Source of the DNA: Lachnospiraceae bacterium | Lineage (GTDB): Bacteria; Bacillota; Clostridia; Lachnospirales; Lachnospiraceae | NCBI GenBank assembly: GCA_017624855.1 | Contig: JAGAMF010000004.1 | Span: 1 to 64,000 of the forward strand | Direction: 5' to 3' | DNA: 64,000 nt | The notes under the pieces: model-generated | What the model saw: only the letters and a program-made list of their open reading frames with translations | Databases searched by the model: none | What the model was told of the DNA's origin: nothing | In this document: piece by piece, positions 1 through 64,000 of the stretch | Layout of the letters: each line of letters opens with the position of its first letter | Position numbering within the stretch: position 1 is the stretch's first letter | Position numbers and translations under genes: made by a program

Positions 1-47
1 ACTGAAATTTCATGAATTATCGCTTGCCTTAAACTTGCTGACACAAA

Positions 48-509
48 TCATTTAGTTTCCAATCCACTCAAATAGAATTGATATAACAAATACACCAGAG
101 AAAATATACCAATTAACAAATACGCCACATTTTCTTTTAAAGATACTAGATACAATGAGAATACAACAAAGCCAATAACCTTGATTACCGCTTTAATTTT
201 TCGATTTTCAATCTTATCAATTTTACAACAGATAAAACGTACTCCAATAACCATAGGGGAAAATAAGATTGCAATCAAAATTAATATAATATTTTGCTTA
301 TTAAAAATAAGCTTTGATAACTGTTTTTTCTCATTATCCTTGATGTCCAAATACTGGTATAGCAATATAAGAGAGGCTTGGTCAGGAACACTTTTTCCCA
401 ATTCCCATTTCGAAATTGTCTGTCGCGTAACAAAGACAACATCAGCCAGTTGTTGTTGGGTTAAGCCCTTTTCAATTCTGGCTGATTTAATCAAATCTGA
501 TATTTCCAT
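48..509 (-). CDS. XRE-family transcriptional regulator with C-terminal membrane segments
   Basis: The 153-residue product starts with a helix-turn-helix of the XRE/Cro type at about residues 5-60, with the usual LTQQQLA and TRQTISKWE signatures. About three hydrophobic segments follow, near residues 70-92, 105-121 and 128-147, so this would be a DNA-binding protein tethered to the membrane. The start is supported by GGAG seven bases upstream. It lies 16 bases downstream of a small membrane protein gene on the same strand, so the two are probably co-transcribed. Membrane-anchored XRE proteins often control a neighbouring membrane or exporter gene; the target here is unknown. Confidence 0.85.
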   Translation of the reverse strand: MEISDLIKSARIEKGLTQQQLADVVFVTRQTISKWELGKSVPDQASLILLYQYLDIKDNEKKQLSKLIFNKQNIILILIAILFSPMVIGVRFICCKIDKIENRKIKAVIKVIGFVVFSLYLVSLKENVAYLLIGIFSLVYLLYQFYLSGLETK

Positions 510-525
510 AGTTGTACTCCATTTA

Positions 526-807
526 TTATCTGTTTTTAATAGTGTCGCATAATGTTATTGCTAAACAAGCAACTATTGCAAGAAAACTCATCTGATGTTT
601 AATAACAACGCAAAATAGGCTAATTGCCAATAACATACCGATAAAAGCAATCATACTATACTTGTATATCCTAGGATGTTTTTGGGATAATGCATTCGAT
701 ATTTTTACAATTACTGCTATCATAGGAATAATTAATACCCCCATAACACCAAATAAAATTCCAGTTGCAACAACACTCATTTTGTTTTTCTTTAATTCCT
801 TCAACAT
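526..807 (-). CDS. small multi-pass membrane protein, unknown function
   Basis: The product has 93 residues with three likely membrane helices, near residues 12-35, 50-68 and 72-88, and a short charged start. GGAGG lies eight bases upstream of the ATG. It is the first gene of a two-gene unit with the membrane-linked XRE regulator downstream, so it may be the partner or target of that regulator. I do not recognise a named family. Confidence 0.7.
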   Translation of the reverse strand: MLKELKKNKMSVVATGILFGVMGVLIIPMIAVIVKISNALSQKHPRIYKYSMIAFIGMLLAISLFCVVIKHQMSFLAIVACLAITLCDTIKNR

Positions 808-1006
808 AAAAAGAACCTCCTTTGTTTTTGATACCTTGATATTAAAATAGAATTCTTTTTATGTCACGCAACGCTTGTGAAAACAGGCGCAACGGTAACG
901 ATTTTCATTCTGGTCATCGAAAGCAAAATTCAAATTTTCCTAACTGTTAAACAACTTCAATTTCACGCTACCTCCATTATATCCCCATCCCCCCTTCTAC
1001 ACAATA

Positions 1007-1037
1007 AAAAAAGCCCCGATAAAAATCGAGGCTTTTG
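1007..1037 (-). terminator. intrinsic terminator after rpsI
   Basis: A 12-base inverted repeat (AAAAGCCCCGAT paired with ATCGAGGCTTTT, one wobble) lies just past the rpsI stop codon. On the minus strand it is followed by a run of T. It ends the rplM-rpsI transcript. Confidence 0.85.
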
Positions 1038-1054
1038 AAATAATTCTCTTTTGA

Positions 1055-1456
1055 TTAACGCTTTGAGAACTGAGGTGCACGACGAGCTGCTTTGAGACCG
1101 TATTTCTTTCTTTCTTTCATACGAGGATCTCTTGTTAAGAAACCGGCTTTCTTAAGTGCAGGTCTGTTGTCTGCATCTGCTTTGCAAAGTGCTCTTGCAA
1201 GACCATGTCTGATAGCACCGGCCTGACCTGTTGTACCGCCACCGTGTACAGATACGATAACATCATACTTCTCTGTAGCTTCTAATAAAGCAAGGGGCTG
1301 ACGAACAACTACCTTTAAGGTCTCTAAACCGAAGTAATCGTTGATGTCTCTTTTATTAATTGTGATATTTCCTTTACCAGGCATAAGGTATACTCTGGCA
1401 ATTGAACTTTTTCTTCTTCCTGTTCCGTAGAACTTTTCTGTTGCTTTCTTAGCCAT
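1055..1456 (-). CDS. rpsI: 30S ribosomal protein S9
   Basis: The 133-residue protein has the S9 start ([14 protein letters not shown]) and the conserved basic tail ending in PQFSKR, which reaches the ribosomal P site. The length is normal for the family. An AGGAGG site precedes the ATG. It is the second gene of the standard rplM-rpsI pair, 32 bases after rplM, and is followed by a terminator. Confidence 0.97.
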
Positions 1457-1488
1457 TTTTCAATTTCCTCCTTCTTGGTTCCTTCAGA

Positions 1489-1917
1489 CTAGAATGTCAA
1501 TACTTCAGGCTTCTGAGCTGCATGCTTGTGCTCGGGTCCTGCATAAACAAAAAGTTTCTTGTACATTTCTCTTCCTAAAGGTCCTTTGGGAAGCATGCCT
1601 TTAACTGCATGTTCGATTACTTCTTCAGGATGCTTAGCAAGCTTTTCCTTTAAAGTAACTAACTTGTCACCACCAACATAGTCAGAGTGTGAGAAGTATG
1701 TCTTCTGGTTCATCTTCTTACCTGTAACTACAATCTTCTCAGCGTTGATAATGATTACATAGTCACCTGTATCAATATGAGGTGTAAACTGGGGTTTGTT
1801 CTTACCTCTTAAAACTTTAGCTACTTCTGAAGCTAAACGTCCTAATGTGCATCCTTCTGCATCAACTACATACCACTTTCTTTCAATGGTAGCAGGATTT
1901 GCCATATAAGATTTCAT
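1489..1917 (-). CDS. rplM: 50S ribosomal protein L13
   Basis: The 142-residue protein matches L13 along its length: the early [16 protein letters not shown] segment, the central [11 protein letters not shown] and the [10 protein letters not shown] segment. L13 binds 23S rRNA early in 50S assembly and in Firmicutes represses its own transcript. It is the first gene of the rplM-rpsI unit, with GGAGG upstream of the ATG and a structured leader and strong promoter ahead of it. Confidence 0.97.
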
Positions 1918-2059
1918 GATCTTACCTCCATCAAAATGTTCATTTCAAATTTCAACTGTTCTGCCGATACTTAAGCCTGCGGATGTCCGGGCCACACGCT
2001 CCGAATCAGCTATGTTAATTTTCATGCATATGTCCCGGGGCTACGGTCCATGCGCATGC
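1918..2059 (-). promoter_or_regulatory. candidate L13 leader of the rplM-rpsI mRNA
   Basis: About 140 bases separate the rplM promoter from its start codon. A ten-base-pair stem with one mismatch forms between 2049-2058 and 2023-2032 at the very start of the transcript. A GC-rich stretch with further complementary segments (around 1975-2005) follows. L13 leaders are established autoregulatory elements in Firmicutes. The location fits, but I matched it by position and fold, not by a covariance model. Confidence 0.6.
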
Positions 2060-2065
2060 TAAATT

Positions 2066-2094
2066 ATTATAGTATAGGAAATTCTTGGTGTCAA
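2066..2094 (-). promoter_or_regulatory. sigma-A promoter of rplM-rpsI
   Basis: On the minus strand a perfect TTGACA (2089-2094) is separated by 17 bases from a perfect TATAAT (2066-2071). This is a full-consensus vegetative promoter, as expected for ribosomal protein genes. Confidence 0.92.
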
Positions 2095-2176
2095 TTGGTT
2101 TTTTATAAAATTTTGTAATGTTTTTTAATTGTCGAAATATGTCGATGAGTTATGTCTTTTTTCCGGCATATTTCCT

Positions 2177-2185
2177 TGCTATAAT
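2177..2185 (+). promoter_or_regulatory. extended -10 promoter of the toxin-like locus
   Basis: TTGCTATAAT gives a TGn motif directly before a consensus TATAAT (2180-2185). No good -35 box is seen, which is typical for extended -10 promoters. A perfect nine-base-pair hairpin (2189-2197 with 2203-2211) begins at about the expected transcript start. Confidence 0.65.
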
Positions 2186-2233
2186 AAAGCCGACAGCTCT
2201 ATGCTGTCGGCAATCGTGTTACAGGGTGGTTGG

Positions 2234-2258
2234 CCTCCTATTCTTAATAGAATGGAGG
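2234..2258 (+). promoter_or_regulatory. hairpin that hides the toxin ribosome binding site
   Basis: CCTCCTATTCT at 2234-2244 can pair, with one bulged base, with AGAATGGAGG at 2249-2258. The right arm contains the GGAGG that lies eight bases before the toxin ATG. The ribosome binding site is therefore masked in the folded mRNA, a common control in type I toxin messages. Confidence 0.65.
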
Positions 2259-2266
2259 TGGTGCTT

Positions 2267-2356
2267 ATGAAAAATCATTTTGATTTTAAAGATTTTATGA
2301 CCTTTGGTCTTTTTCTTTTAGCACTGCTTACATTTGTTTTTACATTTTGTAAGTAA
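2267..2356 (+). CDS. candidate type I (holin-like) toxin peptide, 29 residues
   Basis: The peptide MKNHFDFKDFMTFGLFLLAL and its tail form one charged start and one hydrophobic helix ending in CK. This resembles the short putative holin-like toxins annotated widely in Firmicutes. An in-frame ATG 15 bases upstream (2252) is less likely because the GGAGG lies inside that extension. The gene has its own promoter, a start-masking hairpin and a perfect terminator, and stands alone between two minus-strand genes. An antisense antitoxin RNA is expected but I could not place its promoter. Family membership is inferred from size and shape. Confidence 0.6.
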   Translation: MKNHFDFKDFMTFGLFLLALLTFVFTFCK

Positions 2357-2370
2357 AGCTACATAACGCA

Positions 2371-2413
2371 GAAAAACCTTCCCTGTACTTTGACCGGTGC
2401 GGGAAGGTTTTTC
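2371..2413. terminator. bidirectional terminator after the toxin-like gene
   Basis: A perfect 13-base inverted repeat (GAAAAACCTTCCC with GGGAAGGTTTTTC) has T runs on both strands. It can end the plus-strand toxin message and the leftward truA transcript. Confidence 0.85.
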
Positions 2414-2496
2414 TCAATATACGGCCAACCACTCTGTGGCGATTGCCTTTTTATAATTGTATTATAACAAAGATTCAAAACATTACAAGTAAAATT

Positions 2497-3237
2497 TTAC
2501 TCCTTTATCTCTATCCTACACAGCCTCAGCCCTTCCGGTGGCAATGTAGGTCCTGCTACGGTTCTATCGCACTGCTCAAACATCCAAGCCACCTTAGAAG
2601 GCTCAAATTTGCCCATTCCGGCCTCTAAAAGGGTTCCGGCTATTATTCGTACCATGTTATAAAGAAAACCGCTTCCTGACACTCTTATGACGATTTCACG
2701 CCCTGTCTGCTCTACATCTACGGCATATACGGTGCGCACCGTAGTCTCTGCCTGAGTATGCACGCTGCAAAAACTCTTAAAATCATGTTCGCCCACAATG
2801 TACTTTGCCGCCTCACGCATCAGCTCCACATCCGGCATATGATAGGTATAGTAAGCATACCTGCTATTGATGGGCATGGGGAATTCCCCGCTATCAATAT
2901 GGTACTCATAGGTTTTTACGCTGTCACATTTTCTCGGATGAAAATCCGCTGCCACTTCTTCGGACTTCTGCACTTTTACATCCGAAGGTAACTTGCAGTT
3001 CAGCGCATAGGCAAACTTTTCTGCGGGGATATTACTCTCTGTATCAAACACGGCAAGATTTCCCAGAGCATGCACTCCCGCATCGGTTCTGCTGGCTCCG
3101 ATCACCTGCACCTCTGCCCCCAGAAGTTCCGATAAGCATGTATTCAATTCACCTTCTACGGTTCTCACACCGGGCTGCACCTGCCAGCCGTGAAAATCCG
3201 TGCCGTCGTAAGCGACGGTCAGCATAATTCTTCTCAT
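2497..3237 (-). CDS. truA: tRNA pseudouridine(38-40) synthase TruA
   Basis: The 246-residue enzyme converts uridines 38-40 of tRNA anticodon arms to pseudouridine. The catalytic aspartate is D52 in the ASRTDAGVHAL motif, and the length is typical. The ATG lies two bases beyond the ecfT stop codon, so the genes are translationally linked. The order ecfA1-ecfA2-ecfT-truA next to rplM-rpsI is the standard Firmicute arrangement. Confidence 0.96.
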   Translation of the reverse strand: MRRIMLTVAYDGTDFHGWQVQPGVRTVEGELNTCLSELLGAEVQVIGASRTDAGVHALGNLAVFDTESNIPAEKFAYALNCKLPSDVKVQKSEEVAADFHPRKCDSVKTYEYHIDSGEFPMPINSRYAYYTYHMPDVELMREAAKYIVGEHDFKSFCSVHTQAETTVRTVYAVDVEQTGREIVIRVSGSGFLYNMVRIIAGTLLEAGMGKFEPSKVAWMFEQCDRTVAGPTLPPEGLRLCRIEIKE

Positions 3238-3238
3238 C

Positions 3239-4075
3239 CTACGCCACCAGTCCTAATATTTTAAGAAGAGACCCTTCCGTAAAAATACCTACCGCGATCA
3301 AGGCAACGATATACAGTAACAATACCACATAGGCAACAACATCACGCTTTTTGTATGTCAACGGCTTCATTTTGGTTCGACCGTCACCGCCGCGATAGCA
3401 TCTTGCCTCCATGGCAAGAGCCAAATCATTGGCACGGCGAAATGCCGAAATTAACAACGGTACCAACAAAGGCACCAGCGCCTTTACTTTTTTAAACAGA
3501 TTTTTACTTTCAAACTCTGCGCCTCTGGCAATCTGCGCCTTCATGATTTTATCCGTTTCTTCCATGAGAATCGGTATAAAACGCAAAGCGATGGACATCA
3601 TCATTGCCACTTCATGTACCGGCACCTTAAAAATCTTTAAAGGACTCAGTAAACTCTCAATACCGTCCGTCAGCTGATTGGGCGTGGTGGTAAGAGTCAT
3701 CAACGATGAACCGATAATCAAAAGGGTCAATCGAATCATCATATAAACAGCCGTCTCAATTCCCTGCTTGGTAAGCTTCAAAAATCCCCACTGCCAGAGT
3801 ATATCTCCCTTGGTTAAAAACAGGTTATAAAACACTGTAATCAACAACAGCAGAAAAATAGCCTTCATGCCTCGCACCATAAATTTAAAAGGCACCTTAG
3901 ACATTTTTATCGTACCAAACAAAAACAATGCCGCAAGACCATACCCTATTAAGTTGTTAAACATAAACAGCGATATCATAAAAAATACCGTGCCCACCAG
4001 CTTGACTCTGGGGTCTAAGCGGTGTATTACGGAATCTTCCTGATAATACTGTCCCAAAGTAATATCTCTAAGCAT
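3239..4075 (-). CDS. ecfT: ECF transporter transmembrane subunit EcfT
   Basis: The 278-residue membrane protein belongs to the CbiQ/EcfT family. It has several membrane helices and the two cytoplasmic coupling motifs, ARGAEF near residue 185 and MEARCY near residue 222, which contact the ATPases. It is the shared scaffold to which different substrate-binding S components dock for vitamin and metal uptake. It follows ecfA2 after 63 bases. No S component gene is in the window, as expected for a group II ECF module. Confidence 0.95.
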   Translation of the reverse strand: MLRDITLGQYYQEDSVIHRLDPRVKLVGTVFFMISLFMFNNLIGYGLAALFLFGTIKMSKVPFKFMVRGMKAIFLLLLITVFYNLFLTKGDILWQWGFLKLTKQGIETAVYMMIRLTLLIIGSSLMTLTTTPNQLTDGIESLLSPLKIFKVPVHEVAMMMSIALRFIPILMEETDKIMKAQIARGAEFESKNLFKKVKALVPLLVPLLISAFRRANDLALAMEARCYRGGDGRTKMKPLTYKKRDVVAYVVLLLYIVALIAVGIFTEGSLLKILGLVA

Positions 4076-4138
4076 TTTATCTCCTAAGTACAGTCACACA
4101 CCAAACATGCGACCGGTTACGAAATGCATCTTTTATCT

Positions 4139-4999
4139 CTAAATATGTCCCCGGCTCTTCATTGCCGCAAGAATAGACGCCTTGGCTTCTTCCAAGGTGG
4201 TTGCCCCTGTATCCACAGCCATGCCCTTGGCTGCCAACTCATGCATGATATAAGTCACTTCCGGAGCCGCAAGGCCGATTTCTTCCAGTTCTTTATAATG
4301 GGCAAACACTTCCTTCGGCGTACCGTCAAGGAATACCTTGCCCTTATTCATAACAATAATGCGTTCCACATATTTTGCCACATCTTCCATGCTGTGGGAC
4401 ACTAAAATTACCGTCATATCCTTCTTTTGGTGCAAAGCACTGATGCAGTCAAGAATCTCATCCCGCCCTTTCGGGTCTAAGCCCGCCGTAGGCTCGTCAA
4501 GAATCAACACTTTAGGCTGCATGGCAAGAACACCCGCAATTGCCACGCGGCGCTTCTGTCCGCCGGACAAATCAAAAGGCGACTGATAAAAGACTTCGTC
4601 TTCCAAGCCAACCAGTTTTAACGCATCATATGCGCGAAGCTCCGCTTCTTTTTTATCCAGTCCCAAATTCTTGGGGCCGAAACATACATCCGCAAAAACC
4701 GTTGTTTCAAACAGCTGATGCTCCGGATACTGAAACACCAGACCCACGGAAGAACGAAGCTTGCGTCTGTCGTAATCTTTCTCAAAAATATCTTCCCCGT
4801 CCAGATACACCGTGCCGCTTTTGGGCGTAAGCAATGCATCCAGATGCTGAATCAATGTAGTTTTACCGGAACCGGTATGACCGATTAAACCCAGAAACTG
4901 CCCGTCGGGAATTACCAGATTAATATCATCCAAAGCAAGCGTATTCAATTTGGTATCGGTTCCGTATTCGTGAACCAAATGATGTACTATAATCGGCAT
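4139..4999 (-). CDS. ecfA2: ECF transporter ATP-binding subunit EcfA2
   Basis: The 286-residue ABC ATPase has Walker [10 protein letters not shown] (40-48), Q-loop glutamine 90, the LSGGQ signature (144-148) and Walker B ending in DE at 168-169. Its C-terminal extension is typical of EcfA. Its start overlaps the end of ecfA1 by 13 bases, which supports coupled synthesis of the EcfA1-EcfA2 heterodimer. Confidence 0.95.
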
Positions 5000-5835
5000 A
5001 AGGCCTCTACCAATCCTTCCTTGGATAAAATACCGTCTTCCAAAGGCAAACCTGCCTTCTTCAATTCATATGCTAAAAGAGTTGCCTGGGGAACATCCAA
5101 GCGAAGCTCTTTTAACTGTTCCACCTGAGAAAATACCTGCTGCGGTGTTCCCTGCATCACAATTCTTCCTGCGTCCATAACAAATACCCGATCCGAATAG
5201 ATAGCTTCCTCCATGTAATGGGTAATCAGAATCACCGTTACCTTCTCCACATCATTCAAAGCCCTCACCGCACGAATTACTTCCTTGCGGCCTTTCGGGT
5301 CCAACATAGCCGTAGGCTCGTCCAAAATAATGCATTTGGGATGCATGGCTATCACTCCGGCAATGGATACTCTCTGCTTCTGTCCGCCGGATAATTTGTT
5401 GGGTGAGTGCTTGCGATATTCATACATACCTACCGCTTTCAGACTCTCTTCCACCCGTTCCCAGATTTCTTTGGTGGGCACACCCATGTTCTCAGGGCCA
5501 AATCCAACATCTTCTTCCACTACCTGACCGATAATCTGGTTATCCGGATTCTGAAACACCATGCCCGCACTTTGACGGATATCCCAGAGGTACTCATCCT
5601 CCGCAGTATCCTTGCCGTCCACCCACACGGTACCTTCCGTAGGATAAAGAATGGCATTCAAGTGTTTCGCCAAGGTGGACTTGCCGGAACCGTTATGGCC
5701 AAGAATCGTAATGAATTCCCCCTGGCGAATGTTAAGATTCACATCATCCACAGCCTTGGTAATTCCTTCCACATTGCCTTCTTCGTCCCGGCGAATATAT
5801 TCAAATGTCAAGTCTTTGGTTTTTATCATTGACAT
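4987..5835 (-). CDS. ecfA1: ECF transporter ATP-binding subunit EcfA1
   Basis: The 282-residue ABC ATPase has Walker [10 protein letters not shown] (46-54), LSGGQ (148-152) and a Walker B glutamate at 173. The start at 5835 ([13 protein letters not shown]) is chosen because AGGAG lies seven bases upstream; a longer in-frame start at 5895 has no such site. It heads the leftward string ecfA1-ecfA2-ecfT-truA. In many Firmicutes this gene directly follows rplQ; here two unrelated genes intervene. Confidence 0.95.
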
Positions 5836-5985
5836 TGATAAGCTCCTTTTATGTTTCATAAGCTTTTGATTTGCATGAATTCTATTTTTCTTCACGCTGT
5901 TTTTATCTTACCAGCGATTTGGTCTTGTCTTTATTCTCTCCCAAAACCTCTCTTATTCTAACTGATTTTATAAATAAAAACAAGC

Positions 5986-6027
5986 ACACCGCCGCAAATG
6001 CAAACTCGCCGTTTACCATGGCGGCAC
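5986..6027 (-). terminator. possible terminator after the TraX-like gene
   Basis: An eight-base inverted repeat (left arm 5986-5993, right arm 6020-6027) has a long loop and a T-rich tract after it on the minus strand. It begins three bases past the TraX-like stop codon. The long loop makes it a weak candidate. Confidence 0.35.
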
Positions 6028-6029
6028 TT

Positions 6030-6869
6030 TTATATAATACCGATTCGCAACAGCCCCAAACATAAGACAATAACGGCCAAAACAATCAGATGCACCGGAT
6101 AAAAGAGGTAGAAAAACCACTTGCCGTTCCACCCTTTTTTACCATGATAAAAGAACATAAGAGGCAGTCCTATAAATGCCCAGACTTCACCCGGGCTGAA
6201 AAGGCAAAGAAACGCCGTACCGGCCCCCAACACAATCGGCGGCCAGTATGTGGTTTTTGTCTCCGCAATTCTTCGCACATAGTACATCAACACAATCGTT
6301 AAAACGCCGAAGCCGGAATAATCCGTAGAAAGCACCTCTGCCACCAGCACAAAGCCAATGGTGCACAGAAGCGTCATTACATTGTGCTTCATAAGGCTCC
6401 AATCTGTCTTTGCCGCCATTTTATCCAATACCCATATTGCAAGCAAACCGATTAGCAGAGTGTAAAAAACATTTTGATGCCAGAGATAGATTATCTTGCC
6501 ATACAATGCAATATCAAAGGGCAACTCCGAAAGCAAAGCACAGATGCCTAGACGAATGGCATATTTCTTCCTGTCACGGGTTTTAAAAAATCCTTCCACA
6601 ATAAAAAAGCAGTAGATCGGAAAACTCACGCGGCCGATATGACGCATCCACTCATAGATATTCTTAATAAAATTATATGTCACCATGATATTGTCGGCCT
6701 GTATCCACTTACCGATTTGCAACATAATGGGATGATTGGGATGATATAAAAGTTGCATCATCACACTTGCCGCAAAGTGATCGATAAACATACAAATCAA
6801 TGCAATTGTTTTTATAAAACTTGTGGATAATCCTTTTTGTTTTGTGTCCATAGTCTGGCCTGCTTTCAC
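6030..6869 (-). CDS. TraX-family multi-pass membrane protein
   Basis: The product has up to 279 residues from a GTG start at 6869; an ATG at 6851 giving 273 residues is equally possible, and a weak GCAGG lies before it. It has about eight hydrophobic helices and the TraX-type segments FIDHFAA near residue 33 and a GRVSFPIYCFFIVEG stretch. TraX acetylates F pilin in conjugative plasmids. The many chromosomal relatives in Clostridia have no tested role and may be other membrane acyltransferases. It sits between pilT and ecfA1, away from any conjugation gene. Confidence 0.8.
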   Translation of the reverse strand: MKAGQTMDTKQKGLSTSFIKTIALICMFIDHFAASVMMQLLYHPNHPIMLQIGKWIQADNIMVTYNFIKNIYEWMRHIGRVSFPIYCFFIVEGFFKTRDRKKYAIRLGICALLSELPFDIALYGKIIYLWHQNVFYTLLIGLLAIWVLDKMAAKTDWSLMKHNVMTLLCTIGFVLVAEVLSTDYSGFGVLTIVLMYYVRRIAETKTTYWPPIVLGAGTAFLCLFSPGEVWAFIGLPLMFFYHGKKGWNGKWFFYLFYPVHLIVLAVIVLCLGLLRIGII

Positions 6870-6970
6870 TTTTCATTTGATTTTATCAGATAAATAAAAC
6901 CGTTTTGTGTCTGTTTCGTTACATTTAGTCGGTAGATGCTTTTACCGATTTCTTTTATCAAGTATACAAA

Positions 6971-6996
6971 AAGGGCACTGCTTTCGCAATGCCCTT
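6971..6996 (-). terminator. intrinsic terminator after pilT
   Basis: AAGGGCA (6971-6977) pairs with TGCCCTT (6990-6996), extended inward after one mismatch. T-rich sequence follows on the minus strand. It lies 17 bases past the pilT stop. Confidence 0.75.
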
Positions 6997-7012
6997 CATA
7001 AAATACATATTT

Positions 7013-8062
7013 TTAATACAATAATTTCTCCAATTCAGAAGGAACAGAGGATACACGCATCGCATCTTCCTTGGTAATCTGCATTTCACGAACCAAACGA
7101 ACCAAATCACTGTTCATGGTGTGCATACCTTCACGCATACCGGACTGGATGGAGCTGGTAATCTGCACTGACTTGTTTTCACGAATCAGGTTAGAGATTG
7201 CGTAATTTGCACTTAATACTTCGGTTGCAACCACACGACCGGTTCCGTCAGCCTTGGGAATCAACTGCTGAGTAAGGATACCTCTGATAACATTTGCAAA
7301 CTGTGCACGCACCTGCTCACGACCGTCAATAGGACATGCGTCTACGATACGCTCTACTGTCTGTGCAGCACTTGTTGTATGTAAGGTAGAGAATACCAAG
7401 TGACCTGTTTCAGCTGCGGTAATCGCTGCCTGAATTGTTTCGAAGTCACGCATTTCACCTACAAGGATGATATCGGGATCTTCACGAAGTGCAGAACGAA
7501 GAGCAGTTGCAAAACTGTCAACATCTCTACCAACTTCACGCTGATGAATCATAGCTCTGTTATGAGGATAGATATATTCAATAGGATCCTCGATCGTCAT
7601 AATATGCTTTGAAGTAGTCTTGTTGATATAATCAATCATGGAAGCAAGTGTGGTTGTTTTACCACTACCGGTAGGACCTGTTACCAATACAAGACCGTTG
7701 GGAAGCTCTGCAAAGTTCTTAACGATGGGAGGTAAGCCCAACTTCTCAAAACCGGGAATACTGTCGTCAAGAAGACGAATACTTGCTGCCAGGTTATTTC
7801 TCTGATGATATACATTGGCACGAATTCTGGTACCGTCACGAAGCATACAACCAACATCAAGGTCTTCTCCGGCAGACGCTCTGTGTACCTGTTCCTGATC
7901 CAAAATAGAGAAAATCATATCTCTTGATTCTTCTGCTGAAGGTGCAGGTTCAAGAATCTGTAATGTACCGAAACGACGGATTGCCAATGCAGTACCTACT
8001 GTAATATGAATATCGGAACACTTATTCTCTTTCGCATAACGAATTAATTCTTCTAATGTCAT
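7013..8062 (-). CDS. pilT: PilT-type twitching/retraction ATPase
   Basis: The 349-residue GSPII_E family ATPase has Walker A GPTGSGKTT (129-137), Asp box TIEDPIEY (156-163), Walker B DPDIILVGE (196-204) and His box HLVFSTLHT (221-229). It also has an AIRNLIRE-like motif (AISNLIRE), which marks PilT rather than the PilB assembly ATPase. PilT hexamers power type IV pilus retraction. No other pilus gene is nearby. It has GGAGG before the ATG and its own terminator, between rplQ and a TraX-like gene. Confidence 0.93.
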   Translation of the reverse strand: MTLEELIRYAKENKCSDIHITVGTALAIRRFGTLQILEPAPSAEESRDMIFSILDQEQVHRASAGEDLDVGCMLRDGTRIRANVYHQRNNLAASIRLLDDSIPGFEKLGLPPIVKNFAELPNGLVLVTGPTGSGKTTTLASMIDYINKTTSKHIMTIEDPIEYIYPHNRAMIHQREVGRDVDSFATALRSALREDPDIILVGEMRDFETIQAAITAAETGHLVFSTLHTTSAAQTVERIVDACPIDGREQVRAQFANVIRGILTQQLIPKADGTGRVVATEVLSANYAISNLIRENKSVQITSSIQSGMREGMHTMNSDLVRLVREMQITKEDAMRVSSVPSELEKLLY

Positions 8063-8221
8063 CTTAAAATATCCTCCTCAAATTCCCTTTTGCTATACAT
8101 AAAATTTTTGATATCGGTCGAATTACACCAATACCTACCTTTTGTAGTATAACTTATTTTAGCAATAATAAAAAGTATTTTATCAGCCAAAAAATAAAAT
8201 ATAGTCAATATGCTACAAAAT

Positions 8222-8256
8222 AAAAAAGGTGAGTTGGTCAATTTGACTAACTCACC
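8222..8256 (-). terminator. terminator of the ribosomal superoperon after rplQ
   Basis: A near-perfect 14-base-pair stem (8228-8241 with 8243-8256) is followed on the minus strand by six T residues (8222-8227). It lies 16 bases past the rplQ stop and closes the S10-spc-alpha transcript, so pilT needs its own promoter. Confidence 0.9.
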
Positions 8257-8271
8257 CTTTAAAATACTTAA

Positions 8272-8808
8272 TTAAACAAGCTCGATTACTACCATCATAG
8301 CTGCGTCACCCTTACGAGGACCAACCTTGATGATTCTGGTGTAACCACCGTTACGCTCTGTATACTTAGGAGCGATTTCATCGAAAAGCTTAGCAACCAT
8401 ATCTACATTCTTTGTGTTGCGCTTCTTGCCTGCTGCTGCGGTGGGAACTTCTACAACCGGTGTTAAAACTTTTAACATCTGGCGTCTTGCATGAAGTCTT
8501 GAAGGTAAATCTTTCTTGATTTCCTTTTCTACTTCGTCATATACGGTAACTTTCTTACCATCTACAACTTCTTTTACTCTCTTGCCGTCTTTGTCTTTAC
8601 GAGCAACCTTAGCGGTAACCTTAACCATTTCAAAGTTGTCTTTTTCTTTTACGGCAAGTGCAATCATGCCTTCTGCAATCTTACGGATTTCCTTAGCCTT
8701 AGCTTCGGTTGTCACGATTTTACCATGGTATAACAATGTTGTTACCTGGTTTCTAAGTAATGCCTTTCTCTGGCTTGAAGTTCTACCTAATTTTCTGTAT
8801 GCTGCCAT
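8272..8808 (-). CDS. rplQ: 50S ribosomal protein L17 with a family-specific insertion
   Basis: The protein has 178 residues from the ATG at 8808 ([20 protein letters not shown]), the start common to L17; GGGAG lies upstream. Most bacterial L17 proteins have about 115-130 residues. The core halves ([12 protein letters not shown] and [20 protein letters not shown]) are intact, but about 50-60 extra residues, highly charged and KDGKR-rich, lie between them at roughly residues 60-125. It is the last gene of the alpha operon. Confidence 0.95.
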
Positions 8809-8934
8809 TTTAATAAATCTCCCTTCATTTTTCGTGGAACGCAACATGACGCTCTTTGGTCTTACTCATCTGCGTTTAGCATATCCATTATTGGGTTCTT
8901 GTGCGTGCCATTCGGACTTACCGCAAGTCTTCTT

Positions 8935-9897
8935 TTAGTCCTCGCTGGGATTTAACTGAAGACCTAATTCTTTTAACTTAGCCAAAACTTCGTCTAATGA
9001 CTTACGGCCCAAGTTACGAACCTTCATCATATCTTCCGGAGTCTTGTTTGTTAATTCTTCAACAGTGTTGATTCCTGCTCTCTTCAAGCAGTTGTAAGAA
9101 CGAACGGAAAGCTCTAATTCATCGATGCTCATTTCAAGCACTTTTTCTTTCTGGTCGTCTTCCTTTTCAATCATAACCTCAGCGTTCTTAGCGTTCTCAG
9201 AGAGGTTGATGAAGAGTTTTAAGTGCTCACTTAAAACCTTAGCCGCAAGGCTGACTGCCTCATCCGGAGCTAATGTGCCGTTGGTGTATACATCTAATGT
9301 AAGCTTATCATAGTCAGTCATCTGACCAACACGTGTATTCTCAACAGTAAGGTTTACTCTCTCTACAGGTGTGTAGATAGAATCCACAGCAATGTTTCCG
9401 ATAGGAAGATCATCGCTCTTATTCTTATCAGCACTAATATATCCTCTACCTCTTGTGATTAAGAAGTCAATATAAAGTCTTGCATCTTTTCCACTTAAAG
9501 TAGCGATTACCTGATCGGGATTCACAATTTCAATGTCGGAATCCACATGAATATCGGAAGCTCTTACAACGCCTTCGCCCTCAAATTCGATATAAGCTTT
9601 CTTCGCTTCGTCAGAATCGCTGTTATCTTTGATGGCTAAATTCTTGATATTCATGATAATTTCAGTTACATCCTCTTTTACACCGGGGATTGAACTGAAC
9701 TCATGCAAAACACCTTCAATCTTAACCTGGCTTACTGCAACACCGGGTAAGGAAGCTAACATGATACGTCTTAATGAATTTCCTAATGTAATACCGTAGC
9801 CTCTTTCCAAAGGTTCAACTACGAATCTGCCGTATTTCTTGTCCTCTGAAATTTCAGCCACTTCAATATTAGGGCTATCAAAATCAAATGCTAACAT
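8935..9897 (-). CDS. rpoA: DNA-directed RNA polymerase subunit alpha
   Basis: The 320-residue subunit has the assembly domain (about residues 1-230, with [20 protein letters not shown]) and the C-terminal UP-element-binding domain (about 250-310, with [10 protein letters not shown] and [10 protein letters not shown]). It dimerises to nucleate RNA polymerase. It lies in its usual place between rpsD and rplQ and has GGAGG upstream. Confidence 0.98.
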
Positions 9898-9937
9898 TGT
9901 AGATCCCTCCTTATAAATGATAATGTTTTGCTAGTTT

Positions 9938-10531
9938 TTACTTAGAATACAACTCGACGATAAGCATCTCGTCAACAGGTACATCGATTGCTTCTCTTGT
10001 AGGAAGTTCTTTTACAACAACCTTAAAAGCATCTCTGTCAACATCAATCCAGTCAGGAGTAAGTCTGCCTGCTGTTACTTCAAATACATCCTTTGTTCTC
10101 TGGTTGCTACGTGATTTTTCTCTGATTTCGATTACATCACCTGCTTTAACAAGATATGAAGGAATGTTAATAATCTTGCCGTTAACTGTAATTGTCTTAT
10201 GGTCAACGATCTGTCTTGCTTCTCTTCTTGTACGTGCAAAACCTGCTCTGAACACTACATTGTCAAGACGGCTTTCAAGAAGGATCATAAGGTTTTCACC
10301 GGTCATACCCTTCATACGGTCAGCCTTCTTGTAGTAGTTACGGAAAGGTTTCTCTAATACACCGTAGATAAATTTAGCTTTCTGCTTTTCTCTAAGCTGA
10401 AGACCGTATTCACTCATCTTCTTGCCTTCTCTAGCAGATTTTCTGTTGGATTTCTTATCATATCCTAAAACCATCGGTTCAAGACCGAGAGTTCTACATC
10501 TCTTAAGAACGGGCACTCTATTTACTGCCAT
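9938..10531 (-). CDS. rpsD: 30S ribosomal protein S4
   Basis: The 197-residue protein has the S4 RNA-binding domain at about residues 90-155 (RLDNVVFRAGFARTRREARQ). S4 nucleates 30S assembly. The start lacks the four zinc-binding cysteines of some S4 proteins, so this is the zinc-free type. It lies in the alpha operon between rpsK and rpoA. Confidence 0.97.
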   Translation of the reverse strand: MAVNRVPVLKRCRTLGLEPMVLGYDKKSNRKSAREGKKMSEYGLQLREKQKAKFIYGVLEKPFRNYYKKADRMKGMTGENLMILLESRLDNVVFRAGFARTRREARQIVDHKTITVNGKIINIPSYLVKAGDVIEIREKSRSNQRTKDVFEVTAGRLTPDWIDVDRDAFKVVVKELPTREAIDVPVDEMLIVELYSK

Positions 10532-10580
10532 TTCTAATTACCTCCTAAAATGATTACAATAATCTCAGCTACTATAATAA

Positions 10581-10979
10581 CTACACTCTTCTGCGCTTAG
10601 GCGGGCGGCATCCGTTGTGAGGTACAGGAGTAACGTCTGTAATGCTTGTTACTTCAAGACCACATGCCTGTAATGCACGAATAGCTGCTTCACGTCCTGA
10701 ACCGGGTCCTTTAACCATTACATCTACCGTCTTCAAACCGTGAATAAGAGCTGCCTTAGTAGCGGTTTCAGCTGCCATCTGAGCTGCATACGGAGTAGAT
10801 TTCTTTGAACCTCTAAATCCAAGACCACCGGCACTTGCCCAGCTTAAAGCATTACCTTCGCTATCGGTTAATGTAACGATAGTATTGTTGAAGGATGACT
10901 GAATATGTGCCTGTCCATGTTCAACGTTTTTCTTGACACGCTTTTTAGCGACTTTCTTATTTGTGTTTGCTTTTGCCAT
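10581..10979 (-). CDS. rpsK: 30S ribosomal protein S11
   Basis: The 132-residue protein has the S11 motifs [12 protein letters not shown] and [13 protein letters not shown] and the conserved end [13 protein letters not shown]. It forms part of the 30S platform near the E site. A lysine-rich start is usual in the family. Confidence 0.97.
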
Positions 10980-11070
10980 AAAAACTAACCTACTTTCTCA
11001 AATATAGATACGCGCACTTTTACCATAAATAAGTATGAAATAAAAAGTGCAAAATTTGTTACTTTGTTAC

Positions 11071-11439
11071 TTACTTCTTCTTGCCTGCAACGGTTCTCTT
11101 CGGACCCTTACGTGTTCTAGCATTGGTCTTAGTCTTCTGACCACGAACGGGAAGTCCCTTACGATGACGAATACCGCGATAGCATCCGATTTCCTGAAGT
11201 CTCTTGATGTTAAGAGCGATTTCTCTCTTAAGATCACCTTCTACGAGGTAATTGTCAGCGATTACTTCGCCGAGTCTCTTTACTTCGTCGTCTGTTAAAT
11301 CTCTAACACGAGTGTTAGGGTCAACCTTAGCTTCTGCTAAGATATTGTTTGCACTTACTCTACCGATACCGTAGATATAAGTCAAACCGATTTCGATTCT
11401 CTTGTCTCTGGGTAAGTCAACACCAGCAATACGAGCCAT
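11071..11439 (-). CDS. rpsM: 30S ribosomal protein S13
   Basis: The protein has 122 residues from the ATG at 11439 ([20 protein letters not shown]), the standard S13 start, with GGAGG eight bases upstream. S13 contacts P-site tRNA and bridges to the 50S subunit. The C-terminal segment [14 protein letters not shown] is conserved. It is the first gene of the alpha group, after a 319-base stretch without genes. Confidence 0.97.
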
Positions 11440-11758
11440 GTTAAAATTCCTCCATTTCTTGGTGTGGCGCATAGTTTGCCCACACGATTTACAGTTACTA
11501 ATTGATTGGGGCAGTATAGAACCACCCGACCGGATATCAATCCGATTTTTCCGATACTGAAAAACTCACTTCTCGGTATCAAAAAGTAAATGCCCGGCAA
11601 GCCATAAGGCTCCCTCACATTTATCTTTGTTCAGCATGATTTTTTGACGGAAAAGTCATGCTGCCAGCCGCACTAATTCATAACCGGACATGGTCCGACT
11701 ATACGGAAATAGCATCCGTTTGTTACCTTTTCGGTAACATACAAACAGACAAGAACAA
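11440..11758 (-). other. 319-base gene-free stretch with hairpins between rpmJ and rpsM
   Basis: No reading frame here looks real. Several inverted repeats occur: AGCATGA/TCATGCT arms near 11633-11662, GTTACC/GGTAAC near 11722-11738, and a shorter CGGAT/ATCCG pair near 11532-11544. The position ahead of the alpha genes suits a ribosomal protein leader or a processing site. I found no convincing promoter in it. Confidence 0.5.
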
Positions 11759-11872
11759 TTATCCTTGTCTCTGTTTGTGCTTGGGATTTTCACAAATGAT
11801 CATGATTCTTCCCTTACGCTTAATTACTTTGCATTTTTCGCAAATAGGTTTTACTGATGATCTAACTTTCAC
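11759..11872 (-). CDS. rpmJ: 50S ribosomal protein L36
   Basis: This 37-residue protein starts at a GTG (codon at 11870-11872): [20 protein letters not shown], ending in KHKQRQG. Cysteines 11, 14 and 27 and histidine 32 form the zinc site, so it is the zinc-containing form. GGAGG lies upstream of the GTG. It lies between infA and rpsM as in most Firmicutes. Confidence 0.95.
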
Positions 11873-12023
11873 GTCAAACCCTCCTTTCAAAAATGACCGT
11901 TTAACATTATAGCATTAAATTTTCCAGTCCGCAAGCGTTTTTTTGAACTTTCTTAAAAGTGTTTTTAAATCGGTTCTGACCGCGTCACCGTCCACGGTGC
12001 CTGCTTACAGGAAAAAAGTTTCC

Positions 12024-12242
12024 TTATTTATCTCTCCAAATGATACGACCCTTTGATAAATCATAGGGTGACAACTCCAAAGTAACCTTATCACCGGGTA
12101 AGATACGAATAAAATTCTGTCTCAGCTTACCACTGATATGAGCCAAAACTTCATGTCCGTTTTCCAACTGTACTTTAAACATGGTGTTCGGTAACTTTTC
12201 GATTACTGTTCCTTCAATTTCAATTACATCAGCTTTTGACAT
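12024..12242 (-). CDS. infA: translation initiation factor IF-1
   Basis: The 72-residue OB-fold protein has the IF-1 sequence [19 protein letters not shown], with the conserved [14 protein letters not shown] in the middle and GRIIWRD at the end. It binds the 30S A site during initiation. It lies between the KOW-domain gene and rpmJ. Confidence 0.98.
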
Positions 12243-12343
12243 ACATACACTCCGTTCATTTGATTTGAAAAATTAATTGTTACTATATATACAGCTTTAA
12301 AATTTAAAGCATTATTATCATATTTTATATTCGGCAAGAACTT

Positions 12344-12592
12344 TTATAAGTGGTGAAGCACCTGGCGTATGGCTTCATCGCATCCTCTTGCCTTTTCGGA
12401 AATCATTTGCTTTAACTTGGATGCTTCCTCATTCTCACACACTTCAACATGTCTTAGATTCTTCCGTTTGGGATTACCAAGTTTTCGTCCGATACCGTCT
12501 GCCAGAAGCAAAAACTCCCGATCGCATCCGACTATAACATATGCCTTTCCGGCGTCATGCCCTGCTTTGGAAACTGCTATTCTGCCGTTCAT
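12344..12592 (-). CDS. KOW-domain RNA-binding protein (L14e/L6e/L27e-like)
   Basis: The 82-residue protein begins with a KOW-type stretch (RIAVSKAGHDAGKAYVIVG) like eukaryotic/archaeal L14e, followed by a KRKNLRHVE segment and a charged helical tail. A gene of this type between map and infA is characteristic of Clostridia. The exact role is untested; the location and motif suggest ribosome or RNA binding. It starts 10 bases after the map stop. Confidence 0.85.
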   Translation of the reverse strand: MNGRIAVSKAGHDAGKAYVIVGCDREFLLLADGIGRKLGNPKRKNLRHVEVCENEEASKLKQMISEKARGCDEAIRQVLHHL

Positions 12593-12602
12593 CTGCCACC
12601 TC

Positions 12603-13358
12603 TTATTTTAAAAGTGTTAAAATTTCCGGTTCGCCTTCCGTAATCAGAATCGTATTTTCATAGTGAGCGGAAGGAAGTCCGTCTGCAGCCACAACAGTCC
12701 AATCATCATCCAGAAATTCCACATCTGCTCTTCCCAAATTGATCATAGGCTCAATTGCCAGAGTCATTCCGGGGCGAAGTTTAATTCCTCTTCTCTCCTG
12801 AGCAAAATTGGGAATCTGGGGATCTTCATGTAACTGTGTTCCGATTCCGTGTCCTACCAATTCTCTTACAATACCGTATCCAAACTGACTGATGTACGCA
12901 TCAATAGCATTGGAAATGTCATGAAGATGATTTCCCGCCTTAGCCATTTTGATTCCGGCATAAAAACTGTTTTTGGTTTCATCCATCAGCTTCTGAACCT
13001 CAGGTGCAACCTTGCCAACCGCATAGGTTCTTGCAGCATCGGAATGATATCCTTTATAAATCAATCCCGCATCAAGGCTTACGATATCGCCTTCTTTTAA
13101 GATGCGCTTCTTATTGGGTATGCCGTGTACGACCTCTTCGTTCACAGACACACAGATGGATGCGGGGTATCCGTTATAATGAAGGAAATTAGGAATACAA
13201 TCATAACTGCGAATCAATCTCTCGCCGAGAATATCAATTTCCAAAGTTGACATTCCGGGATGAATTGCTTTTCCAAGCTCCTCATGCACCATAGCAAGAA
13301 TTCTTCCTGCTTCTCTCATCAACTCGATTTCTCTTGCGGACTTAATTGATACAGCCAT
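12603..13358 (-). CDS. map: methionine aminopeptidase, type I
   Basis: The 251-residue enzyme removes the initiator methionine from new proteins. The two-metal ligands are visible: D96, D107, H170, E203 and E234, with substrate-site H78. The protein is the short type I form without an N-terminal extension. It lies after adk in the spc region. Confidence 0.97.
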   Translation of the reverse strand: MAVSIKSAREIELMREAGRILAMVHEELGKAIHPGMSTLEIDILGERLIRSYDCIPNFLHYNGYPASICVSVNEEVVHGIPNKKRILKEGDIVSLDAGLIYKGYHSDAARTYAVGKVAPEVQKLMDETKNSFYAGIKMAKAGNHLHDISNAIDAYISQFGYGIVRELVGHGIGTQLHEDPQIPNFAQERRGIKLRPGMTLAIEPMINLGRADVEFLDDDWTVVAADGLPSAHYENTILITEGEPEILTLLK

Positions 13359-13393
13359 CTCTACCTTTCCTCCGTTTTTATTTCATGCAAAAC

Positions 13394-13421
13394 CCACCGC
13401 AAAGCATTCACCTTGCGGTGG
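13394..13421 (-). other. hairpin between adk and map, possible attenuator
   Basis: CCACCGCAA (13394-13402) is the exact inverted repeat of TTGCGGTGG (13413-13421). On the minus strand GTTTTG follows the stem. It may partly terminate or stabilise the message within the operon; the T run is short. Confidence 0.45.
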
Positions 13422-13470
13422 TTCATATGCAATTATAAATCAAAAATCATTTGGAATCAAACAATTCCTT

Positions 13471-14115
13471 TTACTGTTCAAGACATGCAATGATATTGTC
13501 AAACACAACCTGCATATCCTGTGTACCGTCTACATCTTTTAACACGCCCTTTGCTGTGTAGAAATCAATGAGGGGCTGTGTCTGCTCATGATAAACCGTA
13601 AGACGATTCTTAACGGTTTCCTCTTTGTCATCATCACGAAGAATCAATTCGCTACCGCATCTGTCACAGATACCTTCCTTCTTGGGAGGAACATGTTCAA
13701 TGTGGTATGTAGAACCGCAGCTTAAGCATGCGCGTCTTCCTGACATTCTTCTGATAATGTTCTCATCGGGAACATCAACATTGATTGCAAAATCAATTTT
13801 ATCATTTAATTCTGTTAACGCCTTGTCAAGCACTTCTGCCTGAGGAATTGTACGGGGAAAACCATCCAGAACATATCCGTTCTTGCAATCATCCTGCGCA
13901 ACTCTATCCAACAGAATTTTTACGGTCAACTCATCGGGAACCAATTTACCCTGATCCATGTAGCCTTTGGCTTCCATACCGAGAGCAGTGCCGTTTTTGA
14001 TATTAGCTCTGAAAATATCACCGGTGGAAATATGAGGGATTGTGTACTTGTCGGCAATCATTTTTGCCTGTGTACCCTTACCTGCACCGGGAGCACCTAA
14101 CATAATAATTTTCAT
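13471..14115 (-). CDS. adk: adenylate kinase
   Basis: The 214-residue enzyme interconverts ATP plus AMP with two ADP. The P-loop GAPGAGKGT is at residues 7-15. The LID domain carries four cysteines (130, 133, 150, 153), so it is the zinc-binding long form common in Gram-positive bacteria. It lies between secY and map. Confidence 0.97.
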
Positions 14116-14181
14116 TTTCTGTTCCTTTCTTCATCTATACAGTTGTATAGGAACAAATTCTTTTACTTTTATAAAAGAATA

Positions 14182-14219
14182 GGACAAGACACGCCGCTAA
14201 AAACGGTGTGCCCCGGTCC
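14182..14219 (-). other. GC-rich hairpin between secY and adk
   Basis: GGAC/GTCC outer arms and CACGCCG/CGGTGTG inner arms can fold into a strong interrupted stem in the 113-base gap between secY and adk. A T-rich stretch follows on the minus strand. It may attenuate readthrough from secY into adk. Confidence 0.45.
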
Positions 14220-14228
14220 AAAACTTTA

Positions 14229-15554
14229 TTAGTCGTTTAAAAATCCCTTATAGTTACGAACAAGCATCTGTGACTCAACCTGCTTAACCGTTTCTACAAT
14301 AACACCTACTACGATGATGATACTGGTTCCACCGAAGGATACCTGCGCACCGAATACACCGTTAAAGATGTAAGGTATGATTGCTACGATGATCAAGCCA
14401 ACCGCTCCGATAAAGATAATACGATTTAAAACTTTATTCAGATATTCGGTTGTGGGCTTACCGGGACGAATACCGGGAATGAAGCCACCGCTTTTTTTCA
14501 TGTTGTTCGCCATTTCAATCGGATTAAATGAAATTGATGTGTAGAAGTAGGCAAAAAATACTACCATTACAACATAAAGGATTAAACCGATTGTGTACTG
14601 CATCTGTTCCGGATTAAACCAAAAGTTTGAATTCAAATACTTAAGGCATTCACCCCACCAGCCGGTGCCGTCATATTTCAACATGTTTGAAATAATAATG
14701 GGGAAGGTTAAAATAGATGATGCAAAAATTACAGGGATAACACCGGCGGTATTTACACGCACGGGAATCACGCTGGCATTTCTGCCCATCATGCGATTAT
14801 GGCCCTGTACCTTCTGAGCATACTGTACGGGAATCTTACGAACACCGTTGCTCAAGAAAATAACCAGTATGATCATTGCAATGATTACTGCAACAATAAT
14901 TACTACTGAGAGAGCTGCAATCGCAACTGTCTTACCCTTAACGAATTTCTCATAAAGAGTCATAACATCCTGAGGGAAGGATGAAATAATATTGATGGCA
15001 AGAATAACAGAGATACCGTTTCCGACACCGTTTTCGTTAATTCTCTCACCGAACCACATCAATAATGTACTACCTGCTGTCATAGCAACAATTACGGCAA
15101 TTACATTCAATACATTGTAGTTTTCCAACAATCCCTGGCTACCGAAACCGATTGCCATAGCGCCGGATTCTACAATTGCAAGACCAACCGTTACATAACG
15201 GGAAATCGAAGCGATTTTTTTACGGCCTTCTTCTCCCTCTTTCTGCATTTCCTCAAGTGCAGGAATTGCAATCGTCATCAACTGCATAATGATGGATGAT
15301 GTGATGTAGGGGGTAATGTTCAAAGCAAAGATTGACATCTGTAACAATGAACCGCCGGTAAAGGCATTTACAATACCTAAACCTTCCGCACCCTCACCAA
15401 ACATCATTGACCATACAGCCTTTACATACTCCTGATCTACACCGGGAGCAGAAATCTGACATCCGAAACGGATGATTAATAACATCATAAAGGTATATAA
15501 CAGTTTATTTCTGACTTCTTTAATTTTAAAAGCATTGATGAATGTTTTAAACAC
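14229..15554 (-). CDS. secY: protein translocase subunit SecY
   Basis: The 441-residue protein has about ten membrane helices and SecY signatures such as GIGNGISVILAINI near residue 180 (written VGNGISVI here) and GIRPGKPTTEYL near residue 360. It forms the channel for protein export with SecE and SecG. Its stop/start junction with rplO overlaps by one base. It is the last gene of the spc group before adk. Confidence 0.97.
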   Translation of the reverse strand: MFKTFINAFKIKEVRNKLLYTFMMLLIIRFGCQISAPGVDQEYVKAVWSMMFGEGAEGLGIVNAFTGGSLLQMSIFALNITPYITSSIIMQLMTIAIPALEEMQKEGEEGRKKIASISRYVTVGLAIVESGAMAIGFGSQGLLENYNVLNVIAVIVAMTAGSTLLMWFGERINENGVGNGISVILAINIISSFPQDVMTLYEKFVKGKTVAIAALSVVIIVAVIIAMIILVIFLSNGVRKIPVQYAQKVQGHNRMMGRNASVIPVRVNTAGVIPVIFASSILTFPIIISNMLKYDGTGWWGECLKYLNSNFWFNPEQMQYTIGLILYVVMVVFFAYFYTSISFNPIEMANNMKKSGGFIPGIRPGKPTTEYLNKVLNRIIFIGAVGLIIVAIIPYIFNGVFGAQVSFGGTSIIIVVGVIVETVKQVESQMLVRNYKGFLND

Positions 15555-15994
15555 TAAATCACCTCTACTGTTCCACCTACGGCTTCAATCTTTTCCTTTG
15601 CTGCCTCACTGAACGCATTTACCTGAACAGTAAGTTTCTTGGTAAGTTCACCGTTTCCTAAAATCTTAACTCCATCTTTGGGATTCTTAACGATTCCCTT
15701 TTCGATGAGAGCATCTACAGTTACAACACTGCCATTATCGAAACATTCAAGAGCGCAAACATTGATTCCAACGATTTCCTTAGTGTTTCTGTTAGTGAAA
15801 CCTCTCTTAGGAATACGTCTGTATAAAGGCATCTGTCCACCTTCGAAACCGGGTCTGGGTGCTCCGGAACGAGCTTTCTGTCCCTTGTGTCCCTTACCTG
15901 CGGTCTTACCGTTTCCTGAACCGTGTCCACGACCTCTTCTAAAATTATCACTATGTTTTGAGCCATCTGCGGGTCTTAAATTAGATAATTCCAT
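15554..15994 (-). CDS. rplO: 50S ribosomal protein L15
   Basis: The 146-residue protein starts with [14 protein letters not shown] and has the glycine- and arginine-rich stretch [20 protein letters not shown] and the [18 protein letters not shown] motif. It is a late assembly protein of the 50S subunit. It overlaps secY by one base. Confidence 0.97.
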
Positions 15995-16017
15995 TGTGAC
16001 ACCTCCTTCTTGTATTC

Positions 16018-16203
16018 TTATGCTTCCTCAACTTTTAACAGGTAACCTACCTGCTGAATCTGTCCCTTTGTTGCTGCATTGTCAGGCAAAAGAACAGTCT
16101 TATTTAACTTAGTCAATCCCATTGCTTCAACAGTCTTTTTGTGCTTGGGAACAGCACCGATTGTAGACTTTACCAATGTGACTTTTAACATCTTATCTGC
16201 CAT
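16018..16203 (-). CDS. rpmD: 50S ribosomal protein L30
   Basis: The 61-residue protein has the L30 core [20 protein letters not shown] and the [17 protein letters not shown] segment. Length is normal. It lies between rpsE and rplO as in Bacillus. Confidence 0.96.
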
Positions 16204-16235
16204 TTCAGACTCCTTTCTATTCTAAAAGAAATGTC

Positions 16236-16748
16236 TTAAGCCAAGATTTCATCAACTGACTTACCGCGATTTCTTGCTACATCTTCAGGACTCTTTAATT
16301 TGCTTAAACCTTCGATGGTTGCAAGAACAACATTCTGCTTATTGTTAGAGCCTAATGATTTAGTACGGATGTTGCTAATACCTGCAAGTTCACAAACGAT
16401 ACGAGCAGGACCACCGGCGATGATACCGGTACCTTCAGGAGCTCTCTTTAAAAGAACTGATGCAGAACCGAACTTACCGATGAAGTCATGTGTGATACTC
16501 TTGTTATCATCTAATGCTACGCTAACCATTCTCTTCATAGCATCTTCTTTTCCCTTACGGATTGCTTCGGGAATTTCAGTAGCTTTACCAAGACCGGCAC
16601 CTACATGTCCGTTGCCGTCTCCCACTACTACCAAAGCTGTGAAACGGAAGTTACGACCACCTTTAACAACCTTAGTTACACGCTTAATTGTTACAACTTT
16701 TTCTTTTAAATCACCTAACTGTGTAGGATCGATTAATGTGCGTCCCAT
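16236..16748 (-). CDS. rpsE: 30S ribosomal protein S5
   Basis: The 170-residue protein has the double-stranded RNA-binding start ([20 protein letters not shown]) and the [13 protein letters not shown] segment. S5 acts in mRNA entry, helicase function and decoding accuracy. Its conserved C-terminal part ends in [11 protein letters not shown]. Confidence 0.97.
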
Positions 16749-16768
16749 GTGTTCTTATCCTCCCTTTC

Positions 16769-17137
16769 CTAGAATTCTAAGCCAGCTTCTCTGGCTGCAT
16801 CAGCTAAAGCTGCAATTTTACCCTGATATATAAAGCCGCCTCTATCAAAGACTACTGTGGTAATGCCCTTATCCAATGCTTTCTTTGCAATTACTTTTCC
16901 TAAGTATGCTGCTGCTTCAACGTTGTTGGTCTTCTCAAGCTCAGCTTTTACATCCTTATCCAATGTAGATGCTGCTACTAAAGTGTTACCAACTGTATCG
17001 TCGATAATTTGAGCATACATATGATTATTACTTCTGAACACAGCCAAACGAGGTCTTTCAGCAGTGCCGCTGAAACGGTTACGCATTCTTCTGTGTTTCT
17101 GTACACGAATTTTTGATCTTGATTCTTTACTAACCAT
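16769..17137 (-). CDS. rplR: 50S ribosomal protein L18
   Basis: The 122-residue protein carries 5S rRNA into the 50S subunit together with L5. It has the motifs [20 protein letters not shown] and [20 protein letters not shown], and the usual length. Confidence 0.97.
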
Positions 17138-17153
17138 TTTACACTCTCCTTAC

Positions 17154-17693
17154 CTATTTCTTACCAGTCTTACCAACTTTACGTCTGATAACTTCATCAG
17201 CATACTTGATACCCTTGCCCTTGTAAGGTTCAGGTCTTCTCTTGTCTCTGATTTCAGCTGCGAATTGGCCAACTTTTTCTTTGTCAATACCCTTAACTAC
17301 AATGACATTACCGTCAACAACTGTTTCGATGCCTTCGGGATCAATCATTTCAACCGGATGAGAGAATCCTAAGCTTAATGTAAGCTTCTTTCCTGCCTTA
17401 GCTACCTTGTAACCAACACCGTTTACTTCAAGCTTCTTCTCGTAGCCTGATGTAACACCAACAACCATGTTGTTAACCAAGGTTCTTGTAAGACCATGTA
17501 AAGATTTCATTTTCTTTAAGTCGTTAGGTCTTGAAACAACTACTTCAGCACCTTCAACTTTGATTTCCATTTCTGCGGGTAAAACTCTTTCAAGAGTACC
17601 CTTAGGACCTTTTACAGTCACTTTGTTATTTTCTGCAACTTCTACAGTAACACCTGCAGGAATCGCGATTGGCATTCTTCCTATACGTGACAT
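17154..17693 (-). CDS. rplF: 50S ribosomal protein L6
   Basis: The 179-residue protein has two tandem L6 domains, beginning [15 protein letters not shown] and ending in the conserved [20 protein letters not shown]. It lies near the factor-binding site of the 50S subunit. The gap to the upstream rpsH is 165 bases, far wider than other gaps in this operon. Confidence 0.97.
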
Positions 17694-17858
17694 GCCCGTA
17701 CCTCCTTATAATACTAAGTGAATTTATAGTCTTCCTGTACACCATCTCGAAAATCGTCTGCCACGCAGCCGTCGTAGCTACGCCACTTGACATTTTCTCG
17801 ATGTACGGCCATTCAAAATCAAATACTCACTTCGTTCGTACTTGATTTTGTCTGCGGC
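17694..17858 (-). other. 165-base structured spacer between rpsH and rplF
   Basis: Most genes of this operon are 10-50 bases apart. This spacer carries a strong hairpin (AAAATCAA near 17815-17822 pairing with TTGATTTT near 17841-17849) and further partly complementary segments near 17738-17810. No reading frame is convincing. It could be a regulatory leader for rplF onward, a processing site, or a decayed repeat. Confidence 0.5.
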
Positions 17859-18260
17859 CTACCAAACGAAGGCTAAAACTTCACCACCAACATTTAACTT
17901 TCTAGCTTCCTTATCTGTGATAACACCCTGGTTTGTAGAAATAATTGCTACACCAAGTCCACCGAGTACCTTAGGTAACTCATCTTTGCCAGCGTATACA
18001 CGAAGACCGGGCTTAGAAATTCTCTTAATGCCTGTGATAATCTTATCGTTCTTATCCACACCATACTTTAAGGTGATGCGAATTGTCTTAAAATTACCGT
18101 CTTCAATAATATCGTAGGCTTTAATATAACCTTCATCTAAAAGAATCTTTGCGATAGCAAGCTTCATCTTAGAAGAAGACACATCTACTGTATCATGCTT
18201 TGCAGCATTTGCATTACGAATTCTTGTAAGCATATCTGCAATAGGATCGCTCATTGTCAT
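17859..18260 (-). CDS. rpsH: 30S ribosomal protein S8
   Basis: The 133-residue protein starts [17 protein letters not shown], with GGAGG eight bases before the first ATG; an ATG two codons later is also possible. The C-terminal [20 protein letters not shown] stretch is the S8 signature. In E. coli S8 represses the spc operon. It is followed by a long structured spacer. Confidence 0.97.
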
Positions 18261-18294
18261 TGATTTTGCCTCCTTTAAAATTTATCTCGTGATC

Positions 18295-18480
18295 TTACCA
18301 GCTTGATTTCTTAACTCCGGGAATCTGACCTTTGTATGCCAATTCTCTAAAGCAAATACGACAGATACCGTATTTTCTTAAATATGCATGAGGACGACCA
18401 CAGATTCTGCAACGATTGTATTCTCTTACAGCGAATTTCTTTGTACGCTGCTGCTTAATCTTCATTGCTGTTTTAGCCAT
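18295..18480 (-). CDS. rpsZ: 30S ribosomal protein S14, zinc-binding type
   Basis: The 61-residue protein is the short type Z form of S14. Cysteines 24, 27, 40 and 43 form two CXXC pairs for zinc. It lies between rplE and rpsH. Confidence 0.97.
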
Positions 18481-18513
18481 GAATTTATACCTCCTTTAAT
18501 TTACGACAACTGT

Positions 18514-19053
18514 TTATTTTGCAAACGGCATGTTGAAAAGTCTTAATAACTCGCGAGCTTCTTCGTCAGTGTTAGCTGTTGTTACGAAGATAACATCCAT
18601 ACCTCTTACTTTATCTACCTTATCATATTCGATTTCAGGGAAGATAAGCTGCTCTTTGATACCAAGAGCGTAGTTACCTCTACCATCGAATGCGTTAGGG
18701 TTAACACCTCTAAAGTCACGTACACGAGGTAATGCAAGGTTTACAAGACGATCTAAGAATTCGTACATCTTGTCACCACGAAGAGTTACCTTACAACCGA
18801 TGTTCATGCCTTCACGGATTTTGAAGTTAGCAACTGAATTTTTAGCCTTTGTAAGAACAGCCTTCTGGCCTGAGATAATTTCCATATCTCTTACAGCAGA
18901 TTCAAGTGCTTTTGCATTATCTTTAGCTTCGCCAACGCCCATGTTGATAACAATCTTGTCAAGCTTGGGAACTTCCATAACATTCTTGTAGCCAAACTTC
19001 TTTGTCATCGCGTCAACGATTTCATTCTTGTATAAATCTTTAAGTCTACTCAC
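18514..19053 (-). CDS. rplE: 50S ribosomal protein L5
   Basis: The 179-residue protein binds 5S rRNA and contacts P-site tRNA. Motifs include [16 protein letters not shown], the [15 protein letters not shown] stretch and [17 protein letters not shown]. It is the usual length and lies between rplX and rpsZ. Confidence 0.97.
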
Positions 19054-19076
19054 CGTTTTTGCCTCCTTCCTTAGAA

Positions 19077-19388
19077 TTAATCAATTACTTCGCCTGTTGC
19101 CTTAGCAACACGTACTTTTTTGCCATCCTCAACTTTGAAACCTACTCTTGTAGCTTTTCCCTTGTGAACGAGCATTACGTTTGAAATATCAATAGGCGCT
19201 TCTTTCTGAATAATTCCACCGTTAGGATTAGCAGCAGAAGGCTTAGAATGCTTGCTTACTACATTAACGCCTTCAACGATTACTTTACCCTTCTTAGGAT
19301 CAACAGAAATAACTTTTCCTTCTTTACCATTAGAAGCTCCGGCAATAACCTTAACTGTATCGCCCTTCTTAATCTTCATCATAGACAT
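19077..19388 (-). CDS. rplX: 50S ribosomal protein L24
   Basis: The 103-residue protein carries a KOW motif at its start ([20 protein letters not shown]) and the [14 protein letters not shown] segment. It starts 50S assembly. An alternative ATG lies two codons in (MMKIKKGD). Confidence 0.96.
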
Positions 19389-19402
19389 CTTCCGGCACCT
19401 CC

Positions 19403-19771
19403 TTATAATACTTCGGGAGCCAGAGAAACGATCTTCATATACTGTTTCTCACGAAGCTCTCTTGCTACGGGCCCGAAAATACGAGTTCCTCTCGGGGTCT
19501 TGTCATCTTTAATGATAACTGCAGCATTTTCATCAAATTTAATGTAAGAACCGTCTTTACGACGAGCACCTTTAACGGTACGAACCACAACGGCCTTTAC
19601 TACATCGCCTTTTTTGACAACACCGCCGGGTGTTGCATCTTTAACAGAAGCAATGATAACATCACCAATATTTGCATATCTTCTTGTTGAACCGCCTACA
19701 ACACGGATGCAAAGTAATTCTTTTGCACCGGTATTGTCAGCAACTTTCAATCTGCTTTCTTGCTGAACCAT
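19403..19771 (-). CDS. rplN: 50S ribosomal protein L14
   Basis: The protein has 122 residues from the ATG at 19771 ([20 protein letters not shown]), the family-typical start and length; a GGAG site lies upstream. L14 forms an intersubunit bridge with 16S rRNA. The [15 protein letters not shown] segment near the end is conserved. Confidence 0.97.
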
Positions 19772-19811
19772 GCTATTTTCTCCTTCCAAATTCTTGAGAA
19801 TAAGTCTAAAC

Positions 19812-20066
19812 TTATTTTACTCTTTCAATAATCTCAACAAGTCTCCATCTCTTATCTTTTGATAAAGGTCTTGTTTCGACAACTTTTACGGTATCACCGA
19901 TGTTGCACTCATTCTTTTCATCATGAGCTTTTAACTTGTAAGTCTTCTTAACGATCTTGCCGTAAAGAGGATGCTTTACATGGTTTTCAACTGCAACAAC
20001 GATTGTTTTATCCATTTTATTGCTGACTACCTTACCGGTACGCACTTTTCTTAAATTTCTTTCCAC
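19812..20066 (-). CDS. rpsQ: 30S ribosomal protein S17
   Basis: The 84-residue OB-fold protein has the S17 core [17 protein letters not shown] and the [18 protein letters not shown] segment. It binds 16S rRNA early in assembly. It lies between rpmC and rplN. Confidence 0.97.
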
Positions 20067-20102
20067 AGCTGTTCTCCTTTCTCAATTATCACAGCCCAAT
20101 TC

Positions 20103-20315
20103 TTAGGCCTGCTGTTCCTTAGCTTTTTCAGTTATAACTGTCTGAATTCTAGCAATGTTCTTTCTCACTTCTTTAATTCTTGAAGTATTGTCTAACTGAT
20201 TTGTAGCATTCTGGAATCTCAAATTGAAAAGTTCTTTCTTAGCATCAACTAACGCCTGAGCTAATTCTGCAGGGGATTTTGCTTTTAAATCTTCTACATA
20301 CTTATTAGTTTTCAT
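20103..20315 (-). CDS. rpmC: 50S ribosomal protein L29
   Basis: The protein has 70 residues from the ATG at 20315 ([18 protein letters not shown]), with a GGAGG-like site upstream. The start overlaps the end of rplP by 11 bases. L29 lies at the peptide exit tunnel and helps dock SRP and trigger factor. The [20 protein letters not shown] segment is typical. Confidence 0.96.
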
Positions 20316-20742
20316 TTGATACACCGCCTTCCAAGTCTGCTTTAGAAACGATCTTACACTTACAAGGAAGCTTGTGTGTTGCAAGACGTAAAGCTTCTCT
20401 AGCAACTTCTTCGTTTACGCCGGAAATCTCGAACATAACACGGCCCGGCTTAACAACTGCTACCCAGTATTCAAGTGTTCCTTTACCGGAACCCATACGA
20501 GTTTCAGCAGGTTTAGTAGTTACAGGTTTGTCGGGGAAAATCTTAATCCAAACTTTACCACCACGCTTGATATGACGAGTCATAGCAATACGGGCTGCTT
20601 CAATCTGGTTAGATCTAATCCAACAGGGTTCCATAGCAACGATACCGAATTCACCGTAAGAGATTGTGTTACCTCTTAAAGCTTTACCTCTCATGCTGCC
20701 GCGGAACTGTTTACGACGTTTTACTCTTTTAGGCATTAACAT
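20305..20742 (-). CDS. rplP: 50S ribosomal protein L16
   Basis: The 145-residue protein begins [20 protein letters not shown] and has the [19 protein letters not shown] motif, where the arginine hydroxylated in E. coli lies. It is needed for A-site function. The start is shared by one base with the rpsC stop. Confidence 0.97.
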
Positions 20743-21398
20743 TATTTAGCTCCCCCTTCCTGGTTGTTCTTGACGGGAAGAACTTCGCCTGCGTAGATCC
20801 AAACCTTGATACCCATTTTACCATAGGTTGTATCCGCCTCAGCGAATCCGTAGTCAATATCTGCACGAAGTGTCTGTAAGGGAATAGTTCCCTCGCTGTA
20901 AAATTCTGTACGAGCCATATCAGCACCACCTAAACGGCCTGATACTGCAGTCTTGATACCAAGAGCGCCTGCCTTCATAGCTCTACCCATGCAAGACTTC
21001 ATAGCTCTACGGAAAGATACACGGTTCTCTAACTGTGCTGCAATGTTTTCAGCAACAAGCTGTGCATCCTTGTCAGGTCTCTTGATTTCCTTAATGTCTA
21101 CATTCACTTTCTTGCCTGTCATCTTCTGAAGTTCCTTCTTGGTAACTTCGATGTCAGCGCCACCCTTACCGATTACAACACCGGGCTTAGCAGTGAACAC
21201 ATTAACTTTTACTCTGTCAGAAGTTCTTTCGATTTCAATCTTGCTGATTCCTGCAGAGTATAATTTCTTCTTTAAATACTCTCTGATCTTATAGTCTTCA
21301 ACTAAGCAATCTGCGAAGTCAGCTTCTGCATACCACTTAGAATCCCAATCTTTGATAACGCCGACTCTAAGTCCATGAGGATTAACTTTCTGTCCCAT
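20742..21398 (-). CDS. rpsC: 30S ribosomal protein S3
   Basis: The protein has 218 residues from the ATG at 21398 ([15 protein letters not shown]), with GGAGG upstream. A KH domain with GKGG is near residues 75-85. S3 forms part of the mRNA entry channel. It lies between rplV and rplP. Confidence 0.97.
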
Positions 21399-21408
21399 AC
21401 TTTTCCTC

Positions 21409-21816
21409 CTATTTCTCGTCAAGCACGATGGTGATGTGGCTTAATCTCTTTTCGATTCTGTAAGCTCTACCCTGTGCTCGAGGTCTTACTCTCTTCATTG
21501 TGGGTCCCTTGTTTGCGTAGCACTCTGCAATGTAGAGGTTTTCAACGTTCATTCCGTTGTTGTTTTCTGCATTTGCAATAGCTGACTGCAATAACTTCTT
21601 GATAATGCTTGAAGCATATCTGGGATTATACTCTAAGATTGCCAAAGCTGTCTGTACATTCTTGCCTCTGATGGCATCAAGTACGAAGCATGCTTTCTGA
21701 ACAGAAACTCTTGCATAAGATAACTTTGCAGAGGGTCTTGTTTCCTTATTATTGGCATTTCTTTCTCTTTTAAATTTAGATCTGCTAATTCCTGTTTTAA
21801 TAGCTGTCTTTTCCAT
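21409..21816 (-). CDS. rplV: 50S ribosomal protein L22
   Basis: The 135-residue protein has about 20 extra N-terminal residues before the L22 core ([20 protein letters not shown]). The long beta-hairpin, with [20 protein letters not shown], lines the peptide exit tunnel where erythromycin binds. GGAGG precedes the ATG. Confidence 0.97.
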
Positions 21817-21839
21817 GGATAAAAACCTCCTTTCAAAAA

Positions 21840-22121
21840 TTATCTTACTTTGGACTTCTTTTCGTCTTTTCCATGACCTCTAAAGGTTCTGGTTGCAACG
21901 AATTCGCCAAGCTTGTGTCCAACCATATCTTCGGTTACATATACGGGAACATGCTTTCTACCGTCGTGTACTGCAATTGTATGTCCAACGAAGGACGGGA
22001 AAATTGTAGAACGACGAGACCATGTCTTAATAACCTGCTTATTACCTGATGCATTCATGGCGTCAACCTTCTTAAGTAAGCTGGCATCTGCAAAAGGTCC
22101 TTTTTTTAATGATCTAGCCAT
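21840..22121 (-). CDS. rpsS: 30S ribosomal protein S19
   Basis: The 93-residue protein starts [20 protein letters not shown] and contains the S19 motifs [20 protein letters not shown] and [15 protein letters not shown]. It sits in the head of the 30S subunit with S13. Confidence 0.97.
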
Positions 22122-22150
22122 TTTGTTTCCTCCTTATCAACTATGCGGGC

Positions 22151-22993
22151 TTATTTAATACCGCGTCCATCTCTTCTTCTAACAATAAGCTTATTAGACT
22201 GCTTGTTTTTCTTTCTTGTCTTTAAGCCAAGAGCGGGTTTTCCCCAAGGTGTGCAGGGACCGGAACGACCGATACCACACTTACCTTCACCACCACCGTG
22301 AGGATGGTCGTTAGGGTTCATAACAGAACCGCGAACTGTAGGTCTGATACCCATATGACGCTTACGTCCTGCTTTACCGATATTGATAAGGTTGTGGTCT
22401 ACATTACCAACAACACCAATTGTTGCTCTACATCCGATAGGCACCATTCTCATTTCGCCTGAAGGAAGTCTCAATGTTGCATACTTTCCTTCCTTAGCCA
22501 TAAGCTGAGCGCTGTTACCTGCTGAACGAACAAGCTGTCCGCCCTTACCGGGATATAATTCAATGTTGTGTACCTGAGTACCTACAGGAATCTTATCCAA
22601 AGGTAAGCAGTTACCAACTTTTACTTCTGCTTCGGGTCCGTTCATAACCTTCATTCCGTCAGTTAAACCTTCGGGAGCGATGATGTATGATTTCTCGCCG
22701 TCTGCGTATGCGATTAACGCAATATTTGCTGTTCTGTTAGGATCGTATTCGATGCCGATTACAGTTGCGGGAACGCCATCTTTCAATCTTCTGAAATCTA
22801 CCATTCTGTATTTCTTTCTGTTTCCGCCACCGCGATGTCTAACTGTGATTTTACCCTGATTATTACGTCCAGCGTTCTTCTCCAAAGATACGCACAATGA
22901 TTTCTCAGGTGTGCTCTTTGTGATTTCAGAGAAGTCCGAACCAGTCATGTTTCTTCTGGAAGGTGTATACGGGTTATATGTCTTAATACCCAT
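22151..22993 (-). CDS. rplB: 50S ribosomal protein L2
   Basis: The 280-residue protein shows the L2 signature [20 protein letters not shown] near residue 220, containing the histidine important near the peptidyl transferase centre. Both RNA-binding domains are present and length is normal. Confidence 0.98.
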
Positions 22994-23056
22994 CTCTTTA
23001 TCTCCTTTACTATCGATTATTTATTGTCATGCTTCATTGCATATAGTTGAGACCAA

Positions 23057-23356
23057 TTAGATACCTGCAAAAAGTTCGATATCCTTGCTGCCTTCTGTTA
23101 ACTTAACAATAGCTTTCTTGGTCTGTGCAGTCTTGCCGTATACCATACCGCGTCTTTTCTTCTTGCCGTCGCAGTTCATGGTGTTTACCTGAGCAACTTC
23201 TGTTCCGGGGAACATTTTTTCTACTGCTTCTTTAATCTGATTCTTGGTTGCTTCGGGATGAACCAAAAATGTATATTTCTTTTCGCCCATGCCGGCCATA
23301 CTTCTTTCGGTAACAACCGGTTTGAGGATTATGTCGTAATACTTAATATCTGCCAT
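23057..23356 (-). CDS. rplW: 50S ribosomal protein L23
   Basis: The 99-residue protein lies at the tunnel exit, docking SRP and trigger factor. Conserved segments include ILKPVVTERSM and KYTFLVHPEATKNQIKEAVE. It overlaps the rplD stop by one base, so synthesis is coupled. Confidence 0.97.
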   Translation of the reverse strand: MADIKYYDIILKPVVTERSMAGMGEKKYTFLVHPEATKNQIKEAVEKMFPGTEVAQVNTMNCDGKKKRRGMVYGKTAQTKKAIVKLTEGSKDIELFAGI

Positions 23357-23976
23357 TATGCGTACACCTCCTCAATCTTTGCAACTGAGTCCTTGGTAAG
23401 AACTACTGTGCCAGCCTTCATGATGTCATATACATTGATTGAATCTGCAACCACTGTCTGAGCATCAGGAATGTTTCTTGCTGATAAAACGATGTTCTTG
23501 TCATTTTCCTTGATTACTACAAGAGCCTTATTCGCATTCAGGTTTGTTAAAACCTCCTGGAATTTCTTTGTCTTGATTTCGTCAAGCTTTAATTCATCGA
23601 GAACCATTACCTTACCGTCCTGAACTTTGCTTGTTAAAGCAGACTTAAGAGCGATTCTCTTTTCCTTCTTATTTAACTTGAAAGAATAATCTCTGGGAGT
23701 GGGAGCAAATACAACGCCACCATGTGTCCACTGAGGTGATCTGGTTGAACCCTGTCTTGCATGACCTGTTCCCTTCTGTCTCCAAGGTTTTCTTCCGCCG
23801 CCGGAAACCTCTGCACGAGTTTTTGCTTTCTGTGTTCCCTGACGCTTGTTTGCAAGGTGCTGAACTACTGCAAGATGCACAAGGTGTTCGTTAACCTCTA
23901 CACCGAAAATAGCATCATTCAAGTCCATCTTTCCAACTTCCTTGCCTTCCATATTGTAAACAGATACGTTTGCCAT
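23356..23976 (-). CDS. rplD: 50S ribosomal protein L4
   Basis: The 206-residue protein has the tunnel-lining loop with RAEVSGGGRKPWRQKGTGHA and GSTRSPQWTHGGVVFAPTPR. L4 also represses the S10 operon in E. coli and, through leader elements, in Firmicutes, so the folded leader upstream of rpsJ is its likely target. Confidence 0.97.
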   Translation of the reverse strand: MANVSVYNMEGKEVGKMDLNDAIFGVEVNEHLVHLAVVQHLANKRQGTQKAKTRAEVSGGGRKPWRQKGTGHARQGSTRSPQWTHGGVVFAPTPRDYSFKLNKKEKRIALKSALTSKVQDGKVMVLDELKLDEIKTKKFQEVLTNLNANKALVVIKENDKNIVLSARNIPDAQTVVADSINVYDIMKAGTVVLTKDSVAKIEEVYA

Positions 23977-24001
23977 CTGTGTGTTCCTCCTTTCGTCCCG
24001 A

Positions 24002-24685
24002 TTATGCGTTTGCCTTAGTAGTTTCTTTGATTGTTACTAAAGCTTTCTTGGGTCCGGGTACTGCACCCTTTACCAAAAGCAGATTCTTTTCAGCATCTAC
24101 TCTTACTACTTCAAGATTCTTTACAGTAGTCTGCTTGTGTCCCATGTGACCGGGCATACCTTTTCCCTTGAATACACGGCTGGGGCTTGAGCAAGCACCG
24201 TTTGAACCCTGATGACGATGGAACTTAGAACCGTGAGCCATGGGTCCTCTATGCTGTCCTAATCTCTTGATAGCACCCTGGAAACCCTTACCTTTGCTGA
24301 TTGCAGTTGCGTCGATCTTGTCGCCTTCTGCAAAGATGTCAGCTTTGATTTCCTGTGCAAGAGCGTACTCAGAAGCGTTTTCGAACTTGAATTCTCTTAC
24401 ATAACGCTTAGATGTAACGCCAGCTTTCTTGAAGTGTCCCTGCATAGCCTTGGTTGTACCATGTGCATGAACGATTTCTTTCTTGCCGGATGCATCTTTG
24501 TTGATGATCTTGTCTTTCTTGTCTACAAAACCAACCTGAACTGCTTCGTAACCGTCGTTTTCGATTGTCTTAATCTGAGTTACTACACAAGGGCCGGCCT
24601 GAAGAACTGTTACCGGAATAAGGCTGCCGTCTTCTGCGAAGATCTGAGTCATTCCGACTTTGGTTGCTAAAATAGCTTTCTTCAT
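24002..24685 (-). CDS. rplC: 50S ribosomal protein L3
   Basis: The 227-residue protein begins [20 protein letters not shown] and contains the conserved loop [20 protein letters not shown] that reaches the peptidyl transferase centre. It initiates 50S assembly. It follows rpsJ after 112 bases. Confidence 0.97.
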
Positions 24686-24797
24686 TTCTTTACCTCCATT
24701 TGTTTCTACTACAGCGGCATCTGAGGTTTGTTCGGATGCATACTAGTTGTAGAAGGTTTTTATTTTTTGTTTTTAGTTACTTCCTTATTAATATCAA

Positions 24798-25109
24798 TTA
24801 TTTCATCTTGATATCAATGTACACACCTGCAGGAACTTCTAAGCTCTGCAATGACTCTCTAACCTTTGAGTCAGGATTGATAACATCGATCAGTCTCTTG
24901 TGAGTTCTCTGTTCGAACTGTTCTCTGGAGTCTTTGTACTTGTGTACGGCACGGATGATTGTAACAACTTCCTTCTTAGTAGGAAGGGGCACGGGTCCGC
25001 TTACCTTTGCTCCGTTCTTCTTAACTGTTTCGATGATTTTCTTGGCAGCTGCATCTACTGTCTGATGCTCATAAGCTTTAAGTGTGATTCTCATTACTTC
25101 GTTTGCCAT
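24798..25109 (-). CDS. rpsJ: 30S ribosomal protein S10 (NusE)
   Basis: The protein has 103 residues from the ATG at 25109 ([20 protein letters not shown]), with GGAGG ten bases upstream; a longer in-frame start at 25172 falls within the leader and is rejected. S10 also acts in transcription antitermination with NusB. It is the first gene of the ribosomal superoperon. Confidence 0.97.
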
Positions 25110-25383
25110 AAAAAAAGTCGCCTCCTTTTCGCACTTTATAAAATCTAAGTACGACAAGCGGTGACTGTACACTCTCCCGTGTGTATCCTAAACCTTTACG
25201 CAACCCCAGAATTGCTTCCGAACCGTATCGGCCAAGACTCTCACGTCGTTTCTACCTGTTGTAGACATGTTGTTTTGTACAGTGACTTGTCGCCAGTATC
25301 TTGACTTGACATTCGCTCCATGTAAAAACCTATCCATTTTGCCGGATAGCAACCTTACATTTCATCGCTATCATGCCACAGCA
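25110..25383 (-). promoter_or_regulatory. folded leader of the S10 operon, candidate L4-responsive element
   Basis: About 270 bases lie between the promoter and the rpsJ ATG. Long-range pairing is visible: ACTGTACA and CGACAA on the 5' side (within 25276-25292) match TGTACAGT and TTGTCG on the 3' side (within 25152-25171), closing a domain of about 140 bases. Nearer the promoter, a CTATCC/GGATAG stem (25330-25349) is followed by GTTTTTA on the minus strand, resembling a terminator. S10 leaders bound by L4 are known in Firmicutes; assignment here is by position and fold. Confidence 0.65.
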
Positions 25384-25389
25384 AGTGTT

Positions 25390-25418
25390 AGTATACAACA
25401 TGTTTGGGCAATGTGCAA
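25390..25418 (-). promoter_or_regulatory. sigma-A promoter of the S10-spc-alpha superoperon
   Basis: On the minus strand TTGCAC (25413-25418) and TATACT (25390-25395) are separated by 17 bases. Four of six and five of six positions match consensus. It is the only strong promoter found ahead of rpsJ. Confidence 0.8.
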
Positions 25419-25699
25419 GAGTTTTTTTAAAAAATTTTATTAGAATTTCACAAACTGTTTTTTGTCCCATATATATAGAAGAAACCCATACAATATGATG
25501 TGGTTTTGTTATTATTTAGCTAAACCATAAAAAAGATGCTAAATATTTTTATGGTAAAGTTGAGTATCTTTTTACGAGATCACCTTTGCTTAAAATCGAA
25601 TATATACGCATAGCAATGAGCCCTATGCAGCGGAACCGAGTTCATTTCCGGACTTTCTTCCCGTCCGTTACCCGACTTTTTATTTGTTTTCTCTTTTTA
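25419..25699. other. A+T-rich intergenic stretch with one hairpin
   Basis: No gene is seen. A ten-base inverted repeat (ACCATAAAAA at 25524-25533 with TTTTTATGGT at 25546-25555) could act as a terminator. The right part (25640-25699) contains a degenerate copy of the 53-bp repeat that follows. Confidence 0.5.
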
Positions 25700-25911
25700 G
25701 TAGGACATTCTTCCTGTCCACCGCCCGACTGGTTGTATATTTTCTTGTTTTAGTCGGACATTCTTCCTGTCCACCGCCCGACTGGTTGTATGTTTTCTCA
25801 TTTTAGTCGGACATTCTTCCTGTCCACCGCCCGACTGGTTGTATATTTTCTTGTTTTAGTCGGACATTCTTCCTGTCCACCGCCCGACTGGTTGTATGTT
25901 TTCTCATTTTA
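25700..25911. repeat. 53-bp tandem repeat, four copies in an A-B-A-B pattern
   Basis: Four consecutive 53-base units start at 25700, 25753, 25806 and 25859, with the start of a fifth at 25912 and a degenerate copy just before. Units 1 and 3 have TATATTTTCTTG after the GACTGGTTG segment; units 2 and 4 have TATGTTTTCTCA, giving a 106-base higher-order period. Each unit holds inverted repeats: GGACA/TGTCC around a seven-base loop, within AGTCGG/CCGACT arms. Open frames across it only reflect the periodicity. Confidence 0.95.
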
Positions 25912-26054
25912 GTCGGAACAAACCGTCTTGTCGCCATATATTGCGAAACGGAAAATTGAACCAAATAGGAAATCCCACGAATCCCCCTTAACCAAATCAC
26001 ATTAGTTCTTTGCTCTTTTATCCCTATTAATATAAGGTAAACATTTTCATACAA

Positions 26055-26094
26055 AAAAGCGAGATGTATCCTATACTATATACATCCCGCTTTT
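26055..26094 (-). terminator. intrinsic terminator after the first DUF4190-like gene
   Basis: A 15-base inverted repeat (26055-26069 with 26080-26094, one mismatch) has a T run after it on the minus strand, 55 bases past the stop codon of the gene at 26150. Confidence 0.8.
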
Positions 26095-26149
26095 ATTCGT
26101 TTTAAAAGTCACGCCAAATATCGACCGCGCATACATACTGTTAATCTTA

Positions 26150-26554
26150 CTATACATCTACTCCAAGCAAAAATTCTAAACTGATTAATCCGCCCACCAC
26201 AAGCGTCATGGCAACCAGAGTACCGATGCCCATCAGCACACCGATAATCGAACAAATAAGTCCCGCAATGCTCATGCCCTTGCTCTGCTGCTTCTTCATG
26301 GCAATAATGCTGAAAACCAAACCGACAGCACCAAGCAGCAGCGCCAAGCCGCCGCCAAGGAAAGGAGTGCAGCAAGATCCCAACCAATATAACACCAAGG
26401 AACAAACACCAAGCACCATACCTGTAATGGCGAAACCGCTTCCCCGGTTATGCGGATTATATTCCTCATAGTCATCATATGCAAAGTCATATGTGTCGTT
26501 TTTCTTTGTGTCCAATTCCTGATCGAATCCATTATTAAAATTGTTTCCGTCCAT
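26150..26554 (-). CDS. DUF4190-like small membrane protein, copy 3
   Basis: The 134-residue protein has an N-terminal polar, asparagine- and aspartate-rich stretch (MDGNNFNNGFDQELD) and then three or four hydrophobic helices with the SIAGLICSIIGVLMGIG pattern of DUF4190 proteins. Its function is unknown. It is the last of three tandem paralogs, each with its own terminator or spacer. A likely ribosome binding site (GGAAGGTG) precedes the ATG. Confidence 0.75.
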   Translation of the reverse strand: MDGNNFNNGFDQELDTKKNDTYDFAYDDYEEYNPHNRGSGFAITGMVLGVCSLVLYWLGSCCTPFLGGGLALLLGAVGLVFSIIAMKKQQSKGMSIAGLICSIIGVLMGIGTLVAMTLVVGGLISLEFLLGVDV

Positions 26555-26570
26555 TTTTACACCTTCCTAT

Positions 26571-26602
26571 AAAAAAAGAGGCAGAACCATACATTCTGCC
26601 TC
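26571..26602 (-). terminator. intrinsic terminator between DUF4190-like genes
   Basis: GAGGCAGAA (26578-26586) and TTCTGCCTC (26594-26602) form a perfect nine-base-pair stem followed on the minus strand by seven T residues (26571-26577). Confidence 0.9.
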
Positions 26603-26617
26603 CCTTGATACTTTTAA

Positions 26618-27022
26618 TTAATAATTATACATTTCATATTCCATCATGGGCATTGCAAGGAATCCTAATCCCAATGTTGCCAAGATGGGTGATAAAATAA
26701 GCAATACAATTGATAATACAAACAATACAGCTCCGATAATACCAAGAACTAAGCCCCACTTAGCCATACCTGCCTTAGGGCATCTGCCTTTACCGATAGC
26801 ACCGCAAATAATTGCTGCGATTGCAGGAAGAATACCTACATATACACAAGAACATAAAATTGATGCGATACCACAAATCAAAGCTGCAATAGCAAGACCG
26901 TTACCAGCAGGTGCAGGTGCTGCTTCATATGTTGCATTTGCATCATAAGTATATGTATCATATGCATTGTTCATATTATCCATTGACTTGTCGTTCATGT
27001 TATTCATGTTATTTCCGTCCAT
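26618..27022 (-). CDS. DUF4190-like small membrane protein, copy 2
   Basis: The 134-residue protein starts MDGNNMNNMNDKSMDNMNNA, then has a PAPAGNGLAIAALICGIAS segment shared almost exactly with the next copy, and three hydrophobic helices. The glycine-rich helices and KAGMAKWGLVLGIIG segment fit DUF4190. The shared start and core show it arose by duplication from the copy at 27130. GGAG lies upstream of the ATG. Confidence 0.75.
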   Translation of the reverse strand: MDGNNMNNMNDKSMDNMNNAYDTYTYDANATYEAAPAPAGNGLAIAALICGIASILCSCVYVGILPAIAAIICGAIGKGRCPKAGMAKWGLVLGIIGAVLFVLSIVLLILSPILATLGLGFLAMPMMEYEMYNY

Positions 27023-27129
27023 TATAATTCTCCTCTCTTATCTATACATGTTTGTTCAATAACATCATCATTCTTTTATAAAACATTGCTTAAAAGCAAA
27101 TTATCTTTCGCAAACTCACCCTATGTAAA

Positions 27130-27441
27130 TTACATTCCTGAGATAAGGCCGGCTGCAATTAAAATAGCAAAAACGATAACTGCGATTACAAAAAGAACCA
27201 CGCCGACGATACCTAAAATAAGACCCCACTGAGCCATACCTGTATTAGCGCATTTCTTCTTGCCCATTGCACCTAAAATAATAGCTACGACAGACACAAT
27301 ACCGCAAGGGCAGCAGATGATACCTGCGATACCGCAAATCAAAGCTGCGATTGCAAGACCGTTACCTGCGGGTGCGGGTGCTGCATCATATACGCTGTCA
27401 GCTGCATATGTGTATTCATTATTCATGTTATTTCCGTCCAT
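27130..27441 (-). CDS. DUF4190-like small membrane protein, copy 1
   Basis: The 103-residue protein starts MDGNNMNNEYTYAADSVYDA and shares PAPAGNGLAIAALICGIA and NTGMAQWGLILGIVGVVLFV with copy 2. It has three likely membrane helices. It is the first of the three tandem copies and has the only promoter I could place for the group. AGGAGG precedes the ATG. Its function is unknown. Confidence 0.75.
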   Translation of the reverse strand: MDGNNMNNEYTYAADSVYDAAPAPAGNGLAIAALICGIAGIICCPCGIVSVVAIILGAMGKKKCANTGMAQWGLILGIVGVVLFVIAVIVFAILIAAGLISGM

Positions 27442-27488
27442 TTTTTCTACTCCTCCTAAAAGACAAAATATTAATAAACTACGAGCTT

Positions 27489-27517
27489 ATAGTATCACAA
27501 TATTATCAATTTGTAAA
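27489..27517 (-). promoter_or_regulatory. probable promoter of the DUF4190-like gene group
   Basis: TTTACA (27512-27517) and TACTAT (27489-27494) are spaced by 17 bases on the minus strand, 48 bases before the ATG of the first gene. Confidence 0.5.
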
Positions 27518-27565
27518 CAAAATACTTTTATACGATTTTAAATACTCCGGGAATGTGAAAAGTAT

Positions 27566-27592
27566 TTGCAGTCCACCGCAAAGTATTATAAT
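27566..27592 (+). promoter_or_regulatory. possible promoter of the rRNA methyltransferase gene
   Basis: A consensus TATAAT (27587-27592) has TTGCAG 15 bases upstream (27566-27571). Spacing is shorter than optimal. It lies about 70 bases before the ATG. Confidence 0.45.
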
Positions 27593-27660
27593 ATGTATAG
27601 GAAGATGAAACAGCATTGTAAAAAGCTCTCATAGAATATATCAGTAAACGGAGACAGATT

Positions 27661-28521
27661 ATGTGGATAGCAGATAACTGGAAAGATTACGAAGTACTTG
27701 CCACCTCCGGCGGTGAGAAACTGGAACGCTGGGGCGACTATATTTTAGTTCGTCCGGATCCTCAGGTAATTTGGGACACTCCCCATACCCATGCGGGCTG
27801 GAAGAAAAAGAACGGCCATTACCACAGAAGCAACAAAGGCGGTGGCGAGTGGGAATTCTTTAACCTCCCCGACGAGTGGTCCATTCAATATAAAGACTTA
27901 ACATTTAACCTTAAGCCCTTCAAGTTTAAGCATACCGGTCTCTTCCCCGAGCAGGCAGTAAACTGGGATTGGTTTTCTTCTATTATAAAAGAATCCGACC
28001 GCCCCTTAAAAATATTGAATCTTTTTGCCTACACCGGTGGTGCTACTTTGGCAGCCGCCAAAGCCGGAGCAGCCGTAACTCATGTGGATGCTTCCAAAGG
28101 CATGGTACAATGGGCAAAAGAAAACGCCGCAGCTTCCGGGTTGAGCGACGCACCGATTCGCTGGCTGGTAGACGATTGCGTAAAATTCGTAGAGCGTGAA
28201 ATCCGCCGCGGCAATCACTACGACGGCATTATTATGGACCCGCCCTCTTACGGCAGAGGCCCCAAAGGAGAAATCTGGAAAATCGAAGAATCCATTTTCC
28301 CCTTCATCGAGTTAACCTCACAATTGCTTACCGAGGACTCCAAATTCCTTTTAATCAACTCCTACACCACCGGTCTTCAGCCCGCAGTGCTTTCATATAT
28401 GATTAACACTGCCATTGTTTCGAAATTCGGCGGTACTGTGGAAGCCAATGAAATCGGTCTCCCCGTAACGGAAGACGGACTGGTTTTGCCCTGCGGAGCA
28501 TCCGGTCGCTGGACGAAATAA
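27661..28521 (+). CDS. class I SAM-dependent rRNA methyltransferase (RlmI/RlmK-related)
   Basis: The 286-residue protein has SAM motif I (NLFAYTGGAT, about 120-129), an acidic VDAS (142-145) and catalytic-type motif IV DPPSYG (193-198). This pattern is shared by the large-subunit rRNA methyltransferases of the RlmI/RlmK group. No N-terminal PUA domain is present, so the exact target base is not known. It stands alone on the plus strand between minus-strand genes and ends at a strong terminator. Confidence 0.85.
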   Translation: MWIADNWKDYEVLATSGGEKLERWGDYILVRPDPQVIWDTPHTHAGWKKKNGHYHRSNKGGGEWEFFNLPDEWSIQYKDLTFNLKPFKFKHTGLFPEQAVNWDWFSSIIKESDRPLKILNLFAYTGGATLAAAKAGAAVTHVDASKGMVQWAKENAAASGLSDAPIRWLVDDCVKFVEREIRRGNHYDGIIMDPPSYGRGPKGEIWKIEESIFPFIELTSQLLTEDSKFLLINSYTTGLQPAVLSYMINTAIVSKFGGTVEANEIGLPVTEDGLVLPCGASGRWTK

Positions 28522-28550
28522 TTATATTCTGAACTTATAAAGTATCATAA

Positions 28551-28586
28551 AAAAGAGAATTGCCTCTGCATGTGCAATTCTCTTTT
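28551..28586. terminator. bidirectional terminator after the rRNA methyltransferase gene
   Basis: A perfect 13-base inverted repeat (AAAAGAGAATTGC, 28551-28563; GCAATTCTCTTTT, 28574-28586) has A/T runs on both sides. It serves the plus-strand methyltransferase and the minus-strand DUF2752 gene. Confidence 0.9.
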
Positions 28587-28648
28587 CTTTATTTTTTTAT
28601 CTCTTAATTTACTTTTACCCAATCATTCAGAACAATGCTTCAGCTACA

Positions 28649-29086
28649 TCACAGCACCGTCAGTCCAAAACCGAAATATAAAATATTCCGAATAATGCAC
28701 TGTACAATCAACAAACCGACTCCCGAATAGATCAAACCTAAAATAGGAAATTTTCGAATTCCGATTTTTTCCGTATGTTTATACAGGAATGTGTTTATCA
28801 TAAAAGCCAGGTACACTCCCACGGAATAAATCACAAAGGGATTGCACAGCACGCTCTTAATAACATGGCCATGTACCAGGTGATAGAACGCCCTCGTTCC
28901 GCCGCAACCCGCACAGTAAATTCCCAACGCGGTTCTGTATATACATCCGCCTTCTCCGCTGATTAAAGCATCGCCTTTCCACCAAAACAGAATAATGGCA
29001 CCAATAAAAAGTACAAACGCGCATTTTCCCACAAAATACCATTCTTCAATAATCTGTTCCGGATGTCTTTTGGTCTTTCCTAACAT
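28649..29086 (-). CDS. DUF2752 membrane protein
   Basis: The 145-residue protein has the DUF2752 signature YCAGCGGTRAFYHL (cysteines 58 and 61), followed by about three membrane helices. The role is unknown; such proteins often accompany small membrane proteins and DUF4190-like proteins in Clostridia. It ends at the shared terminator with the rRNA methyltransferase. Confidence 0.8.
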   Translation of the reverse strand: MLGKTKRHPEQIIEEWYFVGKCAFVLFIGAIILFWWKGDALISGEGGCIYRTALGIYCAGCGGTRAFYHLVHGHVIKSVLCNPFVIYSVGVYLAFMINTFLYKHTEKIGIRKFPILGLIYSGVGLLIVQCIIRNILYFGFGLTVL

Positions 29087-29149
29087 ATCTTTTATCCTTA
29101 TTACCTTACTATCGTATCATCTTCCAAGCTTATGCCTTCGCAACCGCTT

Positions 29150-29620
29150 TTATAAAATCACTTCCAGGCCTACCTTCTGCGGCTTCAAACCGCATTTCTC
29201 ATAAAATCGCATAGCCCCTTCATTGCAGGACCACACATTCAAAGTCACATTGTAAAAACCTTCCGCCTTGGCAAACGCAAGCACATGATCATACAGCTTT
29301 TTACCCACATGCTGTCCCCGCAGGCTTTCATCCACGCACAAATCATCTATGTACAAGGTCTTTACATCCGTGAGGATATTGTTGTTCACATATTGCTGAT
29401 ATACACAAAAAGCATATCCCATAACTTCTCCGTCATCATCTCTGGCCACAAAAATAGGCTTTTCGTTATCCTTGATAATTGCCGCCAATTCCTCATCCGT
29501 ATATTTTTTCACATCCGCCTTAAACAAGTCAGGTCTTCCTTCATGATGCACCATAAGTACCTGTTTTAAAAGGCGGTTAATGCCGTCCATGTCTTCCAAT
29601 GTTCCGCGCCCGATTGTCAT
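29150..29620 (-). CDS. GNAT-family N-acetyltransferase
   Basis: The 156-residue protein has the acetyl-CoA pyrophosphate loop RGQHVG (101-106) after the LYIDDLCVDE strand, and the NVWSCNEGAMRFYEKCGLK end typical of GNAT enzymes. The acceptor is unknown. It starts 53 bases after hydF on the same strand and may be transcribed with it. Confidence 0.88.
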   Translation of the reverse strand: MTIGRGTLEDMDGINRLLKQVLMVHHEGRPDLFKADVKKYTDEELAAIIKDNEKPIFVARDDDGEVMGYAFCVYQQYVNNNILTDVKTLYIDDLCVDESLRGQHVGKKLYDHVLAFAKAEGFYNVTLNVWSCNEGAMRFYEKCGLKPQKVGLEVIL

Positions 29621-29673
29621 ACTAAGCCTCCCTAGCCTATCTTAATTCGTTATATGCCTTATGCCGGCCTCCG

Positions 29674-30867
29674 TTACGCTTGTGTGCCAAAAGGCTCCAT
29701 GCTTCGTTTCAGGATACCATTCATATGGGCAATCGCCATGCCATAATTGGTCATGGACACCGATGCCTCACGACACCCCGCCATACGCCGTCCCATCACC
29801 TGTTCGGTTAAAGTACAGCCGCCGCAATGAACCACCAGCGCATACTCATGCAAATCTTCCGGGAAATCCCCTCCGGATGTAAAAGAAAACGCAATCTCTT
29901 TTCCGGTGTATTTGCGAATCCATCCGGGTAATTTTACGCTTCCGATGTCTCCACACTGTCTGTGGTGGGTACAGCCTTCCGCCATAAGAATTTTATCGCC
30001 GTCTTTTAAAGTATCCAAAACGCGCGCTCCCGCTACCAATGTTTCCAGACTGCCTTTGTATCGTGCAAACAGAATCGAAAAAGATGTAAGCATAATATCT
30101 TCCGGCACAATCTGTGACACTCTGCCAAATGCCTGAGAATCCGTAATCACAAGTTTTGGTTTCGTTCCCACTTTCTTCAAAGTATCCGCGAACTCCGTAT
30201 CTTTGCACACCACGGTAATCACGCCTGCCTCCAACAGCTCGCGTATCGTCTGTTGTTGCGGCAATATCAAACGCCCCTTGGGCGCCGCCTCATCGATGGG
30301 CACCACCAGAATCACCACATCTCCCGGCTCCGTCAAATCCGCCACCAGAACCCGTTCCGTTTTCTGCGCCTTTCCCATAGCTGCAATTCGCTCTTTTAAT
30401 TCGAGGATGTGATATCCTGTAGCCGCGCTGACCCAAATGCCTTTATCGTCTGCGGACTCCGATTGTTCCCCGTACTCATCAGCCTTATTATAAGCAACAA
30501 TGTATGGTACCTTCAACGCATCCAACAACTGTACCAAATCCTCGTCCGCCTTCTGCATGCCCTTCGTACCGTCAACAACCATTACCGCCAGATTTACTTC
30601 TTTCAGCATGGCTTGTGTCTTTTGAACGCGAAGCTCACCTAAGGCGCCTTCATCATCCAGCCCCGGCGTATCTATAATCACCACCGGTCCCAAAGGCAAA
30701 AGCTCCATGGCCTTTTTTACCGGATCCGTAGTGGTTCCCGCCACATCCGATACCACGGCAAGTTCCTGCCCCGTTACCGCATTGACAAGACTGGACTTAC
30801 CGGCATTGCGCATGCCGAAAAAGCCGATATGTATTCTCTCTGAGGAGGGGGTATCATTCAAGCCCAT
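29674..30867 (-). CDS. hydF: [FeFe] hydrogenase maturation GTPase HydF
   Basis: The 397-residue protein has a TrmE-like GTPase domain with P-loop GMRNAGKSS (18-26) and DTPGLDD (66-72). The C-terminal iron-sulfur site is C299-T-H301 with C348-GG-C351, the HydF pattern. HydF is the scaffold that builds the 2Fe subcluster and passes it to the hydrogenase. It is the last of hydE-hydG-hydF in this string. The hydrogenase itself is not in the window. Confidence 0.95.
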   Translation of the reverse strand: MGLNDTPSSERIHIGFFGMRNAGKSSLVNAVTGQELAVVSDVAGTTTDPVKKAMELLPLGPVVIIDTPGLDDEGALGELRVQKTQAMLKEVNLAVMVVDGTKGMQKADEDLVQLLDALKVPYIVAYNKADEYGEQSESADDKGIWVSAATGYHILELKERIAAMGKAQKTERVLVADLTEPGDVVILVVPIDEAAPKGRLILPQQQTIRELLEAGVITVVCKDTEFADTLKKVGTKPKLVITDSQAFGRVSQIVPEDIMLTSFSILFARYKGSLETLVAGARVLDTLKDGDKILMAEGCTHHRQCGDIGSVKLPGWIRKYTGKEIAFSFTSGGDFPEDLHEYALVVHCGGCTLTEQVMGRRMAGCREASVSMTNYGMAIAHMNGILKRSMEPFGTQA

Positions 30868-30954
30868 GTCGCTCTCCTTTCCATAAAAATCTTTCTAAAA
30901 TCAAACACTATAAAAATTCGTCTTTTATTCTGTCCACATAAATATTCTAAAATC

Positions 30955-32403
30955 TTAGAATCTGAAATCTCTGGAATTTGAATTTTTAATTGCCTCAATA
31001 TTTTCCTTGGCAATCTCTCTGGTGCGGTCTCTTGGAATCCGCTCCAACTCCTTCTCCACCAAGGCAAAACCGGTCTTCTTCGTCTCTTCCGATGCATAAT
31101 CCATCAGATACTCCGTCAGTGTCATCAACGCATTGGGATGGCAGCAATTGAGAATCTGTCCGCTTTTACACAAAGACATAAAACGGTCGCCGGTGCGTCC
31201 TTCGCGATAGCAGGCCGTACAGAAAGAAGGAATATGTCCGTTGTCCATAAGCCATTTTACCACTTCGTCCAAAGAACGCTGATCGGACACATCAAACTGC
31301 TCCGAATCATGAGGTCTTTCCTCTTCGGTATAACCGCCTACCGAAGTTCTGGAACCGCCGCTGATTTGAGAAATACCCAAACGCAGAACCCGCTCACGAA
31401 CCTTTTCATTCTCTCTGGTAGAAATAATCATTCCGGTATAAGGCACCGCAAGTCTTATGCAGGCAATAATCTTTTCAAATTTATCATCAGACAATGAATT
31501 GTCAAATTCATCCGGGTCAATGTCATCGGCCTTCTTCAATCTGGGAACGCTGATGGTATGAGGTCCCACGCCATGCACAGCCTCCAAATGCTCCGCATGC
31601 ATAATCAGTCCTGCAAATTCGTACTTATAGGTTTCCAAACCAAACAATACACCAAGTCCCACATCATCAATGCCGCCTTCCATGGCACGGTCCATGGCTT
31701 CGGTATGATAATCGTAATCATGCTTGGGTCCAGTGGGATGAAGCTTTAAATAACTCTCTTTGTTGTATGTTTCCTGGAATAAAATATAGGTTCCGATGCC
31801 GGCTTCTTTTAACTTGCGATAGTTCTCTACCGTAGTTGCCGCAATATTTACATTCACGCGACGGATGGCTCCGTTTTTATGATGAATGCTGTATATCGTA
31901 TTGATACATTCCAAAATATATTCAATAGGGTTGTTTACCGGGTCTTCGCCGGCTTCTATGGCCAGACGCTTATGGCCCATATCCTGCAAAGCGATTACCT
32001 CTGCCTTAACCTCTTCCTGTGTCAGTTTCTTACGGGTAATGTGCTTGTTTTTTAAATGATACGGACAATACACGCATCCGTTCACGCAGTAGTTGGAAAG
32101 ATAGAGGGGCGCAAACATTACGATACGGTTTCCGTAGAATGCCAGCTTAATTTCTTCCGCAATTTTATATATTTCTTCTACCTTCTCAGGTATTTCGCAA
32201 GCCAGCAACACCGCCGCCTCCCGGTGGGTAAGCCCCTTGCATACCAACCCGTTGCCATCCTTTTTCGGTCTTGCTTTTTCTAAAATTTCATCAATCAGTT
32301 CAACATTGTTTTTGTTTGCTTCCCCATATTCAATTGTTGCCAAAATCTCCCCATCATGTATAAACTCTTCTGCCTTTAAAGACTTTGGATTATATACTGC
32401 CAT
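30955..32403 (-). CDS. hydG: [FeFe] hydrogenase maturase HydG (tyrosine lyase)
   Basis: The 482-residue radical SAM enzyme has C106, C110 and C113 (CVNGCVYC) for the first cluster and C395, C398 and C421 (CTAC then CX22C) for the second, which together mark HydG. It cleaves tyrosine to yield the CO and CN ligands of the H-cluster. It lies between hydE and hydF. Confidence 0.96.
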   Translation of the reverse strand: MAVYNPKSLKAEEFIHDGEILATIEYGEANKNNVELIDEILEKARPKKDGNGLVCKGLTHREAAVLLACEIPEKVEEIYKIAEEIKLAFYGNRIVMFAPLYLSNYCVNGCVYCPYHLKNKHITRKKLTQEEVKAEVIALQDMGHKRLAIEAGEDPVNNPIEYILECINTIYSIHHKNGAIRRVNVNIAATTVENYRKLKEAGIGTYILFQETYNKESYLKLHPTGPKHDYDYHTEAMDRAMEGGIDDVGLGVLFGLETYKYEFAGLIMHAEHLEAVHGVGPHTISVPRLKKADDIDPDEFDNSLSDDKFEKIIACIRLAVPYTGMIISTRENEKVRERVLRLGISQISGGSRTSVGGYTEEERPHDSEQFDVSDQRSLDEVVKWLMDNGHIPSFCTACYREGRTGDRFMSLCKSGQILNCCHPNALMTLTEYLMDYASEETKKTGFALVEKELERIPRDRTREIAKENIEAIKNSNSRDFRF

Positions 32404-32487
32404 TGTTGTATCCTCACATTTCTTTCGTTTTTTATAACATATCTAAAAGCTTTAAAATGTCTTTTCCCTTATTAAAAATAACTGCCG

Positions 32488-33540
32488 TCAATTCCCCTTG
32501 ATATCTCCCCGGTTCGTAACTACCTTGTAACCGATTTCCTCCATGCGTCGCTTTAAGTCTTCCACATTTTGGGCAGCCTCCGTACCGCTGTAAGCCTTAT
32601 TGTCATAGAGTCTGTATTTGCTTCTTGCCTCCATGGGAGATAAATTGGGCATTATAACATTTGCCCCCGCCAGAATTCCTTTTTCCTGTCCCTTATCATC
32701 CAATGTAGCCAACGCCGTAGTTGCCGGTAAAAGAATATTCGGTTGAATCAATCTTATCACAGATAAAAGGTAGCAGGTAAGCTCCACGCTTCCGGGTTTC
32801 ATATCCGCATACCGGGTTGCCTTATGGGGAATAAAAGGTCCGATGCCGCACATGGCCGGCTTAAAAGTTTCAATCCATCTTAAATCCTTGGCCAGCTCTT
32901 TTACCGTCTGCCCGGGACTTCCTACCATAAAGCCGCAACCGGTCTGATAACCGATTTCCTGCAAGTCCTTCAAGCAGCGCATACGATTCTCCAAGGTAAG
33001 TTCACTTGGGTGCAGACTTGCGTAATGCTTCTCGTCCGCCGTTTCGTGCCGCAGCAGATATCTGTCTGCCCCGGCTTCATACAAACGCCGATAGCTTTCT
33101 TTACTTCGTTCCCCCAAGGAAAGCGTGACCGCGCATTCCGGGAAGCGTTCTTTTATGGTGCGAATTATACCGCACAAACGCTCGTCCGTATAAAAGGCAT
33201 CCTCGCCGCCCTGCAATACAAAGGTGCGAAACCCAAGGTCGTAGCCCTCTTCGCAACACCTTAGAATCTCGTCCTCACCAAGACGATAACGCTCACAGTC
33301 CTTATTGCTCCTTCGAATTCCGCAATAAAAGCAGTCGTTTTTACAGTAATTGCTAATTTCAATCAGCCCGCGGATAAAAACATCCCTGCCGTATACCTGC
33401 TCGCGGGCCGCAACTGCCAGCGAAGCCAAACGACATGTGCTCTCTTCGTCCCTATGCTCAATCAAATAAGCATATTCTTCCTCCGTAAGGGAACGGTCGC
33501 TATGCAATTTATCTATGATTAACTCTGTTTTTTTGTCCAT
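32488..33540 (-). CDS. hydE: [FeFe] hydrogenase maturase HydE
   Basis: The 350-residue radical SAM enzyme has C66, C70 and C73 (CKNDCFYC) and the BioB-like HydE core (FVLQGGEDAFYTDERL). It works on an organometallic iron precursor during H-cluster assembly. It lies 30 bases after the thiamine diphosphokinase gene and 84 bases before hydG, all on one strand. Confidence 0.93.
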   Translation of the reverse strand: MDKKTELIIDKLHSDRSLTEEEYAYLIEHRDEESTCRLASLAVAAREQVYGRDVFIRGLIEISNYCKNDCFYCGIRRSNKDCERYRLGEDEILRCCEEGYDLGFRTFVLQGGEDAFYTDERLCGIIRTIKERFPECAVTLSLGERSKESYRRLYEAGADRYLLRHETADEKHYASLHPSELTLENRMRCLKDLQEIGYQTGCGFMVGSPGQTVKELAKDLRWIETFKPAMCGIGPFIPHKATRYADMKPGSVELTCYLLSVIRLIQPNILLPATTALATLDDKGQEKGILAGANVIMPNLSPMEARSKYRLYDNKAYSGTEAAQNVEDLKRRMEEIGYKVVTNRGDIKGN

Positions 33541-33570
33541 ATTTTTGATTTCGATTCTTTATCGATACTT

Positions 33571-34227
33571 TTATTTCAAAATCATAACCGGCAGTTTGCA
33601 TTCCATGCTCTCCTGCCAAATCACCCAAAGCACACCTTCCGCTACCGAAATACTTGCCGGAACGCCCATGAATTCATTACTGACCCCAAGGGCCTTGTTT
33701 CCTTTTAAAACGCCCTCTTCCAGAGGATATTTTAAGCCTTGCAAGGTTACTCCCGCAGCACGCTCTCCCGCGGCAAACACGGAAACCACGCCGTAATATT
33801 CTTTGTCAAAGTGTAAGGTGCCTCGACTAAGGGCCGTCATAGTGCAATCCGGGCACAGGCAGTAGGCCTTCACGCCTTTTTCACTTAAATCCGTAAGCAG
33901 TTGCAGATTCGCCAAGGTGTGATCCAGTCTTCCGCCACCTACGCCAAACAGATACAGGGTTTTGTATCCTTTTTCAACAGCAAGTGACGCCGCCAATGCC
34001 AAATCCGTATCATCCTTTTCCACGAGATGGCAAACCACATTGGCACCCTTAGGACGATACCCCAGGGAATCAAAATCCCCTACAATCAAGTCCGCTTTAT
34101 AACCGGCCTCCTCGATATAAGTAAGACCGCTGTCCGCCGCAATAATATAATCTTCTTTTGAAGGATAAAAGCGGCTTGCATCAAAAGCTCCGCCTCCTAC
34201 AATATAGCAAATTCCGGTCTGCTTCAT
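33571..34227 (-). CDS. thiN: thiamine diphosphokinase
   Basis: The 218-residue enzyme makes thiamine diphosphate from thiamine and ATP. Family motifs are GDFDSLGYRP (about 50-59) and KDDTDLALA (about 70-78), with GGGRLDHTLANL near residue 100. It lies between the TIGR01212 radical SAM gene and hydE. The gene may be in the string only by location, though HydG and thiamine-pathway ThiH are related enzymes. Confidence 0.92.
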   Translation of the reverse strand: MKQTGICYIVGGGAFDASRFYPSKEDYIIAADSGLTYIEEAGYKADLIVGDFDSLGYRPKGANVVCHLVEKDDTDLALAASLAVEKGYKTLYLFGVGGGRLDHTLANLQLLTDLSEKGVKAYCLCPDCTMTALSRGTLHFDKEYYGVVSVFAAGERAAGVTLQGLKYPLEEGVLKGNKALGVSNEFMGVPASISVAEGVLWVIWQESMECKLPVMILK

Positions 34228-34280
34228 CTGTTTACTCCATTCCTTTCAAAAGAACTCATTCTCATGCTAAATTAAAATAA

Positions 34281-35156
34281 TTATTCCTCGCGAAGTGCTT
34301 TGTTCAGTTCGTTCAACACCCGCTTCTTATCTGCGCTCCATGCAGGCGCAATCAGAGTCTTTTTATTCCCATCGCCGGTGAGTCGGTGAATTACCATATC
34401 GGAAGGAATCCGTTCAACGCACTCCCGAATAATTTGAATGTATTCATCCAACGCAAGGGTTTTAAAAGCTCCATCGGCATAATCTTTCGCCAAATCCGTC
34501 CCCTGTATTACATGCAGAAGCTGAAGCTTAATGCCTTCTGCCTTGCTCTGCACCACATAATCCACGGTTCGCAACATATCCTCTTTCGTCTCTCCCGGCA
34601 AGCCGATAATCACATGAGTGATTACTTCTATGCCGATGTCATGAAGTTTTTCTACCGCCCGGTCATAGACTTCGTTGGGATACCCTCTTCGAATGTATTC
34701 CACAGTCTCTTCTTTTACGGTTTGTAAGCCAAGCTCTACCCAGACCGGTTTGATACGGTTGAGCCTTTTAAGCATTGCCAAAATATCTTCCGGCAAGCAA
34801 TCCGGTCTTGTGGCAATGGAAAGCGCCACCACTTCTTCATCTTCCAAGGCTTCGAGGAATTTCGGTTCCAGGAACTCCACGCTGGCGTAAGTATTGGTAA
34901 AAGACTGAAAATAAGCGATGTATTTGCCGCCTTTATTCTTGGCCGCAATTCTTTCCTTGGCTGCTTTTAGCTGTTCCCGAACCGGCAAAGACGCCTCGGT
35001 GGCAAAATCGCCGGAACCTGTATCTGCGCAGAAAATACAACCACCCACCCCAATCGTACCGTCACGATTGGGGCAGGTGCATCCACTACTTAATGCAATT
35101 TTGTATACCTTTGTTCCAAATCTCTCTTGGAGATGTTGATTTAAACTTTTATACAT
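34281..35156 (-). CDS. TIGR01212-type radical SAM protein (YhcC/YtqA family)
   Basis: The protein has 291 residues from the ATG at 35156, which overlaps the last codons of the upstream gene by eight bases. Cysteines 26, 28, 40 and 43 (SGCTCPNR then GGCIFC) form the cluster pattern of this Elp3-like family. The substrate is not established; relatives have been linked to tRNA or oxygen-stress processes. Its coupling to the rubredoxin-type gene upstream is notable. Confidence 0.88.
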   Translation of the reverse strand: MYKSLNQHLQERFGTKVYKIALSSGCTCPNRDGTIGVGGCIFCADTGSGDFATEASLPVREQLKAAKERIAAKNKGGKYIAYFQSFTNTYASVEFLEPKFLEALEDEEVVALSIATRPDCLPEDILAMLKRLNRIKPVWVELGLQTVKEETVEYIRRGYPNEVYDRAVEKLHDIGIEVITHVIIGLPGETKEDMLRTVDYVVQSKAEGIKLQLLHVIQGTDLAKDYADGAFKTLALDEYIQIIRECVERIPSDMVIHRLTGDGNKKTLIAPAWSADKKRVLNELNKALREE

Positions 35157-37920
35157 GATAAATATCTGTATACTCTGCAATCTCTCTGTCTGTTGTGCAA
35201 AGATCCTTTACATTCAAGTCTTCCACATCATAGTGACCGGTAAGTCTTGCATAATTCTTCAAGCCATCAATCATCTCGTTCATATTTGCGGGACGATTTC
35301 TCAATGCAATAACATCTGCACCCATAGCCATAATCTTAGCAAGTTCTTCCGCATCCTTAGCACCGTCTAATGCAATTACAATATCCATATCGGACTGAAC
35401 CGTATTCAGATATTTGGTTGCACGATGTAATGCGTAAGGAAGAGGCACAACACTAAAGTTATTCAGTACTACATAATCAGGCTTTGCAAATACGCAGAAT
35501 TCCAAATCTCTTTCGATTCTTGCGGCACCCATTTTAATACCGATGGGACATCCGTCAGATTCAAGACGAAGGAAGTTAACAACCTGACGCAAATCTTCTT
35601 TGGAGTTGATGGTCTTTTCAATTCCGTTACCGTGTCCTACGATAATCTCAATAGCGTCTGCCTTCTGATAATCTTCACTGGTTAAGCCACTGTTGGGAAT
35701 GTACTGAACCATGTTGTAAGCACCTGTAGAGAATACAGGATTATCCAATACAAGAGGTCTCTCGGAAGCAATACCCAGTACGGTTCTACCTTCCACAGCC
35801 GTTCCTTCCGGCAAAGGCATGGGATTCAACTGTGCAGGCACAATAAGAATCTTCTCAAGGTTGTTGCAGTAAGCGGTTTCTTTTTCTTCGCTTACGCACT
35901 CTTCTTCCGGCATTTCATCTGAAATGCTCTCTTCCGCCTCATACAATTCTTCTGCAAGATTAGCTTTAAATTCGTGATCTTCCTCTTCTTTTTTCTCTTC
36001 TGCAAAATCAACGAACAATTCTTCAATATCTTCTTCGGTTACTTCTTCTTCCACGACTTCATCCATAGTCTTGCTTACGAAGTTAACACCTGCCACCGCA
36101 GAACCGGTAACCGCTCCGGCTTCCACCACATCATCCAAGAAGGACCATGACTTAATGCGGGGCTCTTCGGCTGTCTTTGTCTCTTCCGCATCGGCTTCGA
36201 CAGCTTCATCTTCTGCTGCCGCTTCAACATTTTCAGCTTCGACTGTTTCTTCTGCTTCTACTTCTTCAACTGCTTCTGCTTCCTCAGCTGCTTCAACAGG
36301 CGCATCCTCTGATTCATCCACAAAATCATCTGCATCAACATCCGCAGGAATTACATCAATTTCTTCATCATCAAAGAATACGGAATCATCTTCATCCGAT
36401 ACAGCCACTTCAATCTCGGAAGCAACTTCTTCCGCTTCTGCTTCAACAGCTTCTTCTGCTCCCTCAACCGCATCCTCTCCGGTTACAACTTCAATTCTGC
36501 CACCTTCGGGAACATCATCATCAAATTCAATGGCATCAATTGCCTTAAATACATCTTCTTCCGAAATTGAGGAATCACCGTGATGTTCTTCCTCTTCTTC
36601 ATCCTCAGGGAATGCCGCATCCATCATATTACGGAATGCAATATAGTCCGGATTATCATAGAGGCTTTCTTTCTTCTCTTCCTCTGCAACAGCTTCTTCC
36701 ACAGGTTCAACCACTGCATCGATTGTCATTTCCGTAAAGAAATCATCATCGTTTAATTCATCATCCGCATCTTCGGCATCTGTTCTAAAAGGATACTCCT
36801 CTACCACAGGTTCTTCCTCTGCTACGGTTTCTTCCTCAACAACAGGTTCTTCTACAATTTCTTCCGCAGCCGTTTCTTCCGCTACAACAGGTTCTTCTGC
36901 AGCCGGTTCTTCTGATTCTTCCTCAAAATCCTCGAAGAAAACATCATCCTCATCATCTGCTGCCGGAGTTTCAATCTTCTCTGCAACATCTTCCGTTTCA
37001 GAATAACTTCTAAAAATGACTGCATCAACTGCTTTTGCCTGAGGTTCTTCTGCTTCTTCTGCTTCAACCGCTTCTTCATCAAAGAATTCTTTTACTTCAA
37101 CAGGCTCAGATGTTGCATTCTCTTCCACATCATCTTCCCCGTTAAAAATCTCTTCCACAACAGGCTCTTCCGCAGGCATAACCATGCCAATATTCTCAGC
37201 CTTAACCACCGGTTCATTCTTATCGCCGAAGGGATCGATTACGCGCTGAACAGTACCGCCGCCGCTGTTCCACAAAGGTTTAAAAGGCTCTTCTTCCTCA
37301 TCTGCACCTGAAACAATGTGAGACATGCCCACAGGTTCAGAAGATGAATAAAAGCTTTCGATACGACTACCAAAAGGTGAATCGTCTTCCTTTTCAACTT
37401 CCTGCACAACCGGCGCCTCTTCTTTCTTCTCTTCTCCGCCGATTACGGTTTCAACGGAACCTCTTGCATTGCTGATGGTCCATCCCGTAGTATTGTTGGA
37501 TACCGGTTTGTTTTCAGGTTCCGAACGCAAAGGCGACCAGAACTCCTGTCTTCTTTCTACCACAAAATCAGAAGATGCTTTTACATCTTCATCCTCTTTT
37601 ACCTCTTTATAGATGGAGAAGGGTTCTTCCTTCTCTTCTTTCTCCACGCTAAAAGGAGCAGCCTCTTCTGTTTTCTCAGATACAACTTCTTCCACAGATT
37701 CTTCTTCCTGCGCATCAAAAGGCTCAGCAGCCTTCTCTTCCATAGGTTCTGCCTGTTCTTCTGCTTTCTCTTCCACTACAGGATTGTTGTCTGCATCCAA
37801 AGCGATAAAATTCGCCTTGCTCTCATTGCAAATCGGACATTCACTCAGTTCCTCAAAAGGTCTGCCCGCATGCTGCTCGTTATAAATATAACCGCATACT
37901 TTACATTCGTATTTTGCCAT
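35149..37920 (-). CDS. rubredoxin domain + long acidic linker + glutamate-synthase-like domain
   Basis: The 923-residue protein has three parts. Residues 1-45 form a rubredoxin-type site with C6, C9, C28 and C31. Residues 45-685 are an extremely acidic, Glu/Val/Ala-rich low-complexity stretch, probably disordered. Residues 686-923 match the end of the glutamate synthase FMN domain: PIGIKMGAARIERDLEFCVF, PYALHRATKYLN, and GHYDVEDLNVKDLCTTDRE. The usual glycine-rich DGAEGGTG flavin motif is replaced by NNFSVV, so catalysis or FMN binding is doubtful. It heads the string leading to hydE, hydG and hydF. The function is unknown. Confidence 0.85.
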   Translation of the reverse strand: MAKYECKVCGYIYNEQHAGRPFEELSECPICNESKANFIALDADNNPVVEEKAEEQAEPMEEKAAEPFDAQEEESVEEVVSEKTEEAAPFSVEKEEKEEPFSIYKEVKEDEDVKASSDFVVERRQEFWSPLRSEPENKPVSNNTTGWTISNARGSVETVIGGEEKKEEAPVVQEVEKEDDSPFGSRIESFYSSSEPVGMSHIVSGADEEEEPFKPLWNSGGGTVQRVIDPFGDKNEPVVKAENIGMVMPAEEPVVEEIFNGEDDVEENATSEPVEVKEFFDEEAVEAEEAEEPQAKAVDAVIFRSYSETEDVAEKIETPAADDEDDVFFEDFEEESEEPAAEEPVVAEETAAEEIVEEPVVEEETVAEEEPVVEEYPFRTDAEDADDELNDDDFFTEMTIDAVVEPVEEAVAEEEKKESLYDNPDYIAFRNMMDAAFPEDEEEEEHHGDSSISEEDVFKAIDAIEFDDDVPEGGRIEVVTGEDAVEGAEEAVEAEAEEVASEIEVAVSDEDDSVFFDDEEIDVIPADVDADDFVDESEDAPVEAAEEAEAVEEVEAEETVEAENVEAAAEDEAVEADAEETKTAEEPRIKSWSFLDDVVEAGAVTGSAVAGVNFVSKTMDEVVEEEVTEEDIEELFVDFAEEKKEEEDHEFKANLAEELYEAEESISDEMPEEECVSEEKETAYCNNLEKILIVPAQLNPMPLPEGTAVEGRTVLGIASERPLVLDNPVFSTGAYNMVQYIPNSGLTSEDYQKADAIEIIVGHGNGIEKTINSKEDLRQVVNFLRLESDGCPIGIKMGAARIERDLEFCVFAKPDYVVLNNFSVVPLPYALHRATKYLNTVQSDMDIVIALDGAKDAEELAKIMAMGADVIALRNRPANMNEMIDGLKNYARLTGHYDVEDLNVKDLCTTDREIAEYTDIYHV

Positions 37921-38004
37921 ATGTATCCTCCCTCATTCCGGTAACCCGTTTTTATACCCAAAACATATAGATAAGCATATCATATCTCGGAGTTTTTTTC
38001 AATG

Positions 38005-38035
38005 AAAAACCACAGGCGGGTAAGGCCTGTGGTTT
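38005..38035 (-). terminator. intrinsic terminator after the membrane-anchored paralog cluster
   Basis: An 11-base inverted repeat (AAACCACAGGC at 38007-38017 and GCCTGTGGTTT at 38025-38035) is followed by a T run on the minus strand. It lies 39 bases past the stop of the last paralog. Confidence 0.88.
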
Positions 38036-38073
38036 AGGATGTAAAATAGTTTTATTATCTTTCTTCTAATTCT

Positions 38074-38646
38074 CTAAAGCGGATTTGCCACTATCCGATG
38101 TATTATATGGGCTGATGGATCATCTAAAATAAAGCACGAACCATAATGTTCTTCTTTCCATACAGTCAAATACTCAACTATCCCATCTGCCTTATAGCGT
38201 ATTCCATACGAAAATCCCTTCTGCCGTGGGGTTCCGTCCCCATGAAACACTTCCGGCGAAACATCCTGATATGTAGCATTTGCATCCATCTGCACAACAT
38301 AACTGTATATTTCCTTTGTTTCTTCTGCATTAAAATAATTCGGTGTCTTGGTCGTCTCCGGCATCTCATTTAAAAATTCTTCCATGCCGTTCCACTCTTG
38401 CTCCGATACTAATGCCGAATATTTATTTCCCTCCTTATCCAGTACATTCACCCTTATCTTCATTCCGTCATCATATTGTCTATGCAATTCCTGCACCAAA
38501 ATTATCTGCCCCGGTTCTAATTCCTCATAAGTCAGATATCGGTGCGCCTCCTCATACATCGCATCGCGGATATGCACAATTCCAATTACAACAAGAAATG
38601 CACCTACTATTGTGCTGATAATTCCAATTATCTTTTTGCTACTCAT
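38074..38646 (-). CDS. membrane-anchored paralog 5, unknown function
   Basis: The 190-residue protein has one N-terminal membrane helix (about 4-24), followed by the family motif HIRDAMYEEAHRYLTYEELE (about 25-44) and GQIILVQE. The rest is a soluble domain ending in YGSCFILDDPSAHIIHR. The helix lacks a lipobox, so the domain is probably held outside the membrane. It is the last of five tandem family members. I do not recognise the fold. Confidence 0.75.
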   Translation of the reverse strand: MSSKKIIGIISTIVGAFLVVIGIVHIRDAMYEEAHRYLTYEELEPGQIILVQELHRQYDDGMKIRVNVLDKEGNKYSALVSEQEWNGMEEFLNEMPETTKTPNYFNAEETKEIYSYVVQMDANATYQDVSPEVFHGDGTPRQKGFSYGIRYKADGIVEYLTVWKEEHYGSCFILDDPSAHIIHRIVANPL

Positions 38647-38683
38647 TTTTTCATCGCCTCATCACCTAAACAACTACCAATAC

Positions 38684-39280
38684 CTACAACGGACTTTCGA
38701 CTATTCCATATATCATATCTGCCGACGGGTCGTCCAAAATGTAACACGCACCATAGCTTTCTTCCTTCCAGATTGTCAAACATTCAACTGTTCCATCAAC
38801 CCTGTAACGCATTCCATATGAATAAGATTTCCTACGAGGCGTAGGATATATATCCGGTACAGGTTTAGATATATATTTATACTCTGCATTTACATCCATG
38901 TATGTAATAGAATGATATACTTCCGTAGTTCTTTCTACACTTAAACAATTTAATGTCTTAGTCATCTCCGGCATCTCTTCAAGGAATACTTCCATACCTT
39001 CCCATTCCTGCTCCGGTATTAACGCAGAATACTTATTTCCTTCTTTATCCAATATGTTTACTTTTACCATCATTTCTCCATGATATTCATATTGTTCATG
39101 CCATTCCTGCACCAATATAATCTGCCCCGGTTCTAATTCCTCATAAGTCAGATATCGGTGCGCTTCCTTATACATCGCGTCGCGGATATGCACAATTCCA
39201 ATTACAAATACAACAGCAATAAGAACTATGCCTACTAGTATACCTATAATTCCAATTATTCTTTTCTTGTTTTTGCTCAT
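38684..39280 (-). CDS. membrane-anchored paralog 4, unknown function
   Basis: The 198-residue protein shares the N-terminal helix, EAHRYLTYEELEPGQIILVQ and the ending EESYGACYILDDPSADMIYG with its relatives. It is most like the copy at 40624: long blocks such as PEMTKTLNCLSVERTTEVY are identical. The spacer after its stop also matches that of the other copy, which shows recent duplication of a whole segment. Its function is unknown. Confidence 0.75.
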   Translation of the reverse strand: MSKNKKRIIGIIGILVGIVLIAVVFVIGIVHIRDAMYKEAHRYLTYEELEPGQIILVQEWHEQYEYHGEMMVKVNILDKEGNKYSALIPEQEWEGMEVFLEEMPEMTKTLNCLSVERTTEVYHSITYMDVNAEYKYISKPVPDIYPTPRRKSYSYGMRYRVDGTVECLTIWKEESYGACYILDDPSADMIYGIVESPL

Positions 39281-39432
39281 TATTCCACCTTTCTTCTCCT
39301 ATGTTTCGGTAGAACATATTAACAATTACAATCATCTGTTTTGTTACATTTGATTATACTTTCGAGTCTTTCGGATTTTCGTTCTATACTTAAGCTATCT
39401 TTTATCATTCATACAAGTTGTCGGGAAACATT

Positions 39433-39972
39433 TTATCTTAATGTTTTTAACCAATTAAGAATTTCTCTGGCGTCATCATCCTTTAATCTCCTTTGTATCA
39501 AATCACCTTCACCAGATCCCAGAGAAACAGTTTCTTTTTCTCCATTTACCATATATCGAATGCCTGCGAAACTGGAATATTCTTCTATAAGTAAACTCAT
39601 TTCACACAATGTTTCTTCTCTTGCACTTTTATTAACCCGTAATAATGTTTCATACATATGTTGCACTTCTTTCGGAGATATACTTTCTTCTACTATTTCC
39701 CGGCTAATCAATTCTTCAGTAGAACTATTATAGGGATCACTCCACTCATATATACTAATATGGAGATTGCCACTAACATCATACTCCCATACTTTCTTTT
39801 GAATACCATTCGATTCACGAATTCTAAACACAATCGCATCTTCCGGCAATTCCTCATAAGTCAGACATCTGTGGTCTGCCGCATATTTTACAATACATGC
39901 AACGCTAATGATAACCGTTATAAATAGCAGAAATGAACCAAATAATTCCAATATTTTCTTCTTATTTTTCAT
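39433..39972 (-). CDS. membrane-anchored paralog 3 (divergent), unknown function
   Basis: The protein has 179 residues from the ATG at 39972, chosen because GGAG/GGAGAGG lies just upstream and it avoids overlap with the preceding gene; an in-frame ATG at 40032 is rejected. It has an N-terminal membrane helix (about 8-30) and keeps only the short family motif RCLTYEELPEDA. The remaining domain is diverged and shorter. It sits between two better-conserved pairs of the family. Confidence 0.65.
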   Translation of the reverse strand: MKNKKKILELFGSFLLFITVIISVACIVKYAADHRCLTYEELPEDAIVFRIRESNGIQKKVWEYDVSGNLHISIYEWSDPYNSSTEELISREIVEESISPKEVQHMYETLLRVNKSAREETLCEMSLLIEEYSSFAGIRYMVNGEKETVSLGSGEGDLIQRRLKDDDAREILNWLKTLR

Positions 39973-40007
39973 CCTCTCCGCTCCAAATTTTATGCCAAAA
40001 GCTAAAT

Positions 40008-40586
40008 CTATAAAGGATATCCGGCTGTCCAATATGCGTCTTCTGCCGCCGGGTCATCCATAATATATACTTCCCCAAACCTTCTTTCTTCCCAAAAAGT
40101 TACAAATTCAGCAGTTCCATCATTTCTATATCGTATGCCTATATAGTATTCCTTTTTAACAGGCTTGGGTTCAACAGCCGGAATCTCTTTCATAATGCGC
40201 CTATAGTCTGCATTTGCGTATATTTTTACTATGTCTTCGTATATTTTTTTCATATCGTCATGGCTAATATAATTAGACATAGTTACGCCATCCATAATTT
40301 CCTTCATAGACTCTTCTATTCCCAACCATTCATCTTGCTTCACCAATAAAGAATATAAATTCCCCTCTTTATCTACGGCCTGTATTATTACCTTCATTTC
40401 GCCATCAAACTTTGTATGTGTTTCTAATACTAAAATTATCTGCCCCGGTTCTAATTCCTCATAAGTCAGATATCGGTGCGCTTCCTCATACTTTGCTTCG
40501 CGGATATGCACAATTCCAATTCCATTTACAACAATAACTGCAACTATTATAGCAATGATAATTCCAACTATCTTTTTACTACTCAT
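40008..40586 (-). CDS. membrane-anchored paralog 2, unknown function
   Basis: The 192-residue protein has the N-terminal helix, then HIREAKYEEAHRYLTYEELE and PGQIILV, and the YIGIRYRNDGTAEFVTFWEE and MDDPAAED segments at the positions of its relatives' endings. It is the downstream member of the second duplicated pair. The function is unknown. Confidence 0.75.
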   Translation of the reverse strand: MSSKKIVGIIIAIIVAVIVVNGIGIVHIREAKYEEAHRYLTYEELEPGQIILVLETHTKFDGEMKVIIQAVDKEGNLYSLLVKQDEWLGIEESMKEIMDGVTMSNYISHDDMKKIYEDIVKIYANADYRRIMKEIPAVEPKPVKKEYYIGIRYRNDGTAEFVTFWEERRFGEVYIMDDPAAEDAYWTAGYPL

Positions 40587-40623
40587 TTTTTCATCGCCTC
40601 ATCACCTAAACAACTACCAATAC

Positions 40624-41214
40624 CTACAACGGTTCTTCTACCACACGATATATCACATCTGCCGACGGGTCGTCCAAAATATAACACGCACCATAGCTTT
40701 CTTCCTTCCAGATTGTCAAACATTCAACTGTTCCATCAACCTTGTAACGCATTCCGTATGAATAAAATTGCCTGCACGGCGAAGGGTACATATCCGGTAC
40801 AGGTTTGGGTACATATTTATACTCTGCATTTGCATCCATGTATGTAATAGAATAATATACTTCCGTAGTTCTTTCTACACTTAAACAATTTAATGTTTTT
40901 GTCATCTCCGGCATCTCTTCAAGGAATGCTTCCACGCCTTCCCATTCTTTCTCCGGTATTAGCGCAGAATACTTATTTCCTTCTTTATCCAATATATTTA
41001 CCTTTACCAGCATTTCTCCGTGTTCTTCAAATTGTTTATGCAATTCCTGCACCAAAATTATCTGCCCCGGTTCTAATTCCTCATAAGTCAGATATCGGTG
41101 CGCTTCCTCATACATCGCATCGCGGATATGCACAATTCCAATTCCAATTCCAACAATAACTGCAACTATTATAGCAATGATAATTCCAATTTTTATTACT
41201 TTCTTATTCTTCAT
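40624..41214 (-). CDS. membrane-anchored paralog 1, unknown function
   Basis: The protein has 196 residues from the ATG at 41214 (MKNKKVIKIGIIIAIIVAVI); an upstream in-frame start would lie inside the MATE gene. It has one membrane helix, then HIRDAMYEEAHRYLTYEELE and the extracellular-type domain ending in ESYGACYILDDPSADVIYR. It starts 11 bases after the MATE stop, so the whole paralog series probably belongs to the exporter's transcript. A role near or with the exporter is only an inference. Confidence 0.75.
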   Translation of the reverse strand: MKNKKVIKIGIIIAIIVAVIVGIGIGIVHIRDAMYEEAHRYLTYEELEPGQIILVQELHKQFEEHGEMLVKVNILDKEGNKYSALIPEKEWEGVEAFLEEMPEMTKTLNCLSVERTTEVYYSITYMDANAEYKYVPKPVPDMYPSPCRQFYSYGMRYKVDGTVECLTIWKEESYGACYILDDPSADVIYRVVEEPL

Positions 41215-41225
41215 GCTTTCTTCCT

Positions 41226-42611
41226 CTAATTCCCCTGTTGCATAACCTTCCATTCCTTGCCCCTTTTATGACGCACAATTACAAAGCACACCACATGCGC
41301 TATAAAAGTCAGCGTCCATGACACGGGATAGGACATGTATATAGTTTCCACGCAGTGATATTCCGGTATCTGAAAAATCGTAGCAAGCCACACCAGACGA
41401 AAAGCGCAGGCGCCAAGGAGGGATACAATCATAGGCACCACGGAACATCCCATACCACGAAGGGAGCCTACCATAACATCCATCATACCGCACAAGGCAT
41501 AGACGCTGCAAATGTAGATAAGACGCACCATACCTGCTTCTACTACCGCCGGACTATCCGTATACAGAGACAGTAACGGCCGTCCAAACAGCACCACCAG
41601 ATTGCCCATAATAACACCGGTGGCAATTACCAACCCCTGCGCCGTATAGAGAATTTTATTTACTCTTTCAAACTTCATGGCACCGATATTCTGGCTGGTA
41701 AAAGAAATCGCCGCCTGGTACATGGAATTCATGGCCACATAGACGAAGCCTTCCACGCTACTGGCTGAGGAATTACCTGCAATCACTGTTTCCCCAAACA
41801 GATTGACCGAAGACTGAATAAACACATTGGACAAGGAAAAAAGCGTACCCTGAAATCCCGCAGGCAAACCAATCTGTATGATTTTCCAGAGTTTGTCTCC
41901 CTGAACCCGTAATTCTTTTATATCAAGGTGAATGCCGCCCTCTTCTTTGATCAGGCAACGCACCACCAGAAAGGCCGATATAAACTGGGAGATTACCGTA
42001 GCCAAAGCAACGCCTGCCACATCCATGTGAAAGCAGATAACAAAAATCAAATTCAGCACAACGTTTACAACGCCGGCAAAACTCAGATAATACAAGGGTC
42101 TTCTGGTATCTCCCACCGCTCTTAAAATAGCGCTGCCGAAGTTGTATACCATGGTTGCTGGCATACCCAGAAAGTAAATTCTTAAGTATAACGAAGCCAG
42201 TTTTAAAACATCCGTCGGCGTGTTCATCATGCCCATAATAATGGGCGCACCGATGCAACCAATCACTGCCAATCCCACACCACTGATGAGACTTAGCGTA
42301 ATGGATGTGTGCACCGTTTCTTTTAATTCTTTCTGCTGATTTGCCCCATAAAATCTTGCTGTCAAAACATTGGAACCTACGGACAGACCGATAAACACAT
42401 TGGTCAGCAAATTAATCAGGGAAGAGGTGGCTCCCACCGCCGCCAGGGAATTGTCTCCGGCATAATTTCCCACCACAATAATATCTGCCGCGTTAAACAG
42501 CAACTGCAGAATTCCGGAACACATCAGGGGCAGAGAAAACAGAAGCATTTTCTTTAATATGGAGCCACTGCACATATCCATTTCATATTTTTTCGCACGC
42601 ATAGCCATCAT
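41226..42611 (-). CDS. MATE-family efflux transporter
   Basis: The 461-residue protein has about twelve membrane helices and the MATE/DinF pattern, with SLPLMCSGILQLLFNAADII near the start and GMPATMVYNFGSAILRAVGD in the first half. Such transporters export drugs or metabolites using Na+ or H+ gradients. The substrate is unknown. The start is uncertain: three ATG codons lie close together and no clear GGAGG precedes them. It heads the paralog series on the same strand. Confidence 0.9.
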   Translation of the reverse strand: MMAMRAKKYEMDMCSGSILKKMLLFSLPLMCSGILQLLFNAADIIVVGNYAGDNSLAAVGATSSLINLLTNVFIGLSVGSNVLTARFYGANQQKELKETVHTSITLSLISGVGLAVIGCIGAPIIMGMMNTPTDVLKLASLYLRIYFLGMPATMVYNFGSAILRAVGDTRRPLYYLSFAGVVNVVLNLIFVICFHMDVAGVALATVISQFISAFLVVRCLIKEEGGIHLDIKELRVQGDKLWKIIQIGLPAGFQGTLFSLSNVFIQSSVNLFGETVIAGNSSASSVEGFVYVAMNSMYQAAISFTSQNIGAMKFERVNKILYTAQGLVIATGVIMGNLVVLFGRPLLSLYTDSPAVVEAGMVRLIYICSVYALCGMMDVMVGSLRGMGCSVVPMIVSLLGACAFRLVWLATIFQIPEYHCVETIYMSYPVSWTLTFIAHVVCFVIVRHKRGKEWKVMQQGN

Positions 42612-42712
42612 CTCTTTTCATAACTGATTTCATAATGAATGGGCAAGGCCCACTCTTACACCCGCGGTTTTGCGAAGCAATAAATTTCCGCTTCCCAAGC
42701 TGCGCATCATAC

Positions 42713-42746
42713 AAAAAGTGTACTGCCACAACCGGCCGTACACTTT
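42713..42746 (-). terminator. intrinsic terminator after mscL
   Basis: AAAGTGTAC (42715-42723) and GTACACTTT (42738-42746) form a nine-base-pair stem with a 14-base loop; the minus-strand side ends in a T run. It lies 16 bases past the mscL stop. Confidence 0.8.
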
Positions 42747-42762
42747 CGCATCGCTTGTATTC

Positions 42763-43185
42763 TTATTCCTTTAACTCGGAAGTACAGTGAGGACATCTTG
42801 TTGCCTCAATGTTGATTTCGCTCTTACAGAAAGGACATACCTTAGTGGTAGGTGCCGCAGGAGCTTCTTCTTTTTTCTTACGGCTAAGAGCCTTGCTCAT
42901 GGAATTAATAGTCTTAATCAACAGGAATACGATAAATGCCATAATCAGGAAGTTAATAATTGCAGTAATGAAACTTCCGTAATTCAGTGTAGCCTCATCA
43001 TTTAACACAAGTACATAGCCGGTCAAATCGGTACCGCCAATCATACCCAACAAAGGATTGATGATATCATTTACCAATGAATTCACAATGCTGGTAAACG
43101 CTCCACCGATAATAATACCTACGGCCATATCCATTACATTACCGCGGCTGATAAAATCCTTAAATTCGCCCAAAAACTTCTTCAT
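42763..43185 (-). CDS. mscL: large-conductance mechanosensitive channel MscL with C-terminal zinc ribbon
   Basis: The 140-residue protein has the MscL start FKDFISRGNVMDMAVGIIIG, two membrane helices (about 18-45 and 70-95) and the cytoplasmic helix. Fused after a short linker is a zinc-ribbon end with C117, C120, C131 and C134 (CPFCKS and CPHCTS). Classical MscL has about 136 residues but lacks these cysteines. The channel releases solutes under osmotic downshock. It has its own promoter and terminator. Confidence 0.93.
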   Translation of the reverse strand: MKKFLGEFKDFISRGNVMDMAVGIIIGGAFTSIVNSLVNDIINPLLGMIGGTDLTGYVLVLNDEATLNYGSFITAIINFLIMAFIVFLLIKTINSMSKALSRKKKEEAPAAPTTKVCPFCKSEINIEATRCPHCTSELKE

Positions 43186-43265
43186 ATGTCCTTCTCCTTA
43201 TTTTTTCTTGATTCTTATATCCGGATAAAATCCGCAACTTTTATATCGTCATTAAACTAAAAAAT

Positions 43266-43294
43266 ATTATACACCTGATTTTTTATTGTGACAA
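43266..43294 (-). promoter_or_regulatory. sigma-A promoter of mscL
   Basis: On the minus strand TTGTCA (43289-43294) and consensus TATAAT (43266-43271) are spaced by 17 bases, 80 bases before the mscL ATG. Confidence 0.8.
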
Positions 43295-43366
43295 TTATAT
43301 TTTGGTACTTTTTACCATTGTGTGATATGAAACCTGCGCTTGTACTTCTTTTATGGGTACTGCCTC

Positions 43367-43909
43367 TTACTCGCCCACCAGCACAACTTCCGTGTATTCA
43401 TGCTTGGTATAGGGCAGGAACTTCTGCAGCATATCTTCCGTCTTCATGGCAATGCTGGATGTGTTCATACAAGGGTGACAGCCGAAATATTCAAGCTTAA
43501 GCAAATCCTTGTCAATTAACAGTCGCACCTTCTGCTCCGTATCGTAAGCAAGCCCCAATACCGTAGCAGAACCCGGTGTCAGATTCAGGTATTGTTCCAG
43601 TTCCTCCGGTCCTGCAAAAGACAGTCTTGCGGAGTTAATCTGTGCCGACAATTCCTTGGTTTTAAAAACCTTATCCCCCGGCATTAACAACAGATAAAAG
43701 TCCGTTTTCTGACGGTTGCATAAAAATAAATTTTTACAGATATGAGCCCCCAACGCTTCCCCGATTGCAATGCAGTCTTCCATGGTCTGTGCCGGCTCAT
43801 GATCGGCTCTTTTATATGTAATTCCCAACTCATCCAACAAATCGTACGCCTTAATTTCCTTCTCTGTTCTTCCCGCGGTATCCGCAGGTCTTCCATCATA
43901 GATTTTCAT
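43367..43909 (-). CDS. YbaK/ProX-type aminoacyl-tRNA deacylase
   Basis: The protein has 180 residues from the ATG at 43909, with GGAG six bases upstream inside the preceding gene's end. It belongs to the prolyl-tRNA synthetase-associated (YbaK/ProX) fold: HEPAQTMEDC near the start, KNLFLCNRQKTDFYLLLMPG and LTPGSATVLGL. Such proteins clear mischarged alanyl-prolyl-tRNA. Its start overlaps the MBL-fold gene's stop by four bases. Confidence 0.88.
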   Translation of the reverse strand: MKIYDGRPADTAGRTEKEIKAYDLLDELGITYKRADHEPAQTMEDCIAIGEALGAHICKNLFLCNRQKTDFYLLLMPGDKVFKTKELSAQINSARLSFAGPEELEQYLNLTPGSATVLGLAYDTEQKVRLLIDKDLLKLEYFGCHPCMNTSSIAMKTEDMLQKFLPYTKHEYTEVVLVGE

Positions 43910-44775
43910 GATTCGCTCCAACTTTCTGTCTCATTTATCTCAACACCCCAGTCCATCTCCATCCGGTCCAAGATTTCTTCTCCCAGCTCCTCCATAAGCA
44001 TTTCATAAGCAGGTTGTCCGGTACAGTGCCCTGTGTAGAGCCGCCCAATCCCCTCTGCCTTAATGTAATCTGCCAGGTCTTTTATTTCTTCCCGCGTATA
44101 GGTACTAATCTCCTCATCCCCCCGTTTGCCCTTCATATGCAGACCGCCGATGTATGCTCTTATTTTTTTACCGGGTAAAGCAGCCTTGACTTCCTCCACT
44201 ATATTTTTCAAACCGGTATGGGAACAGCTGTTAACGACTACCAGCTCCCCTTCGGTTTCAAAAACCACGCTCATTTCATGGGCGAAATCATCCGCCACCC
44301 ATGCACCGTCTTTTTCCCGATACAATCCTGCACGCTTACCGATATCCTCCGTCCCCGCGGTACTGTGGGGTACCAGAGTAACTCCCTCTGCCACTTCAGT
44401 AACCCGACAAATGTAAGTAACCCGGTTTGCAAGCTCTTCTTTAACCGGTTCGGGAACTCCGATTTCATGAAATACACCTCCGGAATCCGAGGCAAACCTG
44501 CCCAAAGCCCCTTCCATGGCATATATGGGTGCCTTATGGTTTCTTCTCGCAAACAAACCGAAACCTCCGGAATGGTCATAATGTCCGTGGGAAAGAAATG
44601 CCATATCAATCTCCGTCAGAAGGACATCCATCAGCACGGCATTCCGTGCATAGCATTCAGACGCACCCGTATCTATCAGGTACTGCTTGCCGTTATGTAC
44701 AATATACAGACTCAATCCGTGTTCATTAAGATAATATTTACAGGGTTCATTCTCCATCAAAAACCGTATCAGCAT
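43906..44775 (-). CDS. MBL-fold metallo-hydrolase
   Basis: The protein has 289 residues from the ATG at 44775, chosen because GAGG lies eight bases upstream. The metal-binding motif is HGHYDH (residues 63-68), preceded by YLIDTGASE. The later CSHTGLKNI and GGLHMKG segments resemble the methyl-dihydropterin-RFAP synthase-like branch of MBL hydrolases. The substrate is unknown. It overlaps the deacylase gene by four bases. Confidence 0.85.
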   Translation of the reverse strand: MLIRFLMENEPCKYYLNEHGLSLYIVHNGKQYLIDTGASECYARNAVLMDVLLTEIDMAFLSHGHYDHSGGFGLFARRNHKAPIYAMEGALGRFASDSGGVFHEIGVPEPVKEELANRVTYICRVTEVAEGVTLVPHSTAGTEDIGKRAGLYREKDGAWVADDFAHEMSVVFETEGELVVVNSCSHTGLKNIVEEVKAALPGKKIRAYIGGLHMKGKRGDEEISTYTREEIKDLADYIKAEGIGRLYTGHCTGQPAYEMLMEELGEEILDRMEMDWGVEINETESWSES

Positions 44776-44917
44776 TGTAATATCCTCAGCTTTCCCGATT
44801 GACGCAATATTCATTCGCCACATCGCGCTAATCACTTATCCTTTATCCGCTTTCTATCTTACCACAGAATCCCTCATAAAAGAACGAAAATTTATGGATT
44901 TCTTTTAGATAAAAATA

Positions 44918-44926
44918 TGCTATACT
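44918..44926 (+). promoter_or_regulatory. extended -10 promoter of the methyltransferase gene
   Basis: TGC followed by TATACT (44921-44926) gives an extended -10. No good -35 box is seen. It lies 80 bases before the chosen ATG. Confidence 0.5.
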
Positions 44927-45005
44927 AAAACCCGAAACAGAAATAAAAAGCCTCGCAAACAGACATGCTCTCAAATTGCGCGGCATATCAGGAGATAAAA
45001 TACGC

Positions 45006-45815
45006 ATGACCGAACTGGAATTGTACTACAACAAATTTAATGAGGAAAAACGACTGAACTCCCGTCACGGACAGGTAGAGTTCATTACCTCTATGAAATA
45101 CATCCACAAATACATTCCTGCGGACATCCCCGCAGACCAGGTAAAAATTCTGGATGTAGGCGCCGGCACCGGCCGCTACAGCATCGCCCTTGCGGAAGAA
45201 GGCTACGATGTTACCGCCGTAGAACTGGTCAAGTACAACTTAGGCATCCTAAAACAGAAGCGCGATGCTCTTGGCGATGCCTTAAAAGGCAATCTTACCG
45301 CTATTCAGGGCAATGCCACCAAACTAAAAAAATTAGAGGATAACACCTTTGATGTTACCCTTCTTTTCGGACCTATGTACCACTTATTTGGCAAAGAAGA
45401 TAAAATAAAAGCCTTAACTGAAGCCATGCGCGTTACCAAGCAGGGCGGCATTATTCTGGTGGCATACTGCATGAACGAATACAGCGTCCTCACCTTTGCT
45501 TTTAAAGAAAAAAATATTCTGCAATGCAAAGAGGAAGGCCGTTTAAGCGATGATTATAAAACCCTCTCCGAACCGGAGCATTTGTATGATTACATGCGCA
45601 TAGAAGACATTGATTACCTAAACGAGTCATTGGGGTTAAAACGACTTCAAATCATCTCGCCCGATGGTCCCGCAAATTATATCAGACCTTTCCTGAATCA
45701 GTTAAGCGAAGAGGAATTCAAATACTTTATTGAATATCAGCTTGCTACCTGCGAACGCGCCGATTTAATCGGTGCCGGCGCACACACGGTGGATATCTTA
45801 CAGAACACGAAATAA
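45006..45815 (+). CDS. class I SAM-dependent methyltransferase
   Basis: The protein has 269 residues from the ATG at 45006, with AGGAG eleven bases upstream; an in-frame TTG start at 44976 is possible. SAM motif I is ILDVGAGTGRYSIAL and a VTLLFGPMYHLF motif lies mid-protein. The acceptor is unknown. It is a lone plus-strand gene ending at a terminator. Confidence 0.85.
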   Translation: MTELELYYNKFNEEKRLNSRHGQVEFITSMKYIHKYIPADIPADQVKILDVGAGTGRYSIALAEEGYDVTAVELVKYNLGILKQKRDALGDALKGNLTAIQGNATKLKKLEDNTFDVTLLFGPMYHLFGKEDKIKALTEAMRVTKQGGIILVAYCMNEYSVLTFAFKEKNILQCKEEGRLSDDYKTLSEPEHLYDYMRIEDIDYLNESLGLKRLQIISPDGPANYIRPFLNQLSEEEFKYFIEYQLATCERADLIGAGAHTVDILQNTK

Positions 45816-45831
45816 AAATGCCTACAAAAAC

Positions 45832-45861
45832 AATCCCGGAAGAACACTGTTCTCCGGGATT
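45832..45861. terminator. bidirectional terminator after the methyltransferase gene
   Basis: AATCCCGG and CCGGGATT form an eight-base-pair stem extended inwards by AGAA/TTCT after one bulged base. T-rich sequence follows on the plus strand. It separates the plus-strand methyltransferase from the minus-strand M20 gene. Confidence 0.8.
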
Positions 45862-45916
45862 TCGCATTATTCTATGTTGCATGTGCAGCTTTGATTCTAG
45901 CCACATACAGCAAATG

Positions 45917-47161
45917 CTACACTTTCACATACCGCATGGCAACCTCTGCCAACGCTGCCGCTCCGTAAGCAAATGCCTTGGAGTCAAGTCGCATCTTAGG
46001 ATGATGCAGAGGATACGCATAGCCTTCTTTTACATCTCCTGCTGCCAATGCAATCATGACGGAAGGCACCTCATGGGACACATAGGCAAAATCCTCCGAG
46101 CCGCTTCCCTTTCTCCCCGGCACATCCTGACTGTGAATTACCTTTTCTTCTCCAAAGATTTCTTTTAACCAAATACATGTTTTTTCGGATAATTCCCTGT
46201 CATTTACCAATGTAGAACAACCGCTCGTGTAGGTAACAATTGCCTCAGTGCGAAAAGCTCTTGCCACACATTCCGCAATCTCCGTCAAACGCTTCTTCAT
46301 CAGATTACGGACATCTTCGTCGAAGGCTCTCATGGTTCCTTTTAGAATCACCTTATCCGGAATGGCATTGGCTACATCTGCCCCTTTTAAAGCACCAATC
46401 GTGAGCATGGCTTCATCTCCTGCCGCCAGCTCTCTTGCGGCAATCTCCTGCAATGCAATAATCACATGTGCCGCTGCGGTTAATGGGTCCGCTCCCAGAT
46501 GAGGTGTGGAACCGTGGCATCCTTTGCCTTTTATCTCGATTTGAAAAAAGTCTGCTGCCGGCGCACTGACTCCCGGTGCGGAAACAATGACTGTACCGGC
46601 AGGCAAAGGAACTCCGGTCATAACATGCAACATCATGGCAGCGTCTACTTTATGCTTATTACAGATACTGCCGGGACACATACCGCTCTCCTGATTATTC
46701 CCCGGTTTCCCCGGCACCTCCAACACCCCATGAGCAATCATATCCTTGGCACCTTCCAAGATTTCTTCTGCCGGCTGAAACATGAATTTTACAATGCCAC
46801 CAAGCTCCTGCTCATGATACTTAATAAGCTTAGCCGCCGCCAACAGCATTGTGGTATGAGCATCATGACCGCAGGCATGCATATTACCGCCGGTACACCG
46901 AAAAGGCACCTCCGCTTCTTCCTGAATGGGTAACGCATCCATATCCGCCCGCAACAGAAAAATCTTACCGGTTTCCGAGGTTCCCGCGGTTGCCACAATC
47001 CCGGCTTTGCCGCAATCCTGCGGAGTATAACCCATCTGAGTCAAACGCTTTTTTACATATGCTCTTGTTTCAGTTAAGTTAAATCCGGTTTCCCCATGAG
47101 CATGAAGATAAGCATAATCTTCCTCCATTATTTTCTGTAATTCCATCGCTTCTTTTATCAT
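45917..47161 (-). CDS. M20-family amidohydrolase
   Basis: The protein has 414 residues from the ATG at 47161; an in-frame ATG at 47203 is also possible. It shows the M20 metal motifs NMHACGHDAHTTMLLAAAK and MFQPAEEILEGAKDMI, and SGSEDFAYVSHEVPSVM near the end. Members hydrolyse N-acyl amino acids or related amides. The exact substrate is unknown. Confidence 0.9.
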   Translation of the reverse strand: MIKEAMELQKIMEEDYAYLHAHGETGFNLTETRAYVKKRLTQMGYTPQDCGKAGIVATAGTSETGKIFLLRADMDALPIQEEAEVPFRCTGGNMHACGHDAHTTMLLAAAKLIKYHEQELGGIVKFMFQPAEEILEGAKDMIAHGVLEVPGKPGNNQESGMCPGSICNKHKVDAAMMLHVMTGVPLPAGTVIVSAPGVSAPAADFFQIEIKGKGCHGSTPHLGADPLTAAAHVIIALQEIAARELAAGDEAMLTIGALKGADVANAIPDKVILKGTMRAFDEDVRNLMKKRLTEIAECVARAFRTEAIVTYTSGCSTLVNDRELSEKTCIWLKEIFGEEKVIHSQDVPGRKGSGSEDFAYVSHEVPSVMIALAAGDVKEGYAYPLHHPKMRLDSKAFAYGAAALAEVAMRYVKV

Positions 47162-47256
47162 AACCGTTTTCCTTTCCGCTGTTTTTACCTCTGCTTTTCG
47201 CACACAATTTTTACCAATTGTTTATAAATGTATATCTATTATTTTTGTCCGCTTTT

Positions 47257-47265
47257 TGCTATAAT
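47257..47265 (+). promoter_or_regulatory. extended -10 promoter of trxA
   Basis: TTGC precedes consensus TATAAT (47260-47265), giving the TGn extended -10 form. It lies about 85 bases before the trxA ATG. Confidence 0.6.
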
Positions 47266-47347
47266 ATTTTTATAAAAATTGGTAATACTAAGGAAAACTT
47301 AGTCGCATATGCCTGCGGGCAATACACGATAAAAGGAGGTACTTATT

Positions 47348-47656
47348 ATGGCATTGATTAAATTTACCAGAGATAATTTTGAAACCGAAGCATTAAACAG
47401 CTCAGTTCCGGTGCTTGTTGACTTCTATGCGGAATGGTGCGGCCCCTGCCGTATGCTGGGTCCCATTATTGATGAACTTGCCGAAGAAGCCACAGACTTC
47501 AAAGTAGGCAAAGTCAACATTGACGAGCAGCCCGAGCTTGCCACCAAATATCAGGTAATGAGCGTACCCACATTGATTGTGCTCAAAAACGGAGAAGTGG
47601 TAAACCGCGTAACCGGCGTAACACCCAAGCAGAAGATATTGGATATGTTGGGATAG
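47348..47656 (+). CDS. trxA: thioredoxin
   Basis: The 102-residue protein has the active site W30-C31-G-P-C34 and the cis-proline segment SVPTLIV near residue 75. It reduces protein disulfides. AAAGGAGG lies nine bases upstream of the ATG. It is a single gene with its own promoter and terminator. Confidence 0.96.
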   Translation: MALIKFTRDNFETEALNSSVPVLVDFYAEWCGPCRMLGPIIDELAEEATDFKVGKVNIDEQPELATKYQVMSVPTLIVLKNGEVVNRVTGVTPKQKILDMLG

Positions 47657-47670
47657 AGATGTATAGAATA

Positions 47671-47709
47671 AAAGAATCGGTGCCGAATTATGTGGCACCG
47701 ATTCTTTTA
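47671..47709 (+). terminator. intrinsic terminator of trxA
   Basis: A perfect 14-base inverted repeat (47671-47684 with 47694-47707) is followed by TTA-rich sequence. Confidence 0.9.
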
Positions 47710-47763
47710 TCACATTATCTATACATTTGGTTTAATGATTTACTTTTAAAATCACGATTCCTC

Positions 47764-49419
47764 TTAATAATATCGTTCCAATATATTCCAATTGACTTCT
47801 TTTTCTTCCACCTGGGCATCCAACCCTAAGGCAAGTCGTCGTTCCACAATCAAATCCGCAACTTCTTCCTCGCTATAAAAAGGAATGCCGGCCTCATCAA
47901 AAGCTTCAAACATGGATGCAATGTTAGCGTCATCATTATGCTTGTATCGGATGTAATACAATTGATTATCAACACGATAGACACAGTAACTTACATTATC
48001 TCTATAATGTATATCATCCGGCTCATTTGCATCATGCCATTCACCGCTTACCTGCAAAATCTGCTGCCCTACCGCATCTTCTCCAAAATGCCTGGTTTTT
48101 ACCTGTGATGAAATATACCACGCATATACCTCTTCCACGCCCATATTGGCATTCAGATAATAAACTTCACCGGAAGAGTAATCCGCGCCAGAAGATCCTT
48201 CGTTGACAATACAGCCATCCTTACATAAGGTTGTTCGACTTCTGGACCATGCATCCTTGGCATAGCAGACATATAGACGACCGTTCATGTACTTTATAAA
48301 ATAGGTCAACTCATACTCATCCATACCGCTCTCTTTATCAACGCGTAATGCAAGCTCGGTTTTCCCGTCGTTACCGCAATCGATATACGCCCATTTTATC
48401 GTTGTTGCAATATTGATATCAAAGAAACCACCGCGATTTCCCTCTGCCGTGTCATTAACAACACGGTTCACAATATCATACAAATAAAAGGCAGAATCAT
48501 AATCCTTGGCAATATTCAGATACTCCGTATCCGCAGGATAATTCTCCATAAAATACACGCCGCACTCGCCGTTTAAAAATGCATAATACGCATCCTTTTC
48601 ATCCTTATAAGGCAAATTGGGAATCCGATTAGACGATATTCTTGTATAGGCAATATCTGCGAATCCAACTTCACTTAGCTGTTCATAATGGGCGTCGGTG
48701 TATACATCCGGTTCCACTTCCTCATTATCCATAAGATATTCATCATCGCTACCTTCTGCGTCCCAACCGTTCTCTCTTCGATCTTTACGCTCCATGGTCA
48801 AAGAGGGTTTGTACTGTCCATTATCATACTCAAAGAAGACATAAGACTCATAATGCCCATCTACCTCATAACACATCACTCTGCCATCATTTAACAAGGT
48901 GGCATGATACATGTTCTCGCACAGATTCACCAATACACCGTTCTGATACTGAATTACAACGGTATTCTCGGGTTCTCTAAGCACCAGCTCGTCCATACCA
49001 TCCCCATTGATATCATAATAGGCATATTCCGCTTCTTCGTAATGTTGCAACAATACTGCCGCATCATTGCTTATATATTCTTCAAAAAGAGCATGCAAAT
49101 CCGCTTCTGCAATTTCCCCCAATTCAACAATGGGTTCTGCTATACTTTCATCTTCTGCGGGTTCCTCCTCATCCGGTTCAGCAACTTCACTATTCTCAGA
49201 AACATCTTCGCTCACATCTTCACTTTCTTCCTGACTTGAGAGTTCCTCAGATACCTCTTGTGTATTGCTCTCCGGCTCTGTCGATATTACCTCCGAAACC
49301 ACCTCTGCATTGCCGCTAATATCAAAATGCTCCAATATCCCACAACCGGTCAATGTACCGGCAATACACAGAATCAACACGAGCAATCCGCATTCTCTTT
49401 TTATATTCTTCCTTTTCAT
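47764..49419 (-). CDS. large secreted lipoprotein of unknown function
   Basis: The 551-residue protein has a signal peptide with lipobox LTGC (cleavage before C26). A Ser/Glu-rich acidic stretch follows (about 40-105), as in membrane-to-surface linkers. The rest is a beta-rich domain with repeated Tyr/Asp/Gly motifs such as DINGDGMDELVL and IDCGNDGKTELALRV, which resemble FG-GAP or VCBS-type calcium-binding loops. No enzyme is recognised. It is probably attached to the outer face of the membrane. Confidence 0.8.
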   Translation of the reverse strand: MKRKNIKRECGLLVLILCIAGTLTGCGILEHFDISGNAEVVSEVISTEPESNTQEVSEELSSQEESEDVSEDVSENSEVAEPDEEEPAEDESIAEPIVELGEIAEADLHALFEEYISNDAAVLLQHYEEAEYAYYDINGDGMDELVLREPENTVVIQYQNGVLVNLCENMYHATLLNDGRVMCYEVDGHYESYVFFEYDNGQYKPSLTMERKDRRENGWDAEGSDDEYLMDNEEVEPDVYTDAHYEQLSEVGFADIAYTRISSNRIPNLPYKDEKDAYYAFLNGECGVYFMENYPADTEYLNIAKDYDSAFYLYDIVNRVVNDTAEGNRGGFFDINIATTIKWAYIDCGNDGKTELALRVDKESGMDEYELTYFIKYMNGRLYVCYAKDAWSRSRTTLCKDGCIVNEGSSGADYSSGEVYYLNANMGVEEVYAWYISSQVKTRHFGEDAVGQQILQVSGEWHDANEPDDIHYRDNVSYCVYRVDNQLYYIRYKHNDDANIASMFEAFDEAGIPFYSEEEVADLIVERRLALGLDAQVEEKEVNWNILERYY

Positions 49420-49559
49420 CGAAATCTTCTTCCCTTTTTACTTCTCTTTTTATATATCCCCGGCTATCTTTTCCTTAATTTTACTCCGATATATCCTTTG
49501 CTTCCGGTGCCCACAGCTCAAAAAGTCCCAATTTATTTTTTGTATCTAAGCGTAAACTG
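49420..49559. other. intergenic stretch, nothing recognised
   Basis: I see no gene, strong hairpin or promoter with good spacing in this T-rich stretch upstream of the lipoprotein gene. Confidence 0.5.
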
Positions 49560-49714
49560 TGTTGCGTAGATATTTTCATTCCATAAAGAACCGTTTGTGA
49601 GTGTCGGCACTTAACGAACAAACGAATTATATTCGTTTTGTGAGTTTAGTGTCCGTTACATTCACAACCGAGCGAAAGCGCGTTCTGTTGGAATGTAAAA
49701 TACTCTACGCAACA
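49560..49714. repeat. 155-bp imperfect palindrome, MITE-like
   Basis: The two ends are an exact 11-base inverted repeat (TGTTGCGTAGA and TCTACGCAACA). Inside, matching blocks follow in inverse order (TATTTT, CATTCCA, AGAAC, TTGTGA, CGG, CACT, AACGAAT) up to a centre near 49628. The whole element could fold into one long hairpin. No open frame or clear target-site duplication is seen. It resembles a small non-autonomous element, but a structured regulatory RNA is possible. Confidence 0.7.
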
Positions 49715-49759
49715 TGATATACCCCACCCAAACCAAAAAACAAATTGGAACCCCAACTT

Positions 49760-51262
49760 TTATTCCTGATTCTTGTTTTCTTTTACAACAAGATTGATGT
49801 CTTCAATCCCGGTTACATTAACATTTCTGTTAACCTTGGCATCGTAGCTTTCAGCGTTGATAATGTTAGCCAAATCAATGCCGGTAGCTTCCTTCATGCT
49901 TTCAAAAACCTTAGCCATAACAACGGGAACATTGCCGGCAACCTGGTCTACACCGTTGCCGCCTTCGCCACCGCCAATAATGGTAATCTTATCAATCTGA
50001 CCAAGAGGCTGTGCAACCTTCTCTGCGATTTCAGGCAATACCTTAATCATCATTTCAGCCACAGCGGCCTTATTGTACTTCGCGTAAGCTTCCGCTTTCT
50101 TCTCCATAGCTTCTGCTTCCGCAAGACCCTTAGCTGCAATAGCTGCCGCTTCCGCTTCACCCACTGCACGGATACCTTCCGCTTCCTGTTCTCTTGCGAA
50201 TCTGTCAGCCTCAGCCTGCGCTTTGCGGGCTTCCGCCTCACGCTGTGCTTCGAACTGCTTTGCTTCCGCTTCTTTCTGGCGCTGGTAAAGCTGTGCATCC
50301 GCTCTCTGCTGAGCTGCATATTTATCTGCTTCCGCCTGCTTCTTAACTTCCGCTTCCAAAGCCTGTTCCTTAACGGCAACTTCTTTCTGCTTCAATTCGA
50401 TTTCGCGTTCCTGACGGGCGATATCCGCATTGGCGGTTGAAATTTCGATTGACTTACGCTGCTCTTCCTTCTGGATATCGTAAGCCGCATCCGCCATAGC
50501 CTTCTTAGTGTCCGCATCCATCTGAAGTTCGGATTTCTTAATGGCAAGTTCGGTCTGCTTCTTAGCAATTTCAGTTTCAGCCGCAACCTTAGCGTCATTG
50601 GATTCTTTGTCAGCTGCTGCCTGAGCAACCTTAATATCTCTTTCACTTTCCGCACGGGCAATGGCTGCTGCCTTTTTAATTTTAACAATATTGTCGATAC
50701 CGAGGTTTTCAATAACTTCGTTACCGTCTACGAAATTCTGCACATTGAAACTGATAATATCAAGACCCATGGCCGCAAGGTCGGGCTCTGCATTTTCTTT
50801 TACCAGGTTCGCAAACTTCTGACGGTCGGAAACCATTTCTTCCAATTTCATTTTACCTACGATTTCACGCACATTACCTTCCAGAACTTCTCTGGCAACA
50901 TTGGCAATATACTCTGTAGGTTTATTCAAAAAGTTCTCTGCCGCAAGCTGGAGTTTATCCGGCTCGTTACTGATTTTTACATTAACGGTAGCATCAACAT
51001 TAATGTTGATGTAATCCGCTGTGGGTACCGCATTGCTGGTTTTAACATCAATGGGAATCAATCGCAGATTCAACTTATCCAATCTTTCAAAGAACGGAAT
51101 GCGAACGGTAGCTTTACCGATGGCATAACGGGGTCTCTTTTTAAGACCGGAGATAATGTAGGCCATATCGGGCGGAGCCTTCACATAACCTAAAAGAAAC
51201 AATACGACAAGCACCACCACAGCAATCACAATCACTGCGGGAAGCCACAATAATTCGGGCAT
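49760..51262 (-). CDS. floT: flotillin-like membrane scaffold protein
   Basis: The 500-residue protein has one N-terminal membrane segment (about 8-26), an SPFH/band 7 domain (about 30-200) and a long Ala/Glu/Gln-rich coiled coil (about 200-420), the FloT/YuaG arrangement. Flotillins organise membrane microdomains. No NfeD partner is adjacent here, unlike in Bacillus. It has GGAGG before the ATG. Confidence 0.93.
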   Translation of the reverse strand: MPELLWLPAVIVIAVVVLVVLFLLGYVKAPPDMAYIISGLKKRPRYAIGKATVRIPFFERLDKLNLRLIPIDVKTSNAVPTADYININVDATVNVKISNEPDKLQLAAENFLNKPTEYIANVAREVLEGNVREIVGKMKLEEMVSDRQKFANLVKENAEPDLAAMGLDIISFNVQNFVDGNEVIENLGIDNIVKIKKAAAIARAESERDIKVAQAAADKESNDAKVAAETEIAKKQTELAIKKSELQMDADTKKAMADAAYDIQKEEQRKSIEISTANADIARQEREIELKQKEVAVKEQALEAEVKKQAEADKYAAQQRADAQLYQRQKEAEAKQFEAQREAEARKAQAEADRFAREQEAEGIRAVGEAEAAAIAAKGLAEAEAMEKKAEAYAKYNKAAVAEMMIKVLPEIAEKVAQPLGQIDKITIIGGGEGGNGVDQVAGNVPVVMAKVFESMKEATGIDLANIINAESYDAKVNRNVNVTGIEDINLVVKENKNQE

Positions 51263-51286
51263 ATTTTATTCCTCCTTTTTTATAAA

Positions 51287-51321
51287 AACCGTACCGCAGA
51301 TATTCACTACGATACGGCTCT
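51287..51321 (-). terminator. terminator between the flotillin and DUF1508 genes
   Basis: CCGTA (51290-51294) pairs with TACGG (51314-51318), flanked by A and T runs on both sides. It lies just past the DUF1508 stop codon. Confidence 0.6.
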
Positions 51322-51328
51322 TTTTTAC

Positions 51329-51691
51329 TTATTCTACCTTAGCATCAACTGCGTTCTTCTTAACGCTTTCAATACCCTTTAAGCATGCAGGCTTTGTTGT
51401 GTAGCCTTCGCCGGTTGCAATAATCTGACCGTTTGTAGCTTTTAATCTGAAGCGGAATTCACCCTTCTTATCCTTATACACTTCAAACTTAGGATTCTTG
51501 GCAGTTGCGTAATCTGCTTCTGTCTGGTCTTCCATATTTGCAATGGGAGCGTTCTTCTGAACACTTGCGATACCCTTCAAGCATGCTGCCTTGGAAGCAT
51601 ATACTTCTGAAGTAGCGATTACTTCACCGTTTCCTGCTTTTAAATCAAATTTAATTCCTGTGTTGGTTTCTTTGACTACAAATTTACCCAT
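51329..51691 (-). CDS. DUF1508 (YegP-family) two-repeat protein
   Basis: The protein has 120 residues from the ATG at 51691, with AGGAGG upstream. It consists of two similar repeats of about 50 residues, each with a FDLKAGNGEVIATSE- or FRLKATNGQIIATGE-type core and a KAACLKGIASV-type end, the YegP/DUF1508 pattern. The function is unknown. It lies between a C39-like protease gene and the flotillin gene on one strand. Confidence 0.88.
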   Translation of the reverse strand: MGKFVVKETNTGIKFDLKAGNGEVIATSEVYASKAACLKGIASVQKNAPIANMEDQTEADYATAKNPKFEVYKDKKGEFRFRLKATNGQIIATGEGYTTKPACLKGIESVKKNAVDAKVE

Positions 51692-51710
51692 AATATAACC
51701 CTCCTGTTTT

Positions 51711-52418
51711 TTATATAGTAGTCTTATCTTTCTTTGTATCGATAACAAACATTGCAACCACTTTTTTATAACTTCCCGTAGTTAAAAATGTCTGTACATC
51801 TTTGTAATCATATGCCTTATCTCTGGTGTTATATACATTATACACCCGTATTCCTTCCGGCAATTTCTCTAAGGCAACATAATGAGCCGCACAGCCCTTG
51901 GCATTGGCCCACCAGTACAACAGAATGGCACTCTGACCTTCCTCAATACAGGCATCCCAATCCTTTTCTTTGGTGTATCGTTTCCATTGCAAATCCTGAG
52001 TTTTTAAAAACCTCGTTACAGCCACGGGATTCACACCAAATCTTCCATACAGGGTCAAACCCTTACGCTCATAAAAGTCTACAACCTCGTGCATTTTAGG
52101 TGCACAGCCGGCCATACTCAATGCGTTAAATGTAGCCACCGCGCCACAACCGCTGTGGGCAAAGTCATAGCCTCCGATGCGTAAATCCTTCAATTCGCCC
52201 ATCCCTTGTCCGTTTAAGGGAAATTTTAATCCTTTTGCCAGGTTGATTTCCAGATTCTTGACGGCTTTCTTTTTCATAAAAAGATAGGGCGGCCGCAAAG
52301 CATTTACGACGCTAAAAAAGCCGTATCCTGCAAAATCCACAAATCCTTTTATGATTTTTTTCGGCTTATTGGGATCAATATTCTGTTGTTGATTATTGTC
52401 AGAATTTGTCTTGCTCAT
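51711..52418 (-). CDS. C39-like cysteine peptidase homologue
   Basis: The protein has 235 residues from the ATG at 52418; the next codon upstream is TTG, and no GGAGG is evident. Candidate catalytic residues are the cysteine in HSGCGAVATFNAL (about 91), a histidine in CAAHYVALEK (about 179) and an asparagine near 194-197, the order of the papain-like C39 fold. It has no signal peptide. It lies close to the DUF1508 and flotillin genes. Activity is inferred. Confidence 0.7.
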   Translation of the reverse strand: MSKTNSDNNQQQNIDPNKPKKIIKGFVDFAGYGFFSVVNALRPPYLFMKKKAVKNLEINLAKGLKFPLNGQGMGELKDLRIGGYDFAHSGCGAVATFNALSMAGCAPKMHEVVDFYERKGLTLYGRFGVNPVAVTRFLKTQDLQWKRYTKEKDWDACIEEGQSAILLYWWANAKGCAAHYVALEKLPEGIRVYNVYNTRDKAYDYKDVQTFLTTGSYKKVVAMFVIDTKKDKTTI

Positions 52419-52554
52419 CAATTATATTTTATTACATTTATGGGAATATGCAAGATATTTTTTCACAAATGGATATATAAAGAAAAACAAAATATGTGCC
52501 GATATCTGTAATAGTGAGTTTTTGAGACATATACAAAACAGGGAGGTTACTTTT

Positions 52555-53250
52555 ATGAAAAAACTTATTGCTGAATTCATCGGCACAGCAGTGCTTGTCA
52601 CCTTAGGTTGCGGTACCGCAATGTTGGTAGGTTGCGACCCCTCTCAGGGCAGCGGCTATCTTTTAACCGCATTGGCATTCGGTCTTGTTATCGTAGGTAT
52701 GGCATACTGCGTAGGCAACATTTCAGGCTGTCACATTAACCCCGCCGTTTCTTTAGGTGTGTTAATGAGCGGTGGCATGAAGGCAAAAGAATTCTTCGGC
52801 TATGTGGTTGCACAGTGTTTGGGTGCTCTTGCAGGCGCAGGAATCTTAGCAGCCATCTTTGGACTTGGCGGCGTAACCGATATGACCGGTGGTTTCGGTT
52901 CTAACGGTTTAGGCAGTATAAACGGCAGCATCGTTGCAGGACTTTTGGTAGAAGTTGTTTTAACTTTTATCTTTGTATTAACCATTCTCGGCGTAACTAG
53001 CAAAAAAGCAGGTCATGGTTCATTCGGCGGTTTGATTATCGGTCTTACCTTAACTTTGGTACATATCCTTGGTATCGGTTTAACCGGAACAAGCGTGAAT
53101 CCCGCAAGAAGCCTTGGACCCGCAATTGTGGCGGCAATTACAGGAAATACCGCTCCCATCGCATGTGTATGGGTATTCATCGTAGGACCTTTGGTTGGTG
53201 CAGCACTTGCCGCATTGGTATATAAATTCTTGGAAAAAGAGAACGCATAA
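52555..53250 (+). CDS. aquaporin/aquaglyceroporin (MIP family)
   Basis: The protein has 231 residues from the ATG at 52555, with GGGAGG upstream; earlier in-frame starts are rejected. It has six membrane helices and the two pore motifs HINPAV (NPA at 62-64) and SVNPARS (NPA at 182-184, R185). It passes water and perhaps small solutes. It is a single plus-strand gene. Confidence 0.95.
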   Translation: MKKLIAEFIGTAVLVTLGCGTAMLVGCDPSQGSGYLLTALAFGLVIVGMAYCVGNISGCHINPAVSLGVLMSGGMKAKEFFGYVVAQCLGALAGAGILAAIFGLGGVTDMTGGFGSNGLGSINGSIVAGLLVEVVLTFIFVLTILGVTSKKAGHGSFGGLIIGLTLTLVHILGIGLTGTSVNPARSLGPAIVAAITGNTAPIACVWVFIVGPLVGAALAALVYKFLEKENA

Positions 53251-53269
53251 GAATACATAAAACCAACAA

Positions 53270-53300
53270 AAAGGACTTTGCAAATCGCAAAGTCCTTTCT
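53270..53300. terminator. bidirectional terminator after the aquaporin gene
   Basis: A perfect 12-base inverted repeat (53270-53281 with 53287-53298) has T runs on both strands. It separates the plus-strand aquaporin from the minus-strand DUF4956 gene. Confidence 0.9.
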
Positions 53301-53349
53301 TTATGCTTAATTTCATATAAAATCTTTTACTATAATCTCTTCAGATACC

Positions 53350-54027
53350 CTAGATGCCTACTTCACCATCATGAGACATTAAGGATACCGTGTTCACATT
53401 TGAAAGCTTCTTAATCTCCTTTACCAGTTCCGCATCTTTTTCTTTTATGGAAACAAGTAAAAGCAAATCCATGTTGTCGGAAGTTAAATTACGGGATTTC
53501 ACCTTATATCTCTTCACATACTTCTTTACCACTTCCATAATTGCATCTTCTTCATCCGGATCCTTTGCATTGATTACAAGAAGCTTCGGCTCTTTTACCG
53601 CAGGTAAAAATTCCAAAACCACAACTGCTACGGTTACGAACACGGACACAATCAATGCCACTTCAAACAGTCCTGCGCCGCAGACGATACCAACGGAAAT
53701 CGACCAGAACAAATACACCAAATCCATGGGATTCTTAATTGCTGTTCTGAATCTTACGATAGACAACGCACCGACCATACCGAGGGAAATTACTACGCTT
53801 GACTGAATAGCAAGAATAATGCCTGCCGTAATCATTGCCAGAGCTACCAAAGAGATATTAAAACTCTTGGAATAAAAGGTCTTCTGAGACATAATTCGGT
53901 ATATAAAATAAATATACAAGCCGATGCATGCCGTTACCAACATGGTTACACAAATATCTGTTGTGGTTAAATCCGTCGATACAAATCCTTCCAAAAAAGA
54001 TTTTTTAAGTACATCTGAAAAACTCAT
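53350..54027 (-). CDS. DUF4956 membrane protein, cassette copy B
   Basis: The 225-residue protein has four likely membrane helices in its first two thirds (IYFIYRIMSQKTFYSKSFNI loop, AMITAGIILAIQSSVVISLG, DLVYLFWSISVGIVCGAGLF) and a soluble C-terminal domain (about 145-225). Strong sequence identity to the copy at 56497 is evident in MVGALSIVRFRTAIK and YLFWSISVGI. The family function is unknown. It follows the VTC gene after 30 bases. Confidence 0.88.
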   Translation of the reverse strand: MSFSDVLKKSFLEGFVSTDLTTTDICVTMLVTACIGLYIYFIYRIMSQKTFYSKSFNISLVALAMITAGIILAIQSSVVISLGMVGALSIVRFRTAIKNPMDLVYLFWSISVGIVCGAGLFEVALIVSVFVTVAVVVLEFLPAVKEPKLLVINAKDPDEEDAIMEVVKKYVKRYKVKSRNLTSDNMDLLLLVSIKEKDAELVKEIKKLSNVNTVSLMSHDGEVGI

Positions 54028-54057
54028 CTTTTCTCCATCCTTTTCTTTTTATAAAAA

Positions 54058-54762
54058 TTATAACCCTATGGTTTTTCTGCAAAGTGCATATTTGGAAAAT
54101 GCAGTATGCTGCAAGCCGTCCAGCTCCATTTCCCTACGAATGAATTCCGGAAAGAACTCATCGTACTTTACTTCCAACACATGATATCCCGGTGTTAAAA
54201 CTCTTTTTAACGGAATATCCCGATTGCCAAATTCATCTATGTTTCCACAACCTGAAATGTTACGGTCAAAAGTAATTCTCACATTTCCCGGTCCGTAAAC
54301 ATAAGGGGTTCGGTCATACTGAACGATTACTTTGGGACGCATCAATTTCATCTGCTGCAATGCCACCAGCTTCTTAATCAAGTCGGCATCCTCTTCTTTT
54401 ACAGTGTAAGTGCCTTTCAGAATCGCATCGCACTGCTCACGGGTTAAGCGACAAGAATCCTTATGATTTTTACCGTTTCGCTTCTGCTTACACTCTAAGG
54501 TGATATACTCCATATTGCCATCATAAATGCGGATACGCATTTTCTCTCTTACATTTACACCGTCTATATTGTCATAAAAACAACTGTTGTCGCAATCATC
54601 AAAATACACGCTGCGCACGGCATATTGCCCCGATGCGCCCACATGAGCGTCTTTATGGCAGATATGTTTTATTCTTGCCTCAATAAGCGCCAGTTGCATA
54701 TCGCTGCACAAGTACTTAATTTCATTGCGATACTTCTTCTCTATTATCTCATTCACCGGCAA
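54058..54762 (-). CDS. VTC-domain protein (polyphosphate-polymerase fold), cassette copy B
   Basis: The 234-residue protein has the VTC fold's basic pocket: YRNEIKYL near the start, AVRSVYFDDCDN (about 48), KMRIRIYD, LECKQKRNGKNHKDSCRLT (about 90-108), and VLEVKYDEFFPEF near residue 200. In VTC4 such residues bind ATP-derived phosphate and polyphosphate. Whether bacterial members make polyphosphate is unproven. Its start overlaps the CotH gene's stop by 14 bases, so the two are translationally coupled. Confidence 0.85.
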   Translation of the reverse strand: MPVNEIIEKKYRNEIKYLCSDMQLALIEARIKHICHKDAHVGASGQYAVRSVYFDDCDNSCFYDNIDGVNVREKMRIRIYDGNMEYITLECKQKRNGKNHKDSCRLTREQCDAILKGTYTVKEEDADLIKKLVALQQMKLMRPKVIVQYDRTPYVYGPGNVRITFDRNISGCGNIDEFGNRDIPLKRVLTPGYHVLEVKYDEFFPEFIRREMELDGLQHTAFSKYALCRKTIGL

Positions 54763-56434
54763 ATTCTTCCTCCAAATAATCTCTTCGTTCCCGGATAAAT
54801 TCTTTTACATAATCAATCTCGCCGTCCAAATCCGGCCTGCCCATATAGACGCCCTCCATCTTAGCCGAATCGTAAATAGTTGCGGCATACTCATCCAAAC
54901 CGCCTTCTACCAATTCATCCATATAGGGTAAAAGTTCTTCCATATAAAGCCGTTCCACTTCCGCTCTGAAATCAGGCTTTGCCCAAAGCTGCTCGCTCCA
55001 ATTCGCACGATTCATATATAAACCGGCAGGGTCCTGTAACACCGCAGAATCACCCCAGTTATTGTTATTGCCAAGGGTCGTATCAAAGTCCCACATGGGG
55101 CCTGCATACATTTTATCGTCTCCTTGGGGCTTATAAAAGAAATAACTTGAAAAGCCGGCATCAATATTTTTACTGATTTCATCAATCAGGTACCGAAGGG
55201 CAAAGGATTCCAAATCAATGTAATCCAGATAATATTTTCCATCCAAATTGTATCCGTCTTCCGAATAAAGGGCTTCTTCAAACTTCTGCACATAAGAAGA
55301 GATATATTGCACCTGAGCCTGAGATACATGCTGAGGACTTTTTACCAGAACCGGAATACCGTTCATGGTAATAAAACCGCCTGGCTCCTCATGATATCTC
55401 TGTAAATAAGTCTCCACTTCCAAAAGATAGCCGCCGGAAATATCGTCGGGATTATTGGCTACACCATAGCCCTTCATGGGAATATCGCCCTGTATACTAA
55501 AAGGAGCGTAATTCTCCAAGGGCTGGTCGTTTAAGACTTCCATCTGTTCTTCCAAATCGCCGATTTCCAAGCGACCGCTTGCCACCGCAATTTTCTCTGT
55601 TAAAAGATAGCAACCGTAGTATTCGCCGTTAATATACAAATCAACCCACTGAGACTCCATGCTGTTTTGCAGCCCGCTTTTCTCCGCCATATCCATAAAA
55701 ATTTTGTTGCGCATGCAGGTTACATCCAACGCTCCGCCCAACAAAACCCAGCTTTTACCGGGAGTCATTCCCAGAAGAGAAGCTGCCGCATCAAGCTTAA
55801 GAGTATAACTCTTTTTAAGCATATACCAGCTGGAATTACCTCGACCTTTTAAGGATTCCATCGCGCCGGAATACTCAGGTTTGCCGGTTCCGGAAAGAAC
55901 CATTACGCTACCGCCCGTGGTATGAGACTGGTTTTCATGAATATAGCCCATGCTCTCATTGGTATTAAGCCACAGACTGGGAATAGCGGACCCTTTCATT
56001 ACAAGGAACTCCAATTCTTTATCGTCAAGTTGAATGGTGTGCTCTACACCTTCAGCCAACTCACATTGTACGGATGTTTGAGCGCTCACCTCTACTCCGT
56101 CAAACATAAGCTTAGGACTGCTGCCATCTTCCGAAGTATAAATCACTTGCACTTCGGATAAATCCAGATACTCCGGCAAAAACAGGTAGTATTTACCGTC
56201 ACCGTAACTTTGTTGCATATTTACTTTAGTTACCGTATATTCATCGCCTCTAAGTTCTTTCTCGCCGCCAAAATCCCGGCGTTGCTCGATTAAGCTTACC
56301 TGCGTCTGTCCTTCCGCTGTATGAATATTGAGAAAAACCATATTGGTCGGTTTTTTTAACACAAATGCATACACCAGCAAAAAAACAACACTGACAGCGA
56401 CAATGATAAACGCTGTTTTTCTTTTATTACTCAT
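54749..56434 (-). CDS. CotH-family secreted kinase-like protein, cassette copy B
   Basis: The protein has 561 residues from the ATG at 56434, with AGGAG five bases upstream. It has an N-terminal membrane anchor (about 4-24) and a CotH-type kinase domain: SYTLKLDAAASLLGM (about 215), WVDLYINGEYYGCYLLTEKI (about 275) and AGPMWDFDTTLGNN (about 445). B. subtilis CotH phosphorylates spore coat proteins. Here the domain is predicted outside the membrane. It overlaps the VTC gene. Confidence 0.85.
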   Translation of the reverse strand: MSNKRKTAFIIVAVSVVFLLVYAFVLKKPTNMVFLNIHTAEGQTQVSLIEQRRDFGGEKELRGDEYTVTKVNMQQSYGDGKYYLFLPEYLDLSEVQVIYTSEDGSSPKLMFDGVEVSAQTSVQCELAEGVEHTIQLDDKELEFLVMKGSAIPSLWLNTNESMGYIHENQSHTTGGSVMVLSGTGKPEYSGAMESLKGRGNSSWYMLKKSYTLKLDAAASLLGMTPGKSWVLLGGALDVTCMRNKIFMDMAEKSGLQNSMESQWVDLYINGEYYGCYLLTEKIAVASGRLEIGDLEEQMEVLNDQPLENYAPFSIQGDIPMKGYGVANNPDDISGGYLLEVETYLQRYHEEPGGFITMNGIPVLVKSPQHVSQAQVQYISSYVQKFEEALYSEDGYNLDGKYYLDYIDLESFALRYLIDEISKNIDAGFSSYFFYKPQGDDKMYAGPMWDFDTTLGNNNNWGDSAVLQDPAGLYMNRANWSEQLWAKPDFRAEVERLYMEELLPYMDELVEGGLDEYAATIYDSAKMEGVYMGRPDLDGEIDYVKEFIRERRDYLEEEFAGE

Positions 56435-56496
56435 AAAATCTCCTTGAAAATCCTTATGTGCTTCTCGGACTTTCATGTTTTTATGCTTTTATAAAA

Positions 56497-57171
56497 TTAG
56501 AAAGTTACTTCGCCGTCATGAGATAAAAGAGAAGCGGAAGTTACTCCCTTAATCTCCATAACTCTCTGAATCAGTTCCGCACCTTCTTTGGTTCTTAATT
56601 CAATTACCAAATCCAAAGCATCCTTGGTCATGTTACGGGATTTTACTTTTAAGTGTTTGGTTCCCTTCTTAATCTCTTCCACAATTGCTTTCTCAACATC
56701 AATAGAATCTGCATTCACAATAAGAACCATGGGTGCCTTTGCAACAGGCAACAACTGAAGTACGAGAATTCCCACAGTTACTACCACAGAAAGTATCAAT
56801 GCAATCTCTGCAAATCCCGCGCCGCAAATAATGCCCACACTGATAGACCAGAAAAGAAACATCAAATCCATGGCATCTTTTATGGCTGTTCTGAATCGAA
56901 CGATGGATAACGCACCCACCATACCCAAGGATACGATAATGCTGGATTGCATGGTCAAAACGATGGCTGCCGTAATTACCGCAACACCTGCCAGCGCAAT
57001 GTTAAAGCTCTTGGAATAGAAAGTTTTACGGGTAGCAATGCGATATACAAAGAAAATGTATAATGCAAGTGCGCATACGATTAGAAAGGTTAAAATAATT
57101 GCCTTCGTTCCGATTGTGGTGTCGGTATATCCCTCTAAAAATGATGTTTTTAATATATCTTTAAAACTCAT
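56497..57171 (-). CDS. DUF4956 membrane protein, cassette copy A
   Basis: The 224-residue protein has the same four-helix layout as copy B: FYSKSFNIALAGVAVITAAI, SLGMVGALSIVRFRTAIKDA and FLFWSISVGIICGAGFAEIA. The soluble end (about 145-224) is also conserved. It overlaps the VTC gene by 11 bases. The function is unknown. Confidence 0.88.
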   Translation of the reverse strand: MSFKDILKTSFLEGYTDTTIGTKAIILTFLIVCALALYIFFVYRIATRKTFYSKSFNIALAGVAVITAAIVLTMQSSIIVSLGMVGALSIVRFRTAIKDAMDLMFLFWSISVGIICGAGFAEIALILSVVVTVGILVLQLLPVAKAPMVLIVNADSIDVEKAIVEEIKKGTKHLKVKSRNMTKDALDLVIELRTKEGAELIQRVMEIKGVTSASLLSHDGEVTF

Positions 57172-57889
57172 GTCGTTCTCCTTTTATCATGGTAAATTTT
57201 CTGCATAAATAAAATTTGGAAAATGTGGTTTGCCGCAGATTTTTCAGTTGCAAATTATTATAAATATAATCCGGAAGCAATTCATCATATTTTACTTCCA
57301 ATAACTGCTGTCCAAGCCCCATAATGGGACGCTTAGGAATCTCTTCATCCAAAAAGCATTCCACCGCTGTTGATGCCGCCATATTATGGTCGAGGGTTAT
57401 TCTTACATTACCCATTTTATAAGTATAAGGGATTCTGTCATATTCCACAATCACAACAGGTTTCATGCGCGTGGTCATCATCCGATGTGTAAGTTTTTTT
57501 AACACTTCAGGCTGAGTCGCGATGTCTCGCAGATATTGCCCCGTCATCAAGGTTTGCGTCTGCTCAATCGTCAGCGGGCAACTGCTTTTATGAATTTTAC
57601 CGTGTTCCTTGCGCTTACATTCAAGGGTAATTCTTTCCGCGGAATGATTGTAAATACGGATTCTGAATTTCTCTCGGGGTTCCGTACCGTTCTCATTCTC
57701 GTAGAAGCACCGATTGTCGTAGTCATCAAAGTACAGGCTACGAATATTGTACACACCCTCTGATGCGGCATGTTTGTCCAACGGTAGCATACGATTGATT
57801 TGATTCTGCAACATCTTCATTTGGGCAGTACTGATTAAGTATTTTATCTCATGTCGAAACATGGGATGATTATCGTTTCGTATATCCAT
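57161..57889 (-). CDS. VTC-domain protein (polyphosphate-polymerase fold), cassette copy A
   Basis: The 242-residue protein has FRHEIKYLIS near the start, NIRSLYFDDYDNRCFYEN (about 47), KFRIRIYNHSAERITLECKR (about 73), KIHKSSCPLT and LLEVKYDELLPDY (about 205). These match the VTC pocket and the other copy. It follows the CotH gene after 30 bases and overlaps the DUF4956 gene by 11 bases. Confidence 0.85.
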   Translation of the reverse strand: MDIRNDNHPMFRHEIKYLISTAQMKMLQNQINRMLPLDKHAASEGVYNIRSLYFDDYDNRCFYENENGTEPREKFRIRIYNHSAERITLECKRKEHGKIHKSSCPLTIEQTQTLMTGQYLRDIATQPEVLKKLTHRMMTTRMKPVVIVEYDRIPYTYKMGNVRITLDHNMAASTAVECFLDEEIPKRPIMGLGQQLLEVKYDELLPDYIYNNLQLKNLRQTTFSKFYLCRKFTMIKGERHEF

Positions 57890-57919
57890 TTGGCGTACTC
57901 CAAAATTTGTATATTAAAA

Positions 57920-59659
57920 TTATTCTATCGGTTCCCACTTGGCGTAGATATGCATATCCTGCTCAATAATCTGCGTCTGTTCAAAAGGCATATCACCATC
58001 TGCATCATACCATCCCATGAACCGGAACCCTTCTCTTTCAGGTAATGTTGGCATATCCTTAATTCTTTCTCCCACCGGCACGGTGTAATAAGTATAAAAT
58101 ATACCGTCTTGTACCTCTACTCTTACTGTATAATATTGCATATTTTCCAGCCATACCTTATCCAAAAAAGCTACTCTTTGCGTCAAAAAAGCATCAATAT
58201 CCTGTACATTCTGCTCAAAATCCTCTTCTGTTCCCAAAAACCATCTCGTCTGATTCATCATTGCAGCCGGAGTTATTTGTTCTAAATACATATCTATTTC
58301 TACCTCTTGCAAGGTTTTCAGCTCATCCCTAAACTCCGTCTCATAAAGCAACACAACCTGCTGATAGAACTCCTCTTTTTGATACAGACAATGATACCAC
58401 GGCGTATATCCATACCGGTGAATATATTCTCTGTTTGCAATCATGGCATCGGGCAAAATAAATCTTTGCCGTGCCAATGCATGATCATAATCCCACACCG
58501 GTCCTGCATAGATTTTATCATTTGTACCATCTATATTTCCATAATAATATTGACTTCCATAACTTGCGTCATAACTCATAAAAATCTCTTCGACAAGGTA
58601 TCTTCTCACCCAAGAATCCATATCTATGATTTCCGTATAATGCAATCCTGTCTGCACATCCACCCCATCTTCTGACAAGATTGCCCGTTCGGCCGTCTGA
58701 AACAATGAACTTATTCGCTCTGTCTGATTACCAATCATATTCATCTCATGAATACGTAATCCTATGCCTGCTTCTGTCACGAAATACGGATCTTCCTTTT
58801 CATACAAACGCCCTACAATCTCCTGCGAGACAATATAACTGCCGTCTGCCTCTGCCGAAGAAATATTCACCCGAGACTCACCTGTCTCTATACGCTCGCA
58901 TAATAAATATAAGCCCATGTATTTATTGTTTAAATATAAATCAACCCACTCCGCATCCGGCGAATATGCCAAACCGATTCTGTCCGCAAAATCATACACA
59001 ATTTTATTGTTTAAGTTAGATGCATCTTTTGCATTGGCCAGTAAAATCCATTTTTCCGCTTCGCCCATTTGCAACAAATCCGCCGCATTATCCAGCTTAA
59101 CAGAATATGGTTTTTTCTCATAATTTCCCCAGGTATCGTTCCCGCGTCCGTTCATGGAATCAATTCTGCCGCTGTAATTCAGCTGTCCGTCAGCCGCATA
59201 CAACACCATATTACCGGATTCTTCATTGCCTTTTAATTGGTGGATATAATCCATACTGCCGGAATCCGTACCAATATACATTGTCGCTATGTTGGCAGAC
59301 TGCATGAATTGAATCTGTCCGGTATAAGTTTTCCCCCAGCTTCTGTAACTGAAATCATAAAAACAATTTTTCTCAAAAGCTGCGCAACTCATGCCATCTT
59401 TTAGTTCTTCTCCATTGATAAAAGCCTTGCTTGCCCGCACATCAAATTTTATATCTTCAAAAGCAACATAGCCCGGCAAAAACACATAAAAACATCCGTC
59501 CGGACCTTGCCAATAATCGATATGCTCTGTATGTCCGTCAGAAGTGACTTCCACGCGAAAGGCTACCGGATTTTCTTCTTTTATCTGTATGCCGGCAAAA
59601 TACACACCTACTGCCAAAAGGAGCACTGTAATGATAATGATAACAATTCTGTTTTTCAT
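57920..59659 (-). CDS. CotH-family secreted kinase-like protein with InlB-type repeat, cassette copy A
   Basis: The protein has 579 residues from the ATG at 59659, with AGGAG seven bases upstream. It has a membrane anchor (about 4-22) and a CotH domain: PYSVKLDNAADLLQMGEAEK (about 195), WVDLYLNNKYMGLYLLCERI (about 260) and AGPVWDYDHALAR (about 385). The C-terminal 55 residues, with PEREGFRFMGWYDADGD, form an InlB B-repeat/Listeria-Bacteroides repeat absent from copy B. It is the first gene of the two-cassette string. Confidence 0.88.
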   Translation of the reverse strand: MKNRIVIIIITVLLLAVGVYFAGIQIKEENPVAFRVEVTSDGHTEHIDYWQGPDGCFYVFLPGYVAFEDIKFDVRASKAFINGEELKDGMSCAAFEKNCFYDFSYRSWGKTYTGQIQFMQSANIATMYIGTDSGSMDYIHQLKGNEESGNMVLYAADGQLNYSGRIDSMNGRGNDTWGNYEKKPYSVKLDNAADLLQMGEAEKWILLANAKDASNLNNKIVYDFADRIGLAYSPDAEWVDLYLNNKYMGLYLLCERIETGESRVNISSAEADGSYIVSQEIVGRLYEKEDPYFVTEAGIGLRIHEMNMIGNQTERISSLFQTAERAILSEDGVDVQTGLHYTEIIDMDSWVRRYLVEEIFMSYDASYGSQYYYGNIDGTNDKIYAGPVWDYDHALARQRFILPDAMIANREYIHRYGYTPWYHCLYQKEEFYQQVVLLYETEFRDELKTLQEVEIDMYLEQITPAAMMNQTRWFLGTEEDFEQNVQDIDAFLTQRVAFLDKVWLENMQYYTVRVEVQDGIFYTYYTVPVGERIKDMPTLPEREGFRFMGWYDADGDMPFEQTQIIEQDMHIYAKWEPIE

Positions 59660-59697
59660 CTGTGCGCTCCTTTCCATGGGTTAATTCCTAACTAAGT

Positions 59698-59706
59698 ATT
59701 ATAACA
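59698..59706 (-). promoter_or_regulatory. extended -10 promoter of the CotH-VTC-DUF4956 string
   Basis: On the minus strand TGT precedes consensus TATAAT (59698-59703). No good -35 box is seen. It lies 38 bases before the CotH ATG. Confidence 0.6.
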
Positions 59707-59782
59707 TAGTTTATTTTACATATCTATGTCTTTTATAAAACAAATCAACACAAATGCAAATGCAATCATTCATCAACACATA

Positions 59783-59823
59783 AAAACCGGGAGACCAAAC
59801 CAAAGGCTCAATCTCCCGATTTT
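59783..59823 (-). terminator. terminator after the EEP-family gene
   Basis: A 12-base inverted repeat (AAAACCGGGAGA and TCTCCCGATTTT, one mismatch) has a T run on the minus strand, 27 bases past the stop codon of the gene at 59851. Confidence 0.75.
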
Positions 59824-59850
59824 CATAAAAAGGGTCAAAACACATATAAA

Positions 59851-60693
59851 TTATGAAACAAGCATATCCAGTACCAGCATGGCGTGATCTGAGGTTGTGA
59901 GGTGAATCGGGTCATCGTTCACTTTAGCCTCCTTTATTTCCGTAATTTCTTTCATTGCATCGTTTATAAGGAAATAATCTAAGCGGTTTGCAGCTCCGAT
60001 TGTAGGGTTGTCCCATGTATCTTTCTCCCGCTCGGATTCCGGCATAACATCCAGCATGCCAAGCTCTATGAACTTGCTGAAATCATCGCTGTCATCCATC
60101 GTGTTAAAATCTCCGCCTATGATAAAAGGAATGCCGGCATCGTTATTTTCCTTCGTCACCTTATAGATGGCCTCAAGGCAGGCTTCTCTCTGCTTCTTAC
60201 GCGCCTCACGATACCATGCCGCGTGGTTCTGTAAGTTAAGGTGCTGTAAATGGATGTTTAAGATACGCACGGATTTGGATTTGGCCAATCCGCCTCCCGA
60301 AATTTCTATATACGAATATCTAAGCCAAGGCTCATTGTCAATCAGAACGGGCAGTTCCAGCAGTTTATGGTCAAATTTTTTAGGAATCAAAGTGACTGTT
60401 ATCGCAGCCTTAGGATTGCGTTCATTCCGATATCCAACAGGATAAATGATGTGATGTTCCGGGAACATTACTTCTAAATGTTTCTGGAACTTATGCTGTT
60501 TGGCGAGAGTCAGTTCCTGCAAGAAAATAATGCCCGCATCCTCTTCTTCCGATAAGCTGTCGGATATACATCTCAAATTAGCCAACAGGCGAGCATTATG
60601 CGGCCTTGTACTCAGCTTGAAGCCCCACTGTGCAAGATTCAAACTTCTAAATTTTAATGTTCTGTTTTTAGTTTCTTTTTCTGTTTTTTTCAT
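59851..60693 (-). CDS. endonuclease/exonuclease/phosphatase-fold protein
   Basis: The protein has 280 residues from the ATG at 60693, with GAGGAGG upstream; a longer in-frame start at 60882 is rejected because it overlaps the next gene. Catalytic-type motifs are FLQELTLAK (Glu), IGGDFNTMDDSDDF (Asp/Asn) and TTSDHAMLV (Asp-His) at the end. The fold is shared by DNases and lipid or nucleotide phosphatases; the substrate is unknown. Confidence 0.85.
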   Translation of the reverse strand: MKKTEKETKNRTLKFRSLNLAQWGFKLSTRPHNARLLANLRCISDSLSEEEDAGIIFLQELTLAKQHKFQKHLEVMFPEHHIIYPVGYRNERNPKAAITVTLIPKKFDHKLLELPVLIDNEPWLRYSYIEISGGGLAKSKSVRILNIHLQHLNLQNHAAWYREARKKQREACLEAIYKVTKENNDAGIPFIIGGDFNTMDDSDDFSKFIELGMLDVMPESEREKDTWDNPTIGAANRLDYFLINDAMKEITEIKEAKVNDDPIHLTTSDHAMLVLDMLVS

Positions 60694-60805
60694 TTCTTTT
60701 TCCTCCTCGAAATAAAATAATAAGTTGCATGGGAGTTTTCGGGAATCCGCCGCTTCGACGAATCCCTCCTCCCATTTGCTAAAGTGTTTATGTACAGAGT
60801 GAAGA

Positions 60806-61249
60806 TTACGCAATTCGAACAAGTGTTCTGTCGTAGCCTGTAATAAAAATGTCACCGGCTTCTCCGAAGCCTTCGTCATCACTTAAGTTATAAACAAACG
60901 AAGAAATGTAATCCTCTGTGAGACGACCCATATCCCACTCGTATTCATACTCTTCACTGCTTACATACAAGAGCGACATCAATTTCCCCCAAGCAGTCTT
61001 ACTCAGCAAGACCAAATAAACCAGAGCTTCATGCTGTGCTTCAAACTCAGCAATCTTCTTCTGCCACTCAGGTTCAAGCATATCCGTTACAACGCCTACG
61101 GGTTCGCTCAAGCCCGGTGCAATCGCCTTATAGCAGGCGCAGGGCTTATTTTTCTCTTCGAATGTTTTACGGGCAATCTCCTTCAAGCCAAATGCTTCTT
61201 CAAGCTGCTTTAAGCGAAGAATCGCTTCTTCTTTCTGTTTCATGTTCAT
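60806..61249 (-). CDS. hypothetical protein, 147 residues
   Basis: The start has GGAGG seven bases upstream of the ATG, so this is likely a real gene. The protein is acidic and soluble, with a helical N-terminal half and a DDEGFGEAGDIFITGYDRTL end. I do not recognise a family. It lies 112 bases upstream of the EEP gene on the same strand. Confidence 0.75.
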   Translation of the reverse strand: MNMKQKEEAILRLKQLEEAFGLKEIARKTFEEKNKPCACYKAIAPGLSEPVGVVTDMLEPEWQKKIAEFEAQHEALVYLVLLSKTAWGKLMSLLYVSSEEYEYEWDMGRLTEDYISSFVYNLSDDEGFGEAGDIFITGYDRTLVRIA

Positions 61250-61425
61250 GTGAATCCCTCCTTTTTATTATTGTGTATTATTTATGTGTAAACCACCGCC
61301 TTATACATATAATAGTGTGTGCTCACTCCTTTGTCAACATCTTTTTGTATTTTTCTGTTTTATTTTTATATTTTTATACATCAAAATACAGCAAAATGCT
61401 TTAAAATAGCAAAAACTTATCAAAA

Positions 61426-61457
61426 AAACACCGACAGTATATATACCATCGGTGTTT
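61426..61457. terminator. terminator after the hypothetical gene at 61465
   Basis: AAACACCGA (61426-61434) and TCGGTGTTT (61449-61457) form a nine-base-pair stem with A/T runs on both strands, immediately past the stop codon. Confidence 0.85.
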
Positions 61458-61464
61458 CTTTTTA

Positions 61465-61953
61465 TCATCTCTTTATTTTGCTTTTTAACAATAATTCATA
61501 TATTGCATTCAGTTTATCATCAATGCTTGGTAGTTTTTTGAACTCTTCCAACATTTCATCAACAGGATATAATATGGATTCTACTACATTTTCTTCACCA
61601 ACAAATTCGTCGCTTTCCACATAGGATAAATAGTTAATCAGAAGAAGTTTTGCCACATATGAAACCGGTGAATCCTTTTCCAACTTAAAAGTCTTTCTTA
61701 TTTGACTTACAATTCTTTTATACTCCTCATAATCAACTCGAAACTGTAAAAATTCCGGAATTTTTTCATAATCCATATCGCATTCGCTTATTTTGTTTTT
61801 CTCAACTTCACTCCAATTTACTTCATTTTTCAAAGCATATTTAATAGCACAATTAATAATCTCCGTTCGATTTGCACTTTTCTGATATTCCTGAATTTTA
61901 ATAAAAAGAGAAATAAGTTGCTTATTTTTTCGAATCGATAAAATCTTATCCAT
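61465..61953 (-). CDS. hypothetical protein, ribbon-helix-helix-like start
   Basis: The 162-residue protein begins LSIRKNKQLISLFIKIQEYQ, then ANRTEIINCAIKYALKN, which resembles a ribbon-helix-helix DNA-binding domain. The rest is helical and charged. Codon use is more A+T-rich than in neighbouring genes, hinting at separate origin. The GGAG site lies inside the end of the flavodoxin gene, four bases away, so the two are coupled. The function is unknown. Confidence 0.65.
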   Translation of the reverse strand: MDKILSIRKNKQLISLFIKIQEYQKSANRTEIINCAIKYALKNEVNWSEVEKNKISECDMDYEKIPEFLQFRVDYEEYKRIVSQIRKTFKLEKDSPVSYVAKLLLINYLSYVESDEFVGEENVVESILYPVDEMLEEFKKLPSIDDKLNAIYELLLKSKIKR

Positions 61954-61957
61954 ACGC

Positions 61958-62455
61958 CTACTCCATCAACGCCTTGCAAAACGCTTCAATCTTTCCGGCA
62001 TCCTCATCCTTCACATTATCCTTCGGATCAAATAAAAGAACTTCCGCAGCAAACGCTTCTATGCCAAGGCACTCTGCCAGCTTCTTCTTTGCCTTCTTAT
62101 CGCTACCGCCGCCGGAACACATAAATACAGCGCTCTGCTTTGCTTTTACCGCAGGATTCTCCGCAATAAAAGTTCTCAAAGGCGGTGTAAAAGTACCTGC
62201 CCACACCGGAGTTCCCCAAATAATGCGATCATACTTTTCCGCATCAAAATCATAAGGTGCCAGTTCCGGCTTTTCTGCCATGGTAGCACTTTTACCACCC
62301 CAGAAAAACTTTTTAAAACCCTTGTCCGGATAAGCCTTCGCAGGTTCAATTCTAATAACATCCACCTCATCTGCTGCGCCCAACTGCTCCGCAATTTTAT
62401 CTGCAACATACTTGGTATTGCCTAACATAGAATAATATACAATCGCTGTTTTCAT
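61958..62455 (-). CDS. flavodoxin-family protein
   Basis: The 165-residue protein has the FMN phosphate loop YYSMLGNTKYVADKIAEQL (about 7-25) and the WGTPVWAGTFTPPLRTF loop (about 80-96) typical of this fold. It carries electrons or reduces quinones or other acceptors; partner unknown. It starts six bases after the upstream gene. Confidence 0.9.
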   Translation of the reverse strand: MKTAIVYYSMLGNTKYVADKIAEQLGAADEVDVIRIEPAKAYPDKGFKKFFWGGKSATMAEKPELAPYDFDAEKYDRIIWGTPVWAGTFTPPLRTFIAENPAVKAKQSAVFMCSGGGSDKKAKKKLAECLGIEAFAAEVLLFDPKDNVKDEDAGKIEAFCKALME

Positions 62456-62461
62456 ATAATC

Positions 62462-62860
62462 CTAGATACCCACTTCTTCCTTAATCCAAGCCTTTGCTTC
62501 TTCAATGGTTTCAAAATGTCCCTCAGGAATACCTGTTTCGGAACGCTCTGTATTTCTCTTCGCCTGAACTTTTAACATGATGGACTGACCTTCCGCAAAA
62601 CCGAATGCTTTACATCCCGCCTCCACAAACTTCTTTGTCATGTCAACAAGAACTCTTCCTTCTGCCGGAGATACAGGTGCCATTTCGGAACAATCTGCTA
62701 TGTATGCCCATCCGCGGTATTTCCAAGCTTTCGCTTCTTCCAACACGGTTTCGGTAAGCCATAACAGTTCTTCTTCATTTGTTTTTCCCTTACCTGCTGA
62801 TACGATAATTCTTCTTCCAAATACTGTTTCAACTGACTGTGCGCCGTTTTCTTTTGCCAT
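62462..62860 (-). CDS. SpoIIAA/STAS-like small protein, unknown function
   Basis: The 132-residue protein has the pattern AYIADCSEMAPVSPAEGRVL, then helices with CKAFGFAEGQSIMLKVQAKR and an ETIEEAKAWIKE end. This resembles SpoIIAA-like (STAS/SEC14) proteins, but the match is by eye only. It is the first gene of a string with the flavodoxin and the ribbon-helix-helix-like gene. Confidence 0.6.
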   Translation of the reverse strand: MAKENGAQSVETVFGRRIIVSAGKGKTNEEELLWLTETVLEEAKAWKYRGWAYIADCSEMAPVSPAEGRVLVDMTKKFVEAGCKAFGFAEGQSIMLKVQAKRNTERSETGIPEGHFETIEEAKAWIKEEVGI

Positions 62861-63004
62861 AATTTTTACCCCCTTAAAAAATATGTCTACGCCAAACTTT
62901 CAGTGTACGCGATAAATCGTGCCTACACTCGCCGTCTGATAATATATCTCTATTTTATTACCACTCAATGGGGTTGTCAACGCATTATCAGCAATGTAAA
63001 AGAT

Positions 63005-64000
63005 TTAGTTTTCCACCGGCATCTCACCCACATAATCCCAGCGGAACCCCAAGTCATCGGAGCTGTACAAAGCTTTACAATACCCCTGCTCGCCGTGATA
63101 ACTTCCGTTAGCTCCCTGTGATACTTCCAGATACAGAAGTCCGTCTTTTTCATAAATCGCATCCGGCACAACAAAGGGATTATAATAGGTGCCATTCTCA
63201 TCCGTAACCATAGGCGAAGGATAGAAAGAAGGCTCAAAAGTCTCACCGCCGTCTTCCGTGCGATATATGGCGCCTTCTGCCTCACCGCCCCAGCTTATGG
63301 TGATAAAACCAACTTTTTCATCCACGAACATCATTCCGGTGGCAAGTCCACCTCTGCCATTATAAGGATCCGGATTATAAAAGGCACAAGTCTGCCCGTC
63401 ATAAGTACCAATTAGCGCATAATAGTCGTTGCCGGTAGCCCTGTCCACCGCAACCAGACGAAGCTCCATACCATCTTCCATGGTAAAAGTGCAGGCCGGT
63501 TCTCTGCCTAGCCAATCCGCCATAACTTCTTCACTTACCGCCTCATCATCACTGCCATTGCCTTCGATATTCAGGTTATATTTCAGCGAATGGTCCACCT
63601 CCTGATAGACTTCATTGTAAAAAAGAGTCCTGTCGTACTCATCAACGGTCATAGTGGGCTCAAGCGTACCCGGTTTGCCGTTCAAGGAAAAATCAAACCG
63701 CTCAAACCATTCATTTGCGCCCTGCAAAGCCTTTACTTCAAGACAATATTCCACATAGTCACACACCATATTGCAGAGTTCCATCTGCTGCCGTGGCGTA
63801 TCGATTTGCGCATTAAAACAGGGGATATAGTTCTCGCCGGCACCATCTCCGTAAGTTCTCCACTCCATTGCCACATCATGTTCTGTCACATAACAATCGG
63901 TAGTGTATTTAAAATATGCCTGAATATAGTTATTCTCTAAAACACCTCTGTTTTCAAAAACATAAAATTCAAAGGTTCCTTCCTTGGGCTCCTTTGTTTT
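63005..64000 (-). CDS. hypothetical beta-rich protein, cut by the right edge
   Basis: The reading frame is open from 63005 to the window end (332 codons seen), so the true start lies beyond 64000; an internal GTG at 63889 is not a convincing start. The C-terminal part has sialidase/BNR-like elements (YRTEDGGETFEP and YSSDDLGFRWDYVGE), often found in beta-propellers, and is rich in Asp, Glu and Tyr. No enzyme can be named. It is probably secreted, judging by composition, but the signal region is not visible. Confidence 0.7.
   Translation of the reverse strand, partial: KTKEPKEGTFEFYVFENRGVLENNYIQAYFKYTTDCYVTEHDVAMEWRTYGDGAGENYIPCFNAQIDTPRQQMELCNMVCDYVEYCLEVKALQGANEWFERFDFSLNGKPGTLEPTMTVDEYDRTLFYNEVYQEVDHSLKYNLNIEGNGSDDEAVSEEVMADWLGREPACTFTMEDGMELRLVAVDRATGNDYYALIGTYDGQTCAFYNPDPYNGRGGLATGMMFVDEKVGFITISWGGEAEGAIYRTEDGGETFEPSFYPSPMVTDENGTYYNPFVVPDAIYEKDGLLYLEVSQGANGSYHGEQGYCKALYSSDDLGFRWDYVGEMPVEN

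Follow-up and report, generated by a model that had tools for sequence, protein, structure and literature searches.

A near-obligate VTC-DUF4956 pair with an exchangeable outer partner, carried twice with CotH in one apparent operon of a Lachnospiraceae bacterium

Two cassettes of the same three gene families, encoding a CotH-family kinase, a VTC protein and the membrane protein DUF4956, follow each other in the window (the whole 64,000-nucleotide stretch of DNA analyzed here), and comparison across genomes revealed that VTC and DUF4956 form a near-obligate pair whose third partner is exchangeable. The complete trio recurs more often than expected by chance, and its gene order is kept in many genomes, which upholds the conserved neighbourhood anticipated by the sequence-only reading; taken as a whole, the interpretation offered by that reading is supported in part. 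We tentatively interpret each cassette, with somewhat less than even confidence, as an accessory module for the assembly or modification of a surface polymer, in which the VTC-DUF4956 pair would make and move a phosphate polymer for an exported partner. The trio is already known from the literature as an accessory gene set in loci for the exopolysaccharide Pel (PMC7112168 and the available portion of PMC12345266); the near-obligate pairing, the exchangeable third partner, and the occurrence of trios away from PelG are new here.

All six reading frames were present on the minus strand, and the coordinates, domains, and strand previously assigned to them agreed with the reading-frame check and with Pfam. 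Copy A is composed of CotH A (57920..59659), VTC A (57161..57889), and DUF4956 A (56497..57171), followed by copy B with CotH B (54749..56434), VTC B (54058..54762), and DUF4956 B (53350..54027). The reported overlaps were confirmed as well, namely 11 bases between VTC A and DUF4956 A and 14 bases between CotH B and VTC B, the latter provided that VTC B uses its TTG start (a GTG at 54756 is the alternative). The mechanical frames of CotH A and CotH B begin earlier, at 59677 and 56476, and we read 59659 and 56434 as the probable starts, which fit with ribosome-binding-like sequences. Upstream of CotH A, a promoter-like site on the minus strand (59698..59726; TAGATA, 17 bases, TATAAT, extended TG) showed 10 of 12 matches, equalled by one other minus-strand site located inside VTC A (57441), and promoter-like sites were not enriched in the region (20 versus a shuffle mean of 21.4). 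Downstream of DUF4956 B, a minus-strand hairpin resembling an intrinsic terminator was situated at 53268..53300 (15 pairs, T tail). Terminator-like sites in the region numbered 11 versus a shuffle mean of 4.9 (sd 2.3), including three short minus-strand hairpins of 5-6 pairs inside the six-gene unit. The six genes likely constitute one transcription unit. The Rfam search of the window returned a single match, an S10 leader away from the cassettes.

Both CotH proteins matched PF08757 above the cut-off (E 6e-35 in CotH A and 2e-36 in CotH B), and each bears one N-terminal hydrophobic segment, consistent with the anchor proposed for them; with such a segment, the domain should face the outside, away from the cytosolic machinery. 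The List-Bact/Flg_new repeat (PF09479) was identified at the C-terminus of CotH A only, at residues 516-580, as had been claimed. Like the Bacillus spore-coat kinase CotH (5jd9), which was matched by profile with an E of 1.5e-43, both window copies retained both catalytic aspartates on alignment. These are D228 and D251 in B. subtilis according to the available portion of PMC7821199, lie 23 apart in 5jd9, and align with D370 and D396 of CotH A (numbering from the 59677 start). In the alignment of 23 sequences, which omits three short frames and in which the aspartates were mapped via 5jd9, the second aspartate was found in 23/23 and the first in 22/23. In contrast to Bacillus CotH, the window proteins have the hydrophobic segment and share an apparent operon with VTC and DUF4956, and similarity between the two is low (single-sequence E 0.0065). 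Judged from its family, the window CotH would phosphorylate a surface protein or glycan. A paper on the twisted stalk reports CotH, and its available portion makes no mention of VTC, polyphosphate, or a DUF (PMC8250860).

In the phylum, DUF4956 was detected in 14 of 119 genomes and VTC in the same 14, with equal copy numbers, and 20 of the 21 DUF4956 matches were located within 400 bases of VTC on the same contig and strand. In the family (120 genomes), 125 of 130 DUF4956 matches adjoined VTC, which was upstream in 125/125 (one second piece of a VTC match, in G100, was excluded from the pairing counts), and among 14 control genomes the two families were found in the same 3. CotH adjoined at least 52 of the 125 family pairs, leaving at most 73 without a nearby CotH among the CotH matches listed; the former count is a lower bound and the latter an upper bound because more CotH matches exist than those listed. 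Conversely, 90 of the 143 listed CotH matches (second pieces of split matches excluded, except G086:C350) lay more than 2.5 kb from any pair, and loci L091 and L099 had CotH and DUF4956 with no VTC detected, observations that weigh against the module reading. Two hand-picked locus sets were examined, comprising 20 of the 73 CotH-less pairs (L009-L028) and 20 of the 52 trios (L029-L048), with G011 and G094 used twice and G062 and others in both sets. In 16 of the 20 CotH-less loci, none of which matched the local CotH profile, we found a protein of one BLAST cluster, the two scanned members of which were Cthe_2159. The third partner alternates between an anchored CotH and a Cthe_2159-type lipoprotein, and with CotH as just one of the two common partners, the pair must be able to function where no kinase gene adjoins it. 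The polyphosphate kinase usual in bacteria, PPK1, was found in 106 of the 120 genomes of the family, this one among them, so bulk polyphosphate does not require VTC, which likewise counts against the module reading. A role of VTC as a PPK1 replacement was rejected, as VTC occurred in 81 of the 106 genomes with PPK1 and in 10 of the 14 without it.

Regarding the history of the two copies, the term 'tandem duplicate' holds as a description of their layout but not of their origin. Identity between copies A and B was 28% for CotH, 45% for VTC, and 57% for DUF4956, and trees built from 112 cassettes (one FastTree run each, local supports 0.5-0.96) did not place them as sisters. A recent tandem duplication was rejected because both copies group with other cassettes; the VTC and DUF4956 trees disagree on the nearest neighbour of copy B. 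As far as these trees indicate, the two cassettes are related but separately evolved. A third cassette in the same genome (G000:C12:516639-520326) has the order VTC-DUF4956-CotH. Mirror-tree correlations over 44 trios were 0.85 for VTC-DUF4956, 0.71 for DUF4956-CotH, and 0.65 for VTC-CotH, values calculated without species-tree control that do not constitute evidence of contact. The idea that the window cassettes were relocated out of the rhamnose-polymer operon was also considered. In this genome, that operon has no cassette in the spot between PGM and GT; among 31 genomes of the genus, where contig ends may interrupt, the best-scoring sugar-transferase gene had no listed DUF4956 match within 10 kb, and in G132 and G134 DUF4956 is about 7.8 kb from a lower-scoring one.

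The Gram-positive Pel accessory genes reported in streptococci, clostridia, and bifidobacteria encode CotH, a polyphosphate polymerase, DUF4956, and DUF4832 (PMC7112168), and are SIR_1591-1594 in S. intermedius according to the available portion of PMC12345266, a 2025 paper which also states there that the trio is not found outside Pel. Contrary to that statement, PelG was absent within 10 kb of 44 of the 52 family trios listed. The 8 trios with PelG were all ordered CotH-VTC-DUF4956, an order shared by copies A and B. Unlike Gram-positive Pel loci, the window has two cassettes in one apparent operon and no polysaccharide genes alongside, a further point against the module reading: 0 of 14 scanned neighbour proteins matched polysaccharide families, the contiguity with pel genes that marks a Pel accessory module was not seen in the window of this incomplete genome, and no PelG match was obtained either in this genome, which is 74.5% complete, or in G114 of the same genus, for which 100% completeness is listed. 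Elsewhere, 7 of 80 named loci showed the pair upstream of genes encoding two GTs, a sugar transferase, and an LCP protein (one member per cluster scanned; the loci are the best 80 of at least 526 relatives, ranked on their resemblance to copy A), and the cassette of plasmid pNP95 lies in a polysaccharide cluster. Glycos_transf_2 was found in 10 of 116 neighbour proteins of trios and 2 of 111 of CotH-less pairs, raw counts without a significance test from scans of proteins of at least 220 residues within 5 kb (L048 yielded none). Because cassettes adjoin surface-sugar genes in some other genomes, a contribution to cell-surface modification is probable. Another comparable locus is C. perfringens NELoc-2, for which the available portion of PMC2879425 describes two VTC genes that each precede a membrane protein labelled 'tubulin/FtsZ', as well as CotH, HEAT, and a chitin-synthase-like glycosyltransferase. 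We infer from size and position that the 'tubulin' genes encode DUF4956. As in the window, two pairs of VTC and a membrane protein lie close together with CotH, whereas NELoc-2 has a single CotH and a resolvase separating its pairs; its layout VTC-x-CotH-long protein-HEAT-GT is common to the Planococcus plasmid locus L132 and, by gene kinds, to L034.

In the module that we tentatively favour, a cytosolic VTC built like Vtc4 would make a phosphate polymer from ATP beside DUF4956, which may pass or gate the product through the membrane, and the third protein, in the window the anchored CotH kinase, would act outside the cell, speculatively using exported phosphate as its donor. DUF4956 matched PF16316 in both copies (E 1e-13 in A and 5e-13 in B). 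The AF2 model of DUF4956 A (pLDDT 86.7) has five predicted membrane helices and a putative C-terminal ACT/ferredoxin-like domain of the order beta-alpha-beta-beta-alpha-beta. In Foldseek, ACT and NikR-type domains ranked highest and the MgtC C-terminal domain 7qa5 ranked 45, all with E above 0.001; the membrane part had no solved relative at E <=0.001, which weighs against the module reading, and a profile search of solved structures gave a best E of 0.13. G86, R92, R94, and G113 were invariant in 104/104 aligned sequences (alignment A4, 104 of 124 listed frames), R92 and R94 being at the end of a predicted membrane helix. The MgtC/SapB family resembles DUF4956 weakly in the membrane region and possibly in the predicted ACT-like domain, and SIR_1592 has been described as MgtC plus ACT (PMC12345266, available portion), but DUF4956 scores under the family cut-offs: 26 bits for DUF4956 B against the NCBIfam MgtC/SapB model (E 6e-6, far under the cut-off of 214) and 17 bits for DUF4956 A against PF02308 (cut-off 31.4). 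PF02308 was matched by 29 of 43 DUF4956 with E values of 10 or lower, the best being 6e-5, and hhalign to one MgtC protein gave a probability of 22% (E 0.00095).

The predicted ACT-like fold would also suit a regulatory module without export, in which DUF4956 senses a signal through this domain, CotH phosphorylates components of the surface-polymer apparatus, and VTC produces or uses up an intracellular phosphate signal. Whitfield et al. propose protein phosphorylation by CotH as a possible means of Pel regulation (PMC7112168). In S. intermedius, Pel rose on deletion of the DUF4956 gene and fell on deletion of the CotH gene, was stopped by neither, and was still made in the VTC mutant, according to the available portion of PMC12345266; production without any one member of the trio speaks against the module reading. 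Deleting the CotH or DUF4956 gene lowered aggregation by more than 50% in one of two media, and that portion reports no such effect of deleting the VTC gene, which speaks against a necessary role of VTC and hence also weighs on the module reading. Additionally, 18 of the 80 named loci had both a d0 and a d1 cluster member no more than 5 kb from DUF4956, the scanned d1 member being a histidine kinase and d0 looking response-regulator-like by eye. However, the single N-terminal segment would place the CotH domain away from the cytosolic machinery, and pairs without a nearby CotH are common (up to 73 of 125, among the CotH matches listed). We consider regulation without export unlikely, while ranking it first among the alternatives.

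VTC A and VTC B matched PF09359 (E 4e-40 and 3e-38), the VTC profile matched the Vtc4 structure 3g3q (E 2e-19), and the VTC A model (AF2, pLDDT 93.9) had 3g3r as its top Foldseek match (E 2.5e-15). Both sequence and structure put Vtc4 first among the matches; a single-sequence search found no relative. K16, R76, R78, E198, and K225 of VTC A align with Vtc4 K200, R264, R266, E426, and K458 (counted on chain 8i6v), which we take to be the tunnel residues that matter, and were invariant in 62/62 aligned VTC (alignment A5, 62 of 111 listed frames), in line with the polyphosphate-polymerase fold recognized earlier. While the tunnel fold and residues are common to the yeast VTC complex, the VTC of bacteria lacks a membrane segment (no hydrophobic segment in VTC A) and adjoins a separate protein, DUF4956, and its VTC domain fills the 242-aa protein, leaving no room for an SPX domain. 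By analogy, VTC would make polyphosphate from ATP. The yeast complex couples this synthesis to membrane translocation (PMC9911596, available portion), and the VTC-DUF4956 product might accordingly join the matrix or bind surface metals, with CotH and Cthe_2159 binding or processing the matrix independently of exported phosphate. The exchangeable outer partner fits this polyanion export, but DUF4956 is only a putative channel whose Foldseek matches all exceed E 0.001, and we consider the explanation improbable. More doubtful still is the view that VTC is a hydrolase, or a triphosphate-tunnel enzyme of some other kind, whose substrate is a phosphorylated metabolite of polymer synthesis, and that DUF4956 serves as its scaffold in the membrane. 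The activities of tunnel enzymes are diverse, and polyphosphate polymerases as a rule lose the acidic patch of the others (PMC4641920, available portion). At the sites compared with this patch (presumed AtTTM3 correspondence), VTC A has basic R12 and K200 and acidic E14, which is invariant across the VTC set where Vtc4 has Thr and also counts against the module reading; moreover, ygiF (5a60) matched the VTC A model with an E of 1.9e-10. Against a hydrolase, Vtc4 tops the matches and E198-V-K200 sits at the position of Vtc4 LEVK. Least probable of all is the boldest version, a widespread machine whose polyphosphate would be synthesized in the cytosol and passed through the membrane to serve as the phosphate donor of CotH outside, where little ATP is available, with interchangeable partners and two versions here.

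Under the accessory-module reading, two cassettes of different ancestry in one apparent operon suggest that a single cell produces two versions of the module, which probably serve two targets. A kinase outside the cell needs a phosphate donor, and the VTC-DUF4956 pair with its interchangeable outer partner offers a testable unit, which the comparative data extend beyond Pel loci to other settings of surface polymers. Should the pair export polyphosphate, it would represent a bacterial counterpart to the eukaryotic VTC complex; if it does not, the strict pairing still points to a joint function.

The two cassettes of the window consist of six genes on the minus strand, which were located where the sequence-only reading had placed them, with open frames and matching Pfam families. 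Copy A is composed of CotH (57920-59659), VTC (57161-57889), and DUF4956 (56497-57171), and copy B of CotH (54749-56434), VTC (54058-54762), and DUF4956 (53350-54027); the 11- and 14-base gene overlaps are real in the sequence. Motif scans of the region placed a promoter-like site with an extended TG at 59726-59698 and a terminator-like hairpin of 15 pairs at 53300-53268, both on the minus strand. Across the region, promoter-like sites do not exceed the shuffle level, and the unit itself contains three short terminator-like sites on the same strand. By eye, the upstream gene ends with a hairpin and T run near 59820-59783, while the next gene encodes an aquaporin on the opposite strand, convergent on the unit. 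The simplest reading is that the six genes form one predicted transcription unit. Fourteen proteins around the cassettes were scanned; those with any match belong to endonuclease/phosphatase, aquaporin, flotillin, DUF1508, flavodoxin, M56 peptidase, and GGDEF-EAL families, and no polysaccharide genes were found among the fourteen. The GGDEF-EAL protein lies about 9 kb upstream of CotH A (L005:8504-10432; G000:C11:68503-70431 in the source genome, G000); another such protein is near the trio of locus L029, and the available text on bifidobacterial Pel loci describes a gene similar to the GGDEF-EAL protein (PMC7112168).

Elsewhere in the window, five frames next to one another on the minus strand, each about 190-209 aa long (38074-41253), were seen by eye, four of them sharing a near-identical 'HRYLTYEELEPGQIILV' motif and the fifth diverged, and may constitute a tandem family of small putative anchored proteins. 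Also by eye, a 923-aa protein (35149-37920) begins with a rubredoxin-like region, continues with a very long acidic stretch rich in Glu and Val, and ends in a C-terminal domain. An S10-Clostridia ribosomal protein leader is located at 25287-25373 (82.1 bits).

When compared with other genomes, VTC and DUF4956 constitute a near-obligate pair. Among 120 Lachnospiraceae genomes, 125 of 130 DUF4956 matches lay no more than 1.5 kb from a same-strand VTC, which was upstream in all 125 pairs, and 7 of 132 VTC matches were unpaired. In a phylum sample of 119 genomes, DUF4956 occurred in 14 and VTC in the same 14 with equal copy numbers (Fisher p 2e-18, genomes treated as independent); 20 of 21 DUF4956 genes adjoined VTC, with DUF4956 first in 3 of the 20, and the remaining pair was split over two contigs. 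Of 14 control genomes, both families likewise turned up in the same three (Bacteroides, Corynebacterium, Methanosarcina). Eighty named loci, collected via DUF4956 as the best 80 of 526 relatives, yielded 74 pairs and nine DUF4956-like frames without VTC: two at contig ends (the second copy of L072, and L086), one a true MgtC protein (L107), and the others in L052, L058, L091, L092, L099, and L126. In L091, L099, and L092:10416-12814, CotH and DUF4956 occur without a detected VTC, a rare two-gene form.

The third partner of the pair is exchangeable. The proposed conservation of the three-gene neighbourhood was borne out, at least 52 of the 125 family pairs having CotH no more than 2.5 kb away (upstream of 19, downstream of 32, and on both sides of 1). 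Among 20 of the at most 73 CotH-less loci, 16 carry a member of a single BLAST cluster of lipoprotein-like proteins, and both members of it that were scanned are Cthe_2159. Local profiles on the 74 named-locus pairs placed CotH downstream in 25, upstream in 22, and on both sides in 1, and a Cthe_2159-like gene downstream in 8 and upstream in 5; 2 pairs had both partners and 11 neither. On the tree, CotH presence required at least 17 changes versus a shuffle mean of 33.5 (lowest 27), which indicates both inheritance and exchange of partners. Among the matches listed, the pair was present in 57 of 60 family genomes with CotH, and 90 of 143 CotH matches did not adjoin a pair.

Regarding the history of the two copies, the description as a tandem duplicate holds for the side-by-side layout but not for a recent duplication. 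Copies A and B share 28% (CotH), 45% (VTC), and 57% (DUF4956) identity and are not sisters: in a concatenated VTC-DUF4956 tree of 112 pairs, L077, L045, and L053 joined copy A (support 0.90), L079 joined copy B (0.92), and the smallest clade holding both copies spanned 29 leaves (0.96). This clade comprised 27 leaves in the tree of VTC only (0.82) and 20 in that of DUF4956 only (0.81), where the nearest relative of copy B was L092 rather than L079. Such separation points to two cassette lineages now side by side, or to an old duplication that has since diverged. A double arrangement of this kind is rare but has parallels. DUF4956 was present in 20 of 31 genomes of the genus, with two listed within 12 kb only in the source genome, which also gave the one tandem double set in the automated count of the 120 family genomes. 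Genome G094 has a comparable set, in which one VTC match contains a stop, and among the named loci (best 80 of 526), L072 has two sets no more than 12 kb apart, and in L092 a further CotH and DUF4956 come after a VTC-DUF4956-CotH set. A third cassette with a different gene order is located on contig C12 of the source genome. Cassettes L057 and L077, whose DUF4956 is 54% and 51% identical to copy A, lie on contigs labelled Treponema, possibly reflecting transfer between phyla or misbinned contigs.

The genomic settings of the relatives were varied. Of the 120 family genomes, 25 have PelG, which lies 10 kb or less from 8 of the at least 52 trios; with contig ends included, it was absent within 10 kb from 11 of 19 trios in CotH-VTC-DUF4956 order and from all 33 of other orders. 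These counts contradict a 2025 mBio study of S. intermedius, whose own analyses, in the text available, did not find the trio arrangement outside Pel (PMC12345266). In seven named loci (L050, L051, L055, L059, L061, L064, L070), genes for two glycosyltransferases, a sugar-phosphate transferase, and an LCP protein follow the pair, with two intervening genes in L055; CotH was not found in L059 and L064. Contig C12 carries a rhamnose/LCP polymer cluster (RmlB-like, RmlA-like, RmlC, ABC-2, PGM, GT, sugar transferase, LCP) in which a 27-base gap takes the place that a GtrA or GtrA-like gene, VTC, and DUF4956 occupy in L059 and L064. The Pseudobutyrivibrio xylanivorans plasmid pNP95 bears the trio among annotated glycosyltransferases, acyltransferases, and pyruvyl transferases, and a Planococcus plasmid the order VTC-DUF4956-CotH-long protein-HEAT-chitin-synthase-like GT, the same gene kinds as in L034; MBOAT and AlgX-like genes are near the cassette of L037. 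Glycos_transf_2 accounted for 10 of 116 neighbour proteins of trios versus 2 of 111 of CotH-less pairs, and Response_reg for 6 of 116 versus 11 of 111. SigI-like (by eye) and RsgI-like genes (one RsgI scanned) near VTC-DUF4956-CotH in L033 and L038 resemble the sigma factor setting of C. perfringens NELoc-2, and resolvase-like recombinase frames beside cassettes (L033:9159-9587 and L042:7886-8488, by eye) recall its resolvase.

At the protein level, VTC matched the Vtc4 profile 3g3q (E 2e-19), with 22 invariant columns in 62 sequences, and the model of VTC A (pLDDT 93.9) was closest in Foldseek to Vtc4 3g3r (2.5e-15), ahead of ygiF (1.9e-10) and AtTTM3 (2e-7). CotH matched 5jd9 (1.5e-43) and keeps the catalytic residues expected of a kinase, the second aspartate in 23 and the first in 22 of 23 aligned sequences. 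The model of DUF4956 A (pLDDT 86.7) has five predicted membrane helices, in contrast to the four described for its relative SIR_1592 in the available text of PMC12345266, and a putative C-terminal ACT-like domain. Conservation is highest along the third membrane helix, GMVGALSIVRFR, with R92 and R94 invariant across 104 sequences. Its likeness to MgtC, already reported there for the relative, is weak and under family cut-offs.

Simple dependence of CotH on VTC is disfavoured by S. intermedius deletions, in which CotH and DUF4956 matter for aggregation and the text available reports no VTC effect (PMC12345266), unless polyphosphate from another enzyme substitutes. Taken together, several features lead us to favour a phosphate polymer that would be made inside the cell and then handed outside: VTC and DUF4956 are strictly paired, VTC has a tunnel like that of Vtc4, DUF4956 has invariant arginines where a membrane helix ends, and the third partner would lie outside the cytoplasm. 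No biochemical test of a bacterial VTC with DUF4956 was found in the literature within reach. Cassettes of this kind have been published before, the trio being known as Pel accessory genes (PMC7112168, PMC12345266) and NELoc-2 of C. perfringens being described (PMC2879425, PMC11677781). What is new is its wider breadth, the strict core pair, the exchange of partners, and the rare double arrangement.
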